A DNA stretch of 64,000 bases, taken from NCBI GenBank assembly GCA_017744935.1, contig JAGIAI010000003.1, positions 62,001 to 126,000 on the forward strand. The letters run 5' to 3'. How positions within the stretch are numbered: the stretch's first letter is position 1; the number at the start of each line of letters is the position of its first letter. The stretch is from Variovorax sp. (GTDB lineage Bacteria; Pseudomonadota; Gammaproteobacteria; Burkholderiales; Burkholderiaceae_C). The notes under the pieces are model-generated. The model was given only the letters and a program-made list of their open reading frames with translations. It made no database searches and was not told the origin of the DNA. This document shows, one piece after another, positions 1 to 64,000 of this stretch. The position numbers were made by a program, and so were the translations under genes.

Positions 1-101
1 TCCACGCTGAGTCAGTGCCCAAGCAGCGCCTGGGCTTTAATCTGAAGAAGAAAAAGTAGGAGCATTCGAATTGCGCGTGAAGGAAACCTCCTAGGATTGC
101 T

Positions 102-124
102 CCAACACCTTGCAGACGTGTTGG
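102..124. repeat. Perfect dyad CCAACAC-N9-GTGTTGG
   Basis: Seven-base arms are perfectly complementary around a 9-base centre. The dyad sits 17 bases upstream of the -35 box of the operon promoter. It could be an operator or a hairpin. Its sequence differs from the ATCAC-type dyads inside the promoter, so it may bind a different protein. Confidence 0.45.
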
Positions 125-128
125 TAAA

Positions 129-169
129 ATCACGAACGTGTTGACACCTTAAATCACAATCGTGATACT
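129..169 (+). promoter_or_regulatory. Sigma70 promoter with two overlapping operator-like dyads
   Basis: TTGACA at 141-146 and GATACT at 164-169 are separated by 17 bases, a near-consensus sigma70 promoter. ATCAC-N4-GTGTT (129-142) overlaps the -35 box, and the perfect dyad ATCAC-N4-GTGAT (153-166) overlaps the -10 box. This is the layout expected for repression of an early phage operon. The first gene starts 30 bases downstream at 199. The repressor gene is not visible and may lie left of the window. Confidence 0.7.
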
Positions 170-198
170 TCGGCCCTGTCATTCCGACGGAGGCCGAA

Positions 199-612
199 AT
201 GCCCTGCATCCAACCCGCGCCGGCGGTACCCGGCAACCGGGCGCCTATCCAGCAGACGCCCAGCTTGCGCCGGCCGCCGCCGGCCAACGTCCCCCGGACC
301 CCGCGGCCGATCAACGGCCGCCGCCGTGACGCGAAGGTGCCCTATCCGGAGCTGCCGGAGACGCCCCACAGCAGCTGCGGACGCATCTCCCATGCCGAGT
401 TTCGTCGCGCTTGCTTCCTTCGCGCCTTGGCTGGATGGCGAGCTGGTCAGCAGGTGATCAGGGCGCACTACCGTCGCAAGACGCAGGATCTGGCGACCAG
501 CATGTTCCTGCTCGAGGCCGAGGGCGTCGCTCGGCGCACTGCTCGCGAAGACTTCAACAGCTGGATGGAAAGCTGCGGCGGCATGGCCGGCCCCGGCTTC
601 GTGGCGCAATGA
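199..612 (+). CDS. Hypothetical protein, first gene of the element 1 operon
   Basis: This 137-residue protein has no family I recognise. The first 50 residues are rich in Pro and Arg and look disordered. The C-terminal half is more compact, with Cys at about residues 60, 72 and 125. The ATG is preceded by GGAGG at 189-193 with 5-base spacing, which fixes the start. It is the first gene after the promoter at 129-169. Its stop overlaps the next start as ATGA, so translation is probably coupled. No function can be assigned. Confidence 0.6.
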   Translation: MPCIQPAPAVPGNRAPIQQTPSLRRPPPANVPRTPRPINGRRRDAKVPYPELPETPHSSCGRISHAEFRRACFLRALAGWRAGQQVIRAHYRRKTQDLATSMFLLEAEGVARRTAREDFNSWMESCGGMAGPGFVAQ

Positions 613-785
613 TCAGCGCCGTCCTCACCCGCTGGTTGCTGGCCGTGCTGGTATCAGTCGCCCTCGGCAGCTCGTGGCTGCTTGACGGACCGACCGAGAC
701 CGATGCGGCGCAAGCGACCGCAGACAGCGTTGCCGATGCGATCAGCCAGGCGCGTCATGTCGCGATCACCGGAGTCGACCAATGA
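609..785 (+). CDS. Small single-pass membrane or exported protein
   Basis: This is a 58-residue product starting at the ATG of an ATGA overlap with the previous gene. Residues 4-25 form a hydrophobic stretch (LTRWLLAVLVSVALGSSWLL) followed by a polar, Ala- and Asp-rich tail, consistent with a signal anchor. A longer in-frame reading from 411 exists but would lie inside the upstream gene, so the coupled start is preferred. The next gene overlaps at 782. Its function is unknown; phage operons often contain small membrane proteins of this kind. Confidence 0.55.
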   Translation: MISAVLTRWLLAVLVSVALGSSWLLDGPTETDAAQATADSVADAISQARHVAITGVDQ

Positions 786-1024
786 CGCACGAGGATCTCG
801 ACCCGATCGCGCTCGACGCGCTCGCGCGCACACACCAGCGCCACGTCATGGAGCTCTACAGGATTCACGGCCAGCGCGACGGCATCGACCAGCCGGATAT
901 CACGGATCGCATGCCGCTCGAAACGATCCGGCAGGTGATCAACACCTCGTTCGACCAGCTGGTGGTCGTGCTCGTCATCATCTTGGTGGTCGGCCTCTCG
1001 CTCTCGGGAGGACCCACGCCATGA
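782..1024 (+). CDS. Small protein with a C-terminal membrane segment
   Basis: This 80-residue protein has a charged, His-rich N-terminal part and a hydrophobic segment near the end (residues about 59-75, LVVVLVIILVVGLSLS), so it is probably tail-anchored in the inner membrane. The start and stop both lie in ATGA overlaps with neighbours, which supports it as a real gene of the operon. I recognise no family. The adjacent gene at 609 also encodes a small membrane protein, so the two may act together; that is speculation from position only. Confidence 0.55.
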   Translation: MTHEDLDPIALDALARTHQRHVMELYRIHGQRDGIDQPDITDRMPLETIRQVINTSFDQLVVVLVIILVVGLSLSGGPTP

Positions 1025-1392
1025 GCGAAGTGCATACGTCTGCACCGGAGGCAAGCGCCGACCTCTTCGGCGAGTGCCAAGCCGACCAGCCGAAGGTCGA
1101 TCTCGTGATCGAGATCCAGGGCGTTCTGACTCAGCCCGCTGAAGTGCGCATCAAGCTTGTCGGTGAAGACAAGCGCTCCGTGCCGGTGCTCTGCCTGAAC
1201 ATCCGTCCCCTTTCCGGCATCAAGCGCTCGATCCACGTCGAGCAGGTTTTCACCGAGGCGACTCGCAAGGTCGCCGAGGAAAAGGCCGTGACCCTCAAGC
1301 GAGGAGCGCGCGTGGTCTTCAGAACCGGGCTCACCGACATGCGGGTCACGTTCCCGCATGTCCGGTCGATCACCCTCCACCAGGAGCACTGA
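1021..1392 (+). CDS. Hypothetical protein of the element 1 operon
   Basis: This 123-residue protein starts at the ATG of an ATGA overlap. A longer in-frame reading from 682 runs through the upstream genes and is not used. From residue 25 it alternates short hydrophobic and charged stretches, suggesting a mainly beta fold, with a helical charged segment in the middle. No motif, signal peptide or membrane segment is seen. The next gene begins directly after its stop. Confidence 0.55.
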   Translation: MSEVHTSAPEASADLFGECQADQPKVDLVIEIQGVLTQPAEVRIKLVGEDKRSVPVLCLNIRPLSGIKRSIHVEQVFTEATRKVAEEKAVTLKRGARVVFRTGLTDMRVTFPHVRSITLHQEH

Positions 1393-1743
1393 GTGCCCTC
1401 CATCACCATCACCATCACAGATCTCGCCGATGCGGAAATCCGCGTCACCACCGACGCGCAGGCGCCTACTGTCGGCACGGCCGTTTCTCCAGCACAAGCG
1501 ATCGCCATGGAGCTGCTCGGCATTGCCTTTAAGCGCGGCTGCTTCGTCGTCTACGACGCCAAGCGGGTCCCGGCGATCGCCCTTGCGTTGGAATTGCTCG
1601 ACCCCGAAGGCCTCGGCTTCGCCGTGACGCCTGAAGTCCGAGATCGGGCACGGGTCGTTCTCGGCAGGCCGGGAGCTGAACGCCGGCAGCCGATGCAGGG
1701 CGTCGACATCGATCGCGTGCACTCGAAGAGGCCAGCGGTATGA
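1393..1743 (+). CDS. Hypothetical protein, GTG start
   Basis: This 116-residue protein starts with GTG immediately after the preceding stop codon. No ATG gives a comparable length. Its stop overlaps the HD-domain gene start as ATGA. The middle (residues about 35-75) is a mixed alpha/beta stretch, and the last 25 residues are Arg-rich. No known family is recognised. Operon position and coupling at both ends are the only evidence that it is expressed. Confidence 0.5.
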   Translation: MPSITITITDLADAEIRVTTDAQAPTVGTAVSPAQAIAMELLGIAFKRGCFVVYDAKRVPAIALALELLDPEGLGFAVTPEVRDRARVVLGRPGAERRQPMQGVDIDRVHSKRPAV

Positions 1744-2384
1744 GCTGGATGATCACCGCGTCCGGCGCCGAGTACCACTTCACCGGCTACGAGGCCTGCA
1801 CCGAAAGCGGCCGGCCGGTCCGCATCGAAGACATCGCCCACCAGCTCGCGCAGATCAATCGCTTCTGCGGCGCGACGAAGCGCCCCTACAGCGTGGCCGA
1901 GCACAGCCTGCTGGTGTCGGAGTTCGTGCAGCGCGATGGCCGCGGCGCAACCGTACAGCTCGCTGCGTTGCTGCATGACGCGCATGAGATCTACACGAAC
2001 GACGTCTCCAGCCCAGCCAAACAGGCAATCAACCTGCGCGCCGTCCAAAGTGGCGGCACACAGGCCTGGCGGCAATTTGAGCGCGAGCATGAAGACACTG
2101 TTCGCCGGCACTTTGGCGTGCAGACAACTTTCTCTGCGCACCGTCTGGTGCTACAGCACTTCGACCTGGTCGCGCTGGCCACAGAGCGCCGCGACCTCCT
2201 GAACTGGACGCCGGCATCGGCGCGGTGGGAAATCCTCCGCGACGGACAACCCGGCGCCATCCCACCGGCGGACTGGCTGACTCTCGATTGCCCACACCGG
2301 GCCGGCTTCGCCTGGACGGACTGGCGCGATGCGTTCCTCGGCCGGTTCCAGGAGCTGACGTTTTTCCTGAAGGGCCAGGGATGA
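1740..2384 (+). CDS. HD-domain phosphohydrolase, YfbR-like
   Basis: This 214-residue protein resembles phage and bacterial HD-domain nucleotide phosphohydrolases of the YfbR (dCMP/dUMP 5'-nucleotidase) type. The metal-binding signature is visible: His in SVAEHSLL (about residue 58), the His-Asp pair in LLHDAHE (about 80-81), and a conserved acid further on. YfbR-like proteins dephosphorylate deoxynucleoside monophosphates, and in phages they are thought to shift nucleotide pools; that role is inferred here. It overlaps both neighbours by ATGA. Confidence 0.75.
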   Translation: MSWMITASGAEYHFTGYEACTESGRPVRIEDIAHQLAQINRFCGATKRPYSVAEHSLLVSEFVQRDGRGATVQLAALLHDAHEIYTNDVSSPAKQAINLRAVQSGGTQAWRQFEREHEDTVRRHFGVQTTFSAHRLVLQHFDLVALATERRDLLNWTPASARWEILRDGQPGAIPPADWLTLDCPHRAGFAWTDWRDAFLGRFQELTFFLKGQG

Positions 2385-2902
2385 GCCGTCGCAGCCCAAC
2401 CTCGGTCGGAGCTCAGAACGTGGCCACACTCCGCATGGCCCCACCACGCGAGCTGTATACCGGCGCCGAGCTTCTCACCCCACCGGTGCGGCCCGGCGCT
2501 CAGGAAGCCTATCGGCTGCCGAGCATCGTGGCCGGCAAGCCGGTGACGCCGGCACAGTTGCGCGCGGAACTGCACGCGCCGATCGTCACCGCGGCACCCC
2601 CGCCCATGGGGCGCGCGGCGTCTCGCGTCGCTGATCCCGAGCCGGCACCGCTTCCCGAGCCGCCGGCGCCACCACCACCCGCAGCCGGGCCGATCCAGGC
2701 ACGACCCAAGGTGACGTACACCGGCTCAGCCCGAACCGCCTCCGATGCGGCTCAACCGCGCCCGTCCAACCAGCACCCCGCGACGGACGCGCTCGCTCTC
2801 ACGATGGCCGATCTGGCCCACACGCTCGAAGACACCGCCCAGCTCTTGCGCCAAGCCGGCCGGGCCCTCCTCTCCAACCCTCAGACCATTCGAGGCCAGT
2901 AA
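2381..2902 (+). CDS. Proline-rich hypothetical protein
   Basis: The product is 173 residues, starting at an ATGA overlap with the HD gene. Residues about 65-115 are a Pro/Ala-rich, probably disordered linker. The C-terminal 40 residues form a predicted helix (MADLAHTLEDTAQLLRQAGR). The stop shares one base with the next start (TAATG), so it is probably translated together with the ParB-like protein. A linker plus terminal helix would suit an adaptor, but no function is known. Confidence 0.5.
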   Translation: MSRRSPTSVGAQNVATLRMAPPRELYTGAELLTPPVRPGAQEAYRLPSIVAGKPVTPAQLRAELHAPIVTAAPPPMGRAASRVADPEPAPLPEPPAPPPPAAGPIQARPKVTYTGSARTASDAAQPRPSNQHPATDALALTMADLAHTLEDTAQLLRQAGRALLSNPQTIRGQ

Positions 2903-5166
2903 TGCCCCTCACCGAATTCGCCGCAGACACCGGCACCCCCGTCAGCCAAGTCGAACCCGTCGAGGAGGCGGATCAGTTCGCCGTGCTCGAGCTGGACGCG
3001 ATCGTAGCGAGCCTGACCAACCGCAAGACCTTCGACGAGGTCAAGATGGCCGAACTGGCCGACAGCATCAAGGCCAGCGGCGTGCACCAGGCCATCCTCG
3101 TGCGCCCACTTCCGCTGAGCCGACTGGATGAGACGAGCCGCAAACTCGGCCGCACCCAGCGAGCGACGCACGAGATCGTTAGCGGCGAACGCCGCTGGCG
3201 AGCCAGCAAGCTCGCGGGCAAGACGTCCATTCCCGCAGTGGTGCGCCGTCTCACGGACGCCCAGGCACTCGAGATCCAGATCATCGAGAACCTGCAGCGA
3301 GAAGGCCTCACCGAACTGGAAGAGGCCGAAGGCTTCCAGCGCCTGGTCGACGAAACCTCAGTCGCCAAGGAATCGATCGGCGAGAAGATCGGCAAGAGCC
3401 GCGCCTACGTGTATGCGCGCCTGAAGCTGCTGGATCTCAACACGGCAGGTCGCGAGGCCCTGCGGCGCGGCGAGATCGACGCGAGCAAGGCGCTTCTAGT
3501 CGCTCGCATTCCAGATGACAAGCTGCAGATCAAGGCACTTGGCCAAGCCGCTGGCAGTGACAACTATGGCCGGGCGCTGAGCGTGAAGGAGCTACAGGCC
3601 TGGCTGCAGACCAACGTCATGTTGTCACTCAAGCGAACCAGCTTCGACATCACGGACGTGACGCTACGCGATGGCGCCGGCGCTTGCGGCGAGTGCCCGA
3701 AGCGCACCGGCGCGAACCCGGATCTGTTCACCGACGTCGAGAGTGCAGACCTCTGCACGGACCCCGCGTGCTATCACGACAAGGAACGGGCAACGGCCGA
3801 ACGCCGCTTCGAAGCCGCCCAGCGCGAAGGGAAGAAGGTCATCGATCAGGAGCAGGCTGCCAAGATGGTGAAGGCGGACTCACGTGAATGGCTGAAGGGC
3901 CACTACCAGCTCGACCAGTATCCCGACTACACCCTCGACGTCGACGGTATGACCTTGCGCAAGGCGCTCGGCAAGCACTGCCCCGAGCCCGTGCTCGTCA
4001 AGCACCCGGAGACCGGCGACATCGTTGAGGTCCTGCCAATCGATCAGGTCAAGCGGATCATCCGCGAGCAACGCCTGACACGATTCGAGAAGCACACCGA
4101 TCGCCGGGAGAAGAAAGACAACCAGGCCAAAGCCGAACAGCAGAAGCTGCCCATAGAGAAACGGCCCGAGTTTTCGGATCGCTGGCAAAAGGCCGCGATA
4201 CTGCGCGCCGTCGAGTTCATCAAGAGTACACCGGTGGTGGGCACGCCCGACCTCTTGCGTGCATGGCTGATCGACGAAGGCGAGAACGACTATGAGGCTG
4301 ACGCAGCCCTCCAGCTCGCGCTGGAGTTGGAAGATCGCGGATCCGTCTCGAGCCGCATCGCCAGCACGCCGGACGAAGAAGTCCCCCGCCTTTTCATGCT
4401 CTACATGCTGCACAGGGTGGCGGACCGCTACAACGCCTGGAGCGACGATGAAGCGAAGCGGCAGGGCCCTCGCTCCACCCTGTTCGAAATCATGCACATG
4501 GCCGGCATCAATGTCGCTGAGGTCCAGGCCGAAGCGATGCGCGCAATGGAGAGCGAAGAACGCGCGGCCGAGCTGGAGCTACAGCAGAACAAGGCTGTCG
4601 AAAAGGCACCCAAACCCGCGAAGGCCCAAAAGCTCAAAAAAACCATCGCCCAGCCTGCGGCGCCAGCGAGGAAGCCGACGAAAGAAAAAGTGCAACGCGA
4701 CATCGCTGACGCATTTCAAGCGCTCGAGGATGGCGCGGAGAAGTCAAAGAGTCAGGCGCCTGACGGCGCAAAGCTGGACGAAGGCGCGGCACTTGCCGCG
4801 CCCGACTCGCCCACTTTCAACGTCGGCGACATCGCCCGCGTCAAGGCTGACAGCAAGAGCCCGGGCGGCCGGGCACGGAAGACCGCTGGTCGCGTCGGCC
4901 GCATTGCTGGCACCGGCGACGACGGCCGCATTCATCTGCGGTACGGCCCGCGTTCGCATGAGCTGGTGGTGGTCAAGCCTGAGCAGCTCGAGCATTACAA
5001 GAGCGACCCACTGATCGGCAGCAAGGTGCGAGTCGTTTCCACGGGAGAGTACCAGTGGAAGCAAGGCGTCGTGGAGCGACTCCGCGAGGACGGATGGGGC
5101 ATCGCGTTCGAAGGCGAGGGAACGATCTGCGGCTTTATCAGTGAGGAGCTGGAGGTGATGGCATGA
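2902..5166 (+). CDS. ParB/Spo0J-type DNA-binding protein with zinc site and C-terminal KOW-like repeats
   Basis: This 754-residue protein is the largest of the operon. Residues about 25-125 form a ParB N-terminal (ParB/Srx fold) domain with the signature SGERRWRASKLAG, followed by the HTH region (ENLQREGLTELEEAEGF, then the KSRAYVYARLKLL helix). Residues 250-300 contain a four-Cys cluster (C-x2-C then C-x4-C) that could bind zinc. The middle is helical and charged. The last about 115 residues hold two SH3/KOW-like beta repeats, each beginning with a G-[DS]-x-[AV]-RV pattern. The family binds DNA, and many members use CTP. No ParA is adjacent, so plasmid-type partition is unlikely and a regulatory or replication role is more plausible. 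Confidence 0.75.
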   Translation: MPLTEFAADTGTPVSQVEPVEEADQFAVLELDAIVASLTNRKTFDEVKMAELADSIKASGVHQAILVRPLPLSRLDETSRKLGRTQRATHEIVSGERRWRASKLAGKTSIPAVVRRLTDAQALEIQIIENLQREGLTELEEAEGFQRLVDETSVAKESIGEKIGKSRAYVYARLKLLDLNTAGREALRRGEIDASKALLVARIPDDKLQIKALGQAAGSDNYGRALSVKELQAWLQTNVMLSLKRTSFDITDVTLRDGAGACGECPKRTGANPDLFTDVESADLCTDPACYHDKERATAERRFEAAQREGKKVIDQEQAAKMVKADSREWLKGHYQLDQYPDYTLDVDGMTLRKALGKHCPEPVLVKHPETGDIVEVLPIDQVKRIIREQRLTRFEKHTDRREKKDNQAKAEQQKLPIEKRPEFSDRWQKAAILRAVEFIKSTPVVGTPDLLRAWLIDEGENDYEADAALQLALELEDRGSVSSRIASTPDEEVPRLFMLYMLHRVADRYNAWSDDEAKRQGPRSTLFEIMHMAGINVAEVQAEAMRAMESEERAAELELQQNKAVEKAPKPAKAQKLKKTIAQPAAPARKPTKEKVQRDIADAFQALEDGAEKSKSQAPDGAKLDEGAALAAPDSPTFNVGDIARVKADSKSPGGRARKTAGRVGRIAGTGDDGRIHLRYGPRSHELVVVKPEQLEHYKSDPLIGSKVRVVSTGEYQWKQGVVERLREDGWGIAFEGEGTICGFISEELEVMA

Positions 5167-5285
5167 GGCGCGTCGCTTTCTATGTGCTTGCAGGAATCGC
5201 AGCACCTCTCGCCATCGCAGCCATCAGCCTCGCTCTCGGCTTTGGGCTCACCTTGGGTTGGCTTGTGGGAGATGACGAGTCATGA
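5163..5285 (+). CDS. 40-residue membrane peptide
   Basis: A 40-codon reading frame fills the gap between the ParB-like gene and the next gene, with ATGA overlaps on both sides. The peptide begins MRRVAFYVLAGIAAPLAI and is almost entirely hydrophobic to residue 34, ending in a short acidic tail (GDDES). This is a single transmembrane helix with a positively charged N-terminus. It is too short for most gene finders. The exact coupling at both ends and the clean hydrophobic profile support it. Confidence 0.6.
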   Translation: MRRVAFYVLAGIAAPLAIAAISLALGFGLTLGWLVGDDES

Positions 5286-5782
5286 CCCACGGCCGCAAAC
5301 CCCGCAGTCGCCGACACGTCGCGCAGAATCCGATCGGCTTGGCCAAGGACTACGCGACGAAACTGACGCGCTCCGAGCTCGACCAGGTCATGGACCCGCT
5401 GCGCGACGCTGTTGCCGCCCTGCGCCGCGGCGTCGCTACGGAATTCGAATGGATGGTCGCGGTCACGGCCGTCAACATCGCCGATGCGATAGAGAGCCAG
5501 CGTGTGGTGCGCGGCCTGGCCGGGCATATTAAGGAGATCGACCGCGCGCTCGAGGGCATCCGCGCGCGAGCAATGAGCAGCGGCGCATGGCGGGCTCCGG
5601 CGCTCTACTACGAGGAGCGCGACTCAATGGATTTGCTGGTCGACCTTCACGGCTACCAGCTAAGCAACCTCAGTTTCGGCGAGTTTGGCCGTGCTCGTGA
5701 CAAGGCGATAGCGCAGACTGCTTGCGCTGGCGGGCGCGTAGTCCACGAAATCGGCGAACCAGACCGGGGGGCATATGCATGA
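5282..5782 (+). CDS. Hypothetical phage-type protein
   Basis: This 166-residue protein starts in an ATGA overlap. The first 25 residues are basic. The rest is mostly helical, with a central hydrophobic helix around MVAVTAVNIADAIES. I recall similar short proteins as unknowns in betaproteobacterial prophages but cannot name a family. Its stop overlaps the AlpA-like gene. Neighbouring DNA-binding genes make a regulatory or recombination accessory role possible. Confidence 0.5.
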   Translation: MTHGRKPRSRRHVAQNPIGLAKDYATKLTRSELDQVMDPLRDAVAALRRGVATEFEWMVAVTAVNIADAIESQRVVRGLAGHIKEIDRALEGIRARAMSSGAWRAPALYYEERDSMDLLVDLHGYQLSNLSFGEFGRARDKAIAQTACAGGRVVHEIGEPDRGAYA

Positions 5783-6093
5783 CTGAAATGCACACGGCTG
5801 CAGTCGTTGGGGTCGACGTACAGCAGCTCGCGCGCGAGATCGCGGTGCGCATGGCGCCTGATGCGCTGCTTGAGGCGGAAGACGTGGGAGCCATGTTGAG
5901 ATGTACAGGCCGCTACGTGCTCGAGCACTACGTGCCGGCACCAGGCTTTCCAAAGCCGCTGCGTCTCACTGGGAGTGAAGGTCGGCGCAGCAAACCTCGC
6001 TGGAGACGGTGTGACATCGTTCAGTGGATCGATTCGCACGTCGGAGGTCAATCGAAGCGAGGCGGTCGACCTCGCAGCCCAGTCGAGAACTAG
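5779..6093 (+). CDS. AlpA-family (excisionase-type) DNA-binding protein
   Basis: This 104-residue protein ends the operon. Residues about 28-95 match the AlpA/MerR-like winged-helix layout: LLEAEDVGAMLRC as the first HTH helices, then FPKPLRLT for the wing, and RWRRCDIVQWIDSH at the end. AlpA-type proteins act as excisionases or activators of integrase genes in prophages and islands. Starting from 5779 (ATGA overlap) avoids 19 residues of the upstream gene's frame. An integrase is usually nearby but none follows; the AIPR gene comes next, convergent, sharing the CTAG stops. Confidence 0.7.
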   Translation: MTEMHTAAVVGVDVQQLAREIAVRMAPDALLEAEDVGAMLRCTGRYVLEHYVPAPGFPKPLRLTGSEGRRSKPRWRRCDIVQWIDSHVGGQSKRGGRPRSPVEN

Positions 6094-7790
6094 CCCGCAC
6101 CCGCTGAGATCTTCGCAAGCTCAGAGCTAAATGAGGTCGCGCGATCGCGGCGGATCGCTTTCTCGTAGCTGGGAATGAGCTGCTTCGCCAAGGTGCGAAC
6201 AGCAGTTGGGCTCTTCAGCTCCCGCTTGTGGTCAAACGGATTCTTCGCTTCGATGCGCTCAGCAATCTCAGCATTGAAGTCGACAATAAGGTCGGCCAAG
6301 ATGTTCTTAGCTAAGCCGAGCAACTTCTCTAGGCCGACACTTTGAACCAGGCTGTCCGGTCGCTCAATGAAATCTCTTCCGGCTGGATCGACGGCTATGG
6401 CTTGACGCAGCAGATATAGCAGGAAGTAGTGCGTGAGTCGATAGTTCGCCACCAATTGGTCTTTGATCTCTGACAGCGAATCAATCACCGCGGTGAACAG
6501 TACATGCAGCGCGGCAATACGCATCGCAGTGACCTCGGGTCTACCAAAGATTTCGCTGTGCAGATCATCGAACAGCCTGTAGGACTGATGGCACGACCAC
6601 GGTTGTTCGCGGTCGAACGCAAGAAGCAAGCGAGCCGCCTCTTCGTTGGTAATAACGATTTTGGCGCCGTTGGAGGTCTCGCCGCGCTTTATCTCGTAGT
6701 CATACTGTCCGCTAAGTACGGATCGAAACTCGGCCTGAAGCCTTCGCTGGATCGTGCTGTTCGACTGAAGGTCGCGCGCGCTGATCGAGTTTTGATTGTT
6801 GCTGTGCCGTGTGATCTTGGCCGCTAGCTCGTTTTGTGGTGGCAGCATGATGATTCGAGCAAGCAAACGCAATTCGTCCGTGATCTTTGCTCTGTGCTCG
6901 AACAGTGTCGTCAAACTCTGACACCCGTTGACGACGGTATAGCCGTCAATCAGCAAGTGATCGTCAACATGCGCCGCTTTCTCGGCGAGGATGGTCAGGC
7001 CGTTGTGGTACAGCAGGAAGTTCTTATGTTCCGCCTGTTCGGCCACGCTGTCGGCGATCGCCTTATTTACCTTGGTCCTGCCCAGCGCTTGACGCACATT
7101 CCATGCGAATAGCTCACCGCTCTGAAGGCCAGTGAGGGCAACCAACTCCGTGGCTAAAAGCGGCGCCACGAACACTGTCGCGTCGGGGGTCTTGTATTGG
7201 ATCGCAGTATGGCCATCCAACCGAAATTTCATTTCGGTGTGAACCGGCGCGGACTCTCCGGGCGGCACCCAGATCTTCTCAAGCGCCTCACCGTCGAACA
7301 CCGTGATGTCACTTCGCGACTGAATGTAGGCCGCCGCGTTTTTATCTGCCGTGGAGTTCGTCACGAATACCCCCCGCATTTTGTAGCCCTTCTCGACGAG
7401 GGTCGCTAGGCCTGTGTCCTTTATGAGTTCTCGAAGTTCGACATTTCCGGTTGTGCTTGCGAGGTGTTCGATGGACTCCCGAGTCCGTAGCTGGTCTAGC
7501 GTTCCAGCAAACTCCTTCAAAGCCGTATCTCCCAGCGTGCGTTTGTCGTTCTGATAGAGCTTCGTCTGGAATACATCAATGCGCTCGAGATTCCCGTCGA
7601 CGTAAATGCCGTCGACGCCCTTGTCGTCTGGACCATCGCAGATCGAATCCTGCGCGTCGGTCTCATCGAGTCGGAAGTAGTGTTCCAGGAACCAACCCAA
7701 GAAAGCCCGCGACTCCGTACGGCCTTGGACAAGGTGAGGGCCGAAGTTTTTGAGGATGTCCGGATAGGAAAGAACTAGATTGCCTGCCAT
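6090..7790 (-). CDS. AIPR-family protein, abortive phage infection type
   Basis: The central region has the AIPR (PF10592) signature: NVRQALGR, a FLLYHNGLTIL segment, DGYTVVNGCQSLTTLF, and HSNNQNSISARDLQSN. AIPR proteins include phage-resistance proteins of the abortive infection type. The start at 7790 gives 566 residues. An ATG at 7904 would add 38 residues but lacks a good ribosome site and would read through a dyad (7855-7871) that looks regulatory. The gene is convergent to the operon and sits between it and the tRNA-derived junction, the usual place for cargo. Its base composition looks lower in GC than its neighbours, suggesting separate acquisition. Confidence 0.8.
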   Translation of the reverse strand: MAGNLVLSYPDILKNFGPHLVQGRTESRAFLGWFLEHYFRLDETDAQDSICDGPDDKGVDGIYVDGNLERIDVFQTKLYQNDKRTLGDTALKEFAGTLDQLRTRESIEHLASTTGNVELRELIKDTGLATLVEKGYKMRGVFVTNSTADKNAAAYIQSRSDITVFDGEALEKIWVPPGESAPVHTEMKFRLDGHTAIQYKTPDATVFVAPLLATELVALTGLQSGELFAWNVRQALGRTKVNKAIADSVAEQAEHKNFLLYHNGLTILAEKAAHVDDHLLIDGYTVVNGCQSLTTLFEHRAKITDELRLLARIIMLPPQNELAAKITRHSNNQNSISARDLQSNSTIQRRLQAEFRSVLSGQYDYEIKRGETSNGAKIVITNEEAARLLLAFDREQPWSCHQSYRLFDDLHSEIFGRPEVTAMRIAALHVLFTAVIDSLSEIKDQLVANYRLTHYFLLYLLRQAIAVDPAGRDFIERPDSLVQSVGLEKLLGLAKNILADLIVDFNAEIAERIEAKNPFDHKRELKSPTAVRTLAKQLIPSYEKAIRRDRATSFSSELAKISAGAG

Positions 7791-7854
7791 GTTGAGGTTC
7801 TCGTTTCGAAGATCTTCAGGCCGCGCATGATGCACGTGTCGTTTTCGCCACGCT

Positions 7855-7871
7855 GGGGACAGGATGTCCCC
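7855..7871. promoter_or_regulatory. Perfect dyad GGGGACA-N3-TGTCCCC upstream of the AIPR gene
   Basis: Seven-base perfect arms lie about 65 bases upstream of the preferred AIPR start. The position fits an operator controlling the AIPR gene. No promoter boxes were confidently identified around it. If the gene really starts at 7904, the dyad would be inside coding sequence. Confidence 0.35.
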
Positions 7872-7908
7872 AAACCCTTGAAAAGGCGCATGGATAAAGG
7901 ACATTGAT

Positions 7909-7925
7909 GCCTCTTCTGGGCACCA
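7909..7925 (+). repeat. tRNA-Leu 3' fragment, probable att junction of element 1
   Basis: The 17 bases GCCTCTTCTGGGCACCA look like the 3' part of a tRNA-Leu: the 3' half of the T stem (CCTCT), acceptor strand (TCTGGGC) and encoded ACCA. No 5' half of a tRNA precedes it; the preceding DNA belongs to the AIPR upstream region. A rho-independent terminator follows at 7962, as expected downstream of the original tRNA gene. This is what remains at one end when an element integrates into a tRNA 3' end. The left junction would confirm it. Confidence 0.55.
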
Positions 7926-7961
7926 AGTTTAAGTTCACCCTTCCAGGGTTTTTCGATTCAA

Positions 7962-7986
7962 GCCACCGGTCTCCGGTGGCTTTTTT
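7962..7986 (+). terminator. Rho-independent terminator
   Basis: GCCACCGG and CCGGTGGC pair perfectly around a 3-base loop, followed by six T. It probably served the displaced tRNA-Leu gene. It lies just downstream of the rimO stop codon, but its T run is on the plus strand, so it does not act on rimO in the same way. Confidence 0.8.
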
Positions 7987-8003
7987 CTTGGCCGTATGCG
8001 GCA

Positions 8004-9410
8004 TCAAATCGGTAGCGCGATCAGGTCGTGCCCCTCCGCACCCACGATACGTGCGCGAGTGAACTCACCGACCTTCATCGTCTTGCTGATCTTCTCGGGC
8101 GGCAGCAGCCGCACGGTGCCGTCGATCTCGGGCGCATCTGCATAGCTGCGGCCGACGCCACCCTTGCGGCCCATCGCGGGTGCGGAATCCACGAGCACCT
8201 GCATCGTCGCGCCGATGCGTCTTTGCAGCTTGGCGATCGAGACGGCTTCCGCCACTTCCATGAACCGCGCGCGCCGCGCTTCTCGCTCGGCTTCGGGCAA
8301 CATCCCGGGAATGTCGTTTGCAACAGCACCAGCCACCGGGCTGTAGGCGAAGCACCCCGCCCGATCTATCTCCGCCTCGCGAATGAAGTCGAGCAGGTGC
8401 TCGAACTCCTCCTCGGTCTCTCCCGGGAAGCCCGCAATGAAAGTGCTGCGAATCACCAGTTCGGGACAGACTTCGCGCCAGCGCGCGAGGCGCTCAAGAT
8501 TCTTCTCGCCGCTGGCAGGCCGCTTCATGCGACGCAGGACATCGGGGTGACTATGTTGCAACGGCACGTCGAGGTACGGCAGAACCTTGCCTTCAGCCAT
8601 CAACGGAATGATCTCGTCGACACTAGGATACGGATACACGTAGTGCAACCGAACCCACGCCCCATACGGCGCGGCGATCTCGCCGAGCGTACGCACAAGC
8701 TCGAGCATGCGCGTCTTGACTGGCTTCCCGTCCCAGAAGCCTGTTCGGTACTTCACGTCGACCCCATAGGCCGAGGTGTCCTGGCTGATCACCAGGAGTT
8801 CCTTGACGCCACCCTCGAACAGCGCTTTTGCCTCCGAAAGCACATCGCCAACCGGCCGCGAGACGAGATCGCCACGCATGGACGGGATGATGCAGAAGGT
8901 GCAGCGATGGTTGCAGCCCTCGCTGATCTTGAGATAGGCGTAATGGCGCGGCGTGAGCTTCAGGCCGGCGACGCCGAACGCCTGGGGAACCAGATCAATG
9001 AACGGGTCGTGCGGCTTGGGCAAGTTCGCGTGGACCGCGTCCATCACTTCCTGCGTCGCATGGGGGCCAGTCACCGCCAGCACGCTCGGATGCATCTCAC
9101 GCACCAGGTTGCCGCCCTGCTCACCCGCCTTCGCACCCAGGCAGCCGGTGACGATGACCCGGCCATTCTCGGCAAGGGCTTCGCCGATCGTGTCGAGGCT
9201 TTCCTTGACAGCATCATCGATGAACCCGCAGGTGTTCACGATAACGAGGTCTGCGCCTTCGAAGGTCTTCGAGGTCTGGTAACCCTCGGCGCTCAGTTGG
9301 GTCAGGATCAGTTCGGAATCAGTCAAGGCCTTGGGGCAGCCAAGGCTCACAAAGCCGATCTTGGGGGCAATCGGCTCAATCGTTTTATCGGGGGAGGCTA
9401 CTTCGCTCAT
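8004..9410 (-). CDS. rimO: Ribosomal protein S12 methylthiotransferase RimO
   Basis: This radical-SAM enzyme methylthiolates an aspartate of ribosomal protein S12. The 468-residue protein has the expected three parts: an N-terminal MTTase domain ([22 protein letters not shown] and TGCLGA Cys ligands), a radical SAM domain with [15 protein letters not shown] (the CxxxCxxC cluster, about residues 173-180), and a C-terminal TRAM domain ending in GHDLIALPI. Length and motifs are complete. It is the first host gene beyond element 1 and shares orientation with phaR, separated by about 40 bases. Confidence 0.95.
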
Positions 9411-9450
9411 ATCCCCGTATTGTCCCAGCTATCGGCCGGCGAGCGGCAAT

Positions 9451-9984
9451 TCAGGGGCGCTTGATGCCGAATGCGCCCAGAACTTGCTCTGTATTTTTCT
9501 GCATCTGCTCTTGCATCTGCAGGAACACGTTCTTGGACTGCTCCACATAGTTGCCCATCAGGCCCTGCAGGACCGGCGACTGAAGCGTCATGAAACGGGC
9601 CCACATCTCCGGTGTCAGGCTCTCGGCCTTTTCCGCAAGCTGCGCCTGCACCTCGGCCATTGCCTGGATGTTCTTTTCCAGGTAAGGACCCATGTAGCTC
9701 TGCATGGCATGGCCGTAGAAGCGGATGATGCTGGCGAGCACTTGCTCGGTAAACATGGGCGCACCACCGGCCTCTTCCTCGAGGATCACCTGCAGCAGGA
9801 TGCTGCGCGTGAGATCGTCGCCGCTCTTGGCGTCCCGCACGACGAAGGATTCCTTGTTCATGACAAGCTGCTTCACCTCGGCGAGCGTGATGTAGCTGGA
9901 GGTTTCCGTGTCGTAGAGCCTTCGGTTCGGATACTTCTTGATCACCCGCTGGACCGGCTTGGAACCGGACTTCTTGCTCTGCAC
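9451..9984 (-). CDS. phaR: Polyhydroxyalkanoate synthesis repressor PhaR
   Basis: PhaR binds DNA and PHB granules and represses phasin genes until granules form. The N-terminal PHB/PHA accumulation regulator domain is clear (VIKKYPNRRLYDTETSSYIT), followed by the helical, Gln/Met-rich C-terminal part that contacts polymer. The start is chosen at GTG 9984 because AAGGAG lies 6 bases upstream; TTG 10020 or ATG 10008 would add 12 or 8 residues without such a site. The result is 177 residues, normal for the family. It agrees with the bdhA gene elsewhere in the window in pointing to a PHB-storing host. Confidence 0.92.
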   Translation of the reverse strand: MQSKKSGSKPVQRVIKKYPNRRLYDTETSSYITLAEVKQLVMNKESFVVRDAKSGDDLTRSILLQVILEEEAGGAPMFTEQVLASIIRFYGHAMQSYMGPYLEKNIQAMAEVQAQLAEKAESLTPEMWARFMTLQSPVLQGLMGNYVEQSKNVFLQMQEQMQKNTEQVLGAFGIKRP

Positions 9985-10084
9985 TAGGGACTCCTTCGAA
10001 TTTCGCATCAGGGCGTGCAAACGATTCTAGGGAGCGGCCATATTGCGCCGCGCCAAGGTTTACCCTGACCAAAAAAAGAAGACG

Positions 10085-10453
10085 TCAGTCCAGCGAAGTC
10101 GCGTACTCGGCGCCGCAGATCTTGCAGGCGCCCGTCTCGGGGCGCTCGTCCGTCGCTTCCCGATATTGCAGAGGGCTCTTGATGCCGTTGAATACCCAGC
10201 AGCGCGGACAGTGCTCGTGCCCCGCGACCGGGAGATACGCCCGTGCGCGCTGTTCGGCCCGCTCCCGGGTCACCGGGTTACCCTGACGAAGAGTGCGTGC
10301 TACTTCCTCTGCCGCCATGGTGCCGGCACGGCCGTTGGCCCGATCGTTGAGGCCATAGACCACTCGAGCGAACTCGAGCGGTGCCTGCCGCACCAGCGCC
10401 GCGATGCGAAGTTCTTCTAGCGTTGGATCGATCTCGGCGGCGGGGGTATTCAT
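10085..10453 (-). CDS. Small protein with a four-Cys zinc-binding site
   Basis: This 122-residue protein has CPRC and CKIC pairs in its last 50 residues, spaced like a zinc ribbon, and a helical N-terminal half. The ATG at 10453 is chosen; an upstream in-frame start at 10546 would add residues that look non-coding. It is the last host gene before the satellite candidate. I do not recognise a named family and assign no function. Confidence 0.6.
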   Translation of the reverse strand: MNTPAAEIDPTLEELRIAALVRQAPLEFARVVYGLNDRANGRAGTMAAEEVARTLRQGNPVTRERAEQRARAYLPVAGHEHCPRCWVFNGIKSPLQYREATDERPETGACKICGAEYATSLD

Positions 10454-10655
10454 CTGTTCCCTGGAGTCGAGTGCATTGAGGTGACGTGAGGGCAAGTTAC
10501 CACAACTGACGCGGCAACCGCCAGTCACCCGAAGGCCATAGACCACATAGACCGATAAGCGATCTGGTCCGGAAGCCGGAGAGAGGGGACGGAGAAGGGA
10601 GGGGATGACTTGATCAGTTTGCGTCTGGTGGTTAATCAGACTCGACCAAGTAAAT

Positions 10656-10700
10656 TGGTAGGCGCGATTGGACTCGAACCAACGACCCCCACCATGTCAA
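10656..10700. repeat. att repeat, left copy (45 bp)
   Basis: It is identical over 45 bases to 21974-22018, which is nucleotides 33-77 of tRNA-Val, from the anticodon loop to the encoded CCA. Identity stops sharply at both ends. It marks the left boundary of the integrated element. Confidence 0.93.
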
Positions 10701-10797
10701 TGCAGATTCAGAAAAATCCGGGGCGAGTGGAAAGGTGGATTTTCATTGGGAAAATGGCAGTTGTTCGTGTCATCAGATGTCATCTAAAATTGGCGTG

Positions 10798-10818
10798 ACT
10801 TTGATATGACTTTGATAT
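10798..10818. repeat. Integrase arm-type repeat, left end
   Basis: Two tandem ACTTTGATAT units separated by one G. The same 21 bases occur at 21892-21912 near the other end. The position between att and the integrase start fits arm-type integrase sites, and it may also contain the integrase promoter. Confidence 0.6.
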
Positions 10819-10846
10819 TCCCTCGGAACCCCACCCCTTCCCCACC

Positions 10847-12196
10847 ATGTCAGCACTGAACCTCAGAACCGAGACCGCCAGAGCCAAGCTTGTCCCTCGG
10901 GCGACCCCCTATTTCACTCCCATCGAGACCGGCTGCTCTCTGGGGTTTCGCCGCATCGCCGGGTCTGCCACGGGGGGCACATGGACCGCCCGCCGCTATG
11001 AACCGAGCGCTAAGTCCAGCTACCTCTACAAGACGCTCGGCGAGTTCGCCCACCTGCCTGCCGGTGAACGTCACGATGCCGCTCTCGCGGCCGCCCGGAA
11101 ATGGTTCAACGCGCTGCCCGTTGCTGGCCTGATCGGGGAACACACCCCCATGGCTGATGGGGTGCGAACGCTGCGTGACGCCTGCATGGCCTACGTGGAA
11201 AAGTGCAGGCGCGAGCGCGTGACCGGCAAGCCGGACCACGGTGAGAAGAAGGCGGCTGACCACCTGCGCCGCTACCAGCAGTACGTGTTCGATGTGCCTG
11301 CGTTCGCGGACACCAAGCTAGAAGATTTGCAGCCCCGGCAGTTCATCGCATGGCGTGAACGGCTCGCCAACCTGCCCACGAAATCGGGACCGAACACCGG
11401 GGGCACGCGCTCCGAGGCGTCCTTGGGCCGGGACCTCACCCCGGTCAGAGCTGCATTGCGCTACGCCCACGAGTTGGGGTACGTGACGAGCGATGCGGCA
11501 TGGCGCGTCCCACTGAAGCCGCCGAAGGACACCGGGGGCCGCCGCGAGGTGGTGCTGACCCGCGCGGAGCGCGTTGCCCTCATCAAGGGCCTGCCGCGCG
11601 AACTGGCCCTGCTCATCGAGTGCATGTGCCTGCTGCCCCTGCGCGTGGGTGCCATCGCGGCCCTGACGGTCGGCGACCTGCAGGGCAGCACCCTGAGGAT
11701 CGGGGTGGACAAGGCCAACGCCGACCGCCGCACGCAGCTCCCGCCTGCCGCGCTCGACCTGCTCACGCGCATGGCAAAGGACCGGCCTGCAAAGGCTCCC
11801 ATGTTTCCTCGCCGCGACGGCAAACAGTTCCAGAAGGAGGACTGGAAAGATGAGGTCAAAGCGGCGGCGCTGGCTGCCGATCTGCCCGCCGCCACGGTGG
11901 CAACGTCCATCCGGCACTCAGTCATCACCGAACTCGTCAGCGCGGGCACCCCCATCCTGACGGTGGCACAGTTGGCTGGGACCAGCGTCCGGATGATCGA
12001 AAAGCACTACGGCCACCTGCAGGACCGTGGTGCGCTGGCCGCGCTCAAGCTGCTGGAATTGCCGGGGGTGAAACGCAGGGTGAAGACTGCCACTGAGTCC
12101 ACCCGCCGCACGAAACGCGCCCGCGTGTCGGCGACCAACCGTGTCAAGGCCATGCTCGCCGAGCGCGAGGCTCAGGCGGCCATCGAGGCTGCCTGA
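10847..12196 (+). CDS. Tyrosine-type site-specific integrase
   Basis: The integrase would recombine the tRNA-Val att sites. The 449-residue protein has an N-terminal arm-binding and SAM-like core-binding part (residues about 100-220) and a C-terminal catalytic domain. Catalytic landmarks are LLPLRVGAI (box I Arg, about residue 266), SIRHS (box II Arg, about 355) and IEKHYGHL (Tyr nucleophile about 386). Box II lacks the usual first His (ATSIRHS), and the GH motif is AGTS, as in several phage-type integrases. The last 50 residues are basic. It starts 146 bases from the left att copy, and its stop overlaps the next gene by one base. Confidence 0.92.
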   Translation: MSALNLRTETARAKLVPRATPYFTPIETGCSLGFRRIAGSATGGTWTARRYEPSAKSSYLYKTLGEFAHLPAGERHDAALAAARKWFNALPVAGLIGEHTPMADGVRTLRDACMAYVEKCRRERVTGKPDHGEKKAADHLRRYQQYVFDVPAFADTKLEDLQPRQFIAWRERLANLPTKSGPNTGGTRSEASLGRDLTPVRAALRYAHELGYVTSDAAWRVPLKPPKDTGGRREVVLTRAERVALIKGLPRELALLIECMCLLPLRVGAIAALTVGDLQGSTLRIGVDKANADRRTQLPPAALDLLTRMAKDRPAKAPMFPRRDGKQFQKEDWKDEVKAAALAADLPAATVATSIRHSVITELVSAGTPILTVAQLAGTSVRMIEKHYGHLQDRGALAALKLLELPGVKRRVKTATESTRRTKRARVSATNRVKAMLAEREAQAAIEAA

Positions 12197-12735
12197 TGTC
12201 CAGCGCCAAGCCCACGCCGAAGCCGCCACGGGTGCTGGTCATCGTAGAACCCGGCTCGCGCCAGAGCCGCATGACTGCCGGAGCGGTCATGGCACATCGC
12301 GTCTACAACGCGAAGCGGGTGCTGCATGAGATCGAGGACTTGCGGAACGCTTATGACGCAGAGGTGCGCCGCAGCGGCTTTCAGTCCATCCGAGCCACGG
12401 AACTTGGGCAGCAGCTCGATGACCGCGCCGATGAAGAACAGCCAGCAGAGCGCGACCTTGCGGCTGCGATTGCTGAGATGAACAGATGGGCGGCTGTGCA
12501 CGCGGAAAAACAGAAAAGGCGCGCAGACTCGGACCGCCTCAACCACACCCGCATCGAGGCATCGCGGAAGAAGAAAGAACAGATATTCGAGGTGCGGGGC
12601 TGGCTGTTGAAGCACGGCAGACGCGCTGGACCTAAGGCGATTGCAGGTCATTGGCGAAACTTCTACCCCCCTGAGACCTGCCCTCCGGAATCCACGATCA
12701 AGCACCACCTGAAAAACGGCAAGATTCGGGACTAA
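12196..12735 (+). CDS. Hypothetical protein coupled to the integrase gene
   Basis: The 179-residue product begins at the ATG overlapping the integrase stop (TGATG). A central charged helical stretch (residues about 75-130) looks coiled-coil-like. The C-terminal part (WLLKHGRRAGPKAIAGHWRNFYPP) resembles a helix-turn-helix with a final KHHLKNGKIRD. It might therefore bind DNA, perhaps as a recombination directionality factor given its coupling to int. No named family is recognised. Confidence 0.6.
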   Translation: MSSAKPTPKPPRVLVIVEPGSRQSRMTAGAVMAHRVYNAKRVLHEIEDLRNAYDAEVRRSGFQSIRATELGQQLDDRADEEQPAERDLAAAIAEMNRWAAVHAEKQKRRADSDRLNHTRIEASRKKKEQIFEVRGWLLKHGRRAGPKAIAGHWRNFYPPETCPPESTIKHHLKNGKIRD

Positions 12736-12973
12736 ATCAACAGCGATAGGCACCGGCGGACCTTGGGCCTTGATCAAACTAGTCCCAGTTCGCCTCGGTG
12801 GTGCAGTAGCCAGTGAAATTCAGAAGCGCCCGGAGAAGGCGAAGGACTATTTCGGGTAGCACTACTGTGCCCCTCCTTGCCCTGCCCCCGCTTCGGCAGG
12901 CACCCTTCCCACACCAGATGACACGCGATGCCACTGACCTTGACCAGTGATCGCCTTCGGGAAGGGTTCCGCC

Positions 12974-13414
12974 ATGCACATTTCCTCGCTCAGTATCTTG
13001 ACGCCCGTGATGGTCTTCTTCGACCAGATCGGCGTCGGCCGCACCGTGGGCTACCGCATGATTCGCATGGGCGAGATTGAGACCGTGCGGGTCGGCAGAA
13101 AGCTGATGGTGACCCCTGAGGGCGCGGCCAAGTTCTTCGACAAGGTGGAGCGCGTTTCCGCCCACGACTTCGACGCGTTCTCCGTCCAGAACCACACGCC
13201 AGCCCTGATCGACAAGCTGCTCGCCAAGGGGAACACCATCTCCAGCATCGCGGCCGCCGTAAGCGCTGCGCGATCCACCGTCCGTGCGTGGCATGAAGGA
13301 CGCACCGAACCCGGCTATAGCGATGGCCTGCGGCTGCAGGCTCTTGCAAATCGCCCCGCTGCACGCCCTCCCCGTCCGGGAGCCCCCGTGTCGCATGAGG
13401 CGGTAGCGGGCTGA
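12974..13414 (+). CDS. Regulator with two helix-turn-helix regions (excisionase-like plus repressor-like)
   Basis: The 146-residue protein starts at ATG 12974 with an AAGGG site upstream. Residues about 17-55 (VGRTVGYRMIRMGEIETVRVGRKLMV) match an excisionase/MerR-type HTH_17 domain. Residues about 78-120 (LIDKLLAKGNTISSIAAAV, then STVRAWHEGR) look like a second, Cro/CI- or resolvase-like HTH. A single protein combining both could link excision to repression of the replication genes. A short dyad, CACTG-N8-CAGTG (12932-12949), lies just upstream and could be an autoregulatory site. Confidence 0.65.
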   Translation: MHISSLSILTPVMVFFDQIGVGRTVGYRMIRMGEIETVRVGRKLMVTPEGAAKFFDKVERVSAHDFDAFSVQNHTPALIDKLLAKGNTISSIAAAVSAARSTVRAWHEGRTEPGYSDGLRLQALANRPAARPPRPGAPVSHEAVAG

Positions 13415-13522
13415 AAAAGTTGAGGCCCGAGAGGTGGTGCCCCCTCAGGCCTCAGGTCAGCAGGTGAAGTCAAAGGCCGGCGCGCCAACGCCGCCCACCA
13501 ATCCAGAACTGAGAGGCACCCC

Positions 13523-13957
13523 ATGAACCAGATCGATGGAGCGACTGTAGCGCACCCTTCCGCTAATGCGGGAAGCCTGCAGCCTCGCTCCCTGAGCGCA
13601 TCCAGCGCGCCAAAAGCCGCGAACGCCGCGACGGTGGGCACTGACCCATCCGCAACGTGGAAACGCTGCCGCGATGCCGGGCGCACTCCTGAGCGCATCG
13701 CGGCCCACGTCGCCACGGTGCCAGCCATGTATCGCGGCCGCGAGCAGCGGGCCATCGAGGGCAAGGTGCCGCCGCGCGTGGCGATCAAGGTCTTCTGCTT
13801 GGCTTGTACCGGCCACATCCGCGCGGACGTGGCGCGCTGCAGCTCGTGGACCTGTGCCCTGTGGACGCTCAGGCCGTTCCAGCAGGTTGGCGAGGCTGGT
13901 GCCGCCGACGATCTCGAAGTTGATAGCGATCACCAAGCTGACGGAGTGCAGTCGTGA
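13523..13957 (+). CDS. Short phage/satellite protein with a four-Cys motif
   Basis: The product is 144 residues. Its C-terminal third carries a motif I associate with small phage and island proteins: C-x2-C, ten residues, C-x4-C, then ALWTLRPF. The four Cys probably bind zinc. The N-terminal half has low complexity followed by a helical segment. The stop overlaps the next gene as GTGA. Some automatic annotations give such proteins misleading names; a role in nucleic acid binding is plausible but not shown. Confidence 0.65.
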   Translation: MNQIDGATVAHPSANAGSLQPRSLSASSAPKAANAATVGTDPSATWKRCRDAGRTPERIAAHVATVPAMYRGREQRAIEGKVPPRVAIKVFCLACTGHIRADVARCSSWTCALWTLRPFQQVGEAGAADDLEVDSDHQADGVQS

Positions 13958-14148
13958 CTGGCCGCGCGAAGCGCCGCCGCGGACTCGGCGGAAACGCGTA
14001 CTACGCACAACAGGCCTACGCGGCGCGCTGGCGTCCGCAGTGGGCGACGGCGAAGTGGCCTTCGTGGTTGCCCGCACTGCGGCCGCAACTTCGCCAGGCC
14101 GCGATCACCCGCCAGCAGGCGGCCAGCAAACAAGGCGCATCCGTCTGA
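13954..14148 (+). CDS. Small basic protein, GTG start
   Basis: This 64-residue protein is rich in Arg, Trp, Ala and Gln and starts at GTG in a GTGA overlap with the preceding gene. It stops 9 bases before the primase-like gene, so it lies in one transcription unit with it. It has no recognisable domain. High basicity would fit nucleic acid binding. The overlap is the main evidence; it could be a chance reading frame in GC-rich DNA. Confidence 0.45.
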   Translation: MTGRAKRRRGLGGNAYYAQQAYAARWRPQWATAKWPSWLPALRPQLRQAAITRQQAASKQGASV

Positions 14149-14157
14149 GGAGAAGCC

Positions 14158-14628
14158 ATGTTCCAACGAGACCGTCTGCCCGATCCCCTCACGTACTACC
14201 AGTCGCAGGGCCTGCACCTGCAGGGCCGGGGCCGATGGCGCACCGCTGGATGTCCCTTCCATGGGTCTTCGGATTCGCTGCGCGTGAACGTCGAGACCGG
14301 CGCGTTCGTCTGCATGGCCGCATGCGGCGCACGCGGCGGCGATGTAATCGCGTTCGAGATGGCGATGCAGGGCTGCAGCTTCGTTGCGGCTGCCAAGGCT
14401 CTGGGCTGCTGGGTCGATCACCCGAGCGATGCGGCTGGCAAGGAGCGCCGCAGGCCGCTGCCGTTTCCGCCGCGCGAGGCGCTGGAGGTGCTGGCCGAAG
14501 ACGCGATGTTGATCACGCTCTGCGGCCTGCACGCCCATCACGGCGATGAGCTGACGGACGATGACCGCGCTGCGTGGCTGGAGGCCCATGGGCGCGTGCA
14601 GTTCATCATCTCAGAGGTGCTGAAATGA
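14158..14628 (+). CDS. CHC2 zinc-finger (DnaG-type primase N-terminal) protein
   Basis: The 156-residue protein matches the DNA-binding zinc finger of DnaG-type primases: GCPFHGSSDSLRVN gives the first Cys and His, and FVCMAACGARGGDVIAF gives the Cys pair and the typical GGD turn. The C-terminal part is helical. The primase catalytic (TOPRIM) domain is absent, so by itself it may only recognise templates. It ends in an ATGA overlap with the helicase gene, suggesting a primase-helicase pair for replication of the excised element. GGAGAAGCC before the ATG serves as ribosome site. Confidence 0.8.
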   Translation: MFQRDRLPDPLTYYQSQGLHLQGRGRWRTAGCPFHGSSDSLRVNVETGAFVCMAACGARGGDVIAFEMAMQGCSFVAAAKALGCWVDHPSDAAGKERRRPLPFPPREALEVLAEDAMLITLCGLHAHHGDELTDDDRAAWLEAHGRVQFIISEVLK

Positions 14629-15965
14629 AGCCCGCCGCCACTTCCCGCGAGCAGATCGCTGCGTCCATGGAGCTGGCGCGCGCCGTGAAGTCCAGCACCG
14701 CGATCACCGAAGCGGAGGCTGCCTCGATCGGTCTGAACGGGCACGACCTCGATGCGCGTGGCGTGGTCTACCCGCAGCAGGCGACTACGCCCCGCCGCGC
14801 CCCTCTGGCCTTCGTGCCGCTCACGCAGTTCAGGAAGGGCGCGGAGCTGGGCTGGTTCATCAAGGGCGTCCTCCCGCGTGCCGCGCTCGGTGCGATCTAC
14901 GGCCAGCCCGGCAGCGGCAAGTCCTTTTTCGCAATCGACATCGCGATGACTCTGGCACGCGGCCTGCCTAGGTGGGCAGGAGTGCGGCGCTGCAGCCCTG
15001 CGCGGGTGGCCTACGTTGTCGCTGAGGGCGCGAGCGGGTTCCGGCACCGTCTTGACGGCTACCTCAAGCACCACCGCCTGCGGGAGGACGAGGTGCCGAA
15101 CCTCACCTTGATGGACGCCGCACCGAACCTGCTGGACCCCGGGGGCGTGGATGCCCTGATCGAAGCGATCCGCGCGACGGACAGCAGTCCCGAGGTTCTG
15201 TTCGTGGACACGCTCTCGCAGGTGACTCCGGGGGCCAAGGAAGGCGCCAGCGAGGACATGGGCCGCGCGTTGGCGGCGTGCAAGCGCATCAGTGAAGCCT
15301 GCGCGCTGATGGTGATCCTGATCACCCACAGCGGGAAGGACGAGACGCGCGGCATCCGGGGCTGGAGCGGCATCGTTGGTGCCCTTGACGTGGAAATCCA
15401 CGTCGAGCGCAAGACCGGACGGAGGACCGCCAAGATCACGAAGCTCAAGGACGGCGAGGGCGAGAGCGACAGCTACGAGTTCAGCCTCCAGCGCATCGTG
15501 CTGGGCACCGACAAGGACGGCGACGAGATCACCACCTGCGTCATCGAGCACGAAGAGACAAGCGGAGCGCACGTCGCGCCCCCCAGCACGGACGGACTCA
15601 AACGTCAGGTCTACCAGTTGCTCGATAGCGAGCTGGCGCAAGGCAAGCGCCATTCCATGAACACGATCAAACCGGTCGCAGTGGAGGCAGGAGTCGGGGG
15701 CCAGAAGAAGGTCGCCGATCTGGTTCACATGTTGATCGGCGACAAACTCGTGGCGTACTGGGAAAGGCCGGACTGGCGCGAGCGCACGCCGCGAGATCGC
15801 AACTACCTGCACCCCATCGGGACCTCGGCACCAATTTCGGAGTGGGGTGTACCGCTGGACCAAGCCGAGGCGACCCGAAAACCGCCCGTTTTCAATGCGG
15901 CAACCGCCAAGCCCAGCATCGCCAAGAAAGCGCGCTCTCACGGGTCAGGAAAGAGCGCGTCGTGA
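14625..15965 (+). CDS. RepA/RecA-type AAA ATPase, probable replicative helicase
   Basis: The product is 446 residues from ATG 14625 (ATGA overlap; the in-frame ATG at 14574 lies inside the upstream gene). Walker A is GQPGSGKSFF (about residues 93-102), followed by a Walker B strand EVLFVDTLSQ (about 189-198) and ILITHSGKDETRGIRGWSG, typical of the RepA/AAA_25 hexameric helicases of plasmids and phages. The C-terminal third has a winged-helix look. With the adjacent zinc-finger protein and the iterons overlapping its 3' end, it probably unwinds the element's own origin. Confidence 0.82.
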   Translation: MKPAATSREQIAASMELARAVKSSTAITEAEAASIGLNGHDLDARGVVYPQQATTPRRAPLAFVPLTQFRKGAELGWFIKGVLPRAALGAIYGQPGSGKSFFAIDIAMTLARGLPRWAGVRRCSPARVAYVVAEGASGFRHRLDGYLKHHRLREDEVPNLTLMDAAPNLLDPGGVDALIEAIRATDSSPEVLFVDTLSQVTPGAKEGASEDMGRALAACKRISEACALMVILITHSGKDETRGIRGWSGIVGALDVEIHVERKTGRRTAKITKLKDGEGESDSYEFSLQRIVLGTDKDGDEITTCVIEHEETSGAHVAPPSTDGLKRQVYQLLDSELAQGKRHSMNTIKPVAVEAGVGGQKKVADLVHMLIGDKLVAYWERPDWRERTPRDRNYLHPIGTSAPISEWGVPLDQAEATRKPPVFNAATAKPSIAKKARSHGSGKSAS

Positions 15966-16110
15966 CCGCAACTTCAATGTGGCAACTTCAATGCGGCACC
16001 TATAGAGAAAGAGTGTGCTGCGTCATTGACTACGCATGCACTCATTCTCTATGTCGGGGGTGCTCAATGCAGCAGTCAATGAGGCAGCACGTTTTGCGAT
16101 TGCCACATTG
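15893..16110. other. Iteron cluster, candidate replication origin
   Basis: The 10-mer CAATGnGGCA occurs five times here: 15893-15902, 15975-15984, 15989-15998 and 16077-16086 on the plus strand and 16101-16110 on the minus strand. Single-mismatch copies lie at 16065-16074 (CAATGCAGCA) and 16019-16028 (minus, CAATGACGCA). Several repeats with shared flanking TTCA (ACTTCAATG) look like true iterons. A large dyad (16003-16051) lies in the middle. The cluster directly follows the primase and helicase genes, where satellites and plasmids often place their origin. Confidence 0.65.
16003..16051. repeat. 49-bp imperfect inverted repeat inside the iteron cluster
   Basis: The left arm (16003-16023) and right arm (16031-16051) pair with few mismatches around a 7-base centre. 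Both outer ends read TAGAGAA against TTCTCTA. No T run follows, so it is unlikely to be a simple terminator. It could be an origin structure, a protein site or a promoter region for the downstream gene. Confidence 0.5.
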
Positions 16111-16131
16111 CACCGTTGTGAGGTCCGTGCC

Positions 16132-16431
16132 ATGAGACTTGAACATCCGAAGCACCGCCGCGATGCGGTGATTGCGCAACTCGCCGTGGAGTGGGCCACA
16201 GCCCGCGCGCGTCGAGTGAAGGCCGCATCCGTGAAGCGAAAGGCCTACGAGCTGGCGCGAGGCCGGAGGGCCTTCACGCCTGAAGCGGACCGCCTGCGCG
16301 CAGCCGAAGCCGCACTCGCGCATGCCAAGGCCCTTGAACGCGAAGCCACTCGCAAGCTCTGCAAGGCATGCCCAGTTTCGCGTGATACCGATCTGCCGCT
16401 GGCCGATGTCGTAGTCGGGATCGAGGAGTAG
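16132..16431 (+). CDS. Hypothetical helical basic protein
   Basis: The product is 99 residues if it starts at ATG 16132. An earlier in-frame start at 16036 would run through the iterons and is considered less likely. The protein is rich in Arg, Ala and Lys with long helices (residues about 15-70), then Cys-x2-Cys near the end (LCKACPVSRD). No known family is recognised. Its position just after the origin candidate suggests a replication or regulation accessory. Confidence 0.5.
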   Translation: MRLEHPKHRRDAVIAQLAVEWATARARRVKAASVKRKAYELARGRRAFTPEADRLRAAEAALAHAKALEREATRKLCKACPVSRDTDLPLADVVVGIEE

Positions 16432-16529
16432 TGGCCCATCGCGCGTAGCCCCTGGCGAGAACGTGGCCGTGCCGAAAGGCTCACTTCGGCATCACCACCA
16501 CCGTGACCACCATCACGGAGCTGGACATC

Positions 16530-16721
16530 ATGCTGACCGCCGCCGAGAAGAAGCTCATGCAACAGCCCGGACGTGTGGAGCTGCGCATGCGCTTCTGTCT
16601 GCGTTGCCGCGCCGACAGGCCTGCGGCAGGAGGCCAGCAGCTCTCGGGCGGCATGTACCTGTGCGTGGCCTGCAGGACTAAGGGCCGATCGCCCGATGGG
16701 GGGGTGGTGCTCAAAAAATGA
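16530..16721 (+). CDS. Small zinc-ribbon-like protein
   Basis: The 63-residue protein has CLRC and, about 20 residues later, CVAC, with a Gly-rich turn between, as in a zinc ribbon. ATG 16530 has a GGAG stretch upstream; an in-frame GTG at 16503 would add nine residues. Phage-type small zinc proteins often have regulatory roles, but nothing specific can be said here. Confidence 0.5.
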   Translation: MLTAAEKKLMQQPGRVELRMRFCLRCRADRPAAGGQQLSGGMYLCVACRTKGRSPDGGVVLKK

Positions 16722-16904
16722 GCGCCGAGGGGAAACCCTGCATTGCCGCACCATGCAGATTTTTTCCTCTAAAAAAGCGATCGATCGACGCCGGTGAGAT
16801 CGCTCGCCGCTGTCGAATTGAGGGTGCCTCCCACGATCAGTGACCGGCCGGGACCTTGAATGACCAGCCACCCTGCTTGATTCTTCGGCAGTCTCGAGGC
16901 CGGT

Positions 16905-18485
16905 TCAGGCCGGACGGTATGCGTAGAAGTCGCTGAGGTCTAGTACGCACCGGCGAATAGAGCGAAAGTCTGTTCGAGGCACGGTGCCCGCAAAATCCGC
17001 GCTGCTCTCGCCCAGATCGAGCACTCCTTGCGGCGCTCGCGCGGTGTTAATCAGATCAACGTAGCAACCGTAGTCAATACCATAGACGTTGAACCGTTTG
17101 CCTGGCGAATCCTTTGCCGAAATGCCCTTCCTCAGAACATGCAGCACTCGCTCATCGTAGAGAAAATCGATCAGTGGGTCCTTCGTGCCCGCTTCAAGAA
17201 GGAACGCTTTCGTCTGCCGCTCCTTGATGACCTTGTCGATGATCCACTGCAGCAGTTCCTTTGCTTTCTCGTTCGCGGAGACCGCAGCGTCCTTTGACCC
17301 CTGATACCAGAGCTGCGCTGCGTTCCTCACGTGACTGACGGAGATGGTCTCCGCATTCGCCTTTTGCGCAGCATGACTCAGGATGTGAATAGCATCCCGA
17401 GGTACGCCTTCGCATGCGCGCACGACTTCACTAAAGGCGTTAGCTTGCGTAAATCCCGCCGAAAGCAATGCGGAAACGTCCGTAGGCGCAGCGACCTTTT
17501 CAGAATTTAGTGCCGCCTGCACATGCTTGAAGACCAGACTCTTGAAGAAATTGACAGCCGCTTCTTCATCATTGTCGAAGACCATATGGTCATCGAGATT
17601 GATGGCCGGAGTGACATCGGCGCCAGCTTGAATTCCTATGTGACCAACCGCCGTATCGACGATCAACAGGCGGCTTCGCTGTTCGATTGCAGCAATTTTT
17701 ACCGTGGCTCCTTTGACGGGTAGGATGGCGCGACGGATGAGGTCTGCAAGCAGAGGCTGAAGGTCAAGAGGAACTTCGCTCCACTCGTCGACTAGAAGCC
17801 ATAGCCGCTTGCCGGGCAAAGTTTCTACGATCTTTCGCATGGACACGCCGACTGCGCCGAAGCTGACCCGGTAACTCTCCTGCCCAGTCGAGACTCGCTT
17901 GGTGGAAGCAATATCCTTGGTCGCCTCGATTCCTTTCGCAGAAGCATTGAAGGTCGGCCCCTTGTCAGCCCAGCCTCCCGAAACTCCAAGCTCGCCCGAA
18001 CCCGTTCGCTCCCCAGAAGATGCTTCCTCGATGGTGGTGGTCCCTGCGACTCGAACGGTCGTATGCGCATCGAAGAGTTCATCTAGAGCTGGCCCAGCCT
18101 TACCGAGGTCAACGATGCCGTCGTTGGCAATCGCCTGTTCCAAGAGTGCGCCGTGGATGGCTGCCAACACGTCGACGAGTAGCCTAGTGGCGCGCTGTGG
18201 CAACGGAACCGATGGGTCCCCATAGATACCACCCGCCGAGCCGATGGTTCGCATATCGATCTGAATCGCAAGCTCTCCAGCGTTCAGGCGTTCCTGACGC
18301 AACACCGTTAAAAGATGCGTTTTTCCCGTCCCACGCCTTCCGAAGATCAGTTGGTGATCGACCGAGGAGACCGCCGCAAAAACAGCACCGAAGTCGACGA
18401 ACGTACGATGCAGAACGTCATCGTCTTGTCTTTCGGCGCGCTTGGCGATGCGCAGAAAAGCGAGATTTGTGGGAAGCAAGCTCAT
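16905..18485 (-). CDS. P-loop NTPase (ORC/CDC6- or STAND-like), candidate defence cargo
   Basis: This 526-residue protein has Walker A GRRGTGKTH at residues 49-57 and a Walker B strand LWLLVDEW at about 228-235, followed by a long helical C-terminal half. The layout resembles large P-loop ATPases that occur as single genes in defence islands. It is the only gene of the element on the minus strand, lies between the replication and capsid modules, and looks lower in GC than its neighbours. These are signs of cargo. About 210 bases separate its start from the divergent gene at 18700. An anti-phage or anti-helper role is inference; no effector domain is recognised. Confidence 0.7.
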   Translation of the reverse strand: MSLLPTNLAFLRIAKRAERQDDDVLHRTFVDFGAVFAAVSSVDHQLIFGRRGTGKTHLLTVLRQERLNAGELAIQIDMRTIGSAGGIYGDPSVPLPQRATRLLVDVLAAIHGALLEQAIANDGIVDLGKAGPALDELFDAHTTVRVAGTTTIEEASSGERTGSGELGVSGGWADKGPTFNASAKGIEATKDIASTKRVSTGQESYRVSFGAVGVSMRKIVETLPGKRLWLLVDEWSEVPLDLQPLLADLIRRAILPVKGATVKIAAIEQRSRLLIVDTAVGHIGIQAGADVTPAINLDDHMVFDNDEEAAVNFFKSLVFKHVQAALNSEKVAAPTDVSALLSAGFTQANAFSEVVRACEGVPRDAIHILSHAAQKANAETISVSHVRNAAQLWYQGSKDAAVSANEKAKELLQWIIDKVIKERQTKAFLLEAGTKDPLIDFLYDERVLHVLRKGISAKDSPGKRFNVYGIDYGCYVDLINTARAPQGVLDLGESSADFAGTVPRTDFRSIRRCVLDLSDFYAYRPA

Positions 18486-18699
18486 AGGTGCGCATCATAG
18501 TGTTCGAGCCCGTCTGCGCGCCCTGATCGCCATCGGCGAGGGCCGCTACTTCACCCGTCAGGGGTAGCAGTAGTGCGCGACGGGAGCGGGAAAAAATAGC
18601 TCGGCTTCGCTGGTACGGGCTCTTGGCGTGGCCTGCTCTCCGTCCCGATAATCCGCCCCAAGCATCGCCCCGGTGCGGCAATTCGAGGAGGCCCAGAGC

Positions 18700-19449
18700 A
18701 TGGCAGTCGAAAAGCTGGACAACGGCACTTACAGCGTCGGCGGCAAGACGTTCCCCACCGCCGAGGAGGCATTCGCCTACGATGGACTGAAAGCAGAAGG
18801 CCCCCAAGGCGAAGCTGCGAAAGCGCCCGCTGCGGCGGCGGAACGTCACGGATGGCAGTGGACCCGGATGAGCACCTCCTCACGGATCGGAGCCGTCGCG
18901 GCCTTTGCTCTCCTCGTCCTCTTTCTGTGGGGCGTCGCCAAGGTGCTGCTCATGGAGTCAGAGCCTGCAAGGGCCGCGAGAATCCAAGCCGAAGCCACGG
19001 CATTCGATGCCACGCTGGCCGAGGCGCGCGCAGCGGCAGAACGGCAGCGCCAAGCCGCTGCCGAAAAGTGCAGCACCGAGGCCGACGCCATCATCGCGGA
19101 CGCGCGCAAGCGTCTGGCAGAAGGCAACGACTACATGGCTGCAGAACTCCTGAGCCCATGCAAGGGGATCGTGACCAGCGAGAGCTTTACCGCGCTGGCC
19201 GCAAAGGTTGAAGCGGCGCGCACCGCCCGCGCGGAACGGCTGCTTCGAGAGGAGCAGGAAAGAAAGAAGCAGCAGGGAGTCGCCATCGGAATGTCCAAGC
19301 AGCAGGTGCTTGACAGCTCGTGGGGCAAGCCCAGAAGCATCAACACGACCACCACGGCAGGAGGCACTCGGGAGCAGTGGGTCTACGGCGACGGCAACTA
19401 CCTGTATTTCACCAACAACGTGTTGACCTCGATCCAGAACTCCAGATGA
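18700..19449 (+). CDS. Membrane protein with coiled coil and a BamE/SmpA-like C-terminal domain
   Basis: The product is 249 residues starting at ATG 18700, chosen because GAGGAG lies 9 bases upstream. Residues about 58-80 form one transmembrane helix (IGAVAAFALLVLFLWGVAKV). A long charged helical stretch follows. The last 55 residues (IGMSKQQVLDSSWGKPRSIN, then YLYFTNNVLTSIQ) resemble the BamE/SmpA fold found in envelope proteins. The topology puts the C-terminal domain in the periplasm. Its role in the element is unknown; an envelope-directed role such as superinfection interference is possible. Confidence 0.6.
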   Translation: MAVEKLDNGTYSVGGKTFPTAEEAFAYDGLKAEGPQGEAAKAPAAAAERHGWQWTRMSTSSRIGAVAAFALLVLFLWGVAKVLLMESEPARAARIQAEATAFDATLAEARAAAERQRQAAAEKCSTEADAIIADARKRLAEGNDYMAAELLSPCKGIVTSESFTALAAKVEAARTARAERLLREEQERKKQQGVAIGMSKQQVLDSSWGKPRSINTTTTAGGTREQWVYGDGNYLYFTNNVLTSIQNSR

Positions 19450-19590
19450 CCTGACCGCACCCCCTTGGAAGTTCAGCGCGCTCGGCGTACTCTTCGCTCA
19501 ACTGAACGCGACGGTGGCTTCCGGTCGAACAGACGATCGATCACGGCAATAAACCCGGCTTCGGTGTCCTTTCAGAAAGGAACCCTAGCC

Positions 19591-19980
19591 ATGATGTCCG
19601 TCCACCTCACGCGCACGCGCCAGTCCGGCGACGCTGCCGATCCTCTCCACCTTCCGCCCAGCCCTCCGCGCTCTCACTGCAATGGCCGTGATGGCGACGA
19701 CAGGCCCAGCCTCGGGGAGCTACTGCGCCGCAAGTTCGCGGAGCCACCCAGCGAGCGCGCCAAGGCCATCGGTGAAGACCTGCGCCGCAGGCTCGTCCAG
19801 CCGCCCACCCCGCGTCAGCTTCAGCGGAGGGCCGCCATCGGTGCGGAGCTTCGCCGCAGGCTCGAAGGGCACGTAGTCCGCAGCGTGGTGACTGTGACCC
19901 CGGAATCCTGCCCCGACGAGGCTGCCGCGCTGCTGCTGCACCGAATCTCCGAGCAGGCTGGCAAGGAGGTGCAATCATGA
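19591..19980 (+). CDS. Small protein upstream of the capsid gene, with repeated helices
   Basis: The 129-residue product starts at ATG 19591 after an AAGGA site. It carries two similar helical segments, each ending in LRRRL or LRRKF (LGELLRRKFAEPP, AIGEDLRRRLVQPP, AIGAELRRRLEG). Its stop overlaps the capsid gene as ATGA. Its position just before a major capsid gene is where scaffold or protease genes lie in phages. It is too short and basic for a protease and shows no protease motif. A scaffold-like or size-determining role is a guess. Confidence 0.55.
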   Translation: MMSVHLTRTRQSGDAADPLHLPPSPPRSHCNGRDGDDRPSLGELLRRKFAEPPSERAKAIGEDLRRRLVQPPTPRQLQRRAAIGAELRRRLEGHVVRSVVTVTPESCPDEAAALLLHRISEQAGKEVQS

Positions 19981-21131
19981 GCACGTCCGCAGCTCTCCTG
20001 CAGCCCCGCCAGCTCGCGCATCAGCCTGTGCAGCTCGCCTACGTCAGGCCAGAGGTGCGCAATCTCCTGCACGCCATCGGCCTTGTCTTTCAGGCTGCTG
20101 CCAGTGGCCGCAGCATCGCGGCGACGACGGCCCTGCGCGAGCGCAGTGGTGAGGACTCGGCTCTGACGCGCGATCTGGTCGCGATCCTCACGACGCGCGC
20201 TGTGCAGAGCCCTGCCACTACCTCGAATCCGGCGTGGGCCGCCAACCTGGCGAGAATGACCGTGGCCGCCGTGCTCGATCTGCTGGCCCAGCAGGGCTCG
20301 GTTGCGGCGCAGCTACCGCTCGTGCGGCTGGACTTCGCGGACAGCGACACGCTGCGTGTACCCGTGCGCGCCAACGTGGACACCCCGAACCTCGCGGCCA
20401 CCTTCCGCGCCGAGGGAGCACCGATCCGCGTCGGTGGCGTATTGCTCAATGCTCCGCAGCTCGGCCCAAGGTCCTTGGCGGTGATCGGGACCGCGAGCGC
20501 GGAACTGGTCAACGCCGCTGGCGATGACGTGATGGACCGCCTGCTGCGCGAGACCATCATCACGGACACCGCCAAGGCGCTCGATGCCCTGTTCTTCGGG
20601 GATCAGGCAGGCGATGCGGTGACGCCTCCCGGCCTTGCATCCCTTGCCACTGGTGCCAACACCGCCGCCTCCACCGGCACCGACTCCGCTGCCATCGCGG
20701 CTGACCTCAAAGCCCGTCTCGCGCAGCTCATTGCCAACCGCTACGGTAGCCCCGGAACGCGCTGGGCCATGAACACTCTGCAGGCCGCGACGATGGCTGA
20801 GACGTTCATGGAGGTTCAGGTCAGAAACTCGTTCTTGAACATCCCCATCGTCGCGGGGCCAAGCGTGCCGAGCGACACCGTGTTCCTCATCGACTGCGGC
20901 GGCGTCGTGGTCGCGCAGGACGCGCCGGTGTTCGAGAGCACCACCGAGGCCCTGCTCCATGAGGAGGCAGACCCCGCCGCCGTGGCCCCCATCGTGGATG
21001 ACGCAGGCGCGGAGGCGGCCCCTGTGCGCAGCCTGTTCCAGAGCAACATCTCGGCGTTGAAGATGACGCAGCCGACGGATTGGCTGGGCGTGGCTGGCAC
21101 GGTGCAGACCGTGACCGGCATCGGGTGGTGA
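19977..21131 (+). CDS. HK97-type phage major capsid protein
   Basis: The 384-residue protein shows the order of an HK97-fold capsid subunit. There is a helical N-terminal delta-like region (1-100) and a strand-rich region (115-160). The spine segment AELVNAAGDDVMDRLL leads into AKALDALFFGDQAG (about 175-212), followed by the PPGLASL turn. Further on come WAMNTLQAATM, NIPIVAGPSVPSDT (288-301) and a final FQSNISALKMTQPTDW (354-369), which matches the usual capsid end. It is complete in length. No portal, terminase or head protease gene is nearby, so any particle would need helper functions or a different assembly route. Confidence 0.78.
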   Translation: MSTSAALLQPRQLAHQPVQLAYVRPEVRNLLHAIGLVFQAAASGRSIAATTALRERSGEDSALTRDLVAILTTRAVQSPATTSNPAWAANLARMTVAAVLDLLAQQGSVAAQLPLVRLDFADSDTLRVPVRANVDTPNLAATFRAEGAPIRVGGVLLNAPQLGPRSLAVIGTASAELVNAAGDDVMDRLLRETIITDTAKALDALFFGDQAGDAVTPPGLASLATGANTAASTGTDSAAIAADLKARLAQLIANRYGSPGTRWAMNTLQAATMAETFMEVQVRNSFLNIPIVAGPSVPSDTVFLIDCGGVVVAQDAPVFESTTEALLHEEADPAAVAPIVDDAGAEAAPVRSLFQSNISALKMTQPTDWLGVAGTVQTVTGIGW

Positions 21132-21147
21132 GTGGAGGTGCAGTGCC

Positions 21148-21531
21148 ATGGCAATCGTCTACATGCCGCATCCGCAGCAGCACCAGCAGCAGCTCACGAA
21201 GGCCAGCTTTCCGATGACAAAGGACGGCTCGGCCTTTAACGTCAGGACCCCTGACGGCAGGACCGTCCGTGTCGCGGCAGACCGGCCTGACATGGCACAG
21301 CTCCTTGCCTCGGGCGTGATGAAGCTACCGTCGCCGAAGATGAGGTCCAACCTCAACGAGGGTGCGCTGGACGTGCTTGCCGATGTGCTGGGTCAGGTGC
21401 TGACCCCGATGCAGCGCAGGCTCAAGGAACTGGAGGCCGAGACGCGGATGCTGCGCATGCACCCAGAGACGCGGGCCGCGCTTCAGCGCGCACAGGCCTC
21501 TATCGAACTGGCCGAGGCGGTGCTGTCATGA
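21148..21531 (+). CDS. Small protein downstream of the capsid gene
   Basis: The 127-residue product has a ribosome site GGAGGT upstream of ATG 21148. The N-terminal part has a His/Gln-rich stretch and then a compact beta region (FNVRTPDGRTVRVAADRPD). The C-terminal part is a helical, probably coiled-coil segment (PMQRRLKELEAETRMLR). In phages, head decoration or connector-type proteins occupy this position. I recognise no specific family. Its stop overlaps the next gene as ATGA. Confidence 0.6.
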   Translation: MAIVYMPHPQQHQQQLTKASFPMTKDGSAFNVRTPDGRTVRVAADRPDMAQLLASGVMKLPSPKMRSNLNEGALDVLADVLGQVLTPMQRRLKELEAETRMLRMHPETRAALQRAQASIELAEAVLS

Positions 21532-21713
21532 CCCAGCGCCTGAGGCCGCCTGCCGAGATCAGGAGCAGCCTGCGGCTCGCTCAGGCAGTGGTCAAGGGAG
21601 ACCCCGCTGCGCGTGATCTTGCACGTGATCTTCTCGCCAACCAGGAAGCGCGTGATGCCAAGCTTGCGGCCCTGAGGGCAGGACGCCCAGACCCCGACCC
21701 TCACCGTCGATAG
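21528..21713 (+). CDS. Small protein, last gene of the element
   Basis: The 61-residue product starts in an ATGA overlap and ends 24 bases before a strong terminator. It is mainly helical and charged (EIRSSLRLAQAVVKGD, ARDLLANQEARDAKL). Coupling and the following terminator support expression. No family is recognised. Confidence 0.5.
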   Translation: MTQRLRPPAEIRSSLRLAQAVVKGDPAARDLARDLLANQEARDAKLAALRAGRPDPDPHRR

Positions 21714-21737
21714 AGCTGTCCAGCTCCACCCTCCCCC

Positions 21738-21770
21738 ACGGCCCGAGATGGAAATCTCTGGGCCGTTTTT
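21738..21770 (+). terminator. Rho-independent terminator ending the capsid module
   Basis: ACGGCCC-GAGAT pairs with ATCTCTGGGCCGT (one bulge) around a short GGAA loop, followed by five T. It closes the plus-strand genes of the element. Confidence 0.85.
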
Positions 21771-21836
21771 CTTTGCCGCGTGGGGCATGCCTACAGCCCC
21801 TTGGGCGCTGTGCTGGGAGGTGGCGAAAATCACTCC

Positions 21837-21912
21837 ATATCAAACCCAAAGGGTTGCATATCAAAGGTGCCAAGGCACATGGAGTGCCTGCACTTTGATA
21901 TGACTTTGATAT
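21837..21912. repeat. Integrase arm-type sites, right end
   Basis: Two inverted ATATCAAA copies (21837-21844 and 21858-21865) and the direct pair ACTTTGATAT-G-ACTTTGATAT (21892-21912) are present. The direct pair is identical to the left-end copy at 10798-10818. A dyad AGGCAC-N5-GTGCCT (21873-21889) lies between them and could bind an excisionase or IHF-like partner. The array is 60 bases inside the right att copy. Confidence 0.65.
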
Positions 21913-21973
21913 GGGGAAATTTGGAGGGGCTGGTTTCCCCTTCCGGAATCACCGTTTTCAGAGGAGAAAACAG

Positions 21974-22018
21974 TGGTAGGCGCGATTGGACTCGAACCAA
22001 CGACCCCCACCATGTCAA
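21974..22018. repeat. att repeat, right copy (45 bp)
   Basis: It is the 3' part of the intact tRNA-Val and identical to 10656-10700. Integration keeps the tRNA complete on this side. Confidence 0.93.
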
Positions 22019-22050
22019 GGTGGTGCTCTAACCAGCTGAGCTACGCGCCT
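21974..22050 (-). tRNA. tRNA-Val (anticodon GAC), integration target
   Basis: Read on the minus strand, the 77-base sequence folds as a standard tRNA: acceptor AGGCGCG with CGCGCCU, D arm GCUC...GAGC, anticodon stem CCACC/GGUGG with loop UUGACAU, T arm GUUGG UUCGAGU CCAAU, and encoded ACCA. The anticodon GAC reads Val codons. The element inserted into its 3' half without destroying it. Confidence 0.95.
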
Positions 22051-22070
22051 GTGTGTATTCGAGAAGTGAG

Positions 22071-22076
22071 AGTATA
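22071..22076 (-). promoter_or_regulatory. Probable -10 box of tRNA-Val
   Basis: TATACT on the minus strand lies about 20 bases upstream of the tRNA 5' end, a good distance for a tRNA promoter. No convincing -35 box was found at the correct spacing, so this is tentative. Confidence 0.4.
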
Positions 22077-22098
22077 GCAGGCTTTATGAGCCACTTTT

Positions 22099-24339
22099 TC
22101 AGCGACGTCGCACTGATCGCACACCGACTACCGTAGCCACCACGGCAAGCACCTGCACGAGCCTCGCAGCATCGGCGATCTCGATGGTGAACGTCATCCA
22201 CGCCGTCCCCTTGACGGACTGCGTCTGCACGCCGATCACATTCATCTTCTCGCGCGCGAACACATCGGAGATATCGCGCAGCAAGCCCTGCCGGTCGGCA
22301 GCTTCGATCGCGACATCGACCGCATAGACAGCGGCGCCATCGCCCTTCTGCGCGCCCCATTCGACGTCGATCACGCGCTCCGCGTTCTGGCTCGCCATCG
22401 ACCTGAAGTTGCTGCAGTTGGCGCGATGAATGCTCACGCCGTGGCCCTTCGTAACGAAGCCTCGGATCGCATCGGGCGGCGCGGGCTTGCAGCACTTGGC
22501 GAGTTGCGTCATCAGCGAAGACACACCAACCACCAGCACACCGCCGCGCCCGGCCTGCTCGCTCCCACGCGCCTTCTTGATGACGACGCCGTCGTCAGGG
22601 CTCGCGGGTGGCTCTGGCGGTCGCAACAACACTTCGATGTTGCGAAGCGAAAACTCGTCCTTGCCGACAACCTCGAACAGGTTGTCTGCCGACTTGAACC
22701 CGAGTTGCGACGCGAGGTCTTCCAGCTTTAGTGCCGTCTTTCCTTCGCGCTGCAAAAGCCGCTCGACCGCCTCCCGGCCGCGTGCAACGGTCTCGTGCGT
22801 GATCTGCGCGTTGAACCAGGCCCGGACCTTCGCCCGTGCCCGATGGCTCGCGAGATAACCCAGCTCCGCATTGAGCCAGTCGCGCGACGGACCACCCTCC
22901 TTCGCCGCAATGATCTCGACCGTCTGGCCGTTCTGCAGCGGCGTGTTGAGCGGCACCATCACGCCGTCGACGCGTGCGCCGCGGCAGCGATGTCCGAGGC
23001 TGGTGTGAACCGTGTACGCAAAATCGACCGCCGTGGCACCCTGCGGCAACTCGACGATTGCGGCGTCAGGCGTGAGCACGTAGATCCGATCGTCGAAGAG
23101 CCCTTGCCCCTGCTGGCCGCCGGACAGATCGCGCTCCCACGCAAGAAGCTGACGGAGCACTGCGATCTTCGCGTCGTATTCGCCCGTCGCCCACACGCCC
23201 GCGTAGCCCTTCTGGCCCGCCTCCTTATAGGCCCAGTGCGCCGCCACACCGTGCTCGGCATGGTCGTGCATCTCGTCCGTGCGAATCTGGATCTCGATCG
23301 GCTTGCCGGCCCGTCCGTCGATCACATCGCGCACCACCGTGTGCAGCGACTGGTAGCCATTGGGTTTGGGCCGTGCGATGTAGTCGTCGAACTCGGCATC
23401 GATCGGCTGGAAGTGCGAATGCACCCAGGCGAGTGCCGCGTAGCAATCCTTGACGTCACCGACGATCACGCGCAGCGCCATGATGTCGAAGACCTGCTCG
23501 AAGTCGAGCGACTTGCCTCGCATCTTCTTGACGATGCTGTAGATGTTCTTCGGCCGCCCCTGCACCTTGGCCTTGATGCCTTCGGCGCCCAACTCTCGCT
23601 CGAGCCGCGATCGCAACTGCTCGACATAGCTTTCGCGCTCGATGCGCTTCTCTTCTAGAAGGCGGGCGATGAGCTTGTAGGTATCGGGTTCGAGGAATCG
23701 GAACGAAAGATCCTCGATCTCCCACTTCACCTGCCAGATGCCCAGGCGATTCGCGAGCGGCGCAAACACCTGCAGCGATTCACGCGCGACGTTCTCGGGC
23801 GGCGGCTTCTTGGACGCCGCGGCATAGCGCAACGTCTGAAGCCTCGATGCCAGCCGGAGCATGACCACGCGAAGATCGCGCGAGAAAGCCAGCAGCATCT
23901 TGCGCACGTTTTCCGTCTGCGTACCCGCGCCGTCGTTCAGTGGGCCATTCGCCGTCGCCGAACGCGCCTGCTTCTGCACGTAGACCAGCTTGGTGGTCTC
24001 GACGGCAAGCGCCGCGAAGTTGTCGCCGAACACCTTGGCGATGACTTCCTGCGGCCGGTTCAGATGCTGGCACGAATAGACGAGATAGCTCGCCGCCTGC
24101 ATCGCTTCGGAGCCGCCCATCGACGCGACGATGTGCGCGACAGCATCCGCATGCGCCAGCGTGTTTTCGCCGGTGTCCAGCGTCTCGTCGGCGATCAGCG
24201 GCTCGGCGAATGCGCGAGCACGCGCGAGCATGTTCTCCATCACCGGCGACCGCTCCGCGGTTGCGGCCGACAACGGGTAGTCGACCACGATCGACTCCGG
24301 CGTGGAGAGCGCCTGAAGGTTGGATTGCTCGCGCTTCAC
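22099..24339 (-). CDS. relA: (p)ppGpp synthetase RelA
   Basis: RelA makes the stringent-response alarmone on starved ribosomes. The 746-residue protein has a pseudo-HD domain (the HADAVAH His remains, but the usual HD..ED pair is replaced, as in YLVYSCQHL), a synthetase domain with ARPKPNGYQSLHTVV (about residues 285-350), a TGS domain (RIYVLTPDAAIVELPQGAT), a helical region with a zinc-finger-like CCKP segment, and a C-terminal ACT domain. Loss of the hydrolase motif fits a RelA with synthetase activity only. The start is GTG. It is the first host gene on the right of the element. Confidence 0.93.
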   Translation of the reverse strand: MKREQSNLQALSTPESIVVDYPLSAATAERSPVMENMLARARAFAEPLIADETLDTGENTLAHADAVAHIVASMGGSEAMQAASYLVYSCQHLNRPQEVIAKVFGDNFAALAVETTKLVYVQKQARSATANGPLNDGAGTQTENVRKMLLAFSRDLRVVMLRLASRLQTLRYAAASKKPPPENVARESLQVFAPLANRLGIWQVKWEIEDLSFRFLEPDTYKLIARLLEEKRIERESYVEQLRSRLERELGAEGIKAKVQGRPKNIYSIVKKMRGKSLDFEQVFDIMALRVIVGDVKDCYAALAWVHSHFQPIDAEFDDYIARPKPNGYQSLHTVVRDVIDGRAGKPIEIQIRTDEMHDHAEHGVAAHWAYKEAGQKGYAGVWATGEYDAKIAVLRQLLAWERDLSGGQQGQGLFDDRIYVLTPDAAIVELPQGATAVDFAYTVHTSLGHRCRGARVDGVMVPLNTPLQNGQTVEIIAAKEGGPSRDWLNAELGYLASHRARAKVRAWFNAQITHETVARGREAVERLLQREGKTALKLEDLASQLGFKSADNLFEVVGKDEFSLRNIEVLLRPPEPPASPDDGVVIKKARGSEQAGRGGVLVVGVSSLMTQLAKCCKPAPPDAIRGFVTKGHGVSIHRANCSNFRSMASQNAERVIDVEWGAQKGDGAAVYAVDVAIEAADRQGLLRDISDVFAREKMNVIGVQTQSVKGTAWMTFTIEIADAARLVQVLAVVATVVGVRSVRRR

Positions 24340-24489
24340 AGTGCTGGACGCCGGAAATTCGACCGCCCTGCCAGCCGGCGAGCCTCACGGGGCGCGTGAT
24401 GAAAAGCTGGCGCGGTCATGTCAGAAAAAGCGAAGTCGCGATGAAGATAATGGTCTCGTTGCATCCTACTTCAACCGGAGTTCATCATC

Positions 24490-25260
24490 ATGCTCAAAGG
24501 CAAAACCGCGCTCGTCACGGGGTCCACCAGTGGCATCGGCCTTGGAATCGCCAAGGCCCTTGCACAGCAAGGCGCAAACATCTTGCTCAATGGTTTCGGG
24601 GATTCCGAACAGCCACGCGCGGAAATCGCGGCATTGGGCGTCAAGGTCGAGTACCACGGTGCCGACATGAGCAAGCCTGACCAGATCGCGGACATGATGA
24701 AGTTCGCCGCCTCGAAATTCGATCGCGTGGATGTGCTCGTGAACAACGCCGGCATCCAGCACGTCGCGAACGTCGAAGACTTTCCGCCGGAACGCTGGGA
24801 CGCGATCATTGCCATCAACCTGACCAGCGCGTTCCACACCACCCGTCTCGCGATTCCTGCGATGCGGCAGGCCAACTGGGGCCGGGTCATCAACATCGCG
24901 TCCGCGCACGGGCTTGTGGCCTCGGCGCAGAAGTCGGCCTACGTCGCAGCCAAGCACGGCATCGTTGGCTTTACGAAGACGGTCGCTCTCGAAACCGCGA
25001 CCACCGGCGTCACCTGCAATGCGATCTGCCCCGGATGGGTGCTGACGCCGCTGGTGCAAAAGCAGATCGACGACCGCGCCGCACGCGAAGGCATCGCCGT
25101 CGCGCAGGCCCAGAAAGAGCTGCTCGGCGAAAAGCAGCCTTCGCTGCAGTTCACCACGGTCGATCAGCTGGGCGGGCTGGCCGTGTTCCTGTGCTCGCCG
25201 GCAGCGGATCAAGTCCGCGGCGTGGCCTGGCAGGTCGACGGCGGCTGGACCGCCCAGTAA
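24490..25260 (+). CDS. bdhA: 3-hydroxybutyrate dehydrogenase
   Basis: This SDR enzyme oxidises D-3-hydroxybutyrate to acetoacetate during PHB breakdown. The 256-residue protein has the TGSTSGIG cofactor motif (about residues 10-17), NNAG (about 89), catalytic Ser in NIASAHG and Tyr/Lys in YVAAKHG, and the C-terminal VAWQVDGGW usual in this subfamily. It is a single gene with a GGAG site upstream. It is convergent with the SIMPL-domain gene, with 18 bases between stops. Confidence 0.9.
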   Translation: MLKGKTALVTGSTSGIGLGIAKALAQQGANILLNGFGDSEQPRAEIAALGVKVEYHGADMSKPDQIADMMKFAASKFDRVDVLVNNAGIQHVANVEDFPPERWDAIIAINLTSAFHTTRLAIPAMRQANWGRVINIASAHGLVASAQKSAYVAAKHGIVGFTKTVALETATTGVTCNAICPGWVLTPLVQKQIDDRAAREGIAVAQAQKELLGEKQPSLQFTTVDQLGGLAVFLCSPAADQVRGVAWQVDGGWTAQ

Positions 25261-25278
25261 GCGGGCACTACGGTCCGG

Positions 25279-25986
25279 CTACTTGAGCTGGACCGATCCC
25301 GACACGTTCACCACCACGCTGGTCTTGCCCGCCTCGATCGGCACCGGTGCATCCGACGCCGCCGCCTTGGCCATTTCCATCGCCATGACGCGCGGCTGGA
25401 TCGGCCCGCCGAGGTGCGAGTTGACCGAAACCTCGCGCAGCGTGTAGCCGGCAAAGCCAAGCCGCTTGGCCAGTTCGTCGGCACGTTGCTTGAAATTGTC
25501 GATTGCCTGGCCCTGGGCTTCCGTTTCCACCTTGGCCTGCTGTTCGCGGCTCAGGCTGAATCCGACGTTCCGGACGGTCAGCGTGGAGATCCGGCCCGCG
25601 GTCTGGGCGATCCGCGGGAAATCCCGGCCTTCGAGAATCAGGTCGGCAGTGCCCTGCCACCCGGTGAGCTTGCCGTCGCGGCTGCGGCGAGGCGACATGG
25701 TGAAGTTGCCTGTCTGCACATCGAGCTGCCCTGGCTGCGCACTCTTGCGCGCCTCGGCCAGCGCGGCGTCAAGCGCCGCCTTGAGCTGCGCCTGCACCGC
25801 GCTTGCGTCTGTGCCGTCGCGCGTCGTCGAAAGCGTCATGCTGAGTTGGTCCTGCTGGACTTCCACCGTGGCGTTCGCCGACAACTGCAGTACGTTCTGC
25901 GGGGACGGAAGCGTGATGGCCTGCGACCAGGCGGCCGTGGTGCTCATCAGGACGGCACAAGCCGCCAACCATCTGGCTTTGTTCAA
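25279..25986 (-). CDS. Periplasmic SIMPL-domain (DUF541) protein
   Basis: The 235-residue protein has a cleavable signal peptide (WLAACAVLMSTTAAWSQA) followed by a SIMPL domain across nearly its full length, with typical segments NATVEVQQDQLSM and RKSAQPGQLDVQTGNF. The family occurs widely in Gram-negative periplasms. Its function is poorly defined, though some members affect stress resistance or outer membrane traits. It is transcribed alone or together with the upstream gene at 26036. Confidence 0.82.
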   Translation of the reverse strand: MNKARWLAACAVLMSTTAAWSQAITLPSPQNVLQLSANATVEVQQDQLSMTLSTTRDGTDASAVQAQLKAALDAALAEARKSAQPGQLDVQTGNFTMSPRRSRDGKLTGWQGTADLILEGRDFPRIAQTAGRISTLTVRNVGFSLSREQQAKVETEAQGQAIDNFKQRADELAKRLGFAGYTLREVSVNSHLGGPIQPRVMAMEMAKAAASDAPVPIEAGKTSVVVNVSGSVQLK

Positions 25987-26035
25987 GACTGAATTCCTTC
26001 GAAGTTGAAAGAGAAGGTGCCCGCGCGGGCACCGC

Positions 26036-26374
26036 TCATGGCCGCGACTTGCCCAGCGCGACGCCCTTGAAATCGGGTGCCGGAACCATGCGCTCGGCCG
26101 GCACGGATTCTGTAGGGAGCGATCGTGGCACCGATTGCTGTCGCACTTGTTGACGCAACTCAGCGAGTTCAGCAGGCGTCAGCCTTCGGCCTGCCATCGC
26201 CTCGCCCTGCTTCGCCTCGGCGCGGGTCGCCGCGCGATGGGCTTCAACCGCATCACGCAGGCTGCGCTGCTGAGCGCCGCTCGTGGGGAAGTAGCCAACC
26301 GGCCCCGCCTCGGCAGAGAGGCCGAGCGACGCGCAGACAAGGACGAAGGACAGTGCGAATTTGTTGCTTTTCAT
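26036..26374 (-). CDS. Small secreted protein
   Basis: The 112-residue product from ATG 26374 has a signal peptide (KFALSFVLVCASLGLSAEAG) and a charged, Arg/Gln-rich mature part (LTPAELAELRQQVRQQ), possibly helical. An earlier in-frame start at 26413 would place a non-hydrophobic extension before the signal peptide and is rejected. About 50 bases separate it from the SIMPL gene. Short proteins like this occur next to envelope genes in Burkholderiales; function is unknown. Confidence 0.6.
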   Translation of the reverse strand: MKSNKFALSFVLVCASLGLSAEAGPVGYFPTSGAQQRSLRDAVEAHRAATRAEAKQGEAMAGRRLTPAELAELRQQVRQQSVPRSLPTESVPAERMVPAPDFKGVALGKSRP

Positions 26375-26451
26375 AACGACTGTGAGACAGCAAGAGCGAC
26401 TTTGCCATCCCAACGCAATGCGTGAACGTCCTACCCGCTAACGGCCGCAAG

Positions 26452-26545
26452 TTTTGTAACTTAGTGTCAAACAAATAGCGAAAGCGACGCATCGGGTGCG
26501 CAACACCCTCAGAATTGGCGTTGTTACAAATTCAGCGTTGTAAAA
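26452..26545. promoter_or_regulatory. TTGTAAC-type repeats upstream of ompR
   Basis: TTTTGTAAC (26452-26460), TTGTTACAAA (26521-26530, partly palindromic) and GTTGTAAAA (26537-26545) are related and lie directly before the ompR start. They resemble OmpR-type half sites and could mediate autoregulation. No Shine-Dalgarno sequence is visible before ATG 26546, so the leader may be short or the start unusual. Confidence 0.35.
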
Positions 26546-27277
26546 ATGAATCAGACTCCAGCTCGCACTGACAAGATCGTGATCGTCGATGACGACGCCC
26601 GCATCCGCGACCTGCTGCGCCGCTACCTCACCCAGGAGGGTTTCGAGGTCATCGTTGCCGAGGACGGCAAGGCGCTGAACCGGATCCTGCTCCGCGACAC
26701 GGTCGACCTGATCGTCCTCGACCTGATGATGCCCGGCGAGGACGGCCTCTCGGTCTGCCGCCGGCTCCGTGCCGCCAACGACCGCACCCCGATCATCATG
26801 CTGACCGCCAAGGGCGAGGACGTCGACCGCATCGTCGGCCTCGAGGTCGGCGCCGACGACTACCTTGGCAAGCCCTTCAACCCGCGGGAACTGCTCGCCC
26901 GCGTTCACGCGGTGCTGCGGCGCCGTCCGCCGCTCGAAGCGCCGGGCGCCCCCTCCACCGACAACGAGACCGTGAATTTCGGCCCGTTCAGCTTCGATCT
27001 CGGCTCGCGCACGCTCAAGAAGGACGGCGAAGAGCTCTCCTTGACGACCGGCGAGTTCGCGATGCTCAAGGCGCTGGTGCGCCACCCGCGCCAGCCGCTG
27101 TCGCGCGAAAAGCTGGCCCAGCTCGCTCGCGGCCGCGAGTTCGAACCCTTCGACCGCAGCCTGGACGTGCAGATCTCGCGCCTGCGCAAGCTGGTCGAGT
27201 CCGACGCCGCGGCGCCGCGCTACATCCAGACGGTCTGGGGCGTCGGCTACGTGTTCGTGCCGGACGGCACGACCTGA
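26546..27277 (+). CDS. ompR: OmpR-family response regulator
   Basis: The 243-residue protein has a receiver domain with acidic pocket IVDDDAR, phosphoacceptor Asp in DLIVLDLMMPGEDG (about residue 60), the Thr/Lys pair (MLTAKGE, LGKPFNP), and a C-terminal winged-helix domain with the RYIQTVWGVGYVFVPD wing. Length and motifs match OmpR, the partner of the histidine kinase encoded next. The two genes are separated by 12 bases and probably sense osmotic or envelope conditions. Confidence 0.9.
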   Translation: MNQTPARTDKIVIVDDDARIRDLLRRYLTQEGFEVIVAEDGKALNRILLRDTVDLIVLDLMMPGEDGLSVCRRLRAANDRTPIIMLTAKGEDVDRIVGLEVGADDYLGKPFNPRELLARVHAVLRRRPPLEAPGAPSTDNETVNFGPFSFDLGSRTLKKDGEELSLTTGEFAMLKALVRHPRQPLSREKLAQLARGREFEPFDRSLDVQISRLRKLVESDAAAPRYIQTVWGVGYVFVPDGTT

Positions 27278-27289
27278 GGCTAGGAACCC

Positions 27290-28786
27290 GTGGCCGTCAC
27301 GCTCGGCCCCCAGACCACCCAGCCGAGCCCGCTCGAGGACAGCACCCAGGGGACGCTGCCGAGCCCGCTTGACGGGATCGGCTCGCGCAAGCGCCGTACG
27401 CGCTTGCAGCTCGGCCTGAGCCTGTTCTGGCGGACTTTCTTCCTGCTGGTCCTGCTGCTCGTGGGCTGTACGGTCGCCTGGCTGCAGACCTTCCGTGCGC
27501 TCGAATACGAGCCGCGCGCGATCCAGACCGCGCACCAGATCGCCTCGCTGGTGAACCTCACGCGCGCCGCGCTGGTTTATTCGGACGCCATCACGCGCGT
27601 CTCGTTGATCAAGACCCTGGCCGACCAGGAAGGCGTCCGCATCCTGCCGCGCGAGCCGGGTGACCGCTTCCTCCCCTACACCAGCGGCGCGCTGGACCAG
27701 CGGGTCACCGAAGAGCTGATCGCGCGGCTTGGCGAAGGGACCACGGTTGCCAGCCGCGTCAACGACGAACCGGGCCTCTGGATCGGCTTCACCATCGAGA
27801 GCGACACCTACTGGCTGCTGGTCGACCCAACCCGATTCAGCCGCCTCGACCGCCGCACCTGGCTGATCTGGCTGGCAACCACCATGGCGTTGTCGCTCGC
27901 CGGCGCTGCGCTGATCACGCGACTCATCAACCGGCCGCTCAAGCAGTTGTCGCAGGCGACGATGCAGGTGCGCGAAGGCGAATATGAAGCGCATCGGCTC
28001 GACGAGCGCGCGCGCACCAACGAGATCCGCGCGGTCAACGTCGGCTTCAACCGCATGGCCGACCAGCTCGCCAAGATCGAGCAGGACCGTGCGGTGATGC
28101 TCGCCGGCATCTCGCACGACCTGCGCACTCCACTCGCCCGGTTGCGACTCGAAACCGAGATGAGCGTTGCCGACCCGGATGCGCGCGACCACATGGCAGC
28201 CGACATCGCGCAGCTCGACGCAATCATCGACAAGTTCCTCGACTACGCGCGCCCCGACCACGTCGATTTCAAGCCCGTGCTGCTGCGCGACGTGGTCGAT
28301 GCCTGCGCCTACGCGGTGCAGGACCATGAAGACATCAAGATCACCGTCGAGGTACCAACCGACCTCCGAGTCATGGCCGACGAGGTGGAACTGCAACGCG
28401 TGATCTCCAACCTGGTCGAAAACGCGCGGCGCTACGGCAAGACGCCCTCGACCGGCGTCGCCGACGTCACGATCCAGGCGCAGGCCCACAACGACGCGGT
28501 GCTCATCAAGGTGCGCGACCATGGCGCCGGCGTTGCCCCTGCCCTGCTCTCGCAGCTGAGCAAGCCGTTTTTCCGAGGCGATGTGGCGCGCACTTCGGCG
28601 GCGGGAGCGGGCCTCGGCCTGTCGATCGTCACCAAGAACATCGAGCGGATGGGGGGCACTTTCGCGCTCACGAGCACGCCGGGTCGTGGGCTGGCTGCGC
28701 ACATCCGCATGCCACGTGCAGCCTCGGCAAGGGGCGAACCCTCGCAGGCGAAGGACAAGGAAAAACAGCCGCAGACGCGGCCGTAA
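27290..28786 (+). CDS. envZ: EnvZ-like sensor histidine kinase
   Basis: The 498-residue protein starts with GTG. Two membrane helices (about residues 48-70 and 195-220) enclose a periplasmic sensor segment. A HAMP domain follows, then the phosphoacceptor His in ISHDLRTPLARLRLE (about 280), the N box NLVENARRYG, and ATP-lid glycines in DHGAGVAPALL and GAGLGLSIVTKN. It phosphorylates OmpR. The C-terminal 25 residues are charged and unusual, and the first 40 residues are variable. Confidence 0.9.
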   Translation: MAVTLGPQTTQPSPLEDSTQGTLPSPLDGIGSRKRRTRLQLGLSLFWRTFFLLVLLLVGCTVAWLQTFRALEYEPRAIQTAHQIASLVNLTRAALVYSDAITRVSLIKTLADQEGVRILPREPGDRFLPYTSGALDQRVTEELIARLGEGTTVASRVNDEPGLWIGFTIESDTYWLLVDPTRFSRLDRRTWLIWLATTMALSLAGAALITRLINRPLKQLSQATMQVREGEYEAHRLDERARTNEIRAVNVGFNRMADQLAKIEQDRAVMLAGISHDLRTPLARLRLETEMSVADPDARDHMAADIAQLDAIIDKFLDYARPDHVDFKPVLLRDVVDACAYAVQDHEDIKITVEVPTDLRVMADEVELQRVISNLVENARRYGKTPSTGVADVTIQAQAHNDAVLIKVRDHGAGVAPALLSQLSKPFFRGDVARTSAAGAGLGLSIVTKNIERMGGTFALTSTPGRGLAAHIRMPRAASARGEPSQAKDKEKQPQTRP

Positions 28787-28789
28787 GCG

Positions 28790-29275
28790 CTAGCGGTGGA
28801 TCAACGCGATGGCGCGCGACTCCATCGCACGTCCTTCGCCCACCGGGCCGAGCTTCTCGGCCGTCTTGGCCTTCACGTTCACCTGACCGGCTTCGACACC
28901 CAGGACTGCCGCGATGCGTTCGCACATGGCCGGGATGTGCGGCGCAAGCTTCGGCGCCTGGGCGATCACGGTGCAGTCGACGTTGCCGATCTCCCAGCCC
29001 GCGGCGCGCACGCGGCGTGCAGCCTCGCCCAGCAGCACCGCGGAATCGGCGCCGCGGTACTGCGCATCCGTGTCAGGAAAATGACGCCCGATGTCGCCGA
29101 GGCCGGCCGCGCCAAGCAGCGCGTCGGTGATCGCGTGCAGCAGCACGTCGGCATCCGAGTGACCGAGCAAACCCATGGTGTGCGGCACTTCGACGCCGCC
29201 GAGCATGAGCTTGCGGCCCGCGACGAGCTGATGGACGTCCCAGCCCTCGCCGATACGCAGCTTGAATGGGGTCAT
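28790..29275 (-). CDS. ispF: 2-C-methyl-D-erythritol 2,4-cyclodiphosphate synthase
   Basis: IspF makes the cyclodiphosphate in the MEP isoprenoid pathway. The 161-residue protein starts at ATG 29275, in an ATGA overlap with ispD; longer readings upstream lie inside ispD. Metal-binding residues are visible in GWDVHQL and [19 protein letters not shown], and the C-terminus carries [11 protein letters not shown] and [13 protein letters not shown]. Gene order and overlap match the usual ispDF pair. Confidence 0.95.
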
Positions 29276-29982
29276 GGTTGGATCTTCCGGCTGCGCAGGA
29301 TGGCATCCGCGAGCGCGAAATCCTCCGGGTAGGTCAATTTGAAATTCTGGCCGCTGCCCGGCACCAGCAGCGGCGCGAGCCCGAGGGCTTCGATCGCGCT
29401 GGCCTCGTCGGTCACCGAATCGCCGGCACGCTCGAGCGCGTCCAGCAGCATGCCGATACGGAACATCTGCGGCGTCTGGGCCAGCCATTTGTCGGCGCGC
29501 GTCGCGGTGCTTGCCACCCGGCCGTCGGGGGATGCGACCTTGAGCGTGTCCGCCAGCCGATGCGCGAGCAGCCCGCCGACGGCATCGTGCTCGCAGGCAG
29601 CGATCAGCGCTTCGATCTGCGTCGGTGTGACGAGGCAGCGCGCCGCGTCATGCACCAGCACCCAGTCGTGCGCGCCTGCACCGGCCTGCCGCAGTGAAGT
29701 CAGCCCGTTGCGCACCGTCGCGGCGCGGGTGGCGCCACCGACGCGGAACAGATGTTCCCCATCGGCCGGAAAGCGCTGCAGAACGATGCCCACATCCGAA
29801 TCCTCCGGCGAAACCACCAGCGCGACGCCGGCGAAAACGCCCTTGAGGGACCGGAAGACCTCCAGCGTGTGCTCGACCATGGGCCGGCCCGCGATCCGCT
29901 GGTACTGCTTGGGCCCTTTTCCACCGGCGCGGCTGCCGGTGCCGGCGCAGGGAATCAACACGTAGAGACGGGAAACGGACAT
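29272..29982 (-). CDS. ispD: 2-C-methyl-D-erythritol 4-phosphate cytidylyltransferase
   Basis: IspD couples MEP to CTP in the MEP isoprenoid pathway. The 236-residue protein has the nucleotidyltransferase start [19 protein letters not shown], the [11 protein letters not shown] metal-binding segment, and AQTPQMFR. It overlaps ispF by four bases, so the two steps are coupled in one transcript. It is divergent from mfd across about 100 bases that contain a strong hairpin. Confidence 0.95.
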
Positions 29983-30032
29983 GGTTGCGAGCGGCCTGCG
30001 TGAACGGGGCAGCCATTCTAGAATCGCCTTTC

Positions 30033-30060
30033 ACACCCCTCGCCGGTCGGCGCGGGGTGT
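30033..30060. repeat. Strong hairpin between ispD and mfd
   Basis: ACACCCC, a mismatch and CGCCG pair with CGGCG, a mismatch and GGGGTGT around a 2-base loop: 12 base pairs within 28 bases. It lies between divergent genes, 21 bases before the mfd start. It lacks a T run on either side and could be a leader structure or protein-binding site. Confidence 0.5.
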
Positions 30061-30080
30061 TCTGCATTTCCAGGCACTTC

Positions 30081-33000
30081 ATGGACCTCCCCCAACTCAC
30101 GGCCGGCAAGCGCTTCACGCTGCCCCGCCCGCCCCTGTCGGCCGATGCACTGATGCTTGCGCAACTGGCCGGACGCGAGAAAGCCGCTGGTCGCGCGACC
30201 GCCGTCTTCACCGCCGATGCCAATGATGCGCAACGGTTGATCGACGAGATCGTCTTTTTCGCGCCCGAACTGCGCTGCGCGCTCTTCCCCGACTGGGAGA
30301 CGCTGCCCTATGACAACTTCTCGCCGCACCAGGACCTGATCAGCGAACGCCTCGCGACCCTCTGGCGCATCAGCCAGAAGGACGCCGACGTCGTGCTGAT
30401 CCCGGCCACAACCGCGCTCTACCGCCTCGCGCCGCCGGGCTTCCTCGCGGGCTACACCTTCCATTTCAAGAGCGGCCAGAAGCTGGAAGAGGCCAAGCTC
30501 AAGGCCCAGCTCACGCTGGCCGGCTACAGCCACGTGACGCAGGTGGTGAGCCCGGGTGAATACGCGGTGCGCGGCGGGCTGATCGACCTGTTCCCGATGG
30601 GTTCGCCGGTGCCGTACCGGGTCGACCTGTTCGACAACGAGATCGATTCCATCCGCACCTTCGACCCCGACACGCAGCGCAGCCTCTACCCCGTGCCGGA
30701 AGTGCGCCTGCTGCCCGGCCGCGAGTTCCCGATGGACGACGAAGCCCGCGCGCGATTCCGCAGCCGCTGGCGCGAACTGCTCGAAGGCGACCCCACGCGC
30801 AGCCGCATCTACAAGGACATGGGCAATGGCGTCGCGACCGCCGGCATCGAGTATTACCTGCCGCTCTTCTTCGAGGAAACGGCCACTGTTTTCGACTACC
30901 TCGGCACGGACGCGACCCTGGTGCTGCACGGCGATCTCGAGCCGGCGTTCCAGAACTTCTGGCAGGACACCGGCGAGCGTTACCGCCTCGTGCGTGGCGA
31001 TCCGGAGCGCCCGGCGCTGCCACCTGAGGCGCTGTTCCTGAACGCCGAGCAGTTCTATCAACGCGCCAGGCCGCACGCCCAGCTTGCGCTGCGCGGCGAT
31101 GTGCCGAGCGATGCGCCCTACGCCGAGTTCGATGTCCTGCCGCCCTTCGCCGTCGTGCGCGGCGCGGACGATCCGCTCGTCAAGCTCAAGGACCACATCA
31201 AGGCGACGCCGCATCGCGTTCTGTTCATCGCCGAAAGCGACGGCCGGCGCGAAAGCCTGCTGGATTTCCTTCGCGCGAGCGGCGTCGGGCCGCCGGCTTT
31301 CGATTCGCTGGCCGAGTTCGAAGCCTCGCCCGATGAAAAGATCGGCATCGCCACCGCCGCACTGGTCGCCGGCTTCGCGTGGCGCGAACAGGGCATCGAC
31401 TTCGTCACCGAAACCGAGCTCTTCGCCGCTGCGCCTTCTGCACGCCGTCGCAACCGCAAGCAGGAACAGGTCAGCGATGTCGAAGCGCTCATCAAGGACC
31501 TGAGCGAACTCGCGGTCGGCGACCCGATCGTGCACTCCGCCCACGGCATCGGCCGCTACCGGGGGCTCATCAACATGGACCTCGGCCAGGGCACGGGTCC
31601 CGACGGCAAACCGCTGATGCAGGAAATGCTGCATCTGGAATACGCCGACAAGGCGACGCTGTACGTTCCGGTCTCGCAGTTGCATCTCATCAGCCGCTAC
31701 ACCGGCGTGAGCGCCGACGAAGCGCCGCTGCACAAGCTCGGCTCCGGCCAGTGGGAAAAGGCCAAGCGCAAGGCCGCCGAGCAGGTGCGCGACTCGGCCG
31801 CCGAGCTGCTCAACATCTATGCCCGCCGCGCGGCGCGCGAAGGCTATGCGTTCCGCTTCTCGGCAGCCGACTACGAGGTGTTCGCCAACGACTTCGGCTT
31901 CGACGAAACCGCCGATCAGAAGGCAGCGATCCACGCGGTCATCCAGGACATGATCTCGCCGCGCCCGATGGATCGCCTGGTCTGCGGCGATGTGGGCTTC
32001 GGCAAGACCGAGGTTGCGTTGCGCGCCGCCTTCGTCGCGGTGACGGGTGGCAAGCAGGTCGCCTTCCTCGCGCCGACCACGCTGCTTGCGGAACAGCACT
32101 ACCAGACGCTGGTCGACCGTTTCGCGAAATGGCCGGTCAAGGTCGCGGAGATGAGCCGCTTCCGCTCGGCCAAGGAAATCACCACCGCCGCGAAGGGGCT
32201 CGCCGACGGCAGCGTCGACATCGTGGTCGGCACGCACAAGCTGCTTTCGCAGTCGGTGCAGTTCAAGAACCTCGGTCTGCTGATCATCGACGAGGAACAC
32301 CGCTTCGGCGTTCGCCACAAGGAAGCGATGAAGGCGATGCGCGCCGAGGTCGACGTGCTCACGCTGACTGCGACGCCGATCCCACGCACGCTGGGCATGG
32401 CACTCGAAGGGCTGCGCGACCTCAGCGTGATCGCCACCGCCCCACAGCGGCGCCTGGCCATCAAGACCTTCGTGCGCAACGAAGGCACCGGCGTGATCCG
32501 CGAAGCGGTGCTGCGCGAGCTCAAGCGCGGCGGGCAGGTCTACTTCCTGCACAACGAGGTCGAGACCATCGAGAACCGCCGCCAGAAGCTGGAGGAAATC
32601 CTGCCCGAGGCCCGCATCGCGGTCGCCCACGGCCAGATGCCGGAGCGCGAACTGGAACGCGTGATGCGCGACTTCGTCGCCCAGCGCTACAACATGCTGC
32701 TGTGCTCGACCATCATCGAGACCGGCATCGACGTGCCAAGCGCCAACACGATCGTGATGAGCCGCGCCGACAAGTTCGGCCTCGCGCAGTTGCACCAGTT
32801 GCGCGGGCGCGTCGGGCGCAGCCACCACCAGGCCTATGCCTACCTGATGGTGCCGGACATCGACGGCCTGACCAAGCAGGCGGCGCAGCGGCTCGACGCG
32901 ATCCAGCAGATGGAGGAGCTCGGCTCGGGCTTCTATCTCGCGATGCATGACCTCGAGATCCGCGGCGCGGGCGAGGTGCTCGGCGAGAACCAGAGCGGCA

Positions 33001-33563
33001 ACATGATGGAGATCGGGTTCCAGCTCTACAACGAGATGCTCGCCGAGGCGGTGCGCTCGCTCAAGGCCGGCAAGGAGCCGGACCTGCTGTCGCCGCTGTC
33101 GGTGACGACCGAGATCAACCTGCACGCGCCGGCGCTCCTGCCCGACGATTACTGCGGCGACGTGCACCTGCGCCTGTCGTTCTACAAGAAGCTCGCCACC
33201 GCGAAGACCTCCGACCAGATCGACACGCTGCTCGAAGAGATCGTCGACCGCTTCGGCAAGCTGCCGCCGCAGGCGCAGACGCTGATCGACATGCACCGCC
33301 TGCGGGTGCTCGCCCTGCCCTACGGCGTGACCAAGGTCGATGCCGCGCCGGGCGTCATCCACATCACGTTCAAGAAGGACCCGCCGGTCGATTCGATGAA
33401 CATCATCCACCTGATCCAGAAGAACCGGCACATCAAGCTCGCGGGCAACGAGAAGCTGCGCATCGAGCGCGAGCTCAAGGAGCCCAAGGACCGCGCGCAG
33501 ATGGTGCGCGACGTGCTGCGCAGCCTGGGCCAGCCTAAAGTACAGGAAACCGCCTCCGCATGA
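30081..33563 (+). CDS. mfd: Transcription-repair coupling factor Mfd
   Basis: Mfd removes RNA polymerase stalled at DNA lesions and recruits UvrA. The 1160-residue protein contains the UvrB-homology region (GGLIDLFPMGSPVPYRVDLF), the RNA polymerase interaction domain (LSELAVGDPIVHSAHGIGRYRGL), and the RecG-like motor with DRLVCGDVGFGKTEVALRAAF (Walker A), IIDEEHRFGVRHKE (DEEH box) and QLRGRVGRS (motif VI). The start at ATG 30081 is preferred over 29985, which would translate the upstream hairpin. Its stop overlaps serB. Confidence 0.96.
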   Translation: MDLPQLTAGKRFTLPRPPLSADALMLAQLAGREKAAGRATAVFTADANDAQRLIDEIVFFAPELRCALFPDWETLPYDNFSPHQDLISERLATLWRISQKDADVVLIPATTALYRLAPPGFLAGYTFHFKSGQKLEEAKLKAQLTLAGYSHVTQVVSPGEYAVRGGLIDLFPMGSPVPYRVDLFDNEIDSIRTFDPDTQRSLYPVPEVRLLPGREFPMDDEARARFRSRWRELLEGDPTRSRIYKDMGNGVATAGIEYYLPLFFEETATVFDYLGTDATLVLHGDLEPAFQNFWQDTGERYRLVRGDPERPALPPEALFLNAEQFYQRARPHAQLALRGDVPSDAPYAEFDVLPPFAVVRGADDPLVKLKDHIKATPHRVLFIAESDGRRESLLDFLRASGVGPPAFDSLAEFEASPDEKIGIATAALVAGFAWREQGIDFVTETELFAAAPSARRRNRKQEQVSDVEALIKDLSELAVGDPIVHSAHGIGRYRGLINMDLGQGTGPDGKPLMQEMLHLEYADKATLYVPVSQLHLISRYTGVSADEAPLHKLGSGQWEKAKRKAAEQVRDSAAELLNIYARRAAREGYAFRFSAADYEVFANDFGFDETADQKAAIHAVIQDMISPRPMDRLVCGDVGFGKTEVALRAAFVAVTGGKQVAFLAPTTLLAEQHYQTLVDRFAKWPVKVAEMSRFRSAKEITTAAKGLADGSVDIVVGTHKLLSQSVQFKNLGLLIIDEEHRFGVRHKEAMKAMRAEVDVLTLTATPIPRTLGMALEGLRDLSVIATAPQRRLAIKTFVRNEGTGVIREAVLRELKRGGQVYFLHNEVETIENRRQKLEEILPEARIAVAHGQMPERELERVMRDFVAQRYNMLLCSTIIETGIDVPSANTIVMSRADKFGLAQLHQLRGRVGRSHHQAYAYLMVPDIDGLTKQAAQRLDAIQQMEELGSGFYLAMHDLEIRGAGEVLGENQSGNMMEIGFQLYNEMLAEAVRSLKAGKEPDLLSPLSVTTEINLHAPALLPDDYCGDVHLRLSFYKKLATAKTSDQIDTLLEEIVDRFGKLPPQAQTLIDMHRLRVLALPYGVTKVDAAPGVIHITFKKDPPVDSMNIIHLIQKNRHIKLAGNEKLRIERELKEPKDRAQMVRDVLRSLGQPKVQETASA

Positions 33564-34270
33564 CCTCCAAGGACATCTCCCCCGGCCTCGTCATCCAGCG
33601 CATCGTGCCGCCGCTGGCGCTCGCCGACTTCAAGCTGATCGCATTCGACATGGACTCGACGCTGATCAACATCGAATGCATCGACGAGATCGCCGATGCG
33701 GTCGGCAAGAAGGCCGAAGTGGCCGCGATCACCGAGGCCACGATGCGCGGCGAGATCAAGGACTTCAAGGAAAGCCTGCGCCGGCGCGTCGCGCTGCTCA
33801 AGGGCGTGCCGGTCGACGCGCTGCAGAAGGTCTACGACGAGCGCCTGCGGCTCAATCCTGGTGCGGAGCGACTCGTGGCGACGTGCAAGGCGGCCGGGCT
33901 CAAGGTGCTGCTGGTGTCCGGCGGATTCACCTTCTTCGCCAATCGCGTGAAGGAGCGCCTCCGCATCGACTTCGCGCGTTCCAACCTGCTCGACGAGGCG
34001 AACGGCAAGCTCACCGGCGAGGTGGTGCAGCAATCGTGGGGCGACATCTGCGACGGCGCCGAGAAGCGCCGCACGCTGCTCGAAGTGGCCTCGCTGCTCG
34101 GCATTTCGCCGCAGGAGACGATCGCCGTCGGCGACGGCGCGAACGACCTGCCGATGATGGGCGAAGCCGGCCTCTCGGTCGCCTACCACGCGAAGCCGAA
34201 GGTGCGCGAGCAGGCGATGGTGGCGATCAACGAAGGCGGACTCGACCGCCTTCTGGAAGTCCTGAGGTGA
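33560..34270 (+). CDS. serB: Phosphoserine phosphatase
   Basis: SerB performs the last step of serine synthesis. The 236-residue protein has the HAD nucleophile motif FDMDSTLINIECIDE (about residues 30-44), motif II Ser in LLVSGGFTFF, and GDGANDLPMMG for the metal site. It lacks an N-terminal ACT extension. ATGA overlap with mfd and the 3-base spacing to the next gene indicate one operon. Confidence 0.93.
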   Translation: MTSKDISPGLVIQRIVPPLALADFKLIAFDMDSTLINIECIDEIADAVGKKAEVAAITEATMRGEIKDFKESLRRRVALLKGVPVDALQKVYDERLRLNPGAERLVATCKAAGLKVLLVSGGFTFFANRVKERLRIDFARSNLLDEANGKLTGEVVQQSWGDICDGAEKRRTLLEVASLLGISPQETIAVGDGANDLPMMGEAGLSVAYHAKPKVREQAMVAINEGGLDRLLEVLR

Positions 34271-34273
34271 ACC

Positions 34274-35527
34274 ATGAGTGAGACTGACAACCGCGGCGCG
34301 CTGCCCGCTTCCGCCGTCGTGCATGCCGACCGCCGCTTCGGCGTCGAGCACGGCGCGATCCACAAGCCGATCCATACCTCGGTGCAGTACGGCTTCGACC
34401 GGGTCGAGGACCTGATCGGCGTGTTCCAGGGCACCTTCAAGGGCGGCTTCAACTACGCGCGCCAGGGCACGCCGACCAGCGCCGCACTGGAAAGCAAGAT
34501 CACGCTGCTGGAAGGCGGCATCGGCACCGTGTCGTTCTCGAGCGGCATGGCGGCGCTCACCGCGATCTTCCTCACGCTGCTGCGTGCGGGCGACCACCTG
34601 GTGTCGAGCCAGTTCGTGTTCGGCAACACCAACAGCCTGTTCGGCACGATGGGCGATCTCGGCATCGCGGTGTCGAAGGTCGATGCCCGCGCCGTCGAGA
34701 ACGTGCGCGCGGCGCTGCGGCCCGAGACGCGCATGGTGTTCGTCGAGACGGTCGCCAACCCGGGCACGCAGGTGCCGGACCTCGACGCCATCGGCGCGCT
34801 GTGCCGCGAACGCGGGCTGCTCTACGTGGTGGACAACACCATCACTTCGCCTGCCCTCTTCCAGCCGAAGACGGTCGGCGCGGGGCTGGTGGTGAATTCG
34901 CTGACCAAGACCATCGCCGGCCACGGCGCGGCGCTCGGCGGCGCGGTGACCGACACCGGCCTCTTCGACTGGGCGGCCTATCCGAACATCTCGCCGAGCT
35001 ATCGCGGCGTCGATCCGCGCCAGCAAGGGCTGCAGCAGTTGCGCAAGAAGGCGCTGCGCGACATGGGCGCGACGCTCTCGCCGGAGCAGGCGCACCGCAT
35101 CAGCCTCGGCGCCGAGACGCTCTCGCTGCGCGTCGCGCGGACCAGCGCCACGGCGCTCGCGCTCGCGCGCTTTCTCGAAGGCCATCCCGCGATCGCGGCG
35201 GTCCACTACCCGATGCTCGAGAGCCACCCGCAGCACGCGCTCGCGGCACGGCATTTCAAGGCGGGTTCGTGGCTGATGGCGTTCGAGCTGCGGGAGGGTC
35301 TCGACATGGAGGCGACGCTCAATCGCCTGCAGCTGCCGATCAAGGCCACGGGCCTGGGCGACAACCGCACGCTGATCATCCCGGTCGCGCCGACGATCTT
35401 CTGGGAGGCCGGCCCCGAGGTGCGCGCGCAGATGGGCATCGCGGACGGGCTGGTCCGCGTCTCCGTCGGGCTCGAAGACGCCGACGAACTGATCGCGGAT
35501 TTCGATCGCGCACTCGCCGCGGCATAG
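34274..35527 (+). CDS. metZ: Cys/Met metabolism PLP enzyme (cystathionine gamma-synthase family)
   Basis: The 417-residue protein carries the family features: YARQGTPTSAALESKI near the N-terminus, SFSSGMAALTAIF, DNTITSPALFQP and the PLP-binding Lys in VVNSLTKTIAGHG (about residue 211). The family makes cystathionine or homocysteine from activated homoserine; O-succinylhomoserine sulfhydrylase (MetZ) is the closest naming by length and context, but substrate choice is not certain. It follows serB by 3 bases. Confidence 0.8.
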   Translation: MSETDNRGALPASAVVHADRRFGVEHGAIHKPIHTSVQYGFDRVEDLIGVFQGTFKGGFNYARQGTPTSAALESKITLLEGGIGTVSFSSGMAALTAIFLTLLRAGDHLVSSQFVFGNTNSLFGTMGDLGIAVSKVDARAVENVRAALRPETRMVFVETVANPGTQVPDLDAIGALCRERGLLYVVDNTITSPALFQPKTVGAGLVVNSLTKTIAGHGAALGGAVTDTGLFDWAAYPNISPSYRGVDPRQQGLQQLRKKALRDMGATLSPEQAHRISLGAETLSLRVARTSATALALARFLEGHPAIAAVHYPMLESHPQHALAARHFKAGSWLMAFELREGLDMEATLNRLQLPIKATGLGDNRTLIIPVAPTIFWEAGPEVRAQMGIADGLVRVSVGLEDADELIADFDRALAAA

Positions 35528-35539
35528 CGCACCGGGCCC

Positions 35540-36529
35540 TCAATCGAGCTTGACGTTGGCCCGCTTGATGAGGACCGCCCAGCGGTCCTTCTCCTCGCGC
35601 ACCTGCCGCTCGAACGCCGCCTGGGTCTGGCTGCCGGGGACGTAGCCGAGGTCCGCCAGCTTGGCGACCACGTCGGGCTGGCGCGCGATCCGCATCACTT
35701 CGGCGTGCAGGCGCTGCACCACCTCCGGCGGCGTCTTGCGGGGCACGAACAGGCCGGCCCAGGTGTTGAGCTCGAGGCCCGGGAAGCCCTGCTCCAGGAA
35801 AGTCGGCACCTCGGGCGTCAACGCCGAGCGCTCGGTGCCGGTGACGGCGACGAGGCGCACCCCGCCCGCCGCCGCATGGGGCTTCAGGGTGACGTAGTCC
35901 AGGATCACCGTCGACACCTCGCCGGCCAGCAGCGCGTTCAGCGCGACCGAGCTGCCCTTGAACGGCACATGCACCATGTCCAGTCCGCCGGCATCGTTGA
36001 GCCCCTGGCCGAACAGATGCGTGGTCGAGCCCACCCCGATCGAACCGAAGCTGTGCGACTTCGGCTGCGCCTTGACCTCGGCCATGAACTCCTTCAGGTT
36101 GCGCGCCTGCATCTTCTGCGGATTCACCGCCATCCAGAGCGAAGACGTGACCACCTCCGAGACCGGCGTGAGATCGCGCACCGGGTCGTAGGGCAGCTTC
36201 GACATCAGCGACGCGGTCTGCACGATCAGCGGGACGTTCAGCAGGATAGTGTGGCCGTCCGGCGCCGAGCGCACCACGTAGTCCGTGGCGATCACCGTGC
36301 TGGCGCCGGGCTTGTTGTCCACCACGACCGGCTGGCCCAGCGATTCGGCGAGCTTCGCGCCGAGCAGGCGCCCGAGCACGTCGCCGCCGCCGCCCGGCGC
36401 GAAGGGGACGACCAGGCGGATCGGCTGCGACGGAAAGGCGGCCTGGCCGCGCGCCAGCGCCGGCAGGAGGCTCGCGGCACCGGCAGCCCCCAGCGCACCC
36501 AGCGCACCCAGCAGGTTTCGACGCTTCAT
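35540..36529 (-). CDS. Bug-type periplasmic solute receptor 1
   Basis: The 329-residue protein has a Tat/Sec-like signal (KRRNLLGALGALGAAGAASLL) and the Bug/tripartite tricarboxylate transporter receptor fold, beginning with QPIRLVVPFAPGGGGD and VVDNKPGAS. Bug receptors bind carboxylates and other small acids, and Burkholderiales encode many without linked permeases. It is the last gene of the catabolic cluster (reading minus) and starts in an ATGA overlap with the SDR gene, so it probably binds a related substrate. Confidence 0.87.
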   Translation of the reverse strand: MKRRNLLGALGALGAAGAASLLPALARGQAAFPSQPIRLVVPFAPGGGGDVLGRLLGAKLAESLGQPVVVDNKPGASTVIATDYVVRSAPDGHTILLNVPLIVQTASLMSKLPYDPVRDLTPVSEVVTSSLWMAVNPQKMQARNLKEFMAEVKAQPKSHSFGSIGVGSTTHLFGQGLNDAGGLDMVHVPFKGSSVALNALLAGEVSTVILDYVTLKPHAAAGGVRLVAVTGTERSALTPEVPTFLEQGFPGLELNTWAGLFVPRKTPPEVVQRLHAEVMRIARQPDVVAKLADLGYVPGSQTQAAFERQVREEKDRWAVLIKRANVKLD

Positions 36530-37542
36530 GGTTGTGTCTCCGGGAGTTGATCGTTCGGCCGGCTCGCATGCCTTTCCAGGTAGGCGACGAGCGAGTCCGG
36601 CGTGTCGGCGGTCTCGAGGGTGCGAGGAAAGATGTGCGCGGTACGCTCCTTGCGGTCGAACCAGATCGATTCGTCCGATCGCTGCGGCGGCCGCGTGGCC
36701 GCGAGGTAGACGATGGTGTCCGCGCCCTGCGGGTCCTTGCGCAGCACGGACTTGAGCGTCTCGCGAAAGCGCGGCATCGACCGTCCCACCGCCGCGGTGT
36801 CGACCCAGCCCGGGTGCATGACGTAGAAGCGCCGCCCATCGCCCGCGAAGCGCCGCCGCCAGTGGTGCGTGAGCACCACCTGCGCGCGCTTGGACAGCCC
36901 GTAGGCACGCACGCCCACATAGCCGCTGCCCGTGATGTCGAGGTCCTTCACGACCAGCGGGTGGTTGTACATGCCGCCCGACGAGGTCTCGATGACGATC
37001 GCGTCGGATGCCAGCAGGCCGCGCGCGAGCAAGTCGCGGGTGAACACGTAGTGGCTCAGGATGTTGGTGACGAAGGAGGTCTCGAAGCCCTCCGAGGTCA
37101 GGATCTGGTCGCGCTTCTGGATGCCGACGTTGTTGACCAGCACATCGATCGTCTCGCCCCGTGCCTGCAGGCGCGCGACGAGTTCGCGGACGCTGTGCAG
37201 CAGCGAGAAGTCCGCCACTTCGGCGACGACGCGCTCGGGGTTCGACGTGCTCCGCGCGAAGTCGGCGATCTTCTGCGCGCTGCGCCCCACGCAGATGACC
37301 CGCGCGCCGGCAGCCACCGCCGAGCGTGCCGCCGAGCCGCCGATCCCTTCGGACCCGCCCACCACCACCCAGGTCTGGCCGCGGAAGTCGGGGCGCAGGG
37401 GCCGCCAGAACAAGCGCCGCGCGTGGTAGCCGATCTTGCTGTAGCTGGGCGTGAAGCGCACGTAGAAGCCGATGATCTTCCTGAGCGGCGCATTCTGGGG
37501 CTTGTGCTTTGCCGCCGCCGGGGCGCCCGCATCGGCGCTCAC
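36526..37542 (-). CDS. Short-chain dehydrogenase/reductase
   Basis: The 338-residue protein is longer than typical SDRs because of an about 60-residue N-terminal extension. The nucleotide site is TWVVVGGSEGIGGSAARS, then NNVGIQ, catalytic Ser in IVIETSSGG and Tyr/Lys in RAYGLSKRA. GTG 37542 is chosen because it forms a GTGA overlap with the upstream gene; longer readings run through that gene. It probably oxidises or reduces an alcohol/ketone in the oxygenase-linked pathway. The substrate is not known. Confidence 0.83.
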   Translation of the reverse strand: MSADAGAPAAAKHKPQNAPLRKIIGFYVRFTPSYSKIGYHARRLFWRPLRPDFRGQTWVVVGGSEGIGGSAARSAVAAGARVICVGRSAQKIADFARSTSNPERVVAEVADFSLLHSVRELVARLQARGETIDVLVNNVGIQKRDQILTSEGFETSFVTNILSHYVFTRDLLARGLLASDAIVIETSSGGMYNHPLVVKDLDITGSGYVGVRAYGLSKRAQVVLTHHWRRRFAGDGRRFYVMHPGWVDTAAVGRSMPRFRETLKSVLRKDPQGADTIVYLAATRPPQRSDESIWFDRKERTAHIFPRTLETADTPDSLVAYLERHASRPNDQLPETQP

Positions 37543-37958
37543 GAGGCCTGGCCTTCCGTGGAATGGCCCGCGGCGCGCGCGAGCGTGCTGCGGTCGTAGT
37601 AGTCGCGCCAGCGCGCGATGCGGTCGCCCTCGAACTCGATGACGCCGACGGCCGGGCATTCGCCGCGCCGGCCGTCGATCACGATCACGTCCACGCGCTG
37701 AACGATCAGCGCGCCGTCGACCACGCCCATGCGCTCGATGTTCAGCGTGACCTTCTTGTTCGCACCGCCCAGCCTGGAAATGCGGTCGTGGATCGCCTGC
37801 CGGCCCACCACCGGCTCCAGCATGACCGAATGCAGAATGCCCTCGGGCGCGAAGAGCGCCGCGCAGGTTGTCCAGTCCTGGTCGTGCCACGCCTGGGCCA
37901 TGGTGCGAAAGACCGCCATCTTCCGCGCGTCGTCGATGCCCGGCCGCGCCGCGCTCAT
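37539..37958 (-). CDS. SnoaL-like (NTF2-fold) protein
   Basis: The 139-residue protein resembles SnoaL-like cyclases and limonene-epoxide-hydrolase-type NTF2 proteins: AQAWHDQDWTTCAALFAPEG, VVGRQAIHDRISRL, VIEFEGDRIARWRDYYD. This family contains hydrolases, isomerases and non-catalytic members, so the reaction is open. Both ends overlap neighbours by four bases, placing it firmly in the cluster. Confidence 0.75.
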   Translation of the reverse strand: MSAARPGIDDARKMAVFRTMAQAWHDQDWTTCAALFAPEGILHSVMLEPVVGRQAIHDRISRLGGANKKVTLNIERMGVVDGALIVQRVDVIVIDGRRGECPAVGVIEFEGDRIARWRDYYDRSTLARAAGHSTEGQAS

Positions 37959-39196
37959 CGCGCCTCCCCGCTTTCGACGACGAAGCTCACCACCGTGGCG
38001 CACGAGCCGCCGATGTTGAGCGTCTGCATGCGTCGGGCGCCCTCGATCTGGCATTCGTCCGCGCGCCCGGTGACCTGCCGGGCGGCATCGAACAGCATGC
38101 GCGAGCCCGTGGCGCCCACCGGATGCCCGCAGCCGATCAGGCCGCCGCTCATGTTGACCGGGCATGCCCCTTGCGGCGCGATCGTGCCGTCCTCGACCGC
38201 GCGCCAGCTCTCGCCGGGCGCGGTCAGGCCGAGGTGGTCGATGGCGACGTATTCGGTGGTGGTGAAGCAGTCGTGCGTCTCGATGCCGTCCATGGCGCGC
38301 ACATCGCCCACGCCCGCGCGGCGCCAGGCGTCCTCGATCGCCTCGCGCAGGTGAGGGAACACGTAGGGCTGGCCGCGGCTGCGCTCGAACTTGTCGAGCA
38401 GGCGCAGCCCCGCGTTGCGATGGCCCCAGCCGGCGATGCGCGCCATGCCCTCCAGGCGCTGCCCGGTGCGGCGCGCGTGTTCCTGCGCGAAGCGCGCCGA
38501 GGCGAGCACCACGCCGCATCCGCCGTCGGTAATCTGGCCGCAGTCCTGCCGGCGCGTGCCGGGCTCGATGACCGGATTGGCCTCGTCGTCGTCGGTGAAG
38601 CTCAGCACGTCGAAGCGCCACGCCCGGGTCTGCGCCAGCGGATTGCGCTTGGCGTTGCCGTAGTTGATCTCGGCAATGCGGTTCAGGTGACGGCGGTCGA
38701 GCCCGTAGCGCGCCTCGTATTCCTGCGCCACGCGGCCGAAGGCGGCGGGCCACATGTAGGTGCAATCGAAGCCCTCGCGGCCCTGCCACGCGGCAGCGTT
38801 CTGGTTGACCGAAGCCTCGTTGCCCGACAGGTTCTTGAACTCCTCCACGCCCAGCACCAGCACGCAGTCGTAGCGGCCGGCCTCGATCTCGGCCATCGCC
38901 GAAAGGATCGCGAGCGACGAGGAGGCGCAGGCGCCTTCGTGGCGCATCGCGGGCACGCCCCACAGTTGCGGCACCACCTGCGCCACCATCGCGCCGAGGT
39001 GCGCCTGCCGGCGCTGCAGCTCGCCGAAGGCGTTGCCCACATGGATGCTCTGGATCGCCGACGCGTCGAGCTGGCTCGCGTCGATCGCGCCCAGCGTGGT
39101 CTCGCGCGTGATGTCGGAGATGTCCTGGCCGTTGCGCGCCCAGGCCTTGGCGAAGTCGGTCTGGTGGCCGCCGAGGATGTAGACGGGGGAAGTCAT
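37955..39196 (-). CDS. Thiolase, SCP2/acetyl-CoA acetyltransferase type
   Basis: The 413-residue protein has the thiolase nucleophile Cys in HEGACASSSLAILS (about residue 90), the second part with IETHDCFTTTEYVAI, and the final GGLIGCGHPVGATGSRML motif. It would release acetyl- or propionyl-CoA from a beta-ketoacyl-CoA, consistent with an acyl-CoA ligase elsewhere in the cluster. It starts and ends in ATGA overlaps. Confidence 0.88.
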   Translation of the reverse strand: MTSPVYILGGHQTDFAKAWARNGQDISDITRETTLGAIDASQLDASAIQSIHVGNAFGELQRRQAHLGAMVAQVVPQLWGVPAMRHEGACASSSLAILSAMAEIEAGRYDCVLVLGVEEFKNLSGNEASVNQNAAAWQGREGFDCTYMWPAAFGRVAQEYEARYGLDRRHLNRIAEINYGNAKRNPLAQTRAWRFDVLSFTDDDEANPVIEPGTRRQDCGQITDGGCGVVLASARFAQEHARRTGQRLEGMARIAGWGHRNAGLRLLDKFERSRGQPYVFPHLREAIEDAWRRAGVGDVRAMDGIETHDCFTTTEYVAIDHLGLTAPGESWRAVEDGTIAPQGACPVNMSGGLIGCGHPVGATGSRMLFDAARQVTGRADECQIEGARRMQTLNIGGSCATVVSFVVESGEAR

Positions 39197-40665
39197 GGTC
39201 GGTCTCCTGAGGATTCGATCTCGCTGGCGTCGGCCCAGCACGAGTGGGTGCCGCTGCTGATGCGATGCGGCAGCAGGATGCGCGCCACCGGTCCGCGCGA
39301 GAGGTCGCGCGCGTCGAGCACCACGCATTCGGAGCGGTCGGTGTTCATGTCGGTGACGAAGCTCACCACGTAGCCGTCGTCCTCGGCCTTCGCGTCGTGG
39401 CAGGGCGCCATCGGCGATTCGCTGCCGAAGCGGCCTTCGCCGAAGAGGTAGTGCTGCGACTCGCCGCTCACGTGGTCGTAGCGCAGGATGCCGTCGAACA
39501 GGAAGGCGCCCGGGTGCGCGATCATGTTGTACGAATAGCGGTACGGCCGGCCCCAGTAGCGGGCGTTGGTCATGCCGAACTCCAGGTAGCGCTCGTCGAG
39601 CCGGCGCTCGGTCGTCTTGCCGGTGGCGAGGTTCAGGCGCCACTCGTACAGCGTCGGGCCGTAGCGGTCGGGGCCCAGCGTCTGGCCGGTGTTGTCGTAG
39701 CCCGCCTTGGGCATCGGCGTCTTCTGGTGGTAGCCGTGCATCACGATCTCGTCGCCCTCCTCCCAGGCGTTGAGCCAATGCAGCACGTAGGTGGGCTCGG
39801 CCTCGAACCAGCGGATCGCCTGGTTCGCCATGTGCCGGCGCGGCACCACCGCGAAGCGCGACGGGCGCTGCGGGAAGTAGCCGAGCTTGTGCCGGCCCTG
39901 CGCGAGCAGGCCCTCGTCCCAGTGCAGCGGAAAGTCGTCGAGGATCGCGTAGTTCTCGGTGAAGCACATGTCGTGCGGCAGGCGCGGGCCCGGCAGCGGC
40001 ACGGGCACGTAGTGCACCAGCCGGTCGTGGCGGTCGACCTCGCCGTAGTGCATGTAGGGCGCGGTCTTCGAGTAGTTGAAGAACAGCAGGTCGCCGGTCT
40101 TCGGACAGACCTTCGGGTGGGCCGAGATCCCGCCGTCGGCGAGCACCCGCGCGCCCCAGGCCGACACGCCTTCGAGCGCCAGCGTGCGCGCATCGAGCCG
40201 GTAAGGCTCGCCGCATTGATAGAAGGTCGCGAGCGCCTTGCCCGCATGCACGATCACGTCGGTGGCCGCCGTGTCGCGCAGCCCGCCGCGCGCGCCCCAG
40301 CCGGGACGCTGCGCGAGCGAGGGCTTGTCGATCAGGCCCGCATAGAGCGCATGCCCCGCGACCTGCTCCTCGACGAAGCCCTTGGTGCGGGTGAAGCGGT
40401 TGCGGTATTCGACCTTGCCGCGCCGGAAGCTCATCAGGTGCAGCATGCCGTCGCCGTCGAAGGGATGGTAGGTCCCCAGCGGCTCGTGCACGGGGTTCTG
40501 CGTGTTGCGCAGATAGACGCCATCGAGACGCTCGGGGATCTCGCCGATGACCTCGAGTTCGGTCGCGTTCACCTCGACGAAGTTGGGCGCGAAGGGCCCG
40601 CTCATGAAGGGATGCGCGCTCCCTTCGAGCGGCGACGAGATCCTGTCGATCACTTCAACTGGCAT
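39193..40665 (-). CDS. Carotenoid cleavage oxygenase family enzyme 1
   Basis: The 490-residue protein shows the seven-bladed propeller family with four iron-binding His: AHPKVCPKTG (about 178), PHDMCFTENY (about 230), LHWLNAWEEGD (about 295) and GTHSCW near the C-terminus (about 475). The family splits double bonds in carotenoids, stilbenes or phenylpropenes. It has a paralogue at 45064 with related motifs. It overlaps the upstream gene by 11 bases. Confidence 0.87.
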   Translation of the reverse strand: MPVEVIDRISSPLEGSAHPFMSGPFAPNFVEVNATELEVIGEIPERLDGVYLRNTQNPVHEPLGTYHPFDGDGMLHLMSFRRGKVEYRNRFTRTKGFVEEQVAGHALYAGLIDKPSLAQRPGWGARGGLRDTAATDVIVHAGKALATFYQCGEPYRLDARTLALEGVSAWGARVLADGGISAHPKVCPKTGDLLFFNYSKTAPYMHYGEVDRHDRLVHYVPVPLPGPRLPHDMCFTENYAILDDFPLHWDEGLLAQGRHKLGYFPQRPSRFAVVPRRHMANQAIRWFEAEPTYVLHWLNAWEEGDEIVMHGYHQKTPMPKAGYDNTGQTLGPDRYGPTLYEWRLNLATGKTTERRLDERYLEFGMTNARYWGRPYRYSYNMIAHPGAFLFDGILRYDHVSGESQHYLFGEGRFGSESPMAPCHDAKAEDDGYVVSFVTDMNTDRSECVVLDARDLSRGPVARILLPHRISSGTHSCWADASEIESSGDRP

Positions 40666-41638
40666 GCAGCTTCTCCCCGGTGCGGCGGGCGAAGCGTCGT
40701 CCCGCCTGTTGATATTCGTCGTGCAGGCGTTCGACCACGCGGGCCACCGGCTCGACCGTCTTGATCGCGCCCACGCCCTGCCCCGCGGCCCAGATGTCGC
40801 GCCAGCGGTTGGGCTTGCCGACGTCGTTGCTGTCGTAGCTTCTCGGCGGCGCCGAGGGCATGTGATCGGGGTCGATGCCGTTCGCGCGCAGCGAGGGCTT
40901 GAGCCAGCTCGCGGCCGTGCCGGTGAGTCCGGCGCTCACGAGGATGTCTTCGGAGGTGCACTCGACCAGCATCTGCTTGTAGGCCTCGGCGGCCATGCTC
41001 TCGCGCGTGGCGATGAAGCGCGTGCCCATGTAGACGAGGTCCGCGCCGGCCGCGATCGCACCGGCGACGCCCCAGCCGTCGCTGATGCCGCCGCCCACGA
41101 TCACCAGTCCGTCGAAGAACTCGCGCACCGCGCTGACGAAGGCGAAGGGCGACAGCGTTCCGGTGTGGCCGCCCGCGCCGCTGCAGATGCAGGCCAGCCC
41201 ATCCGCGCCCGCCGCCACGGCCTTGCGCGCCAGCGCGAGGCTCGTCACGTCGGCGATCACGCGGCCGCCGTAGTCGTGCACGCAGCCCAGCGCCGGCTTG
41301 GGGCTGCCCAGCGCGGTGACCACCAGCGGCGGCCGGTAGCGCGAGAGCAGCGCCAGGTCGTCCGGCAGGCGCGTGTTCGACGAGTGGGTGACGAGGTTGG
41401 CGCACCAGGGGCCGAGCGTGTGCGCATCCTGCTCGTCGGCCGCGCGCGCGAGGCCTTCGGTGATGCGGCGCATCCATTGCTCCAGCACCTCGATCGGCCG
41501 CGCGTTGGGGGTCGGGAAGGCCCCCACGATCCCCGCGCGGCAGGCCGCCAGCACCAGTTCAGGACCCGAGACGAGGAACATCGGCGCGGCCACCACGGGC
41601 ACGCGCAGACGCGAAAGAAGGTCGTCGCGCTCCATCAT
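40655..41638 (-). CDS. Nitronate monooxygenase-family (NPD) flavoprotein
   Basis: The 327-residue TIM-barrel protein has the NPD family features: VPVVAAPMFLVSGPELVLAA at the N-terminus, ADGLACICSGAGGHTG around the FMN site and VIVGGGISDG followed by DLVYMGTRFIAT. Family members oxidise nitronates or act as enoyl-type reductases; the natural substrate here is unknown. The start is ATG 41638 in an ATGA overlap with the Bug gene. Confidence 0.82.
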   Translation of the reverse strand: MMERDDLLSRLRVPVVAAPMFLVSGPELVLAACRAGIVGAFPTPNARPIEVLEQWMRRITEGLARAADEQDAHTLGPWCANLVTHSSNTRLPDDLALLSRYRPPLVVTALGSPKPALGCVHDYGGRVIADVTSLALARKAVAAGADGLACICSGAGGHTGTLSPFAFVSAVREFFDGLVIVGGGISDGWGVAGAIAAGADLVYMGTRFIATRESMAAEAYKQMLVECTSEDILVSAGLTGTAASWLKPSLRANGIDPDHMPSAPPRSYDSNDVGKPNRWRDIWAAGQGVGAIKTVEPVARVVERLHDEYQQAGRRFARRTGEKLHAS

Positions 41639-42618
41639 TCGCTGGCCTTGAAGCCCGAGATCTGCACCGCTTCGGCCCAGCGCTTGCTGTCGGCGCGCAC
41701 GAAATCGCGGTACTCGTCGGGAGACATGGGCAGCGCTTCGAAATCGAGCTCGCGCCATTTCTTCTGCAGCTCCGGGCTGCCGAGGATCTTGCGGAACTCG
41801 GCGTTGAGCTTCGCCACCACGGCATCGGGCGTGCCCGCGGGCGCCGAGAGGCCGGACCAGATGTAGATCGTCAGGTCGGGGAAGCCTTCCTCGCCGAAGG
41901 TCGGCACCTCGGGCATCAGGGGCGAACGCTTGGGCGTGGACACGGCCAGCACCCGCACCTTGCCCGATTCGACCTGCGGCTTGACCGCCAGGAGCGGCAG
42001 GAACGCGGCCTGCACCTGCCCGGCCACGAGCGCCTGCACGGCCGGCGGCGTGCCGTTGTAGGGGACATGCACCATCTCCAGGCCGGCGCGCTTGTTCATG
42101 ATCACGCCCATGAAGTGCGAGGAATTGCCGGCGGTGAACGACGCGAACGACACGCCGCCTTCCGGACGGCCCTTCGCCCAGGCGATGAATTCCTTGAGCG
42201 ACTTCGCCGGCACCTTCTCCGCATTGACGGCCAGCACCAGCGAGGCGCCCAGGAAGCCGGTGACGGGCTTGAAGCTCTTCTCGGCGTCGTAGGGCAGCTT
42301 GGCGAAGGTGTGCGGATTGATCGCCAGCATGCTGGTGTTGCTCAGCAGCAAGGTGGTGCCGTCGGGCGGCGCGTGGGCCACCGCCGTGGCGGCGATGATG
42401 CCGCCGCCCCCTGCCCGGTTGTCCACGATGAGGGGCTGCCCGGTGTTGGCCTGGAAATCCACCGCGACCTGGCGCAGCGCCGCGTCGAGCGTGTTGCCCG
42501 GTGCGAACGGGACCAGCACGCGCACGGGCCGATCGGGGAAGGACGTCTGCGCGATCGCGGGCAGCGCGGCGGCAGCGGCCAGCGCGCCGGCGCCCTTCAG
42601 AAAAGTTCTCTTGAGCAT
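41635..42618 (-). CDS. Bug-type periplasmic solute receptor 2
   Basis: The 327-residue protein has signal KRTFLKGAGALAAAAALP and the Bug pattern DRPVRVLVPFAPGNTLD and VDNRAGGGG. It is related to the receptor at 35540, so the cluster encodes two receptors, perhaps for substrate and intermediate. About 40 bases separate it from the hydrolase gene. No permease is nearby. Confidence 0.86.
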   Translation of the reverse strand: MLKRTFLKGAGALAAAAALPAIAQTSFPDRPVRVLVPFAPGNTLDAALRQVAVDFQANTGQPLIVDNRAGGGGIIAATAVAHAPPDGTTLLLSNTSMLAINPHTFAKLPYDAEKSFKPVTGFLGASLVLAVNAEKVPAKSLKEFIAWAKGRPEGGVSFASFTAGNSSHFMGVIMNKRAGLEMVHVPYNGTPPAVQALVAGQVQAAFLPLLAVKPQVESGKVRVLAVSTPKRSPLMPEVPTFGEEGFPDLTIYIWSGLSAPAGTPDAVVAKLNAEFRKILGSPELQKKWRELDFEALPMSPDEYRDFVRADSKRWAEAVQISGFKASE

Positions 42619-42657
42619 CGTTTGTCTCCCGGTGGGGTTGTGTGTGTTGTTGACGAA

Positions 42658-43350
42658 TCAAAGAAGCAGCGAGCGCAGCGAGCGCACCACGGCCTGCGGC
42701 TGTTCGACGGGCAGCATGTGGGCGGCTCCCTCGACGATCTCGCAGTGCGCGCCCGGCACGAGGCGCGCGATTTCCTCGGACAGCGGCGGCGGCGTGGTGC
42801 GGTCGTGCCGGCCGCAGAGCACGGCTACCGGTAGCGCCAGGCGCGCCAGCGTGTCGCGGTGGTCGGCGCGGCCGGCGATCGCATGCATCTGGCGCGCCGC
42901 GGTCTCGGCGCCGACGCGCCGCATCATCGCGGCCAACCGTTCCACCAGCGCCGGAGGCGGCTCGCAGGTGTTCCATTGCACGATGCCGTCGACGGTCTTC
43001 GCGAAGTCGCGTTGCATCGCCGCGAGGGTCTTCGCGCGGCCAGCGGCGCCTTCCGGCGTGTCCGGCCGAGCCGAAGTGGACATCAGGGCCGCCGCCCGCA
43101 CCGCGCGCAGCGGATGCGCCAGCATCTCCAGGGCGACGTAGCCACCGAGCGAGAAACCGGCGATCACCACGGGCTGCGCCGGCGACACGTCCGCCAGCAG
43201 CGCCCACGCGGCCTGCGCCATCTCCGCGATGCTGGCCTGCACCGGCGCGGCGATCCGCACTGGCGCGAGCGGCGCCACTTCCGCCGCCACCTCGTCCCAC
43301 AACGTCGCGTCGTTGAGCATGCCCGGAATCAGCAGCAGCACCGGCTTCAT
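42658..43350 (-). CDS. Alpha/beta hydrolase
   Basis: The 230-residue protein has the oxyanion region LLLIPGMLNDATLWDE, nucleophile elbow GFSLGG (about residue 68), acid in VLCGRHDRTTPP and His in GAAHMLPVEQP. ATG 43350 lies in an ATGA overlap with the ligase gene. Candidate reactions include ester or C-C bond hydrolysis in the pathway. Confidence 0.83.
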   Translation of the reverse strand: MKPVLLLIPGMLNDATLWDEVAAEVAPLAPVRIAAPVQASIAEMAQAAWALLADVSPAQPVVIAGFSLGGYVALEMLAHPLRAVRAAALMSTSARPDTPEGAAGRAKTLAAMQRDFAKTVDGIVQWNTCEPPPALVERLAAMMRRVGAETAARQMHAIAGRADHRDTLARLALPVAVLCGRHDRTTPPPLSEEIARLVPGAHCEIVEGAAHMLPVEQPQAVVRSLRSLLL

Positions 43351-45059
43351 GCCCCGGCCTCCGCCTGGACGAAGCGGCTGCGCAGCTCCCGCTTGAGCAC
43401 CTTGCCCACCGGGTTGCGCGGCAGCTGTTCCACCACGACGAGCTTCTCGGGCCACTTGAAGGCGGCCACCTGCTCGCCATGGCGCAGGAAGGAAACCAGC
43501 TCGTCGAGCGTCACCTCCTGCCCCGGCTGCGGCACCACGACCGCGCACACGCGCTCGCCGAGCATCGCATCGGGGTAGCCGATCAGCGCCACCTCGCGCA
43601 CCTTCGGATGCGCGAGCAGCAGGCCCTCCACTTCTTCGCAGGAGATGTTCATGCCGCCGCGGATCACGATGTCCTTGTGGCGTCCGGCGAAGCGGTAGTA
43701 CTGGTTGCGCTCGCCCGCGATCTCGAAGAGGTCGCCGGTGCGGTAGAAGCCCTGTTCGTCGAAGGCGCGCGCGGTCAGCTCGGGCGAGTTGAAGTAGCCA
43801 CTGAAGATGGTGGGGCCCTTGAAGCGCAGTTCGCCGACGCGGCCGGGTCCGTGGATGTCCTCGCCGCTGTCGAGGTCCACCAGCCGCGTGCGCACCTTGC
43901 TCGCGTTCGACAGCGACCAGTCGAAGCCCGGCACCCCGATGCGCGGGAAGTAGCGCGTGCGCTGGCGGCGGTCCGGGATGTCCTGCGGCGTGGACGACAG
44001 CGCCGCCCCCTCGTTGGAGCCGAAGTAGTTCACCACCTCGACGCCGAACTGCTCCGCGAACTGCGCCACCAGCCAGTCCGCCAGCGGGCCGCCGCCCGAG
44101 CCGATGCGCTTGAGCCGCGCGAGATCCACGCCCCGCAGCTTGCCCGGCTCCTTGAGCAGCATGCTGAGCACTGCGGGGGCCGCGACCGTGTAGTCGGTGG
44201 GCTGCCCGCGCAGCTGGGCGATGAACACATCGAGGTCGAAGGGGTGGTGATGATGCAGCTCGCCGCCCACCATCAGCCAGGCCACGAGGCTCGTGGAAAT
44301 CCCCGCCATGTTGACGAACGGGAACGGGATCACCATGCAGGCGCCCGGCGCGATCTGCCCGGCATCGATCACCGACTGACCGACGATCAGCCACTCGTTG
44401 TGGTTGCGCGGCACGCCCTTGGGCTGCGCCTCGGTGCCGGAGGTCCAGCACACGGTGAGCACGTCGTGCGCGGTCAGGCCGATGCGGGCCATGTGCGCCT
44501 CCAGTGCCTGCGCGCTCCAGGGTTCGGTCGCCGCGAGGGCCGCATCGAGGCCGAGCACGTTCGGCGGCACGTCGGCGCCGTGCGCCATGACGCGCACGCG
44601 CTCGCCGAAGGCCGCGTGCCACTCGCGCGCCGGCGCGTGGCCGCCGACCCGCGAAGCGGTGATCGCCACGCGCGCGCCGGTGGTGTTCAGCACATGCGTG
44701 ATCTCGTGGCCGCGATATTGCATCGGCAGCGGCGACACCACGATCCCGCTGCACGCGCAGGCGAGGTACAGCGCATGCAGTTCCACGCTGTTGGGCAACT
44801 GGACCACGAGCACGTCGTCCTTGCGCAGGCCCTGCGCGTGCAGCAGCGCGGCCAGCCGGCCCACGTCCGCGAGCAGCCCGGCCCAGTCGCGGCGGCGCGG
44901 CGCATCGCCCGTGATGTCGCGCCGGTTCGGCGGATCGGCCACCGCCGGCGCCGCGGGCTGGCGCCGCGCGGTCGCGATGAAGAGCTCGCCGAGCGTCTGT
45001 TCGCCCCACCAGCCGCGGGCCACGTACTTCTGGATCTTGTCTTGGGGAACCAGGATCAC
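43347..45059 (-). CDS. AMP-forming acyl-CoA ligase
   Basis: The 570-residue protein has the P-loop-like AMP motif CWTSGTEAQPKGVPRNHNE, the adenine motif NYFGSNEGAALS, the YFNSPELTARAFDEQGFYRTGD hinge region and the C-terminal Lys in LPRNPVGKVLKRELR. It would activate a carboxylic acid with CoA for the thiolase step. It is preceded, 4 bases away, by the second carotenoid oxygenase gene. Confidence 0.9.
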   Translation of the reverse strand: MILVPQDKIQKYVARGWWGEQTLGELFIATARRQPAAPAVADPPNRRDITGDAPRRRDWAGLLADVGRLAALLHAQGLRKDDVLVVQLPNSVELHALYLACACSGIVVSPLPMQYRGHEITHVLNTTGARVAITASRVGGHAPAREWHAAFGERVRVMAHGADVPPNVLGLDAALAATEPWSAQALEAHMARIGLTAHDVLTVCWTSGTEAQPKGVPRNHNEWLIVGQSVIDAGQIAPGACMVIPFPFVNMAGISTSLVAWLMVGGELHHHHPFDLDVFIAQLRGQPTDYTVAAPAVLSMLLKEPGKLRGVDLARLKRIGSGGGPLADWLVAQFAEQFGVEVVNYFGSNEGAALSSTPQDIPDRRQRTRYFPRIGVPGFDWSLSNASKVRTRLVDLDSGEDIHGPGRVGELRFKGPTIFSGYFNSPELTARAFDEQGFYRTGDLFEIAGERNQYYRFAGRHKDIVIRGGMNISCEEVEGLLLAHPKVREVALIGYPDAMLGERVCAVVVPQPGQEVTLDELVSFLRHGEQVAAFKWPEKLVVVEQLPRNPVGKVLKRELRSRFVQAEAGA

Positions 45060-45063
45060 GGTC

Positions 45064-46506
45064 TTACTTCCAGCGGTTCAGCACGGCCTGGCTGACGTAG
45101 GTGGCGTGAAAGCCATGGGGCACGCGGCGCGGCAGCGGCACGCGCGCGACCGGCCCCTGGGCGATGCGCGCGTCCAGGCAGTCGAAGACCTGGATCTCCG
45201 AGCGCTCGTCCACCGGGTTCCAGGCCAGGGTGACGAGGTAGCCGTCGTCCTCGCTGCGCGGGTTGTCGCGCGGCGCGAAGCCCGGCTCGTTGTAGAACCA
45301 GCGCGGCCCGGCGCTCAGCGCGATGTAGCCGCCGGTCTCCAGGTCGTACTTCACGAGGCCGGGAAAGCGCGGCTCCTCGCGCCCGCCCTGCGGAAACACC
45401 ACGTGGTACGACCAGCGGTTGCGGCGGCCCTGGAAGGCGCTGTTGATGACGGGGAACTCGGTGTTGAGCACGTCGTCGATCACGCGCTCGCGCGTCTGGC
45501 CGGTCGAGAGGTCGAAGCGCCATTCGTAGAGCAGGAAGTCGCGCTGGCGGTGATGGATGGTCTGTTCCACGCGGCGATAGTCCGGCCGGCCGGCGGCGTC
45601 CTCGTGCATGCGATAGGGGGTGCCGATCATCACGACCTCATCCCCTTCGTCCCAGGCGTTGACCACGTGCAGCAGGTACGTGGGCTTGGCCTCGAACCAG
45701 CGGATCTGCGCGGCGCTCCCGTGGCGCGGCACCACCGCGAAGCGCGAGGGCTGGCCTTCCTGGAACTGCACCTTGTAGCGCCCGGCGGCCAGCGCCTGCG
45801 GATCAGGCTTGAGCGGGAAGTCGTGCAGGATCGTGTAGCGCTCGGTCACCGCCATGTCGTGCGGCAGGCTCGGCCCGTCGAGCGGGATCTCGATCTCGTG
45901 CAGCGGCCGGCGGTCCGGCCCGAGCACGCCGTAGCGCATGTAGGGGGCCTGGAGCGCGTAGTCGAACCACAGCAGCTCGCCGGTGTGCTCGTCGGGGCGC
46001 GAGTGGGCGGAGATGCGGGGCAGCGCGCCGTCGCCGTCGGCCGGGCCGAGCGTCTCCAGCGTGTAGGGGTCCACCGCATAGGGCAGCCCCGAGCGGTACC
46101 ACATGGTGATCAGCCGGCCCGCGTGGTACTTCACGTCGGTGTTGGAGGTGTTCTTGAGCGGCTCGTCGGGCCGGTCGGCGCGGAACGGCTCCTTCAGCCC
46201 CTTCCACAGCGCGTGGCCGGCCGCCTGCTCCTCCTGCAGCGCCGCGGTGCGGATCCAGCGGTTGCGGTAGCTCACGCGGCCCGCGTCGAAACGCACGGCG
46301 TGCAGCATGCCGTCGCCGTCGTAGGCGTGATAGCGCCATTCGGGCGGATAGAAGGCATTCGGCCCGTTGCGAACATAGAGGCCGCTGAAGTCGTTCGGCA
46401 TCCGCCCGATCACGGGCAGGTCCTCGAAGCTGTCTTCCTGGTGGACCGGGGCGTTGTTCCCCGAGAGGGCCGGAATATCGTGCACCGGCAGGTCGTCGAC
46501 TTTCAT
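45064..46506 (-). CDS. Carotenoid cleavage oxygenase family enzyme 2
   Basis: The 480-residue paralogue of the enzyme at 39193 has four His in ISAHSRPDEHTGEL, LPHDMAVTERYT, LHVVNAWDEGD and HGFHATYVSQ. ATG 46506 has AGGAGA upstream and removes an unlikely 10-residue extension. It is the first gene of the minus-strand cluster, next to the divergent IclR gene. Two oxygenases may act on different isomers or on successive cleavage steps. Confidence 0.87.
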   Translation of the reverse strand: MKVDDLPVHDIPALSGNNAPVHQEDSFEDLPVIGRMPNDFSGLYVRNGPNAFYPPEWRYHAYDGDGMLHAVRFDAGRVSYRNRWIRTAALQEEQAAGHALWKGLKEPFRADRPDEPLKNTSNTDVKYHAGRLITMWYRSGLPYAVDPYTLETLGPADGDGALPRISAHSRPDEHTGELLWFDYALQAPYMRYGVLGPDRRPLHEIEIPLDGPSLPHDMAVTERYTILHDFPLKPDPQALAAGRYKVQFQEGQPSRFAVVPRHGSAAQIRWFEAKPTYLLHVVNAWDEGDEVVMIGTPYRMHEDAAGRPDYRRVEQTIHHRQRDFLLYEWRFDLSTGQTRERVIDDVLNTEFPVINSAFQGRRNRWSYHVVFPQGGREEPRFPGLVKYDLETGGYIALSAGPRWFYNEPGFAPRDNPRSEDDGYLVTLAWNPVDERSEIQVFDCLDARIAQGPVARVPLPRRVPHGFHATYVSQAVLNRWK

Positions 46507-46596
46507 CGCTGTGTCTCCTGAATTGCGCACCGCCACTCTAGGAAACAGCGGGAAGTCCCGATGCCGTCATCTCGCTATTTCAGTGAGCATTTCGAT

Positions 46597-47406
46597 ATGT
46601 CAAACACGGCAACGCACCAAGGCCCCACGTCGCGGGTGCCGCACACCTATACCGACTTCGAGGGCGACCGCCAATTCGCCACCACGCTGGCACGCGGGCT
46701 CGAACTGCTGCGCTGCTTCTCCCCGCAACAGCCGCTGCTGAGCAACAGGGACCTGGCGCAGCGCATGCAGCTGCCCCGGCCGACGATCTCACGACTGGTC
46801 TACACGCTCGTGTGCATGGGCCATCTCGCGCAGGACGCGGATTCGGGCAAGTACCGGCTCGGTCCCGCGGTGCTGTCGCTGGGCTTTCCGCTGCTGGAGA
46901 CCTTCCCGGTGCGCCAGCGTGCGCGCGCCGGCATGCTCGAACTCGCGCAGACGGTCGGCGGCACCGTGGCGATCGCGATCCGCGACCGGCTGGACATGGT
47001 CTGCATCGAGGTGGTGCGCAGCTCGGTGCGCGCCGGCCACCCGATCGACATCGGACGAACCTATCCGATGTGCGGCACCGCGGTGGGCCGCGCGTACCTG
47101 GCGGCCTGCAGTCCGCAGGAGCGGCAGGGCCTGCTCAACCAGATCCAGGTCAAGGCCCCGCTCCAGTGGGAACGCCACCGCGAACGCCTGTTGCAAAGCC
47201 TCGCGGCCTTTCCCTCGACCGGCTTCTGCATCTCCGTCGGCGAGGTCTATGCCGACGTGCAGGCGGTGGCGGTGCCCCTCGGCCGGCAGGAGCGCGGGGA
47301 GCTCGCCGCGATCAACGTGTCGTTCCAGCGGCGCTCGCTCAATGAGCGCTGGCTGAAGGACGTGGTCGCGCCCAAGCTCGTCGCGCTGGCGCGGCAGCTC
47401 CATTGA
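46597..47406 (+). CDS. IclR-family regulator
   Basis: The 269-residue protein has an N-terminal winged helix (LARGLELLRCFSPQQPLLSN, LAQRMQLPRPTISRLVYTL) and an IclR effector domain (GMLELAQTVGGTVAIAIRDR, PMCGTAVGRAYLA). ATG 46597 is chosen; ATG 46561 would leave only 54 bases for both divergent promoters. The leader holds two ATTTC repeats (TATTTCAGTG and CATTTCGATA) that could be operator half-sites. It probably controls the divergent cluster in response to substrate. Confidence 0.83.
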   Translation: MSNTATHQGPTSRVPHTYTDFEGDRQFATTLARGLELLRCFSPQQPLLSNRDLAQRMQLPRPTISRLVYTLVCMGHLAQDADSGKYRLGPAVLSLGFPLLETFPVRQRARAGMLELAQTVGGTVAIAIRDRLDMVCIEVVRSSVRAGHPIDIGRTYPMCGTAVGRAYLAACSPQERQGLLNQIQVKAPLQWERHRERLLQSLAAFPSTGFCISVGEVYADVQAVAVPLGRQERGELAAINVSFQRRSLNERWLKDVVAPKLVALARQLH

Positions 47407-47416
47407 CTGCCCGGCC

Positions 47417-48343
47417 CTAGTCGAGCAGTTCCAGGCCGGGGGCGCTGTTCACTTCCGAGCCCCGGTAGAGCTTGTGCTGCGCCGCCGGGCCGGGCGCATC
47501 CGTGACCACCGCGAGGCGCCACGGGTCGCCCTTCTTCGCGCAAGCCTGCTCCTCGCTCGTGAGCCGGAAGGTCTTCGCGCCGGGGGCGACGCCCTTCACC
47601 GCGATCTTCAGCAGCGTCTTGCCCTTCTTGTCCGAGACCTCGATGTCGTAGCCCAAACCCTGCCCCGCCACGGTCTCCGTCTTGTACCCATAGCCTCCGA
47701 AGTGCCGCACCAGGTGGTCGATCGCGGCCGCCTGCACATCCTCCGGCGAGGACTCGCCAGCGGCAGGCGCCGCGGCTTGCAAGGCCTCGGGAGGAATGCC
47801 CCCGCGCGCCCGTGCAGCCTCCATGTCCTCCTCGGAGGGCGTCCAGCCGCGCGCGCCGCGCACCAGCACCGCCATCTTGGTCGCCGTGTCCCACGAGGCA
47901 ATGTGCCATTCCTCATCGTCCGGCACGCGAACCGAAACGCGGGCCGTCTTGTCGGATTCCATCTCGAGCACCGGCACGCGGTTGGTCTGCAGCACCACCC
48001 GCAGGCCCTGGCCCGCGTCGAGTGCGCGCTTGAGCAGGCCCAGCCGGTCCTTGGCGCGCTGGATCTGCTGGGCGCTGCGGTCGCCGCCGCCGAACTTGAA
48101 CTGCGGGGCCAGCGACTCGAGATAGAACCATCGGCCATCGGCGCCGACGCTCACGAACTCCGCCCACAGCGTCGCGATGACGTTCACGTTGTCGCCGGTG
48201 GCCAGCCAGGCCAGGTCGCCGGCCTTCTCGCGCGCGTCGAACACGCCCATCTTGGCGATGATCTCGACGGGCGTTCGCTTCTCGCCCATGAGGCGCTTCT
48301 CATTGATCACCCCGAGCACTGCGGGGTCGACTTCCTTGTCCAT
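47417..48343 (-). CDS. DUF3883 domain protein
   Basis: The 308-residue protein has an uncharacterised N-terminal half and a C-terminal segment (GLGYDIEVSDKKGKTLLKIA, then FRLTSEEQACAKKGDPWRLA) that matches DUF3883, a restriction-endonuclease-like fold found near restriction and defence systems. Residues D/E and K in IEVSDKKGK could be part of a nuclease-type site. It is convergent with the IclR gene. A defence link is only suggested by the domain. Confidence 0.65.
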   Translation of the reverse strand: MDKEVDPAVLGVINEKRLMGEKRTPVEIIAKMGVFDAREKAGDLAWLATGDNVNVIATLWAEFVSVGADGRWFYLESLAPQFKFGGGDRSAQQIQRAKDRLGLLKRALDAGQGLRVVLQTNRVPVLEMESDKTARVSVRVPDDEEWHIASWDTATKMAVLVRGARGWTPSEEDMEAARARGGIPPEALQAAAPAAGESSPEDVQAAAIDHLVRHFGGYGYKTETVAGQGLGYDIEVSDKKGKTLLKIAVKGVAPGAKTFRLTSEEQACAKKGDPWRLAVVTDAPGPAAQHKLYRGSEVNSAPGLELLD

Positions 48344-48356
48344 ATTTCCTTGGTTC

Positions 48357-48737
48357 CTAGTTGAGCGTGGGCTGGGGTGGCGGCGTGGTGATGAAGAAGC
48401 GGATCGGCACTTCGCGCCAGACCACGCTGCCGTCGTCGGGCGTCGGCTTGAACTGCCACTTCCTGACCGTGTCGACGGCCGAGCGGTCGAGCCGCGGATA
48501 GCCGCTCGACTGCTTGACCTCGACCGCCATCGGCTTGCCGTCCGGCGAGGTCCGCGCGCGCACGATCACCGTGCCCTGCTCGTTGTTCTCGCGCGATTCG
48601 GCGGGATACGGCGCATTCGGGTTCGGCGGGTTCGGCGCCCATTCGCCGGGTTGCGTGGAAGGCGGTGCCGAGCAGGCAGCCGACAGCACGAGCCCGGCGC
48701 CTGCCACGAGCGCCCTTCCGATCTGCCAGTGAGTCAT
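48357..48737 (-). CDS. TonB C-terminal domain lipoprotein
   Basis: The 126-residue protein starts at ATG 48737 with a lipoprotein signal (GAGLVLSAACSAPPS, lipobox Cys about residue 22). The C-terminal part (GTVIVRARTSPDGKPMAVEV, SGYPRLDRSAVDTVRKWQF) is a TonB domain. Small TonB-like lipoproteins without a membrane anchor for energy coupling are common in Burkholderiales; their role is unclear. It lies 13 bases from the DUF3883 gene. Confidence 0.75.
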   Translation of the reverse strand: MTHWQIGRALVAGAGLVLSAACSAPPSTQPGEWAPNPPNPNAPYPAESRENNEQGTVIVRARTSPDGKPMAVEVKQSSGYPRLDRSAVDTVRKWQFKPTPDDGSVVWREVPIRFFITTPPPQPTLN

Positions 48738-48985
48738 CGATATTTCCGTGGGAGGAGGTTTCTTGCGGGATCTGCGCTGCGGTCGACGCCCACAGGCCCG
48801 CGTATGCCAAGCCGTGCGAGGCGAAGCGATTCCGCCTGCTGCCAGACATCTCCGATTCTCAGCGAGATTTGTCTTGAATCGCGCCAGAACCCCGAACTCT
48901 AGCGCGTGCGGCTGATAGCTTGCGTGTCGGGCAGGCCCCGTTTTCGGCCACCCATTCACACATCCAATTTCAGGGAAGGACTTTC

Positions 48986-49464
48986 ATGGCGCAGGACATT
49001 TTTCTGAAGCTCACGGGCCTCGCTGGTGAATCGCAGGACGCCAGCCACAAGGACGAGATCGAAGTCATGAGCTGGGAATGAGCGATGCATCAGGCGTCGT
49101 CGATGCATTCAGGCAGCGGGGGCGGTGCGGGGAAGGCGACCGTCAGCGACCTCGTCTTCGACCATCGCATCGGGCCAGCCCCAATCTCCTCAAGTATTGC
49201 CTCACCGGCAAGCACATCGACTCAGCCACGCTCGTGGTTCGAAAGGCGGGTGGCAGCCCCCTCGAATATTTCAAGCTCACGATGGGCGACGTCATCGTGA
49301 CGGGGGTGGCGCCCGTCATCAAGGAGACCATGCCGACAGGGATGGAGGAAGTCAGCCTGTCTTTTGCGCGCGTCAAGCAGGAATACGTCCTCCAGAACCG
49401 GCAAGGAGGTTCCGGAGGCACCGTGACCGCCAGCTTCGACATTCAACACAACCGTGAAGCGTGA
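48986..49464 (+). pseudogene. hcp: hcp (type VI secretion tube protein), broken
   Basis: The first 31 codons (MAQDIFLKLTGLAGESQDAS) are clear Hcp. Then TGA at 49079-49081 stands where the family has a Trp. The same frame continues as Hcp (SSMHSGSGGGAGKATVSDL) to about 49170. There a second defect shifts the frame, and RASPNLLKYCLTGKH onward continues as Hcp in another frame to 49464. One nonsense change and one indel therefore separate it from a full gene. It cannot make a normal tube protein unless the defects are sequencing errors. The amidase gene follows by 8 bases. Confidence 0.85.
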
Positions 49465-49472
49465 GGGAAGCC

Positions 49473-50118
49473 ATGTCGCTCTACATCACAAAAGCGGGCC
49501 ATGTTTACGCGGATCGCGTGGAGGTGAATATCTTTCCCGAGATCGAGCGCGGAAGAATGGATGCGGTGAACGGGATTGTGGTTCATCAAACCGGAGCCCC
49601 TACGGCGCAAGCCACATTCAATTCCTACGGTGACAAGAGGCACGGCACGCCCAATGGCGCACACTTTCTGATAGACAAGGATGGCACCATCTATCAAACC
49701 GCCTCGCTTTATCGGGCCACCAATCATGTAGGTTACTTGCAATCGCGCTGCGTTATCACAATGCAATGCACAGCCACCGAACTGAAGGATGCGACGCGCC
49801 TAGAGCGAATCAAAGGCAACAATGCCAGGGCAATTGCCATTCATCGCAATGAGTCCAATAAATCATGGCCCGATCGCTATCCGTCGAACGTCGATTCGAT
49901 CGGAATCGAGATCGTTAGCAAACCCATTGCGCACCCGCTTCCCAATGGCGGAAAAAAGGTACGTCTACGAGGACGTGAACCCGCTGCAAAACGCTTCATT
50001 GGCATGGCTGATAAGGCAGCTAATCGACACTTTCAGGCTGACACCAAGTGAGGTTTACAGGCACCCCGAAATCGGCAGGAAGAATGAAACTGAAGCGAGC
50101 ACAGCAAAATGGCAATGA
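49473..50118 (+). pseudogene. Type VI amidase effector (amidase_2/PGRP type), frameshifted
   Basis: The N-terminal part shows an N-acetylmuramoyl-L-alanine amidase-type zinc site: His in VVHQTGAPTAQ (residue 38), then His in NGAHFLIDKDG (residue 64). At a run of six A (49952-49957) the frame changes. The other frame continues with YVYEDVNPLQNASLAW and the third-ligand segment VYRHPEIGRKNETEAS to a stop at 50118. As read, the protein ends at 50051 and lacks the third ligand. Its position after hcp and before a secreted small protein identifies it as a type VI peptidoglycan effector. Confidence 0.75.
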
Positions 50119-50531
50119 AGGTCCGACTGCTACTATTTATGACCATCAGCCTGGTGTGGTTCAACAGTCATGCCCGGTCGGTGACAAGGCTCAAGATCAA
50201 AGCTTCCGGACTGACCATTGAATCCGCAGCGAGAAATTCCCAAGAGGAATGTAAGGCCTTCAAGCCATCTCCAGGACAAGTCAAGAACTACTTCAACAAG
50301 GCATACCCCGTCGAGGCCTACATGGTGACCACGGAAAGGTATTCCCCTTGCTATGCCGTCGGCACCTTGGCGTTCAGTGACGGCCACTTCGGCACTTGGA
50401 CGCTCTATTCCAGCGGCACTGCAATCCTCAGCTTCAATCGGGGGGATGTGGTCAATCTCTACTTCCAAAAGAACAGATGGCGCGACCCCTACGCCTGCAC
50501 CTATGGCTTGGGCGATGTGGGGAAATGCTGA
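50109..50531 (+). CDS. Secreted protein, probable immunity protein to the amidase effector
   Basis: The 140-residue protein has a signal peptide (KVRLLLFMTISLVWFNSHA) and four Cys in the mature part (residues about 48, 81, 129 and 140), fitting a disulfide-stabilised periplasmic protein. Its start overlaps the end of the restored amidase frame. Type VI amidase effectors are typically followed by such periplasmic immunity genes. It is intact although its effector and hcp are broken, as expected if protection from neighbours is kept. It shows no named family. Confidence 0.65.
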   Translation: MAMKVRLLLFMTISLVWFNSHARSVTRLKIKASGLTIESAARNSQEECKAFKPSPGQVKNYFNKAYPVEAYMVTTERYSPCYAVGTLAFSDGHFGTWTLYSSGTAILSFNRGDVVNLYFQKNRWRDPYACTYGLGDVGKC

Positions 50532-50621
50532 GTTGAACGGTTTCCAGCAATAGGCCCGCTGGACGCGGCGGTCCTGATGCTCCTAAAGGCTTCGGCCGTC
50601 GCAGGGAAAACCCGAGACGAC

Positions 50622-51809
50622 TCAGAGCGCCGCGCCGAGCCGCGCGATACCTTCGCGGATCTTCTCGACGTTGGCCGTCGCGAAGCTCAGGCGCAGGGTC
50701 GCGACATCGGGGTTCTCGGCGTAGAACGGCGCCCCCGGCACGAAGGCCACGAGCTTCTCGATCGCGCGCTTGGCCAATTCACCGGCATCCGCGAGCTTGC
50801 CGTTGGCGCCCGTGAGGCGCGCCCAGAAGAACAGGCCGCCGCCCGGCTGCGTGAAGCTGACGGCGTCGCCGAGTTCCTTTTGCAGCGCCTGGCCCATGGC
50901 CGCGGCACGCTCGGCGTACACCTTGCGCACGTGGGCCAGCGTGTCGGGCATGCGGCCGCTCTTGAGGTATTGCGCCGCGGTGGCCTGCGCGAAGGTGCTG
51001 GTGTGCGCATCGCTGAACTGCTTGCACATGGTGGCGCGGGCCAGCAGCTCGGGCGCACCGATCATCCAGCCGATGCGCAGGCCGGGGCTCAGCACCTTGC
51101 TCAGGCTGCCGCAGTGCACCACCAGCTCGCGGCTGCCGGGGACCTCGCGGGTCAGCGACATGAGCGACGGCGGCGGCGCGTCGTTGAAGTAGAGGTCGCC
51201 ATACGGGTCGTCCTCCACGATGACGGTACCGTGCTTCACGGCCATCTCCAGCACCTTCTTGCGGCGTTCCAGGCTCAGCGTGGCGCCGCTCGGGTTGCCG
51301 AAGGTCGGGATCAGGTACACGAACTTGGGCTTGTGCTGCTCGATCAGCGCCTCCAGCTCGTCGGTCTTCACGCCGTTGGCGTCGATGGGCGCGCTGATCA
51401 CCTGCGCGCCATAGAGGCGGAAGCACTGGATGGTCGCGAGGAAGGTCGGGCCTTCGACGATCACCTTGTCGCCGGGCGAGACGAGCGTCTTGCCCAGCAG
51501 GTCCAGCGCCTGCTGGCTGCCGGTGGTGACGATCAGGCCGCCCGGCTCGACCTCGACGCCCTTGGTCTTCATGAAGGCGCTGAGCTGCTGGCGCAATGGT
51601 TCGTAGCCCTCGGTGGCGCCGTATTGCAGCGCCCCGCCGGGCTCCTCCGCGAGGGCCTTGGCGCTGGCCTCCTTCAGGCCTTCGACGTCGAACATCGCGC
51701 TGTCCGGGAAACCGCCTGCGAAGCTGATGATCCCGGGCTTGCCGAGCAGCTTGAAGAGTTCGCGGATGGCGGAAGTTTCGACGTTGTCGAGGCGGGAGGC
51801 GAATTGCAT
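50622..51809 (-). CDS. Class I/II aminotransferase (PLP-dependent, MocR/LysN-like)
   Basis: The 395-residue protein has SFAGGFPDSAMFDVEGL, QQALDLLGKTL, PTFGNPSG and PLP Lys in CGSLSKVLSPGLRIGW (about residue 227), which match 2-aminoadipate/aromatic-type aminotransferases. ATG 51809 is preferred because an AGAAGG site precedes it. The amino acid substrate cannot be read. It is divergent from nth across about 75 bases. Confidence 0.85.
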   Translation of the reverse strand: MQFASRLDNVETSAIRELFKLLGKPGIISFAGGFPDSAMFDVEGLKEASAKALAEEPGGALQYGATEGYEPLRQQLSAFMKTKGVEVEPGGLIVTTGSQQALDLLGKTLVSPGDKVIVEGPTFLATIQCFRLYGAQVISAPIDANGVKTDELEALIEQHKPKFVYLIPTFGNPSGATLSLERRKKVLEMAVKHGTVIVEDDPYGDLYFNDAPPPSLMSLTREVPGSRELVVHCGSLSKVLSPGLRIGWMIGAPELLARATMCKQFSDAHTSTFAQATAAQYLKSGRMPDTLAHVRKVYAERAAAMGQALQKELGDAVSFTQPGGGLFFWARLTGANGKLADAGELAKRAIEKLVAFVPGAPFYAENPDVATLRLSFATANVEKIREGIARLGAAL

Positions 51810-51886
51810 GGGGACCTTCTGTCGGAGATTTGGCGGAGAGGGTCGATTGTCGCAGCCACGGGTGGGGCCCCTAAACTTCCGCACAT

Positions 51887-52525
51887 ATGAAAAAAGCCGA
51901 TATCGAACCCTTCTTCGCGACGCTGGAGGCCGCGAATCCCACGCCGGAGACCGAGCTCGAATACGGCACGCCCTTCGAGCTGCTCGCCGCGGTGCTGCTG
52001 TCGGCGCAGGCGACCGACGTGGGCGTGAACAAGGCGACTCGCCGGCTGTTCCCGGTCGCGAATACGCCGCAGGCCATCGTGGACCTGGGCGTGGAGGGGC
52101 TCGAGGACTACATCAAGACCATCGGCCTCTACCGCAGCAAGGCGAAGCACCTGGTCGAAGCCAGCCGCATGCTGGTGGAACACCACGGCGGCGAGGTGCC
52201 GAGGACGCGCGCCGAGCTCGAAGCCTTGCCCGGCGTGGGCCGCAAGACTGCCAATGTGGTGCTCAATGTCGCTTTCGGCGAACCGACGATGGCGGTCGAT
52301 ACGCACATCTTTCGCGTGGGCAACCGCACCGGGCTCGCGCCCGGAAAGACACCCCTGGAAGTCGAACTGAAGCTCGAGAAGCGGGTGCCCGAGAAGTACC
52401 GGCTGCATGCGCACCACTGGCTGATCCTGCACGGCCGCTACACCTGCGTGGCGCGCAAGCCGCTGTGCTGGAAGTGCGCGGTGTCGCCCTACTGCGACTA
52501 CAAGCCCAAGACGCCGGCCCCGTAG
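51887..52525 (+). CDS. nth: Endonuclease III
   Basis: Nth is a DNA glycosylase/AP lyase for oxidised pyrimidines. The 212-residue protein has the HhH motif LPGVGRKTANVVLN with catalytic Lys, the catalytic Asp in VDTHIFRVGNR and the 4Fe-4S ligands C-x6-C-x2-C-x5-C near the end. Length is normal. It is convergent with the kinase gene, with about 25 bases between the stops. Confidence 0.95.
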   Translation: MKKADIEPFFATLEAANPTPETELEYGTPFELLAAVLLSAQATDVGVNKATRRLFPVANTPQAIVDLGVEGLEDYIKTIGLYRSKAKHLVEASRMLVEHHGGEVPRTRAELEALPGVGRKTANVVLNVAFGEPTMAVDTHIFRVGNRTGLAPGKTPLEVELKLEKRVPEKYRLHAHHWLILHGRYTCVARKPLCWKCAVSPYCDYKPKTPAP

Positions 52526-52549
52526 GTACCGCATCCGGCGCCCGCGCGC

Positions 52550-55492
52550 TCACGCAGGCATCGTCAGGAATTCGTTGGCGCGTGCGATCACGGCGCCGAC
52601 CTCCTCGCGCGCTGACGCATACAGCGTGGGCAATGCGCCGGCGTCGGCCTTGGTCTCGACGGCTTGCAGGCGCTGCACGGCCTCGGGCTCGTCCAGTTGC
52701 CGGCAGGCCGAGGCCATGCGGTGGGCCAGCAGGCGAAGCGCCGCCCAATCCCCGCCCTGGACTGCACGGTCCGCCGAGTCCAGGTCGTCGGTGGCGGTGG
52801 ACACGAAGAGGCGAACGATGGTTGCGATCTGCCCGGCGTCGCCATGACTGAGGGCGCGCAGGCTGGCATAGGGCAGCGCGGCAGCGGGCGGTTGCTGCGC
52901 AGGCGGGTTCTGCAGAACGCGCAGCAAGGCGGCGCGCAGGTCCGGAAGCTGGATCGGCTTGGTCAGGTAGCCATCCATTCCCACGGACAAGCTGTGCTCG
53001 GCTTCGCCCGGCTGCGCATTGGCCGTGAGCGCAATGATGGGGCGCCGGGGCAGCCCGAACCGGGCCTCGTGCTCGCGCAGGCGCCGGGTGAGTCCGTCGC
53101 CGTCGAGCATCGGCATGTGGCAGTCGGTGAGCAGGAGCGCGTAGTCCCTGTCCGCGGCCATGAGCAGATCCCAGGCCTGCTCGCCGTCCTCCGCGCGATC
53201 GCACTCGAAGCCGAGTTGCGCGAGCTGCATGGTCAGCACCTCGCGGTTGACGGGATGGTCTTCCGCCAGCAGCACCCAGCGTCCCTGGCCGATGGGGCTG
53301 GTGTCCTGGAGCGGCCGTGCGGCGGCTTCGCGCACGATGCCGGGTTCGCTGCCCGCGGCCCACGGCGCGAGGGGAAGCGTGACCGTGAAACGACTTCCAC
53401 GGCCAAGCTCGCTCTCGCACAGCATCTCCCCCCCCATGAGGTCGACCAGTTGCTTGACGATGGTCAGGCCCAGGCCCGTGCCGCCGTAGCGCCGCGTGGT
53501 GGTGACGTCGGCCTGCCTGAAAGGCTCCAGAAGAGAGTCGAGCGCGCCCTCGGGAATCCCCACGCCCGTGTCCTCGACCACGAGCTGCAGCCGCCCGTCC
53601 GCGCCCTGGCGCGCTTCGAGCGTCACACCGCCGTGCTCGGTGAACTTCACGGCATTCCCGACGAGGTTGACGAGCACCTGCCGCAGGCGCACCGAATCGC
53701 CGACGATGAAGGCAGGCAGTCGCGCATCGACGTGGAAGTCGAGCGTGATCGACTTGCGCATCGCGTCGACCGAGAAAGAGAGGCACACGTTCTCGATGAG
53801 AGGGGCAAGATGCAGCGGCTGGCTTTCGAGGGCCAACTTGCCCGCCTGGATCTTGGAGTAGTCGAGGATCTCGTTGATGATCGCCAGCAGTTCCAGCGAC
53901 GAATGGCGGCAGGTTTCGAGCATCTTGCGCTGCCGCTCCGTCAGGCGGGTGTCGAGGACCAGGTCGAGCATGCCCAGCATGCCATGCAGCGGCGTGCGGA
54001 TCTCGTGGCTCATCATCGCGAGGAACCGCCCCTTGGCTTCGACGGCCGAGCGCGCCTCCGCCGCCTTGGCGACGAGATCGGCCTTGAGCTTTTCCTCCAG
54101 GGTGACGTCCTTCATGATCCCCGTGAAGGAGAGAAGAAGCATGCCGCGATCGTCTTCCGGCTCCACCTTCAGGATGCTCCGCACGTCCACCGTGCGCACC
54201 ACGCCGTCGCGTGCGCAGATGCGGAACTGGTCCCGATAGATGCCCCTCTTTCGCCTCAGGGTCGCGCGCACGCGCGACGTGACGCGTTCGCGATCGTCGG
54301 GATGCAGCAGCCGGATCTGGTCGCGGTAGGTCACGGCGGCATCGGGCGGCAGGCCATAGATCTTCCGGATCTGCCGGTCCGCCGTGAGCGGTGCATCGAG
54401 GAATGCCGGGTCGGACATCGGCGCGATGCCGCCGCCGCCTGCGCGCGTGCTCGATCGCCACACACCCAGCTTGCCGACGCGCAAGGCGACGCCGAGGTCG
54501 ACGCGCGACTGCTCGAGTTCGGCGAGTGCACGATCGGCGCGTTCCTTGGCCTGGGTGAGCGCCAGCGCATCCTCGCGGCGCTTCGTGATGTCGCGGTTGG
54601 TTCCGTAGAGAAGCGGGCTGCCCGAGCGGGTCCGGTCCCGGGCGGCAAAGGCTTCGATCCATCGCTCGCGGCCCGCGTCGTCGATCAAGCGGTAGTCGAA
54701 TGCGGCGACCTCCCCGGTGTCCCTGGCGTGGTCCATGCTCCGCTGGACCTCTTCGACATCGTCGGGATGCATCCTGGCGAAGATGGCGGATACGTGCTGC
54801 GGGTTGTCCTCGAGGCCGAGCACCGCCCGCTCCCGCTCGTCCAGCCGGATCTCGCCGGTGTCGAGGTTCCATTCCCAGGTGCCCAGCCGGGTGGCTTCAA
54901 GGGCGATGTCCAGCCTGTTGCCGGCGGTCTGGAGTTCGCGCTGGAGATTCCGCTCGTCGGTGACGTCGACGGAGATGCCGACGATGCCGCGGAGCCTTCC
55001 TCGACGGTCGATGACCGGCGACTTGCGCGCCTGGAAAGTCCTCATCGTCCCATCGACGAGCACATCCTGCTCGAAGGTGCGCTTGCCACCCGACGACAGG
55101 ACGGCGCTGTCCTGAGCGGCGAGGCGCTCGCAGAACTCGGCAGAAAAGAGCTCCCGATCGCTCTTGCCGAGCGGATCGATGTCGACCAGGGTCCGGAACT
55201 CGGCGTTCACGACGCGATAGCGGCAGCCGAGGTCCTTGAAGAACAGGGGATGGGGCACCGTGTCGAGGATCGCGTTGAGCTCGTCGTCCCGGCGCTGCAG
55301 GTTGCGGAAGCGAACGAACTGCACGATGCCGATCGCCACCAGGCACAGGCACCCGACGGCCATCCACATCCAGTGCACTTCGATGGACAGCGGCTGGCCG
55401 AAGAAGAAGCTCGCCACGGCCAGCAGGCAGGTCAGCGCCAGGGTGGCGATGCCTGCGTCGTCTCGCGTGAGGGTGTAGGGACTCGCGGCCAT
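52550..55492 (-). CDS. Hybrid sensor histidine kinase with PAS domains, receiver and Hpt
   Basis: The 980-residue protein starts at ATG 55492 with GGAGGT upstream. Two membrane helices (residues about 14-65) are followed by three PAS/PAC-like domains (about 80-430). The kinase core follows: SHEIRTPLHGMLGML phosphoacceptor, VLVNLVGNAVKFTEHGGV, DTGVGIPEGALDSLLEPF, RYGGTGLGLTIVKQLV. Then come a receiver (LLAEDHPVNREVL, LLLTDCHMPMLDG) and a C-terminal Hpt domain with His in RLLAHRMASACRQLD. It relays phosphate to an unlinked regulator. No partner response regulator lies nearby. Confidence 0.9.
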   Translation of the reverse strand: MAASPYTLTRDDAGIATLALTCLLAVASFFFGQPLSIEVHWMWMAVGCLCLVAIGIVQFVRFRNLQRRDDELNAILDTVPHPLFFKDLGCRYRVVNAEFRTLVDIDPLGKSDRELFSAEFCERLAAQDSAVLSSGGKRTFEQDVLVDGTMRTFQARKSPVIDRRGRLRGIVGISVDVTDERNLQRELQTAGNRLDIALEATRLGTWEWNLDTGEIRLDERERAVLGLEDNPQHVSAIFARMHPDDVEEVQRSMDHARDTGEVAAFDYRLIDDAGRERWIEAFAARDRTRSGSPLLYGTNRDITKRREDALALTQAKERADRALAELEQSRVDLGVALRVGKLGVWRSSTRAGGGGIAPMSDPAFLDAPLTADRQIRKIYGLPPDAAVTYRDQIRLLHPDDRERVTSRVRATLRRKRGIYRDQFRICARDGVVRTVDVRSILKVEPEDDRGMLLLSFTGIMKDVTLEEKLKADLVAKAAEARSAVEAKGRFLAMMSHEIRTPLHGMLGMLDLVLDTRLTERQRKMLETCRHSSLELLAIINEILDYSKIQAGKLALESQPLHLAPLIENVCLSFSVDAMRKSITLDFHVDARLPAFIVGDSVRLRQVLVNLVGNAVKFTEHGGVTLEARQGADGRLQLVVEDTGVGIPEGALDSLLEPFRQADVTTTRRYGGTGLGLTIVKQLVDLMGGEMLCESELGRGSRFTVTLPLAPWAAGSEPGIVREAAARPLQDTSPIGQGRWVLLAEDHPVNREVLTMQLAQLGFECDRAEDGEQAWDLLMAADRDYALLLTDCHMPMLDGDGLTRRLREHEARFGLPRRPIIALTANAQPGEAEHSLSVGMDGYLTKPIQLPDLRAALLRVLQNPPAQQPPAAALPYASLRALSHGDAGQIATIVRLFVSTATDDLDSADRAVQGGDWAALRLLAHRMASACRQLDEPEAVQRLQAVETKADAGALPTLYASAREEVGAVIARANEFLTMPA

Positions 55493-55603
55493 CGCACCTC
55501 CGGGTTTGTCGACATGCACCGGCAAGCGTAGGCCATCTCCGGCAGAAAGCGCCAGCTTTTCAGCAATCGATCAGGCCTGCCTGCTCATCGCGCGGGCGCG
55601 CGC

Positions 55604-56152
55604 TCAAAGCTCGATCGTCACGCACTCGCCGAACGCGATCGGGTGCACCGGCCACTGGTCGGCACGCTCGATCGCGCGGATGCCGCCCCGCAGCAGCCAG
55701 GCGGCGCGGATCACGCCGGCATGCGTGACCCAGACCGCGTCGCGTCCGCCGGCGCGCCACGCATCGAAAGCCTCGCCCACCCGCAGCAGGAACTGCCGCG
55801 TGCTCTCGCCGCTGCGGCCGGCGCGCATGTCGGCGAAATCGCGCGTCCACGCATCGAGCTCGCGCGGGTCGATCTCGGACCAGAGCCGCTCCTCCCACTC
55901 GCCGAGGTCCATCTCCGCGATGCGCGGATCGGTCTGCACGCGAAGGTCCGGCCGCAGTTCGACGAGGGTCCGCGCGAGCTCGGCGCAGCGCGAGAGCGGC
56001 GAGCAGGTCAGCATCCCGTTCATCGGCAGTTGCGGCGCCACGCGCTCGGCCGCGGCGCGCGTGACTTCGGGCAGCACCGGCATATCGGTGCGCCCATAGC
56101 AGAAGCCATCGACGGCGGTGGTGCGCGCGTGGCGGACCAGCAGCAGCTTCAT
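55604..56152 (-). CDS. cobC: Phosphoglycerate mutase-like phosphatase CobC
   Basis: The 182-residue histidine phosphatase has the catalytic LLLVRHARTT start, SPLSRCAELA and WVTHAGVIRAA. By position it is the alpha-ribazole phosphatase of cobalamin nucleotide loop assembly. Its start overlaps cobS as ATGA. Confidence 0.85.
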   Translation of the reverse strand: MKLLLVRHARTTAVDGFCYGRTDMPVLPEVTRAAAERVAPQLPMNGMLTCSPLSRCAELARTLVELRPDLRVQTDPRIAEMDLGEWEERLWSEIDPRELDAWTRDFADMRAGRSGESTRQFLLRVGEAFDAWRAGGRDAVWVTHAGVIRAAWLLRGGIRAIERADQWPVHPIAFGECVTIEL

Positions 56153-56946
56153 GGGCGCCACGCCAGCGCGAGGTAGATCGCGAGTTCGCAGACCTGCTGC
56201 GTGGCCCCGAGGCCGTCGCCTGTGAATCCGCGCAGCCGGCGCCACAGCAGGCGCGCCATGAACAGCGCGGCCAGGGCGCCGAGCGCGACTGGCGCCAGGC
56301 CGCGCATCGCACCATGGACTGCCGCCAGCCAGGCCATGGCGGGCAGCGACCACAGGATGCCAACCACCAGGGCGCTGCCGCCGATCGCGTCTGCCAGCGG
56401 CTTGGACTTGCTGGCCGCGCTCTCGTCGCCGACATAGGGCAGCCAGCGGATCAGGAACAGCGGCGCGAGGCGCGACAGCACATGGGCGCACACCAGCGCA
56501 GCGACGACAGCCGATGCGCCCTGCCCTGCCAGCATCGCCAGCAACAGCACCTTGAGCCCGAGCGCGAGCACCAGCGCGATTGCACCGAAGGCGCCGATGC
56601 GCGAGTCCTTCATGATCTCGAGCGCCCGGGCGCGGTCGGCCGAGCCGCCGAGGCCGTCCGCCACGTCGGCCAGGCCATCCTCGTGGAAGGCGCCGGTCAT
56701 GAGCACGGTGGCGATGGTCGACAGCGCCGCCGCCACCAGCGCGCCGGCAAGCCCCGGCAGGCCCGCCTGGGCGAGCCAGAACACGCCCGCGGCGACCGCG
56801 CCGACGAGCCAGCCGACGCCGGGGAAATGCGCCGCGCTCGCGCGCAGCATCGCCGGGCTGAACCCGACCCACCCGGCGAGAGGACCGGTCACCGGCACGC
56901 GGGTGAAGAACTGCAGCGCCAGCAGGAAGTGACGCACGCCGTTCAT
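56149..56946 (-). CDS. cobS: Adenosylcobinamide-GDP ribazoletransferase
   Basis: CobS joins the lower ligand to adenosylcobinamide-GDP. The 265-residue membrane protein begins MNGVRHFLLALQFFTRVPVT, has the conserved acidic motif HEDGLADVADGLGG and about six hydrophobic helices. ATG 56946 has GAGGCG upstream; the longer reading is not needed. It sits between cobT and cobC. Confidence 0.92.
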   Translation of the reverse strand: MNGVRHFLLALQFFTRVPVTGPLAGWVGFSPAMLRASAAHFPGVGWLVGAVAAGVFWLAQAGLPGLAGALVAAALSTIATVLMTGAFHEDGLADVADGLGGSADRARALEIMKDSRIGAFGAIALVLALGLKVLLLAMLAGQGASAVVAALVCAHVLSRLAPLFLIRWLPYVGDESAASKSKPLADAIGGSALVVGILWSLPAMAWLAAVHGAMRGLAPVALGALAALFMARLLWRRLRGFTGDGLGATQQVCELAIYLALAWRP

Positions 56947-56956
56947 CGGGAACGCC

Positions 56957-58000
56957 TCATGCCGCCTCCTGCCTCGACACACCGGCGGACTCGAAGCTCG
57001 CCATCTCGCGCAGGATGCGGCAGGCCGATTCGAGCAGCGGCCAAGCGAGCGCCGCGCCCGAGCCTTCGCCCAGGCGCAGGTCGAGTTGCAGCAGCGGCTG
57101 CAGGCCCAGGAAGTTCAGCAGCAGCCGGTGGCCGGGCTCGGCCGATTCATGCGCCGCGACGCATCGCTGCACCACGTGCGGGCGCAGGGCCCGCGCGACC
57201 AGCACCGCGGCGCTGGCGATGAAGCCGTCGAGCACGATCACGCGCCGCTCCTGCGCCGCCTGGAGCACGGCGCCGACGAGCGTGGCGATCTCGAAGCCGC
57301 CGAATGCGGCGAGCGCGGCCAGCGGATCGGTGGCGTCCGCATGCCGCTCGAGCACGCCGCGCAGCACCTTGCGCTTGTGGGCGCGGCCAGCGGCGTCGAG
57401 GCCGGTGCCGGCGCCGGTGCAGGCATCGATGTCCTGCCCGGCGATGCGGGCCAGCAGCATCGCCGCGGCCGAGGAGTTGCCGATGCCCATTTCGCCGAGC
57501 AGCACCGCGTTGCCGGGCAGGTCGCGCAGGATCGCCATGCCGTTGGCGATGGCCTCCTCGCACTGCGCCACGCTCATCGCCGGACCGGCCGAGGCGTCGG
57601 CGGTGCCGGGCGCGATCTTGCGCACCAGAAGGCCGGCGCGCGGCGAAAAAGCGTGCCGCACGCCGCAGTCGACCACCGTCAGGGCGAGCCCGTGCTGGCG
57701 AGCCAGCACGCTCACGGCGGCGCCGCCGGCGAGGAAGTTCTCGACCATCTGCCAGGTCACGTCGCTGGGGTAGGCCGACACGCCGCGCGCCGCGAGGCCG
57801 TGGTCGCCCGCGCACACCAGCATCTGCGGCGCGTCGAGCACGGGCGCGGCGGTGCCGAGGATGCCGCCGAGCCGCAGCGCCAGCGCCTCCAGGCGGCCGA
57901 GCGCGCCAAGGGGCTTGGTCTTGTTGTCGAGCGCGTGCTGGAGCCGGGCGGCCAGCGAGGCATCGCCGATGTCGTCGATCGGGGGGAGTTCAAGGGTCAT
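56957..58000 (-). CDS. cobT: Nicotinate-nucleotide-dimethylbenzimidazole phosphoribosyltransferase
   Basis: CobT activates dimethylbenzimidazole for vitamin B12. The 347-residue protein has NKTKPLGALGRLE, VCAGDHGLAARGVSAYP, and LGEMGIGNSSAAAMLLA, typical of the family, and a catalytic Glu in its C-terminal part. It lies 10 bases from cobS and overlaps cobQ by four bases. Confidence 0.93.
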   Translation of the reverse strand: MTLELPPIDDIGDASLAARLQHALDNKTKPLGALGRLEALALRLGGILGTAAPVLDAPQMLVCAGDHGLAARGVSAYPSDVTWQMVENFLAGGAAVSVLARQHGLALTVVDCGVRHAFSPRAGLLVRKIAPGTADASAGPAMSVAQCEEAIANGMAILRDLPGNAVLLGEMGIGNSSAAAMLLARIAGQDIDACTGAGTGLDAAGRAHKRKVLRGVLERHADATDPLAALAAFGGFEIATLVGAVLQAAQERRVIVLDGFIASAAVLVARALRPHVVQRCVAAHESAEPGHRLLLNFLGLQPLLQLDLRLGEGSGAALAWPLLESACRILREMASFESAGVSRQEAA

Positions 58001-59466
58001 TCGATGAGAGAGCGCAGCACGCCCGGTTCAAAGTGGGAATCGATGTGGTCGGCCAGGCCGTCGAACACGGCGTCGAGCGTACGCGCCTGGGCGCCGAAGA
58101 GCGCGTGCAGCGCGGCCGGGTCCTCGAAGAGCCCGTGCAGGTACAGGCCCAGCACGTTGCCGGCGCCGTTGCGCCATGCGAGTTCGTCCGGCATCGCGGC
58201 GATGGCGCGATCGCCGGCCGCCGCCATGGCGCTGTGCTCGGCGGTCTGGCCGTGGTGGATCTCGTAGCCGCGCACGGTGATGCCCGAGAGCGCGGACCAC
58301 GGCCCAGCGAGCTCGCCGAAGCGGGCCTCGCGACGGCGCACGGTCTTGTCGGCCGCGAACACGGTGACGACCGGCAGCAGGCCGAGCCCCGGCCCGTTGC
58401 CGTCGACGCCGTGCGGGTCGATCAGCGCCTCGCCGAGCATCTGCAGCCCGCCGCAGACGCCGAGCACCGCGCCGCCGCGCGCCGCATGCGCGGCGACCGC
58501 GCGATCGAGGCCTTGCGCGCGCAGCCACGCCAGGTCGCCGCTGGTGTTCTTGGAGCCGGGCAGGACGATCCAGTCGGCGCCCGCCACGTCGGCCGGGCTT
58601 CGAGCCCAGCGCAGGCGCACGCCCGGGATGTTCTTGAGCGGCTGGAACTCGTCGAGGTTGCTGATGCGCGGATAGGCCACGACGGCGACGGTGCGGGTGA
58701 CCTCGCCGCCGCTCACGCTGCGGTCATCGAAGACGCCATCCTCCTCGGGCAGGCCGTGCTGCCACCACATCGGCAAGGTCGCGACGGTGGGCACGCCGGT
58801 GAGCGCCTGCAGCTGCTGCGGCGCTGGCGCGAGCAGCGAAGCATCGCCACGGAACTTGTTGAGCACGAAGCCGGCGATCCGTGCACGGTCTTCCGGCGGC
58901 ATCAGCGCCCAGGTGCCGTAGAGGTGCGCGAAGGCGCCGCCGCGGTCGATGTCGGTGACGAGCAGGCAGCGCGCGTGCGCATGCCGCGCCACGCGCAGGT
59001 TGACGATGTCGCTCGCCATGAGGTTGATCTCGGCGGGCGAGCCGGCGCCCTCGATGACGACGATGTCGTTCTCGGCGCGAAGCGCGTCGAGCGCCTGCGC
59101 GATCCGCGGCCAGACGCGCTCGCTGCGCCCGCGCCACGGCAGCGCGGAGAGTTCGGCACTGACCTGCCCCATGAGCACGACCTGGCTGTGGGTATCGCGC
59201 TCGGGCTTGAGCAGCAGCGGATTCATTCGGACATCCGGCTCGGCGCGTGCGGCCAGGGCCTGGAAGTACTGGGCGCTGCCGATCTCGCCGCCCGCGACGA
59301 CGCGGGCGTTGTTGCTCATGTTCTGCGCCTTGAAGGGCGCGACCTGGAAGCCTTGGCGCGCGTACCACCGGCACAGCGCCGTCGCGATCCAGCTCTTGCC
59401 GGCGCCGCTGGTGGTGCCCAGCACCATCACGCAGCGCCCGCGCGCATCTGCCACATCAGGATTCAT
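57997..59466 (-). CDS. cobQ: Cobyric acid synthase
   Basis: CobQ amidates cobyrinic acid derivatives using glutamine. The 489-residue protein has the P-loop VLGTTSGAGKSW, KAQNMSNNARV and the glutaminase Cys in GVCGGLQMLGEAL. ATG 59466 is chosen; a GTG at 59499 would add 11 residues. It heads the cob gene run read on the minus strand, divergent from a small gene at 59596. Confidence 0.92.
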   Translation of the reverse strand: MNPDVADARGRCVMVLGTTSGAGKSWIATALCRWYARQGFQVAPFKAQNMSNNARVVAGGEIGSAQYFQALAARAEPDVRMNPLLLKPERDTHSQVVLMGQVSAELSALPWRGRSERVWPRIAQALDALRAENDIVVIEGAGSPAEINLMASDIVNLRVARHAHARCLLVTDIDRGGAFAHLYGTWALMPPEDRARIAGFVLNKFRGDASLLAPAPQQLQALTGVPTVATLPMWWQHGLPEEDGVFDDRSVSGGEVTRTVAVVAYPRISNLDEFQPLKNIPGVRLRWARSPADVAGADWIVLPGSKNTSGDLAWLRAQGLDRAVAAHAARGGAVLGVCGGLQMLGEALIDPHGVDGNGPGLGLLPVVTVFAADKTVRRREARFGELAGPWSALSGITVRGYEIHHGQTAEHSAMAAAGDRAIAAMPDELAWRNGAGNVLGLYLHGLFEDPAALHALFGAQARTLDAVFDGLADHIDSHFEPGVLRSLIE

Positions 59467-59595
59467 GGGCGCGATTGTCGGCGACGTGAAGTTGGTCACG
59501 CTTCAGGCCGGTCGATGCAACGAAGTCGAAAGCTTTCTTCTGATCCGGGTTAGCTTCGGGGCGTTCGAGACGAGAGTTGAAAGGGAGCACGGCGG

Positions 59596-59823
59596 ATGAC
59601 CGCACTGCACGACATCGCGCTCATGGTGGAAGAGCGCGGCACGAATCAGTTTCATTGGATCCTGCTGCAGGCCGTCAGCAGCGACGAGGCGGAGGCGATC
59701 CAGTACCGGCGCATCTACAGCGCCAGGGTTCCGCAGACCAGCTACTCCAACGCGCTGGTCGTCGGGGCGAATGCCCTGCGCAAGCTGGGGCAGGTGGGGA
59801 CGGTGTCGGACACGATGCTTTGA
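59596..59823 (+). CDS. Hypothetical small protein
   Basis: The 75-residue protein starts after an AAGGGAGC stretch about 9 bases upstream. It contains FHWILLQAVSSDEAEAI and a compact end, consistent with a small folded alpha/beta protein. It lies between cobQ and the efflux gene with no close partner. No family is recognised. Confidence 0.55.
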   Translation: MTALHDIALMVEERGTNQFHWILLQAVSSDEAEAIQYRRIYSARVPQTSYSNALVVGANALRKLGQVGTVSDTML

Positions 59824-59852
59824 GCGCAGGCTCGCCGCCGCCCCCGCCGGCA

Positions 59853-61328
59853 TCACCGGGCCGCGACCGTCTCCCGGGCGGACGAAGCCACCTTCACATC
59901 CCAGCTTCCCCCGATCGCCCGGACCAGGCCCACCGTCGCCTGGTACTGCGCCGAGCGCACCTGCAGCGCCTGCCGGCGGTTCGCGAGCTCCTGCCGCCGC
60001 GCATCGAGCAGGTCGAGCTGGCTCACCATGCCGTTGCGGTAGCGCGAGTCCGACAGGCTCGTCGCCCGGGTGGCCGAGGTCACCGCCCTCCCCTGCACCT
60101 CGGCCTGCTGCGACAGGATGCGCAGCGAGGACAACTGGTCCTCCACCTCCTTGAACGCGACCAGCACCTGGGTGCGGTAGCTCGCCAGCGCGCCGTCGAG
60201 CTGGGCCGATGCGCTCTGCACACCCGCCTCGCGGCGTCCGCCGTCGAAGAGCGGCAAGGCCAGCAGCGCCCCGATGCCCCATGACTTGGCCGACCACTTG
60301 AACAGGTCGCCCAGGTCCGACGATGCATAGCCAGCCCCCGCGGTCAGCGAGATATCGGGGAACCACGCCGCCTGCGCCACGCCCACGCGCGCCTGCGCCG
60401 CCATGACCGACTTCTGCGCCGCCGACACGTCGGGCCGCCGCGTCAGCACCGTCGCCGGTACGCCCGCGGGGATGGTCGGCAGCGCCGTCGACCATTCGTC
60501 CGTGTTCACGCCGAAGTCCGACGCCGCGACGCCCGTCAACACCGCGAGCGAATGTTCCAGCTCGGCGCGGCGGCGGTCCAGCGTGAGCGCGTCGGACTCG
60601 GTGGACGCCACCTCGGTCTCGACGCGCGCCACGTCCAGGTCGGCCACGTCGCCTGCGCGCTGCCGGCTCTGGGTGAGCTTCAGCGTGTCGCGGTACGCCT
60701 CGACCGTGTCGCGCACCAGCGCGCGCTCGGCGTCGACGGCCCGCAGCAGCAGATAGGTCTGCGCCACTTCCGACTCGACCAGCAGGCGCGTGCTCTGCAG
60801 CAGGCCGTCGCGCGCCTCGGCGTCGAGCTGCGCCGCTTCGCTGGCACGCGACAGCTTGCCGAACAGGTCGAGTTCGTAGGAAAGGGCCGCGCCCGCATTG
60901 AGCAGCGTGTCGGGCCGGGTGCTGAGGTTGCGGTCCAGCCCCGCGCTGCGCACGCCGCCCGCGACCAGCCCGACCTGGGGCGCGCGATCCGCCTCGGTGC
61001 TGCGCGCCAGTGCCCGCGCCTCGGCCAGGCGGGCGGCCGCCGCCTGGATGCTCGTGTTGCGTGCATCGGCGCGTTCGATCAGCGTGTCGAGCACCGGATC
61101 ATTGAACGCGCGCCACCATTCGCCGCGCGGCTGCGCCTCGGCGGGCTGCGCGCGGGTCCATGCGCCGTCGCGCGGCGCATCGGCCGCCTGCTCCTTGAAC
61201 CGGGCCGGCGCCTCGAAGCTCGGTGCTTCGACGGCCGTGGTGGCGCAGCCGGCGAGCACCAGCGCCGCGAACAACGGCAGCATGGCGGCCCGCCACGGCC
61301 GCACCTTGGCTTGTGTTTCTTTTTTCAT
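59853..61328 (-). CDS. Outer membrane efflux lipoprotein (NodT/OprM type)
   Basis: The 491-residue protein has a lipoprotein signal (PLFAALVLAGCATT, lipobox Cys about residue 28) and two outer-membrane-efflux repeats with long helices (ADARNTSIQAAAARLAEARA, QLDALDARRQ-like segments). It forms the outer tube of an RND pump. It lies about 35 bases downstream of the RND gene in the same orientation. Confidence 0.93.
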   Translation of the reverse strand: MKKETQAKVRPWRAAMLPLFAALVLAGCATTAVEAPSFEAPARFKEQAADAPRDGAWTRAQPAEAQPRGEWWRAFNDPVLDTLIERADARNTSIQAAAARLAEARALARSTEADRAPQVGLVAGGVRSAGLDRNLSTRPDTLLNAGAALSYELDLFGKLSRASEAAQLDAEARDGLLQSTRLLVESEVAQTYLLLRAVDAERALVRDTVEAYRDTLKLTQSRQRAGDVADLDVARVETEVASTESDALTLDRRRAELEHSLAVLTGVAASDFGVNTDEWSTALPTIPAGVPATVLTRRPDVSAAQKSVMAAQARVGVAQAAWFPDISLTAGAGYASSDLGDLFKWSAKSWGIGALLALPLFDGGRREAGVQSASAQLDGALASYRTQVLVAFKEVEDQLSSLRILSQQAEVQGRAVTSATRATSLSDSRYRNGMVSQLDLLDARRQELANRRQALQVRSAQYQATVGLVRAIGGSWDVKVASSARETVAAR

Positions 61329-61363
61329 GTTCAGCTTTCTCGATTCAGCAAGAGGCGGTCGCC

Positions 61364-64000
61364 TCATTCGATGGTCTTGAGCGGCGCGGCAGGCGACGGT
61401 CGCAGCGGCCCGCCGCCGTGCACCGGCGCCGCGGGATGGTCGGCCGAGACGAAGGCATCGCCATGCGGCACCTCGCCGTGCAGCCTGAGCGGGCGGTTGC
61501 CGGTCAGCGCGCGCAGAAGCACATAGAACACCGGCGTGAGGAACAGGCCGAACGCGGTCACGCCGATCATTCCGGAGAACACCGCGATGCCCATCGCGTG
61601 GCGCATCTCGGCCCCCGCGCCGCTCGAAAGCACCAGCGGCAGCACGCCCATGATGAAAGCCATCGAGGTCATCAGGATCGGCCGCAGGCGCAGCCGGCTC
61701 GCCTCGATCGCGGCCTGCACCGGCGTGCGCCCGGCGAACTCCAGCTCGCGCGCGAACTCGACGATCAGGATCGCGTTCTTCGCCGACAAGCCGACCAGCA
61801 CCATCAACCCGATCTGCGTGAAGATGTTGTTGTCGCTGCCCGAGAGCCACACGCCGGTCATCGCCGCGAGCAGGCCCATGGGCACGATCAGGATGATCGC
61901 CACCGGCAAGGTCAGGCTCTCGTACTGCGCCGCGAGCACCAGGAACACCAGCAGGATCGCGAGCGGGAACACCCACACCGCCGAGTTGCCGGCGAGGATC
62001 TCCTGGTAGGTCAACTCGGTCCACTCGAAGCTCACGCCCGGCGGCAGGGTCTCGGCCGCGATGCGCTCCACCGCCGCCCTCGCCTGCCCCGACGAGAAGC
62101 CGGGCGCCGGTCCGCCGTTGATGTCGGCGGAGAGGAAGCCGTTGTAGCGCATCGCACGCTCCGGCCCGTAGCTGGGCTGGATGTTCATCAGCGCCGACAG
62201 GGGCACCATCTCGCCGCTCGTGGAACGCACCTTGAGCAGGCCCACGTCCTCGGCACGCGCGCGGTACGGCGCATCGGCCTGCACGCGCACGCTGTAGGTG
62301 CGGCCGAAGCGGTTGAAGTCGTTCGCGTAGAGGCTTCCGAGGTAGATCTGCATGGTGTCGAACACCTCCGTCACGGGCACGCCGAGCTGGCGCGCCTTGG
62401 TGCGGTCGATGTCGGCGTAGAGCTGCGGCACGTTGACCTGCCAGCTCGTGAACATGCCCGCGAGTTCGGGCGTCTGGTAGGCCTTGGCCATGAAGGCCTT
62501 CACCGCCTTGTCCATCGCCGCGTAGCCGACCGAGCCACGGTCCTCCAGCTGCAGCTTGAAGCCGCCCGTGGTGCCGAGCCCCTGCACCGGCGGCGGCGGG
62601 AAGATCGCGATGTAGGCGTCCTGGATCTGGCTGAACTGCGCGTTCAACTGGCCCGCGATCGCGCCGGCGCTCAGGTCCTTGGACTTGCGCTTGTCGAAGT
62701 CGTCGAGGCCGACGAACACGATGCCCGAGTTCGAGCTGTTGGTGAAGCCGTTGATCGACAGCCCCGGGAAGGTGATCGCGTGCTGCACGCCGGGCTGCTT
62801 CATCACGATCTCGTTCATGCGGCGCGTGACGTCCTCGGTGCGGTCGAGCGTGGCCCCGTCGGGCAGCTGCGCGAAGCCGATCAGGTACTGCTTGTCCTGG
62901 GCCGGCACGAAGCCGCCCGGCACCGCCTTGAAGAGCCCGAAGGTCACGCCGACGAGCGCGAGGTAGATCACCATCATCAGCGCCTTGCGCGAGATCGCGC
63001 CCTTCACGCCGGTGCTGTAGCCCTCGGCGCCTCGATGGAAGACGCGGTTGAACCAGCCGAAGAAGCGGCCGAACACGCGGTCCATGCCGCGCGTCAGCGC
63101 ATCCTTGGGCGCATCGTGGCCGCGCAGCAGCAGCGCCGCGAGCGCGGGCGAGAGCGTGAGCGAATTGACCGCCGAGATCACGGTCGAGATCGCGATGGTC
63201 AGCGCGAACTGGCGGTAGAACTGCCCCGTGAGCCCGCTGATGAAAGCCAGCGGCACGAACACCGCCACCAGCACCAGCGCGATCGCGATGATCGGCCCCG
63301 ACACCTCGCGCATCGCGCGGTAGGTGGCGTCGCGCGGGCTCAGGCCGGCCTCGATGTTGCGCTCGACGTTCTCGACCACCACGATCGCGTCGTCCACCAC
63401 GATGCCGATCGCGAGCACCAGACCGAAGAGGCTCAGCGCGTTGATCGAGAAGCCGAAGAGGTGCATCACCGCGAAGGTGCCGATCACCGACACCGGCACC
63501 GCCAGCAGCGGGATGATCGACGCGCGCCAGGTCTGCAGGAACAGGATCACCACCAGCACCACGAGCGCGATCGCTTCTAGCAGCGTGTGCACCACCGACT
63601 CGATCGAGGCGCGCACGAACTGCGTCGGGTCGTAGACGATGTCGTAGTCCACGCCGTCGGGCATGCCCTTCTTGAGCTCCGCCATCGTGGCCCGCACGTC
63701 GTTCGAGATCTGGATCGCGTTCGAGCCCGGCGCCGCGAAGATCGGCACCGCCACCGCGTCCTTGTTGTCCAGCAGCGAGCGCAGCGCGTAGCTCGACGCG
63801 CCGAGTTCGAGCCGCGCCACGTCGCGCAGCCGGGTGACGGCGCCATCGCCGCCGGTCTTGACGATGATGTCGCCGAACTCCTCCTCGGTCTGCAGGCGGC
63901 CCTGCGCATTGATCGAGATCTGCATGTCCACGCCCGGCAGCCCCGGCGATGCGCCGACCACGCCGGCCGCCGCCTGCACGTTCTGCTCGCGGATCGCACG
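61364..64000 (-). CDS. RND efflux inner-membrane transporter, partial
   Basis: This AcrB/MexF-type HAE1 pump is cut by the right window edge, so its N-terminal part is missing. About 878 residues are visible, including GIVVDDAIVVVENVERN (the family D-rich TM4 motif), the second RND half with LVLAAQYESLTLPVAII and VLVGLSAKNAILIVEFA, and the usual PVFYVLLR end. It would export hydrophobic drugs or other compounds with the outer protein; the periplasmic adaptor is probably beyond the edge. Confidence 0.94.
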   Translation of the reverse strand, partial: RAIREQNVQAAAGVVGASPGLPGVDMQISINAQGRLQTEEEFGDIIVKTGGDGAVTRLRDVARLELGASSYALRSLLDNKDAVAVPIFAAPGSNAIQISNDVRATMAELKKGMPDGVDYDIVYDPTQFVRASIESVVHTLLEAIALVVLVVILFLQTWRASIIPLLAVPVSVIGTFAVMHLFGFSINALSLFGLVLAIGIVVDDAIVVVENVERNIEAGLSPRDATYRAMREVSGPIIAIALVLVAVFVPLAFISGLTGQFYRQFALTIAISTVISAVNSLTLSPALAALLLRGHDAPKDALTRGMDRVFGRFFGWFNRVFHRGAEGYSTGVKGAISRKALMMVIYLALVGVTFGLFKAVPGGFVPAQDKQYLIGFAQLPDGATLDRTEDVTRRMNEIVMKQPGVQHAITFPGLSINGFTNSSNSGIVFVGLDDFDKRKSKDLSAGAIAGQLNAQFSQIQDAYIAIFPPPPVQGLGTTGGFKLQLEDRGSVGYAAMDKAVKAFMAKAYQTPELAGMFTSWQVNVPQLYADIDRTKARQLGVPVTEVFDTMQIYLGSLYANDFNRFGRTYSVRVQADAPYRARAEDVGLLKVRSTSGEMVPLSALMNIQPSYGPERAMRYNGFLSADINGGPAPGFSSGQARAAVERIAAETLPPGVSFEWTELTYQEILAGNSAVWVFPLAILLVFLVLAAQYESLTLPVAIILIVPMGLLAAMTGVWLSGSDNNIFTQIGLMVLVGLSAKNAILIVEFARELEFAGRTPVQAAIEASRLRLRPILMTSMAFIMGVLPLVLSSGAGAEMRHAMGIAVFSGMIGVTAFGLFLTPVFYVLLRALTGNRPLRLHGEVPHGDAFVSADHPAAPVHGGGPLRPSPAAPLKTIE

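Follow-up and report, generated by a model that had tools for sequence, protein, structure and literature searches.

Our results indicate that small elements integrated at tRNA genes of Variovorax constitute a real and new satellite family. One of them lies in a 64,000-nt stretch of DNA (the window) from a 6.0-Mb draft genome that is 88% complete. The GTDB genus of this genome is that of Variovorax: two genomes of its genus, G787 and G812, show matches at contig coordinates identical to those in G763 and G722, which were sampled from the genus of Variovorax sp. J2P1-59. With a probability of roughly one-half, we infer that such an element is a helper-dependent satellite whose capsid protein would enter the heads of a helper phage, most likely as part of a mixed shell, and would yield a small head from which the helper genome is excluded. 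The strategy itself is already known; what is new is this satellite family together with its host and capsid lineage, and the position of the capsid as the dominant shared gene, none of which was described in the searches made.

Boundaries and gene content of the window element

The window element spans 11,318 bp and is flanked by perfect 45-bp repeats of the 3' end of tRNA-Val, the two copies being identical, as had been predicted (Table 1). Its left flank abuts the tRNA exactly at the repeat start at the empty-site loci examined (L128 and L125), and the tRNA-Val site is empty in two related genomes, G743 (flanks 96% identical) and G804 (90 to 91%). Besides the att repeats, the integrase, HTH protein, CHC2 protein, RepA-like ATPase, and intact capsid gene named in the original prediction were all recovered; the iterons that it also claimed were not supported by a repeat check of the element. 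The capsid block forms the right end.

Table 1. Features of the window element (positions are those of the window)
Position	Strand	Feature	Evidence or remark
10656-10700	+	attL, 45-bp copy of tRNA-Val 3' end	100% identity to 21974-22018
10796-10818	+	11-bp repeat, two copies; likely integrase arm site	Role inferred
10847-12196	+	Tyrosine integrase, 449 aa	PF00589, 2.8e-12; phrog_1, 1.5e-28
12196-12735	+	Uncharacterized protein, 179 aa	No family at E of 0.1 or better
12947-13414	+	HTH regulator	HTH_23, 0.0096; phrog_6223 transcriptional repressor, 6.6e-4
13523-14148	+	Two small uncharacterized ORFs (13523-13957 and 13954-14148)	ORF list, codon score only
14158-14628	+	CHC2 zinc-finger protein	PF01807, 1.3e-9; clusters in 4 of 9 elements
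14625-15965	+	RepA-like AAA_25 ATPase/helicase	PF13481, 7e-31; clusters in 7 of 9 elements
16036-16431	+	Small uncharacterized ORF	phrog_18014, 0.025 only
16503-16721	+	Small possible zinc-finger protein	phrog_54 DksA-like, 0.023, weak
16905-18485	-	ORC-CDC6-like ATPase, probable cargo	PF24389, 1.4e-11; weak mads_8 match, 1.4e-4
18700-19449	+	Cargo protein, C-terminal domain found in phages	phrog_11546, 1.8e-15
19591-19980	+	Small protein with SLGxLLR motif	Clusters in 6 of 9 elements; stop overlaps capsid start by 4 bp
19977-21131	+	HK97-fold capsid protein, 384 aa, intact	
21148-21531	+	Conserved downstream gene, g13	Clusters in 8 of 9 elements
21528-21713	+	Small protein, g14	Clusters with proteins of L109 and L110; L002 and L107 have a similar protein
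21892-21913	+	Same 11-bp repeat, two copies near attR	
21974-22018	+	attR	Within tRNA-Val(gac), 21974-22050, minus strand

Capsid fold and capsid block

The window capsid matches phrog_617 and has no Pfam match. Over 343 residues it shares 43% identity with P0008, a fusion of protease and capsid that carries PF05065. HK97 proheads were the best match to its AlphaFold2 model, in agreement with Foldseek; the HK97-like fold that had been read from the DNA was upheld by this structural comparison, and the contrary outcome was not found. Ccm structures, from the capsid homologue of the staphylococcal satellite SaPIbov5, were not among the best 50 matches listed for each fold search, these being the ranks covered. 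Neither the capsid nor its alignments matched any capsid in PDB sequence searches at E of ≤10, where only spurious matches appeared; the viral contigs, searched with the single capsid sequence, gave no confirmed relative, and the INPHARED phages gave no match to the capsid in tblastn.

In all seven elements where the small upstream gene was recognized, there is a 4-bp overlap between its stop and the capsid start, and our guess is that this SLGxLLR protein serves as a scaffold. The predicted structure of g13, which is of low confidence, consists of beta-hairpins and long helices. Against phage-type contigs, the g13 profile found no match better than 0.027, and profiles of the small genes neighboring the capsid found none better than 0.018.

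A family of nine elements

We searched 5.8 billion proteins and scored the best-sharing candidates (7,999 with the single sequence and 7,998 with the alignment); among these, 21 relatives passed 1e-3 in the former case and 22 passed 1e-10 in the latter. Nine of these 22, the window's own included, are 367 to 386 aa long, lack a Pfam domain, and are called "hypothetical protein" wherever the source gives a name. Among 100 other Variovorax genomes searched with the capsid, 8 genomes matched, with 10 copies. Eight copies lie in tRNA-bounded elements of six genomes, namely, G686, G687, G722 (two elements), G743 (two elements), G763, and G775; the remaining two are a phage locus in G768 and a weak match within a 698-residue frame in G731. 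A look around capsid homologues for other tRNA-located elements, as suggested with the original prediction, has added eight, and no full prophage surrounds the closest relatives.

All eight further elements are bounded by a tRNA-end repeat; in L109 and L111 the repeat is only 15 bp and was accepted because it ends at the tRNA 3' end. The spans and tRNAs are 11,318 bp (Val, window), 10,901 bp (Gly), 11,254 bp (Asn), 11,768 bp (Ser-gga), 10,427 bp (Cys), 11,156 bp (Gly), 10,778 bp (Arg), 11,205 bp (Gly), and 11,805 bp (Ser-cga), giving a range of 10,427 to 11,805 bp with a mean of 11,179 bp and a standard deviation of 443 bp. The nine elements have 140 predicted proteins; only the capsid cluster is present in every element, despite differing integrases and replication genes. 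One integrase type occurs in seven elements and is absent from the window element and L003, the window integrase falling in a different cluster from those of seven of the eight other elements, and 72 protein clusters are confined to a single element. The capsid is under purifying selection in the one pair compared, L109 and L110 (dN/dS of 0.205/0.488, about 0.4). More distantly, 8 of 299 genomes in a family-level sample matched at 1e-5, the only strong full-length match being in the window's own genome, and 2 of 399 in an order-level sample matched at 1e-15, the window's own and G511.

Satellite capsids form a clade

The 15 known satellite capsids form one clade (100/100) in a tree of 62, apart from the 47 phage-type capsids; midpoint rooting, in which the root is not inferred, places this clade within the phage capsids. 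The nearest phage capsids found are only about 40% identical to them. The satellite capsids share a loop deletion of 7 to 10 residues: the loop is exactly 34 residues long in 15 of 15 satellites and 41 to 44 residues long in 45 of 47 phage-type rows, the exceptions being P0021 (27 residues) and P0027 (38 residues).

The region before the fold, as judged from the alignment of the 62 tree rows, comprises 63 to 84 residues in all 15 satellites and 127 to 178 in unfused close phage relatives; with protease fusions included, 27 of the 29 nearest phage capsids have at least 127 residues there (exceptions, P0009 and P0012). Seven of the 47 phage-type rows have 90 residues or fewer (P0009, P0012, P0021, L085, L089, L090, and L091). 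At the four loci examined for neighbors of such short rows (L129, L130, L132, and L131), TerL lies by L085 and L089, a portal lies by L091, and neither lies near L090. N-terminal shortening is thus general in satellite capsids but is not unique to them.

Phage genes and resident helpers

Queries for portal, TerL, protease, adaptor, and tape measure detected none of these in the nine elements at E of <1e-3 (best E, 0.18). The same queries applied to 80 viral contigs with related capsids detected portal in 71 to 72, TerL in 56 to 57, protease in 31 to 50, adaptor in 30, and tape measure in 11. These phage-protein queries are the stricter test of absence; separate family listings gave the best 25 of 37 and the best 25 of 91 matches. 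The original prediction for the window element, of a small satellite that sits in a tRNA gene, has a capsid gene of its own, and shows no detected terminase, portal, or tail, is supported.

One element of the nine, L107, encodes a small terminase (phrog_83, 8e-21; PF05119 family, 4.1e-11 as the best of the matches listed). It is 33 to 43% identical to the small terminases of the phage contigs L038 (43%), L025, L023, and L009, which also encode a related capsid. This resemblance suggests packaging by helpers of the L038 lineage.

A related head protein had been sought in resident prophages. The draft window genome holds no second phrog_617 head protein, no PF04860 portal, and no PF03354 terminase, and phrog_617 matches in G000, G686, and G687 are the satellites' own capsids only. 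PF04860 and PF03354 occur in two of eight genomes, G722 and the satellite-free G768. Six of the seven satellite genomes, all drafts, lack PF04860 portals and PF03354 terminases and so have no resident helper of that kind.

Comparison with known satellites

The closest parallel is found in cos-type SaPIs such as SaPIbov5, which lack a full head module and carry an HK97-fold capsid homologue whose N-terminal region is short. The delta domain of Ccm comprises residues 1 to 87, versus 1 to 128 in the helper capsid, and Ccm occupies the pentamer positions of a T=4 shell, makes no shell alone, and blocks the helper strongly (PMC5052747, PMC8569155). Three models for its action are outlined in a review (PMC6893505). 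Unlike the staphylococcal SaPIs with Ccm, the element described here has a Variovorax host, other integrase and replication genes, and a conserved gene downstream of the capsid, and its capsid lineage appears to be another one, as judged from the PDB sequence searches. The Gram-negative PICIs PmCI172 and EcCICFT073 are likewise reported to have capsid homologues, PmCI172 being linked to small capsids; they have other hosts, and the likeness drawn here is one of description. The original view that the element matches no known satellite type is therefore not sustained, and its guess of a small shell built with helper parts, or of poisoned helper heads, comes near the behavior of Ccm.

Like cf-PICIs, the Variovorax elements have their own capsid gene. 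The cf-PICIs, which average 14 kb, have genes for capsid, protease, portal, connectors, and terminases, whereas the Variovorax elements have the capsid only, with TerS in one of nine; a portal, protease, TerL, and connectors of their own were detected in none of the nine. With P4-like satellites they share tRNA integration, a size of about 10 to 11 kb, and replication genes of their own, but P4 resizes helper heads via the scaffold Sid and not via a capsid homologue. P4-like satellites are marked by a fused alpha primase-helicase and Sid, and PICIs are marked by PICI-type regulators and gene order. The window element has the general marks of a satellite (integrase, att repeats, and a precise empty site), its CHC2 and AAA_25 proteins are encoded by separate genes, and no Sid match was found in PHROGs. 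A related capsid (phrog_617, 5.8e-32) is also encoded by an unfused HK97-type prophage of Variovorax G768 (L112), which differs in having a 497-aa capsid and a separate protease and portal; the HK97-type prophage layout, with capsid beside terminase, portal, and protease, was not seen in the nine elements. According to the SaPIpT1028 paper (PMC12409344), all described satellites apart from cf-PICIs depend on phage proteins for packaging, typically with one or two redirecting proteins of their own. Among the papers listed by searches of the openly licensed PMC literature, none deals with Variovorax satellites.

Proposed mechanism and alternatives

We propose that, in the presence of a helper phage, the satellite, integrated at a tRNA gene, would use genes of its own for excision and replication and that its DNA would be packaged with the portal, large terminase, protease, and tail of the helper. 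The lone satellite capsid protein would join helper head assembly and, in the manner of Ccm of SaPIbov5, give a small head that would fit about 11 kb and shut out the helper genome; the likeliest shell would be a mixture of satellite and helper capsid. Helper dependence is suggested because head and tail genes are missing, and the logic of Ccm would explain the lone capsid with its short N-terminal region, the element size near 11 kb, and the missing head genes. Counting against this proposal are the short N-terminal regions, which are not exclusive to satellites, the identity of only about 40% to the closest phage capsids found, and the lack, in six of seven satellite genomes, of a resident helper of the kind searched for. 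Moreover, Ccm turns a prolate helper head isometric, a starting shape that the helpers here need not share.

If this reading is correct, the use of a stolen capsid gene for resizing or replacing the heads of a helper is no staphylococcal curiosity and has arisen independently; we propose that these satellites acquired the strategy independently of Ccm. A stolen capsid would then define a satellite family of bacteria associated with plants and soil. Control of head size by a capsid homologue would be directly testable in the nine natural variants, whose capsids differ, and in the two genomes that hold two elements each.

It is possible, though we hold it only tentatively, that the small shell consists of satellite capsid alone, as in a reduced capsid-forming satellite, and that the helper contributes no more than portal, terminase, protease, and tail. 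The deep clade of the capsid with its conserved neighbor gene, the overlapping upstream gene as a potential separate scaffold, TerS in one element, and the narrow spread of element sizes all speak for this, whereas Ccm, the nearest precedent, makes no shell alone, and an element without its own protease and portal would need the helper portal to dock to a foreign shell. A more speculative form raises the possibility that such minimal capsid-owning satellites are a missing step from PICIs to cf-PICIs: they would build an entire small shell from a capsid that has lost most of the scaffold domain and a capsomer loop, with the overlapping gene acting as scaffold in trans and with portal, terminase, protease, and tail taken from superinfecting phages, not from resident prophages.

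The mixed shell also has to be weighed against a capsid that acts mainly as a poison or decoy for helper heads, a defense cargo of an element that moves otherwise. Expression of Ccm alone cuts helper titer 10^3- to 10^4-fold (PMC5052747), but the capsid is the one constant of the nine elements while the cargo varies, and the tight element size suggests packaging, making this improbable. That the element is a prophage remnant that lost everything but the capsid is rejected as very unlikely, in spite of the relationship of the capsid to complete phage capsids (43% identity to P0008): it would have to accommodate nine intact copies in tRNA-bounded elements of like size with precise repeats and clean empty sites, a single capsid clade, the dN/dS of the single pair tested, and no large terminase, portal, or protease detected beside the capsid. 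Equally hard to credit is an encapsulin-like protein compartment carried as cargo, since HK97 proheads match better or tie (18.1, 16.6), the clade lies among phage capsids, and the sequence relatives are phage proteins with PF05065.

Genes accompanying the satellite capsid

The small terminase gene lying inside the capsid block of one satellite (L107) is akin to those of the phage contigs L038 and L025. Next to the capsid block, three elements encode small proteins resembling sigma-70 region 4, which are possibly late-gene regulators. A radical SAM cargo gene is carried by two satellites, L002 and L107; a gene resembling it lies on a chromosome stretch of the satellite-free Variovorax genome G768 (L118:13151-13972). 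The ORC-CDC6-like ATPase of the window may be defence cargo.

Features of satellite elements and of the L131 locus
Feature	Location	Strand	Remark
Small terminase	L107:7783-8274	minus	
Sigma-70 region 4-like	L106:8505-8729		adjoins capsid block
Sigma-70 region 4-like	L108:8012-8482		adjoins capsid block
Sigma-70 region 4-like	L111:10971-11231		adjoins capsid block
Radical SAM	L002:8056-8898		
Radical SAM	L107:11211-12053		
ORC-CDC6-like ATPase	window 16905-18485	minus	weak match to candidate defence protein mads_8 (1.4e-4)
Distant short capsid	L131 (G201), about 8977-10287		
tRNA-Ser	L131 (G201) 13690-13779		

Related capsids elsewhere

The tested portal, terminase and protease genes were all absent within 20 kb of the L131 capsid, and this locus could be another lone-capsid element. 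Two PF05065 capsids on metagenome contigs, P0009 (365 aa; contig of 9.5 kb) and P0012 (379 aa; 8.6 kb), also have short N-terminal regions and fall outside the satellite clade; lone short capsids perhaps arose a second time here, or these two may belong to phages whose scaffold is separate. The G768 prophage (L112, L118) has a related capsid type, and its portal and large terminase genes are about 20 kb apart, with apparent restriction-modification genes between them.
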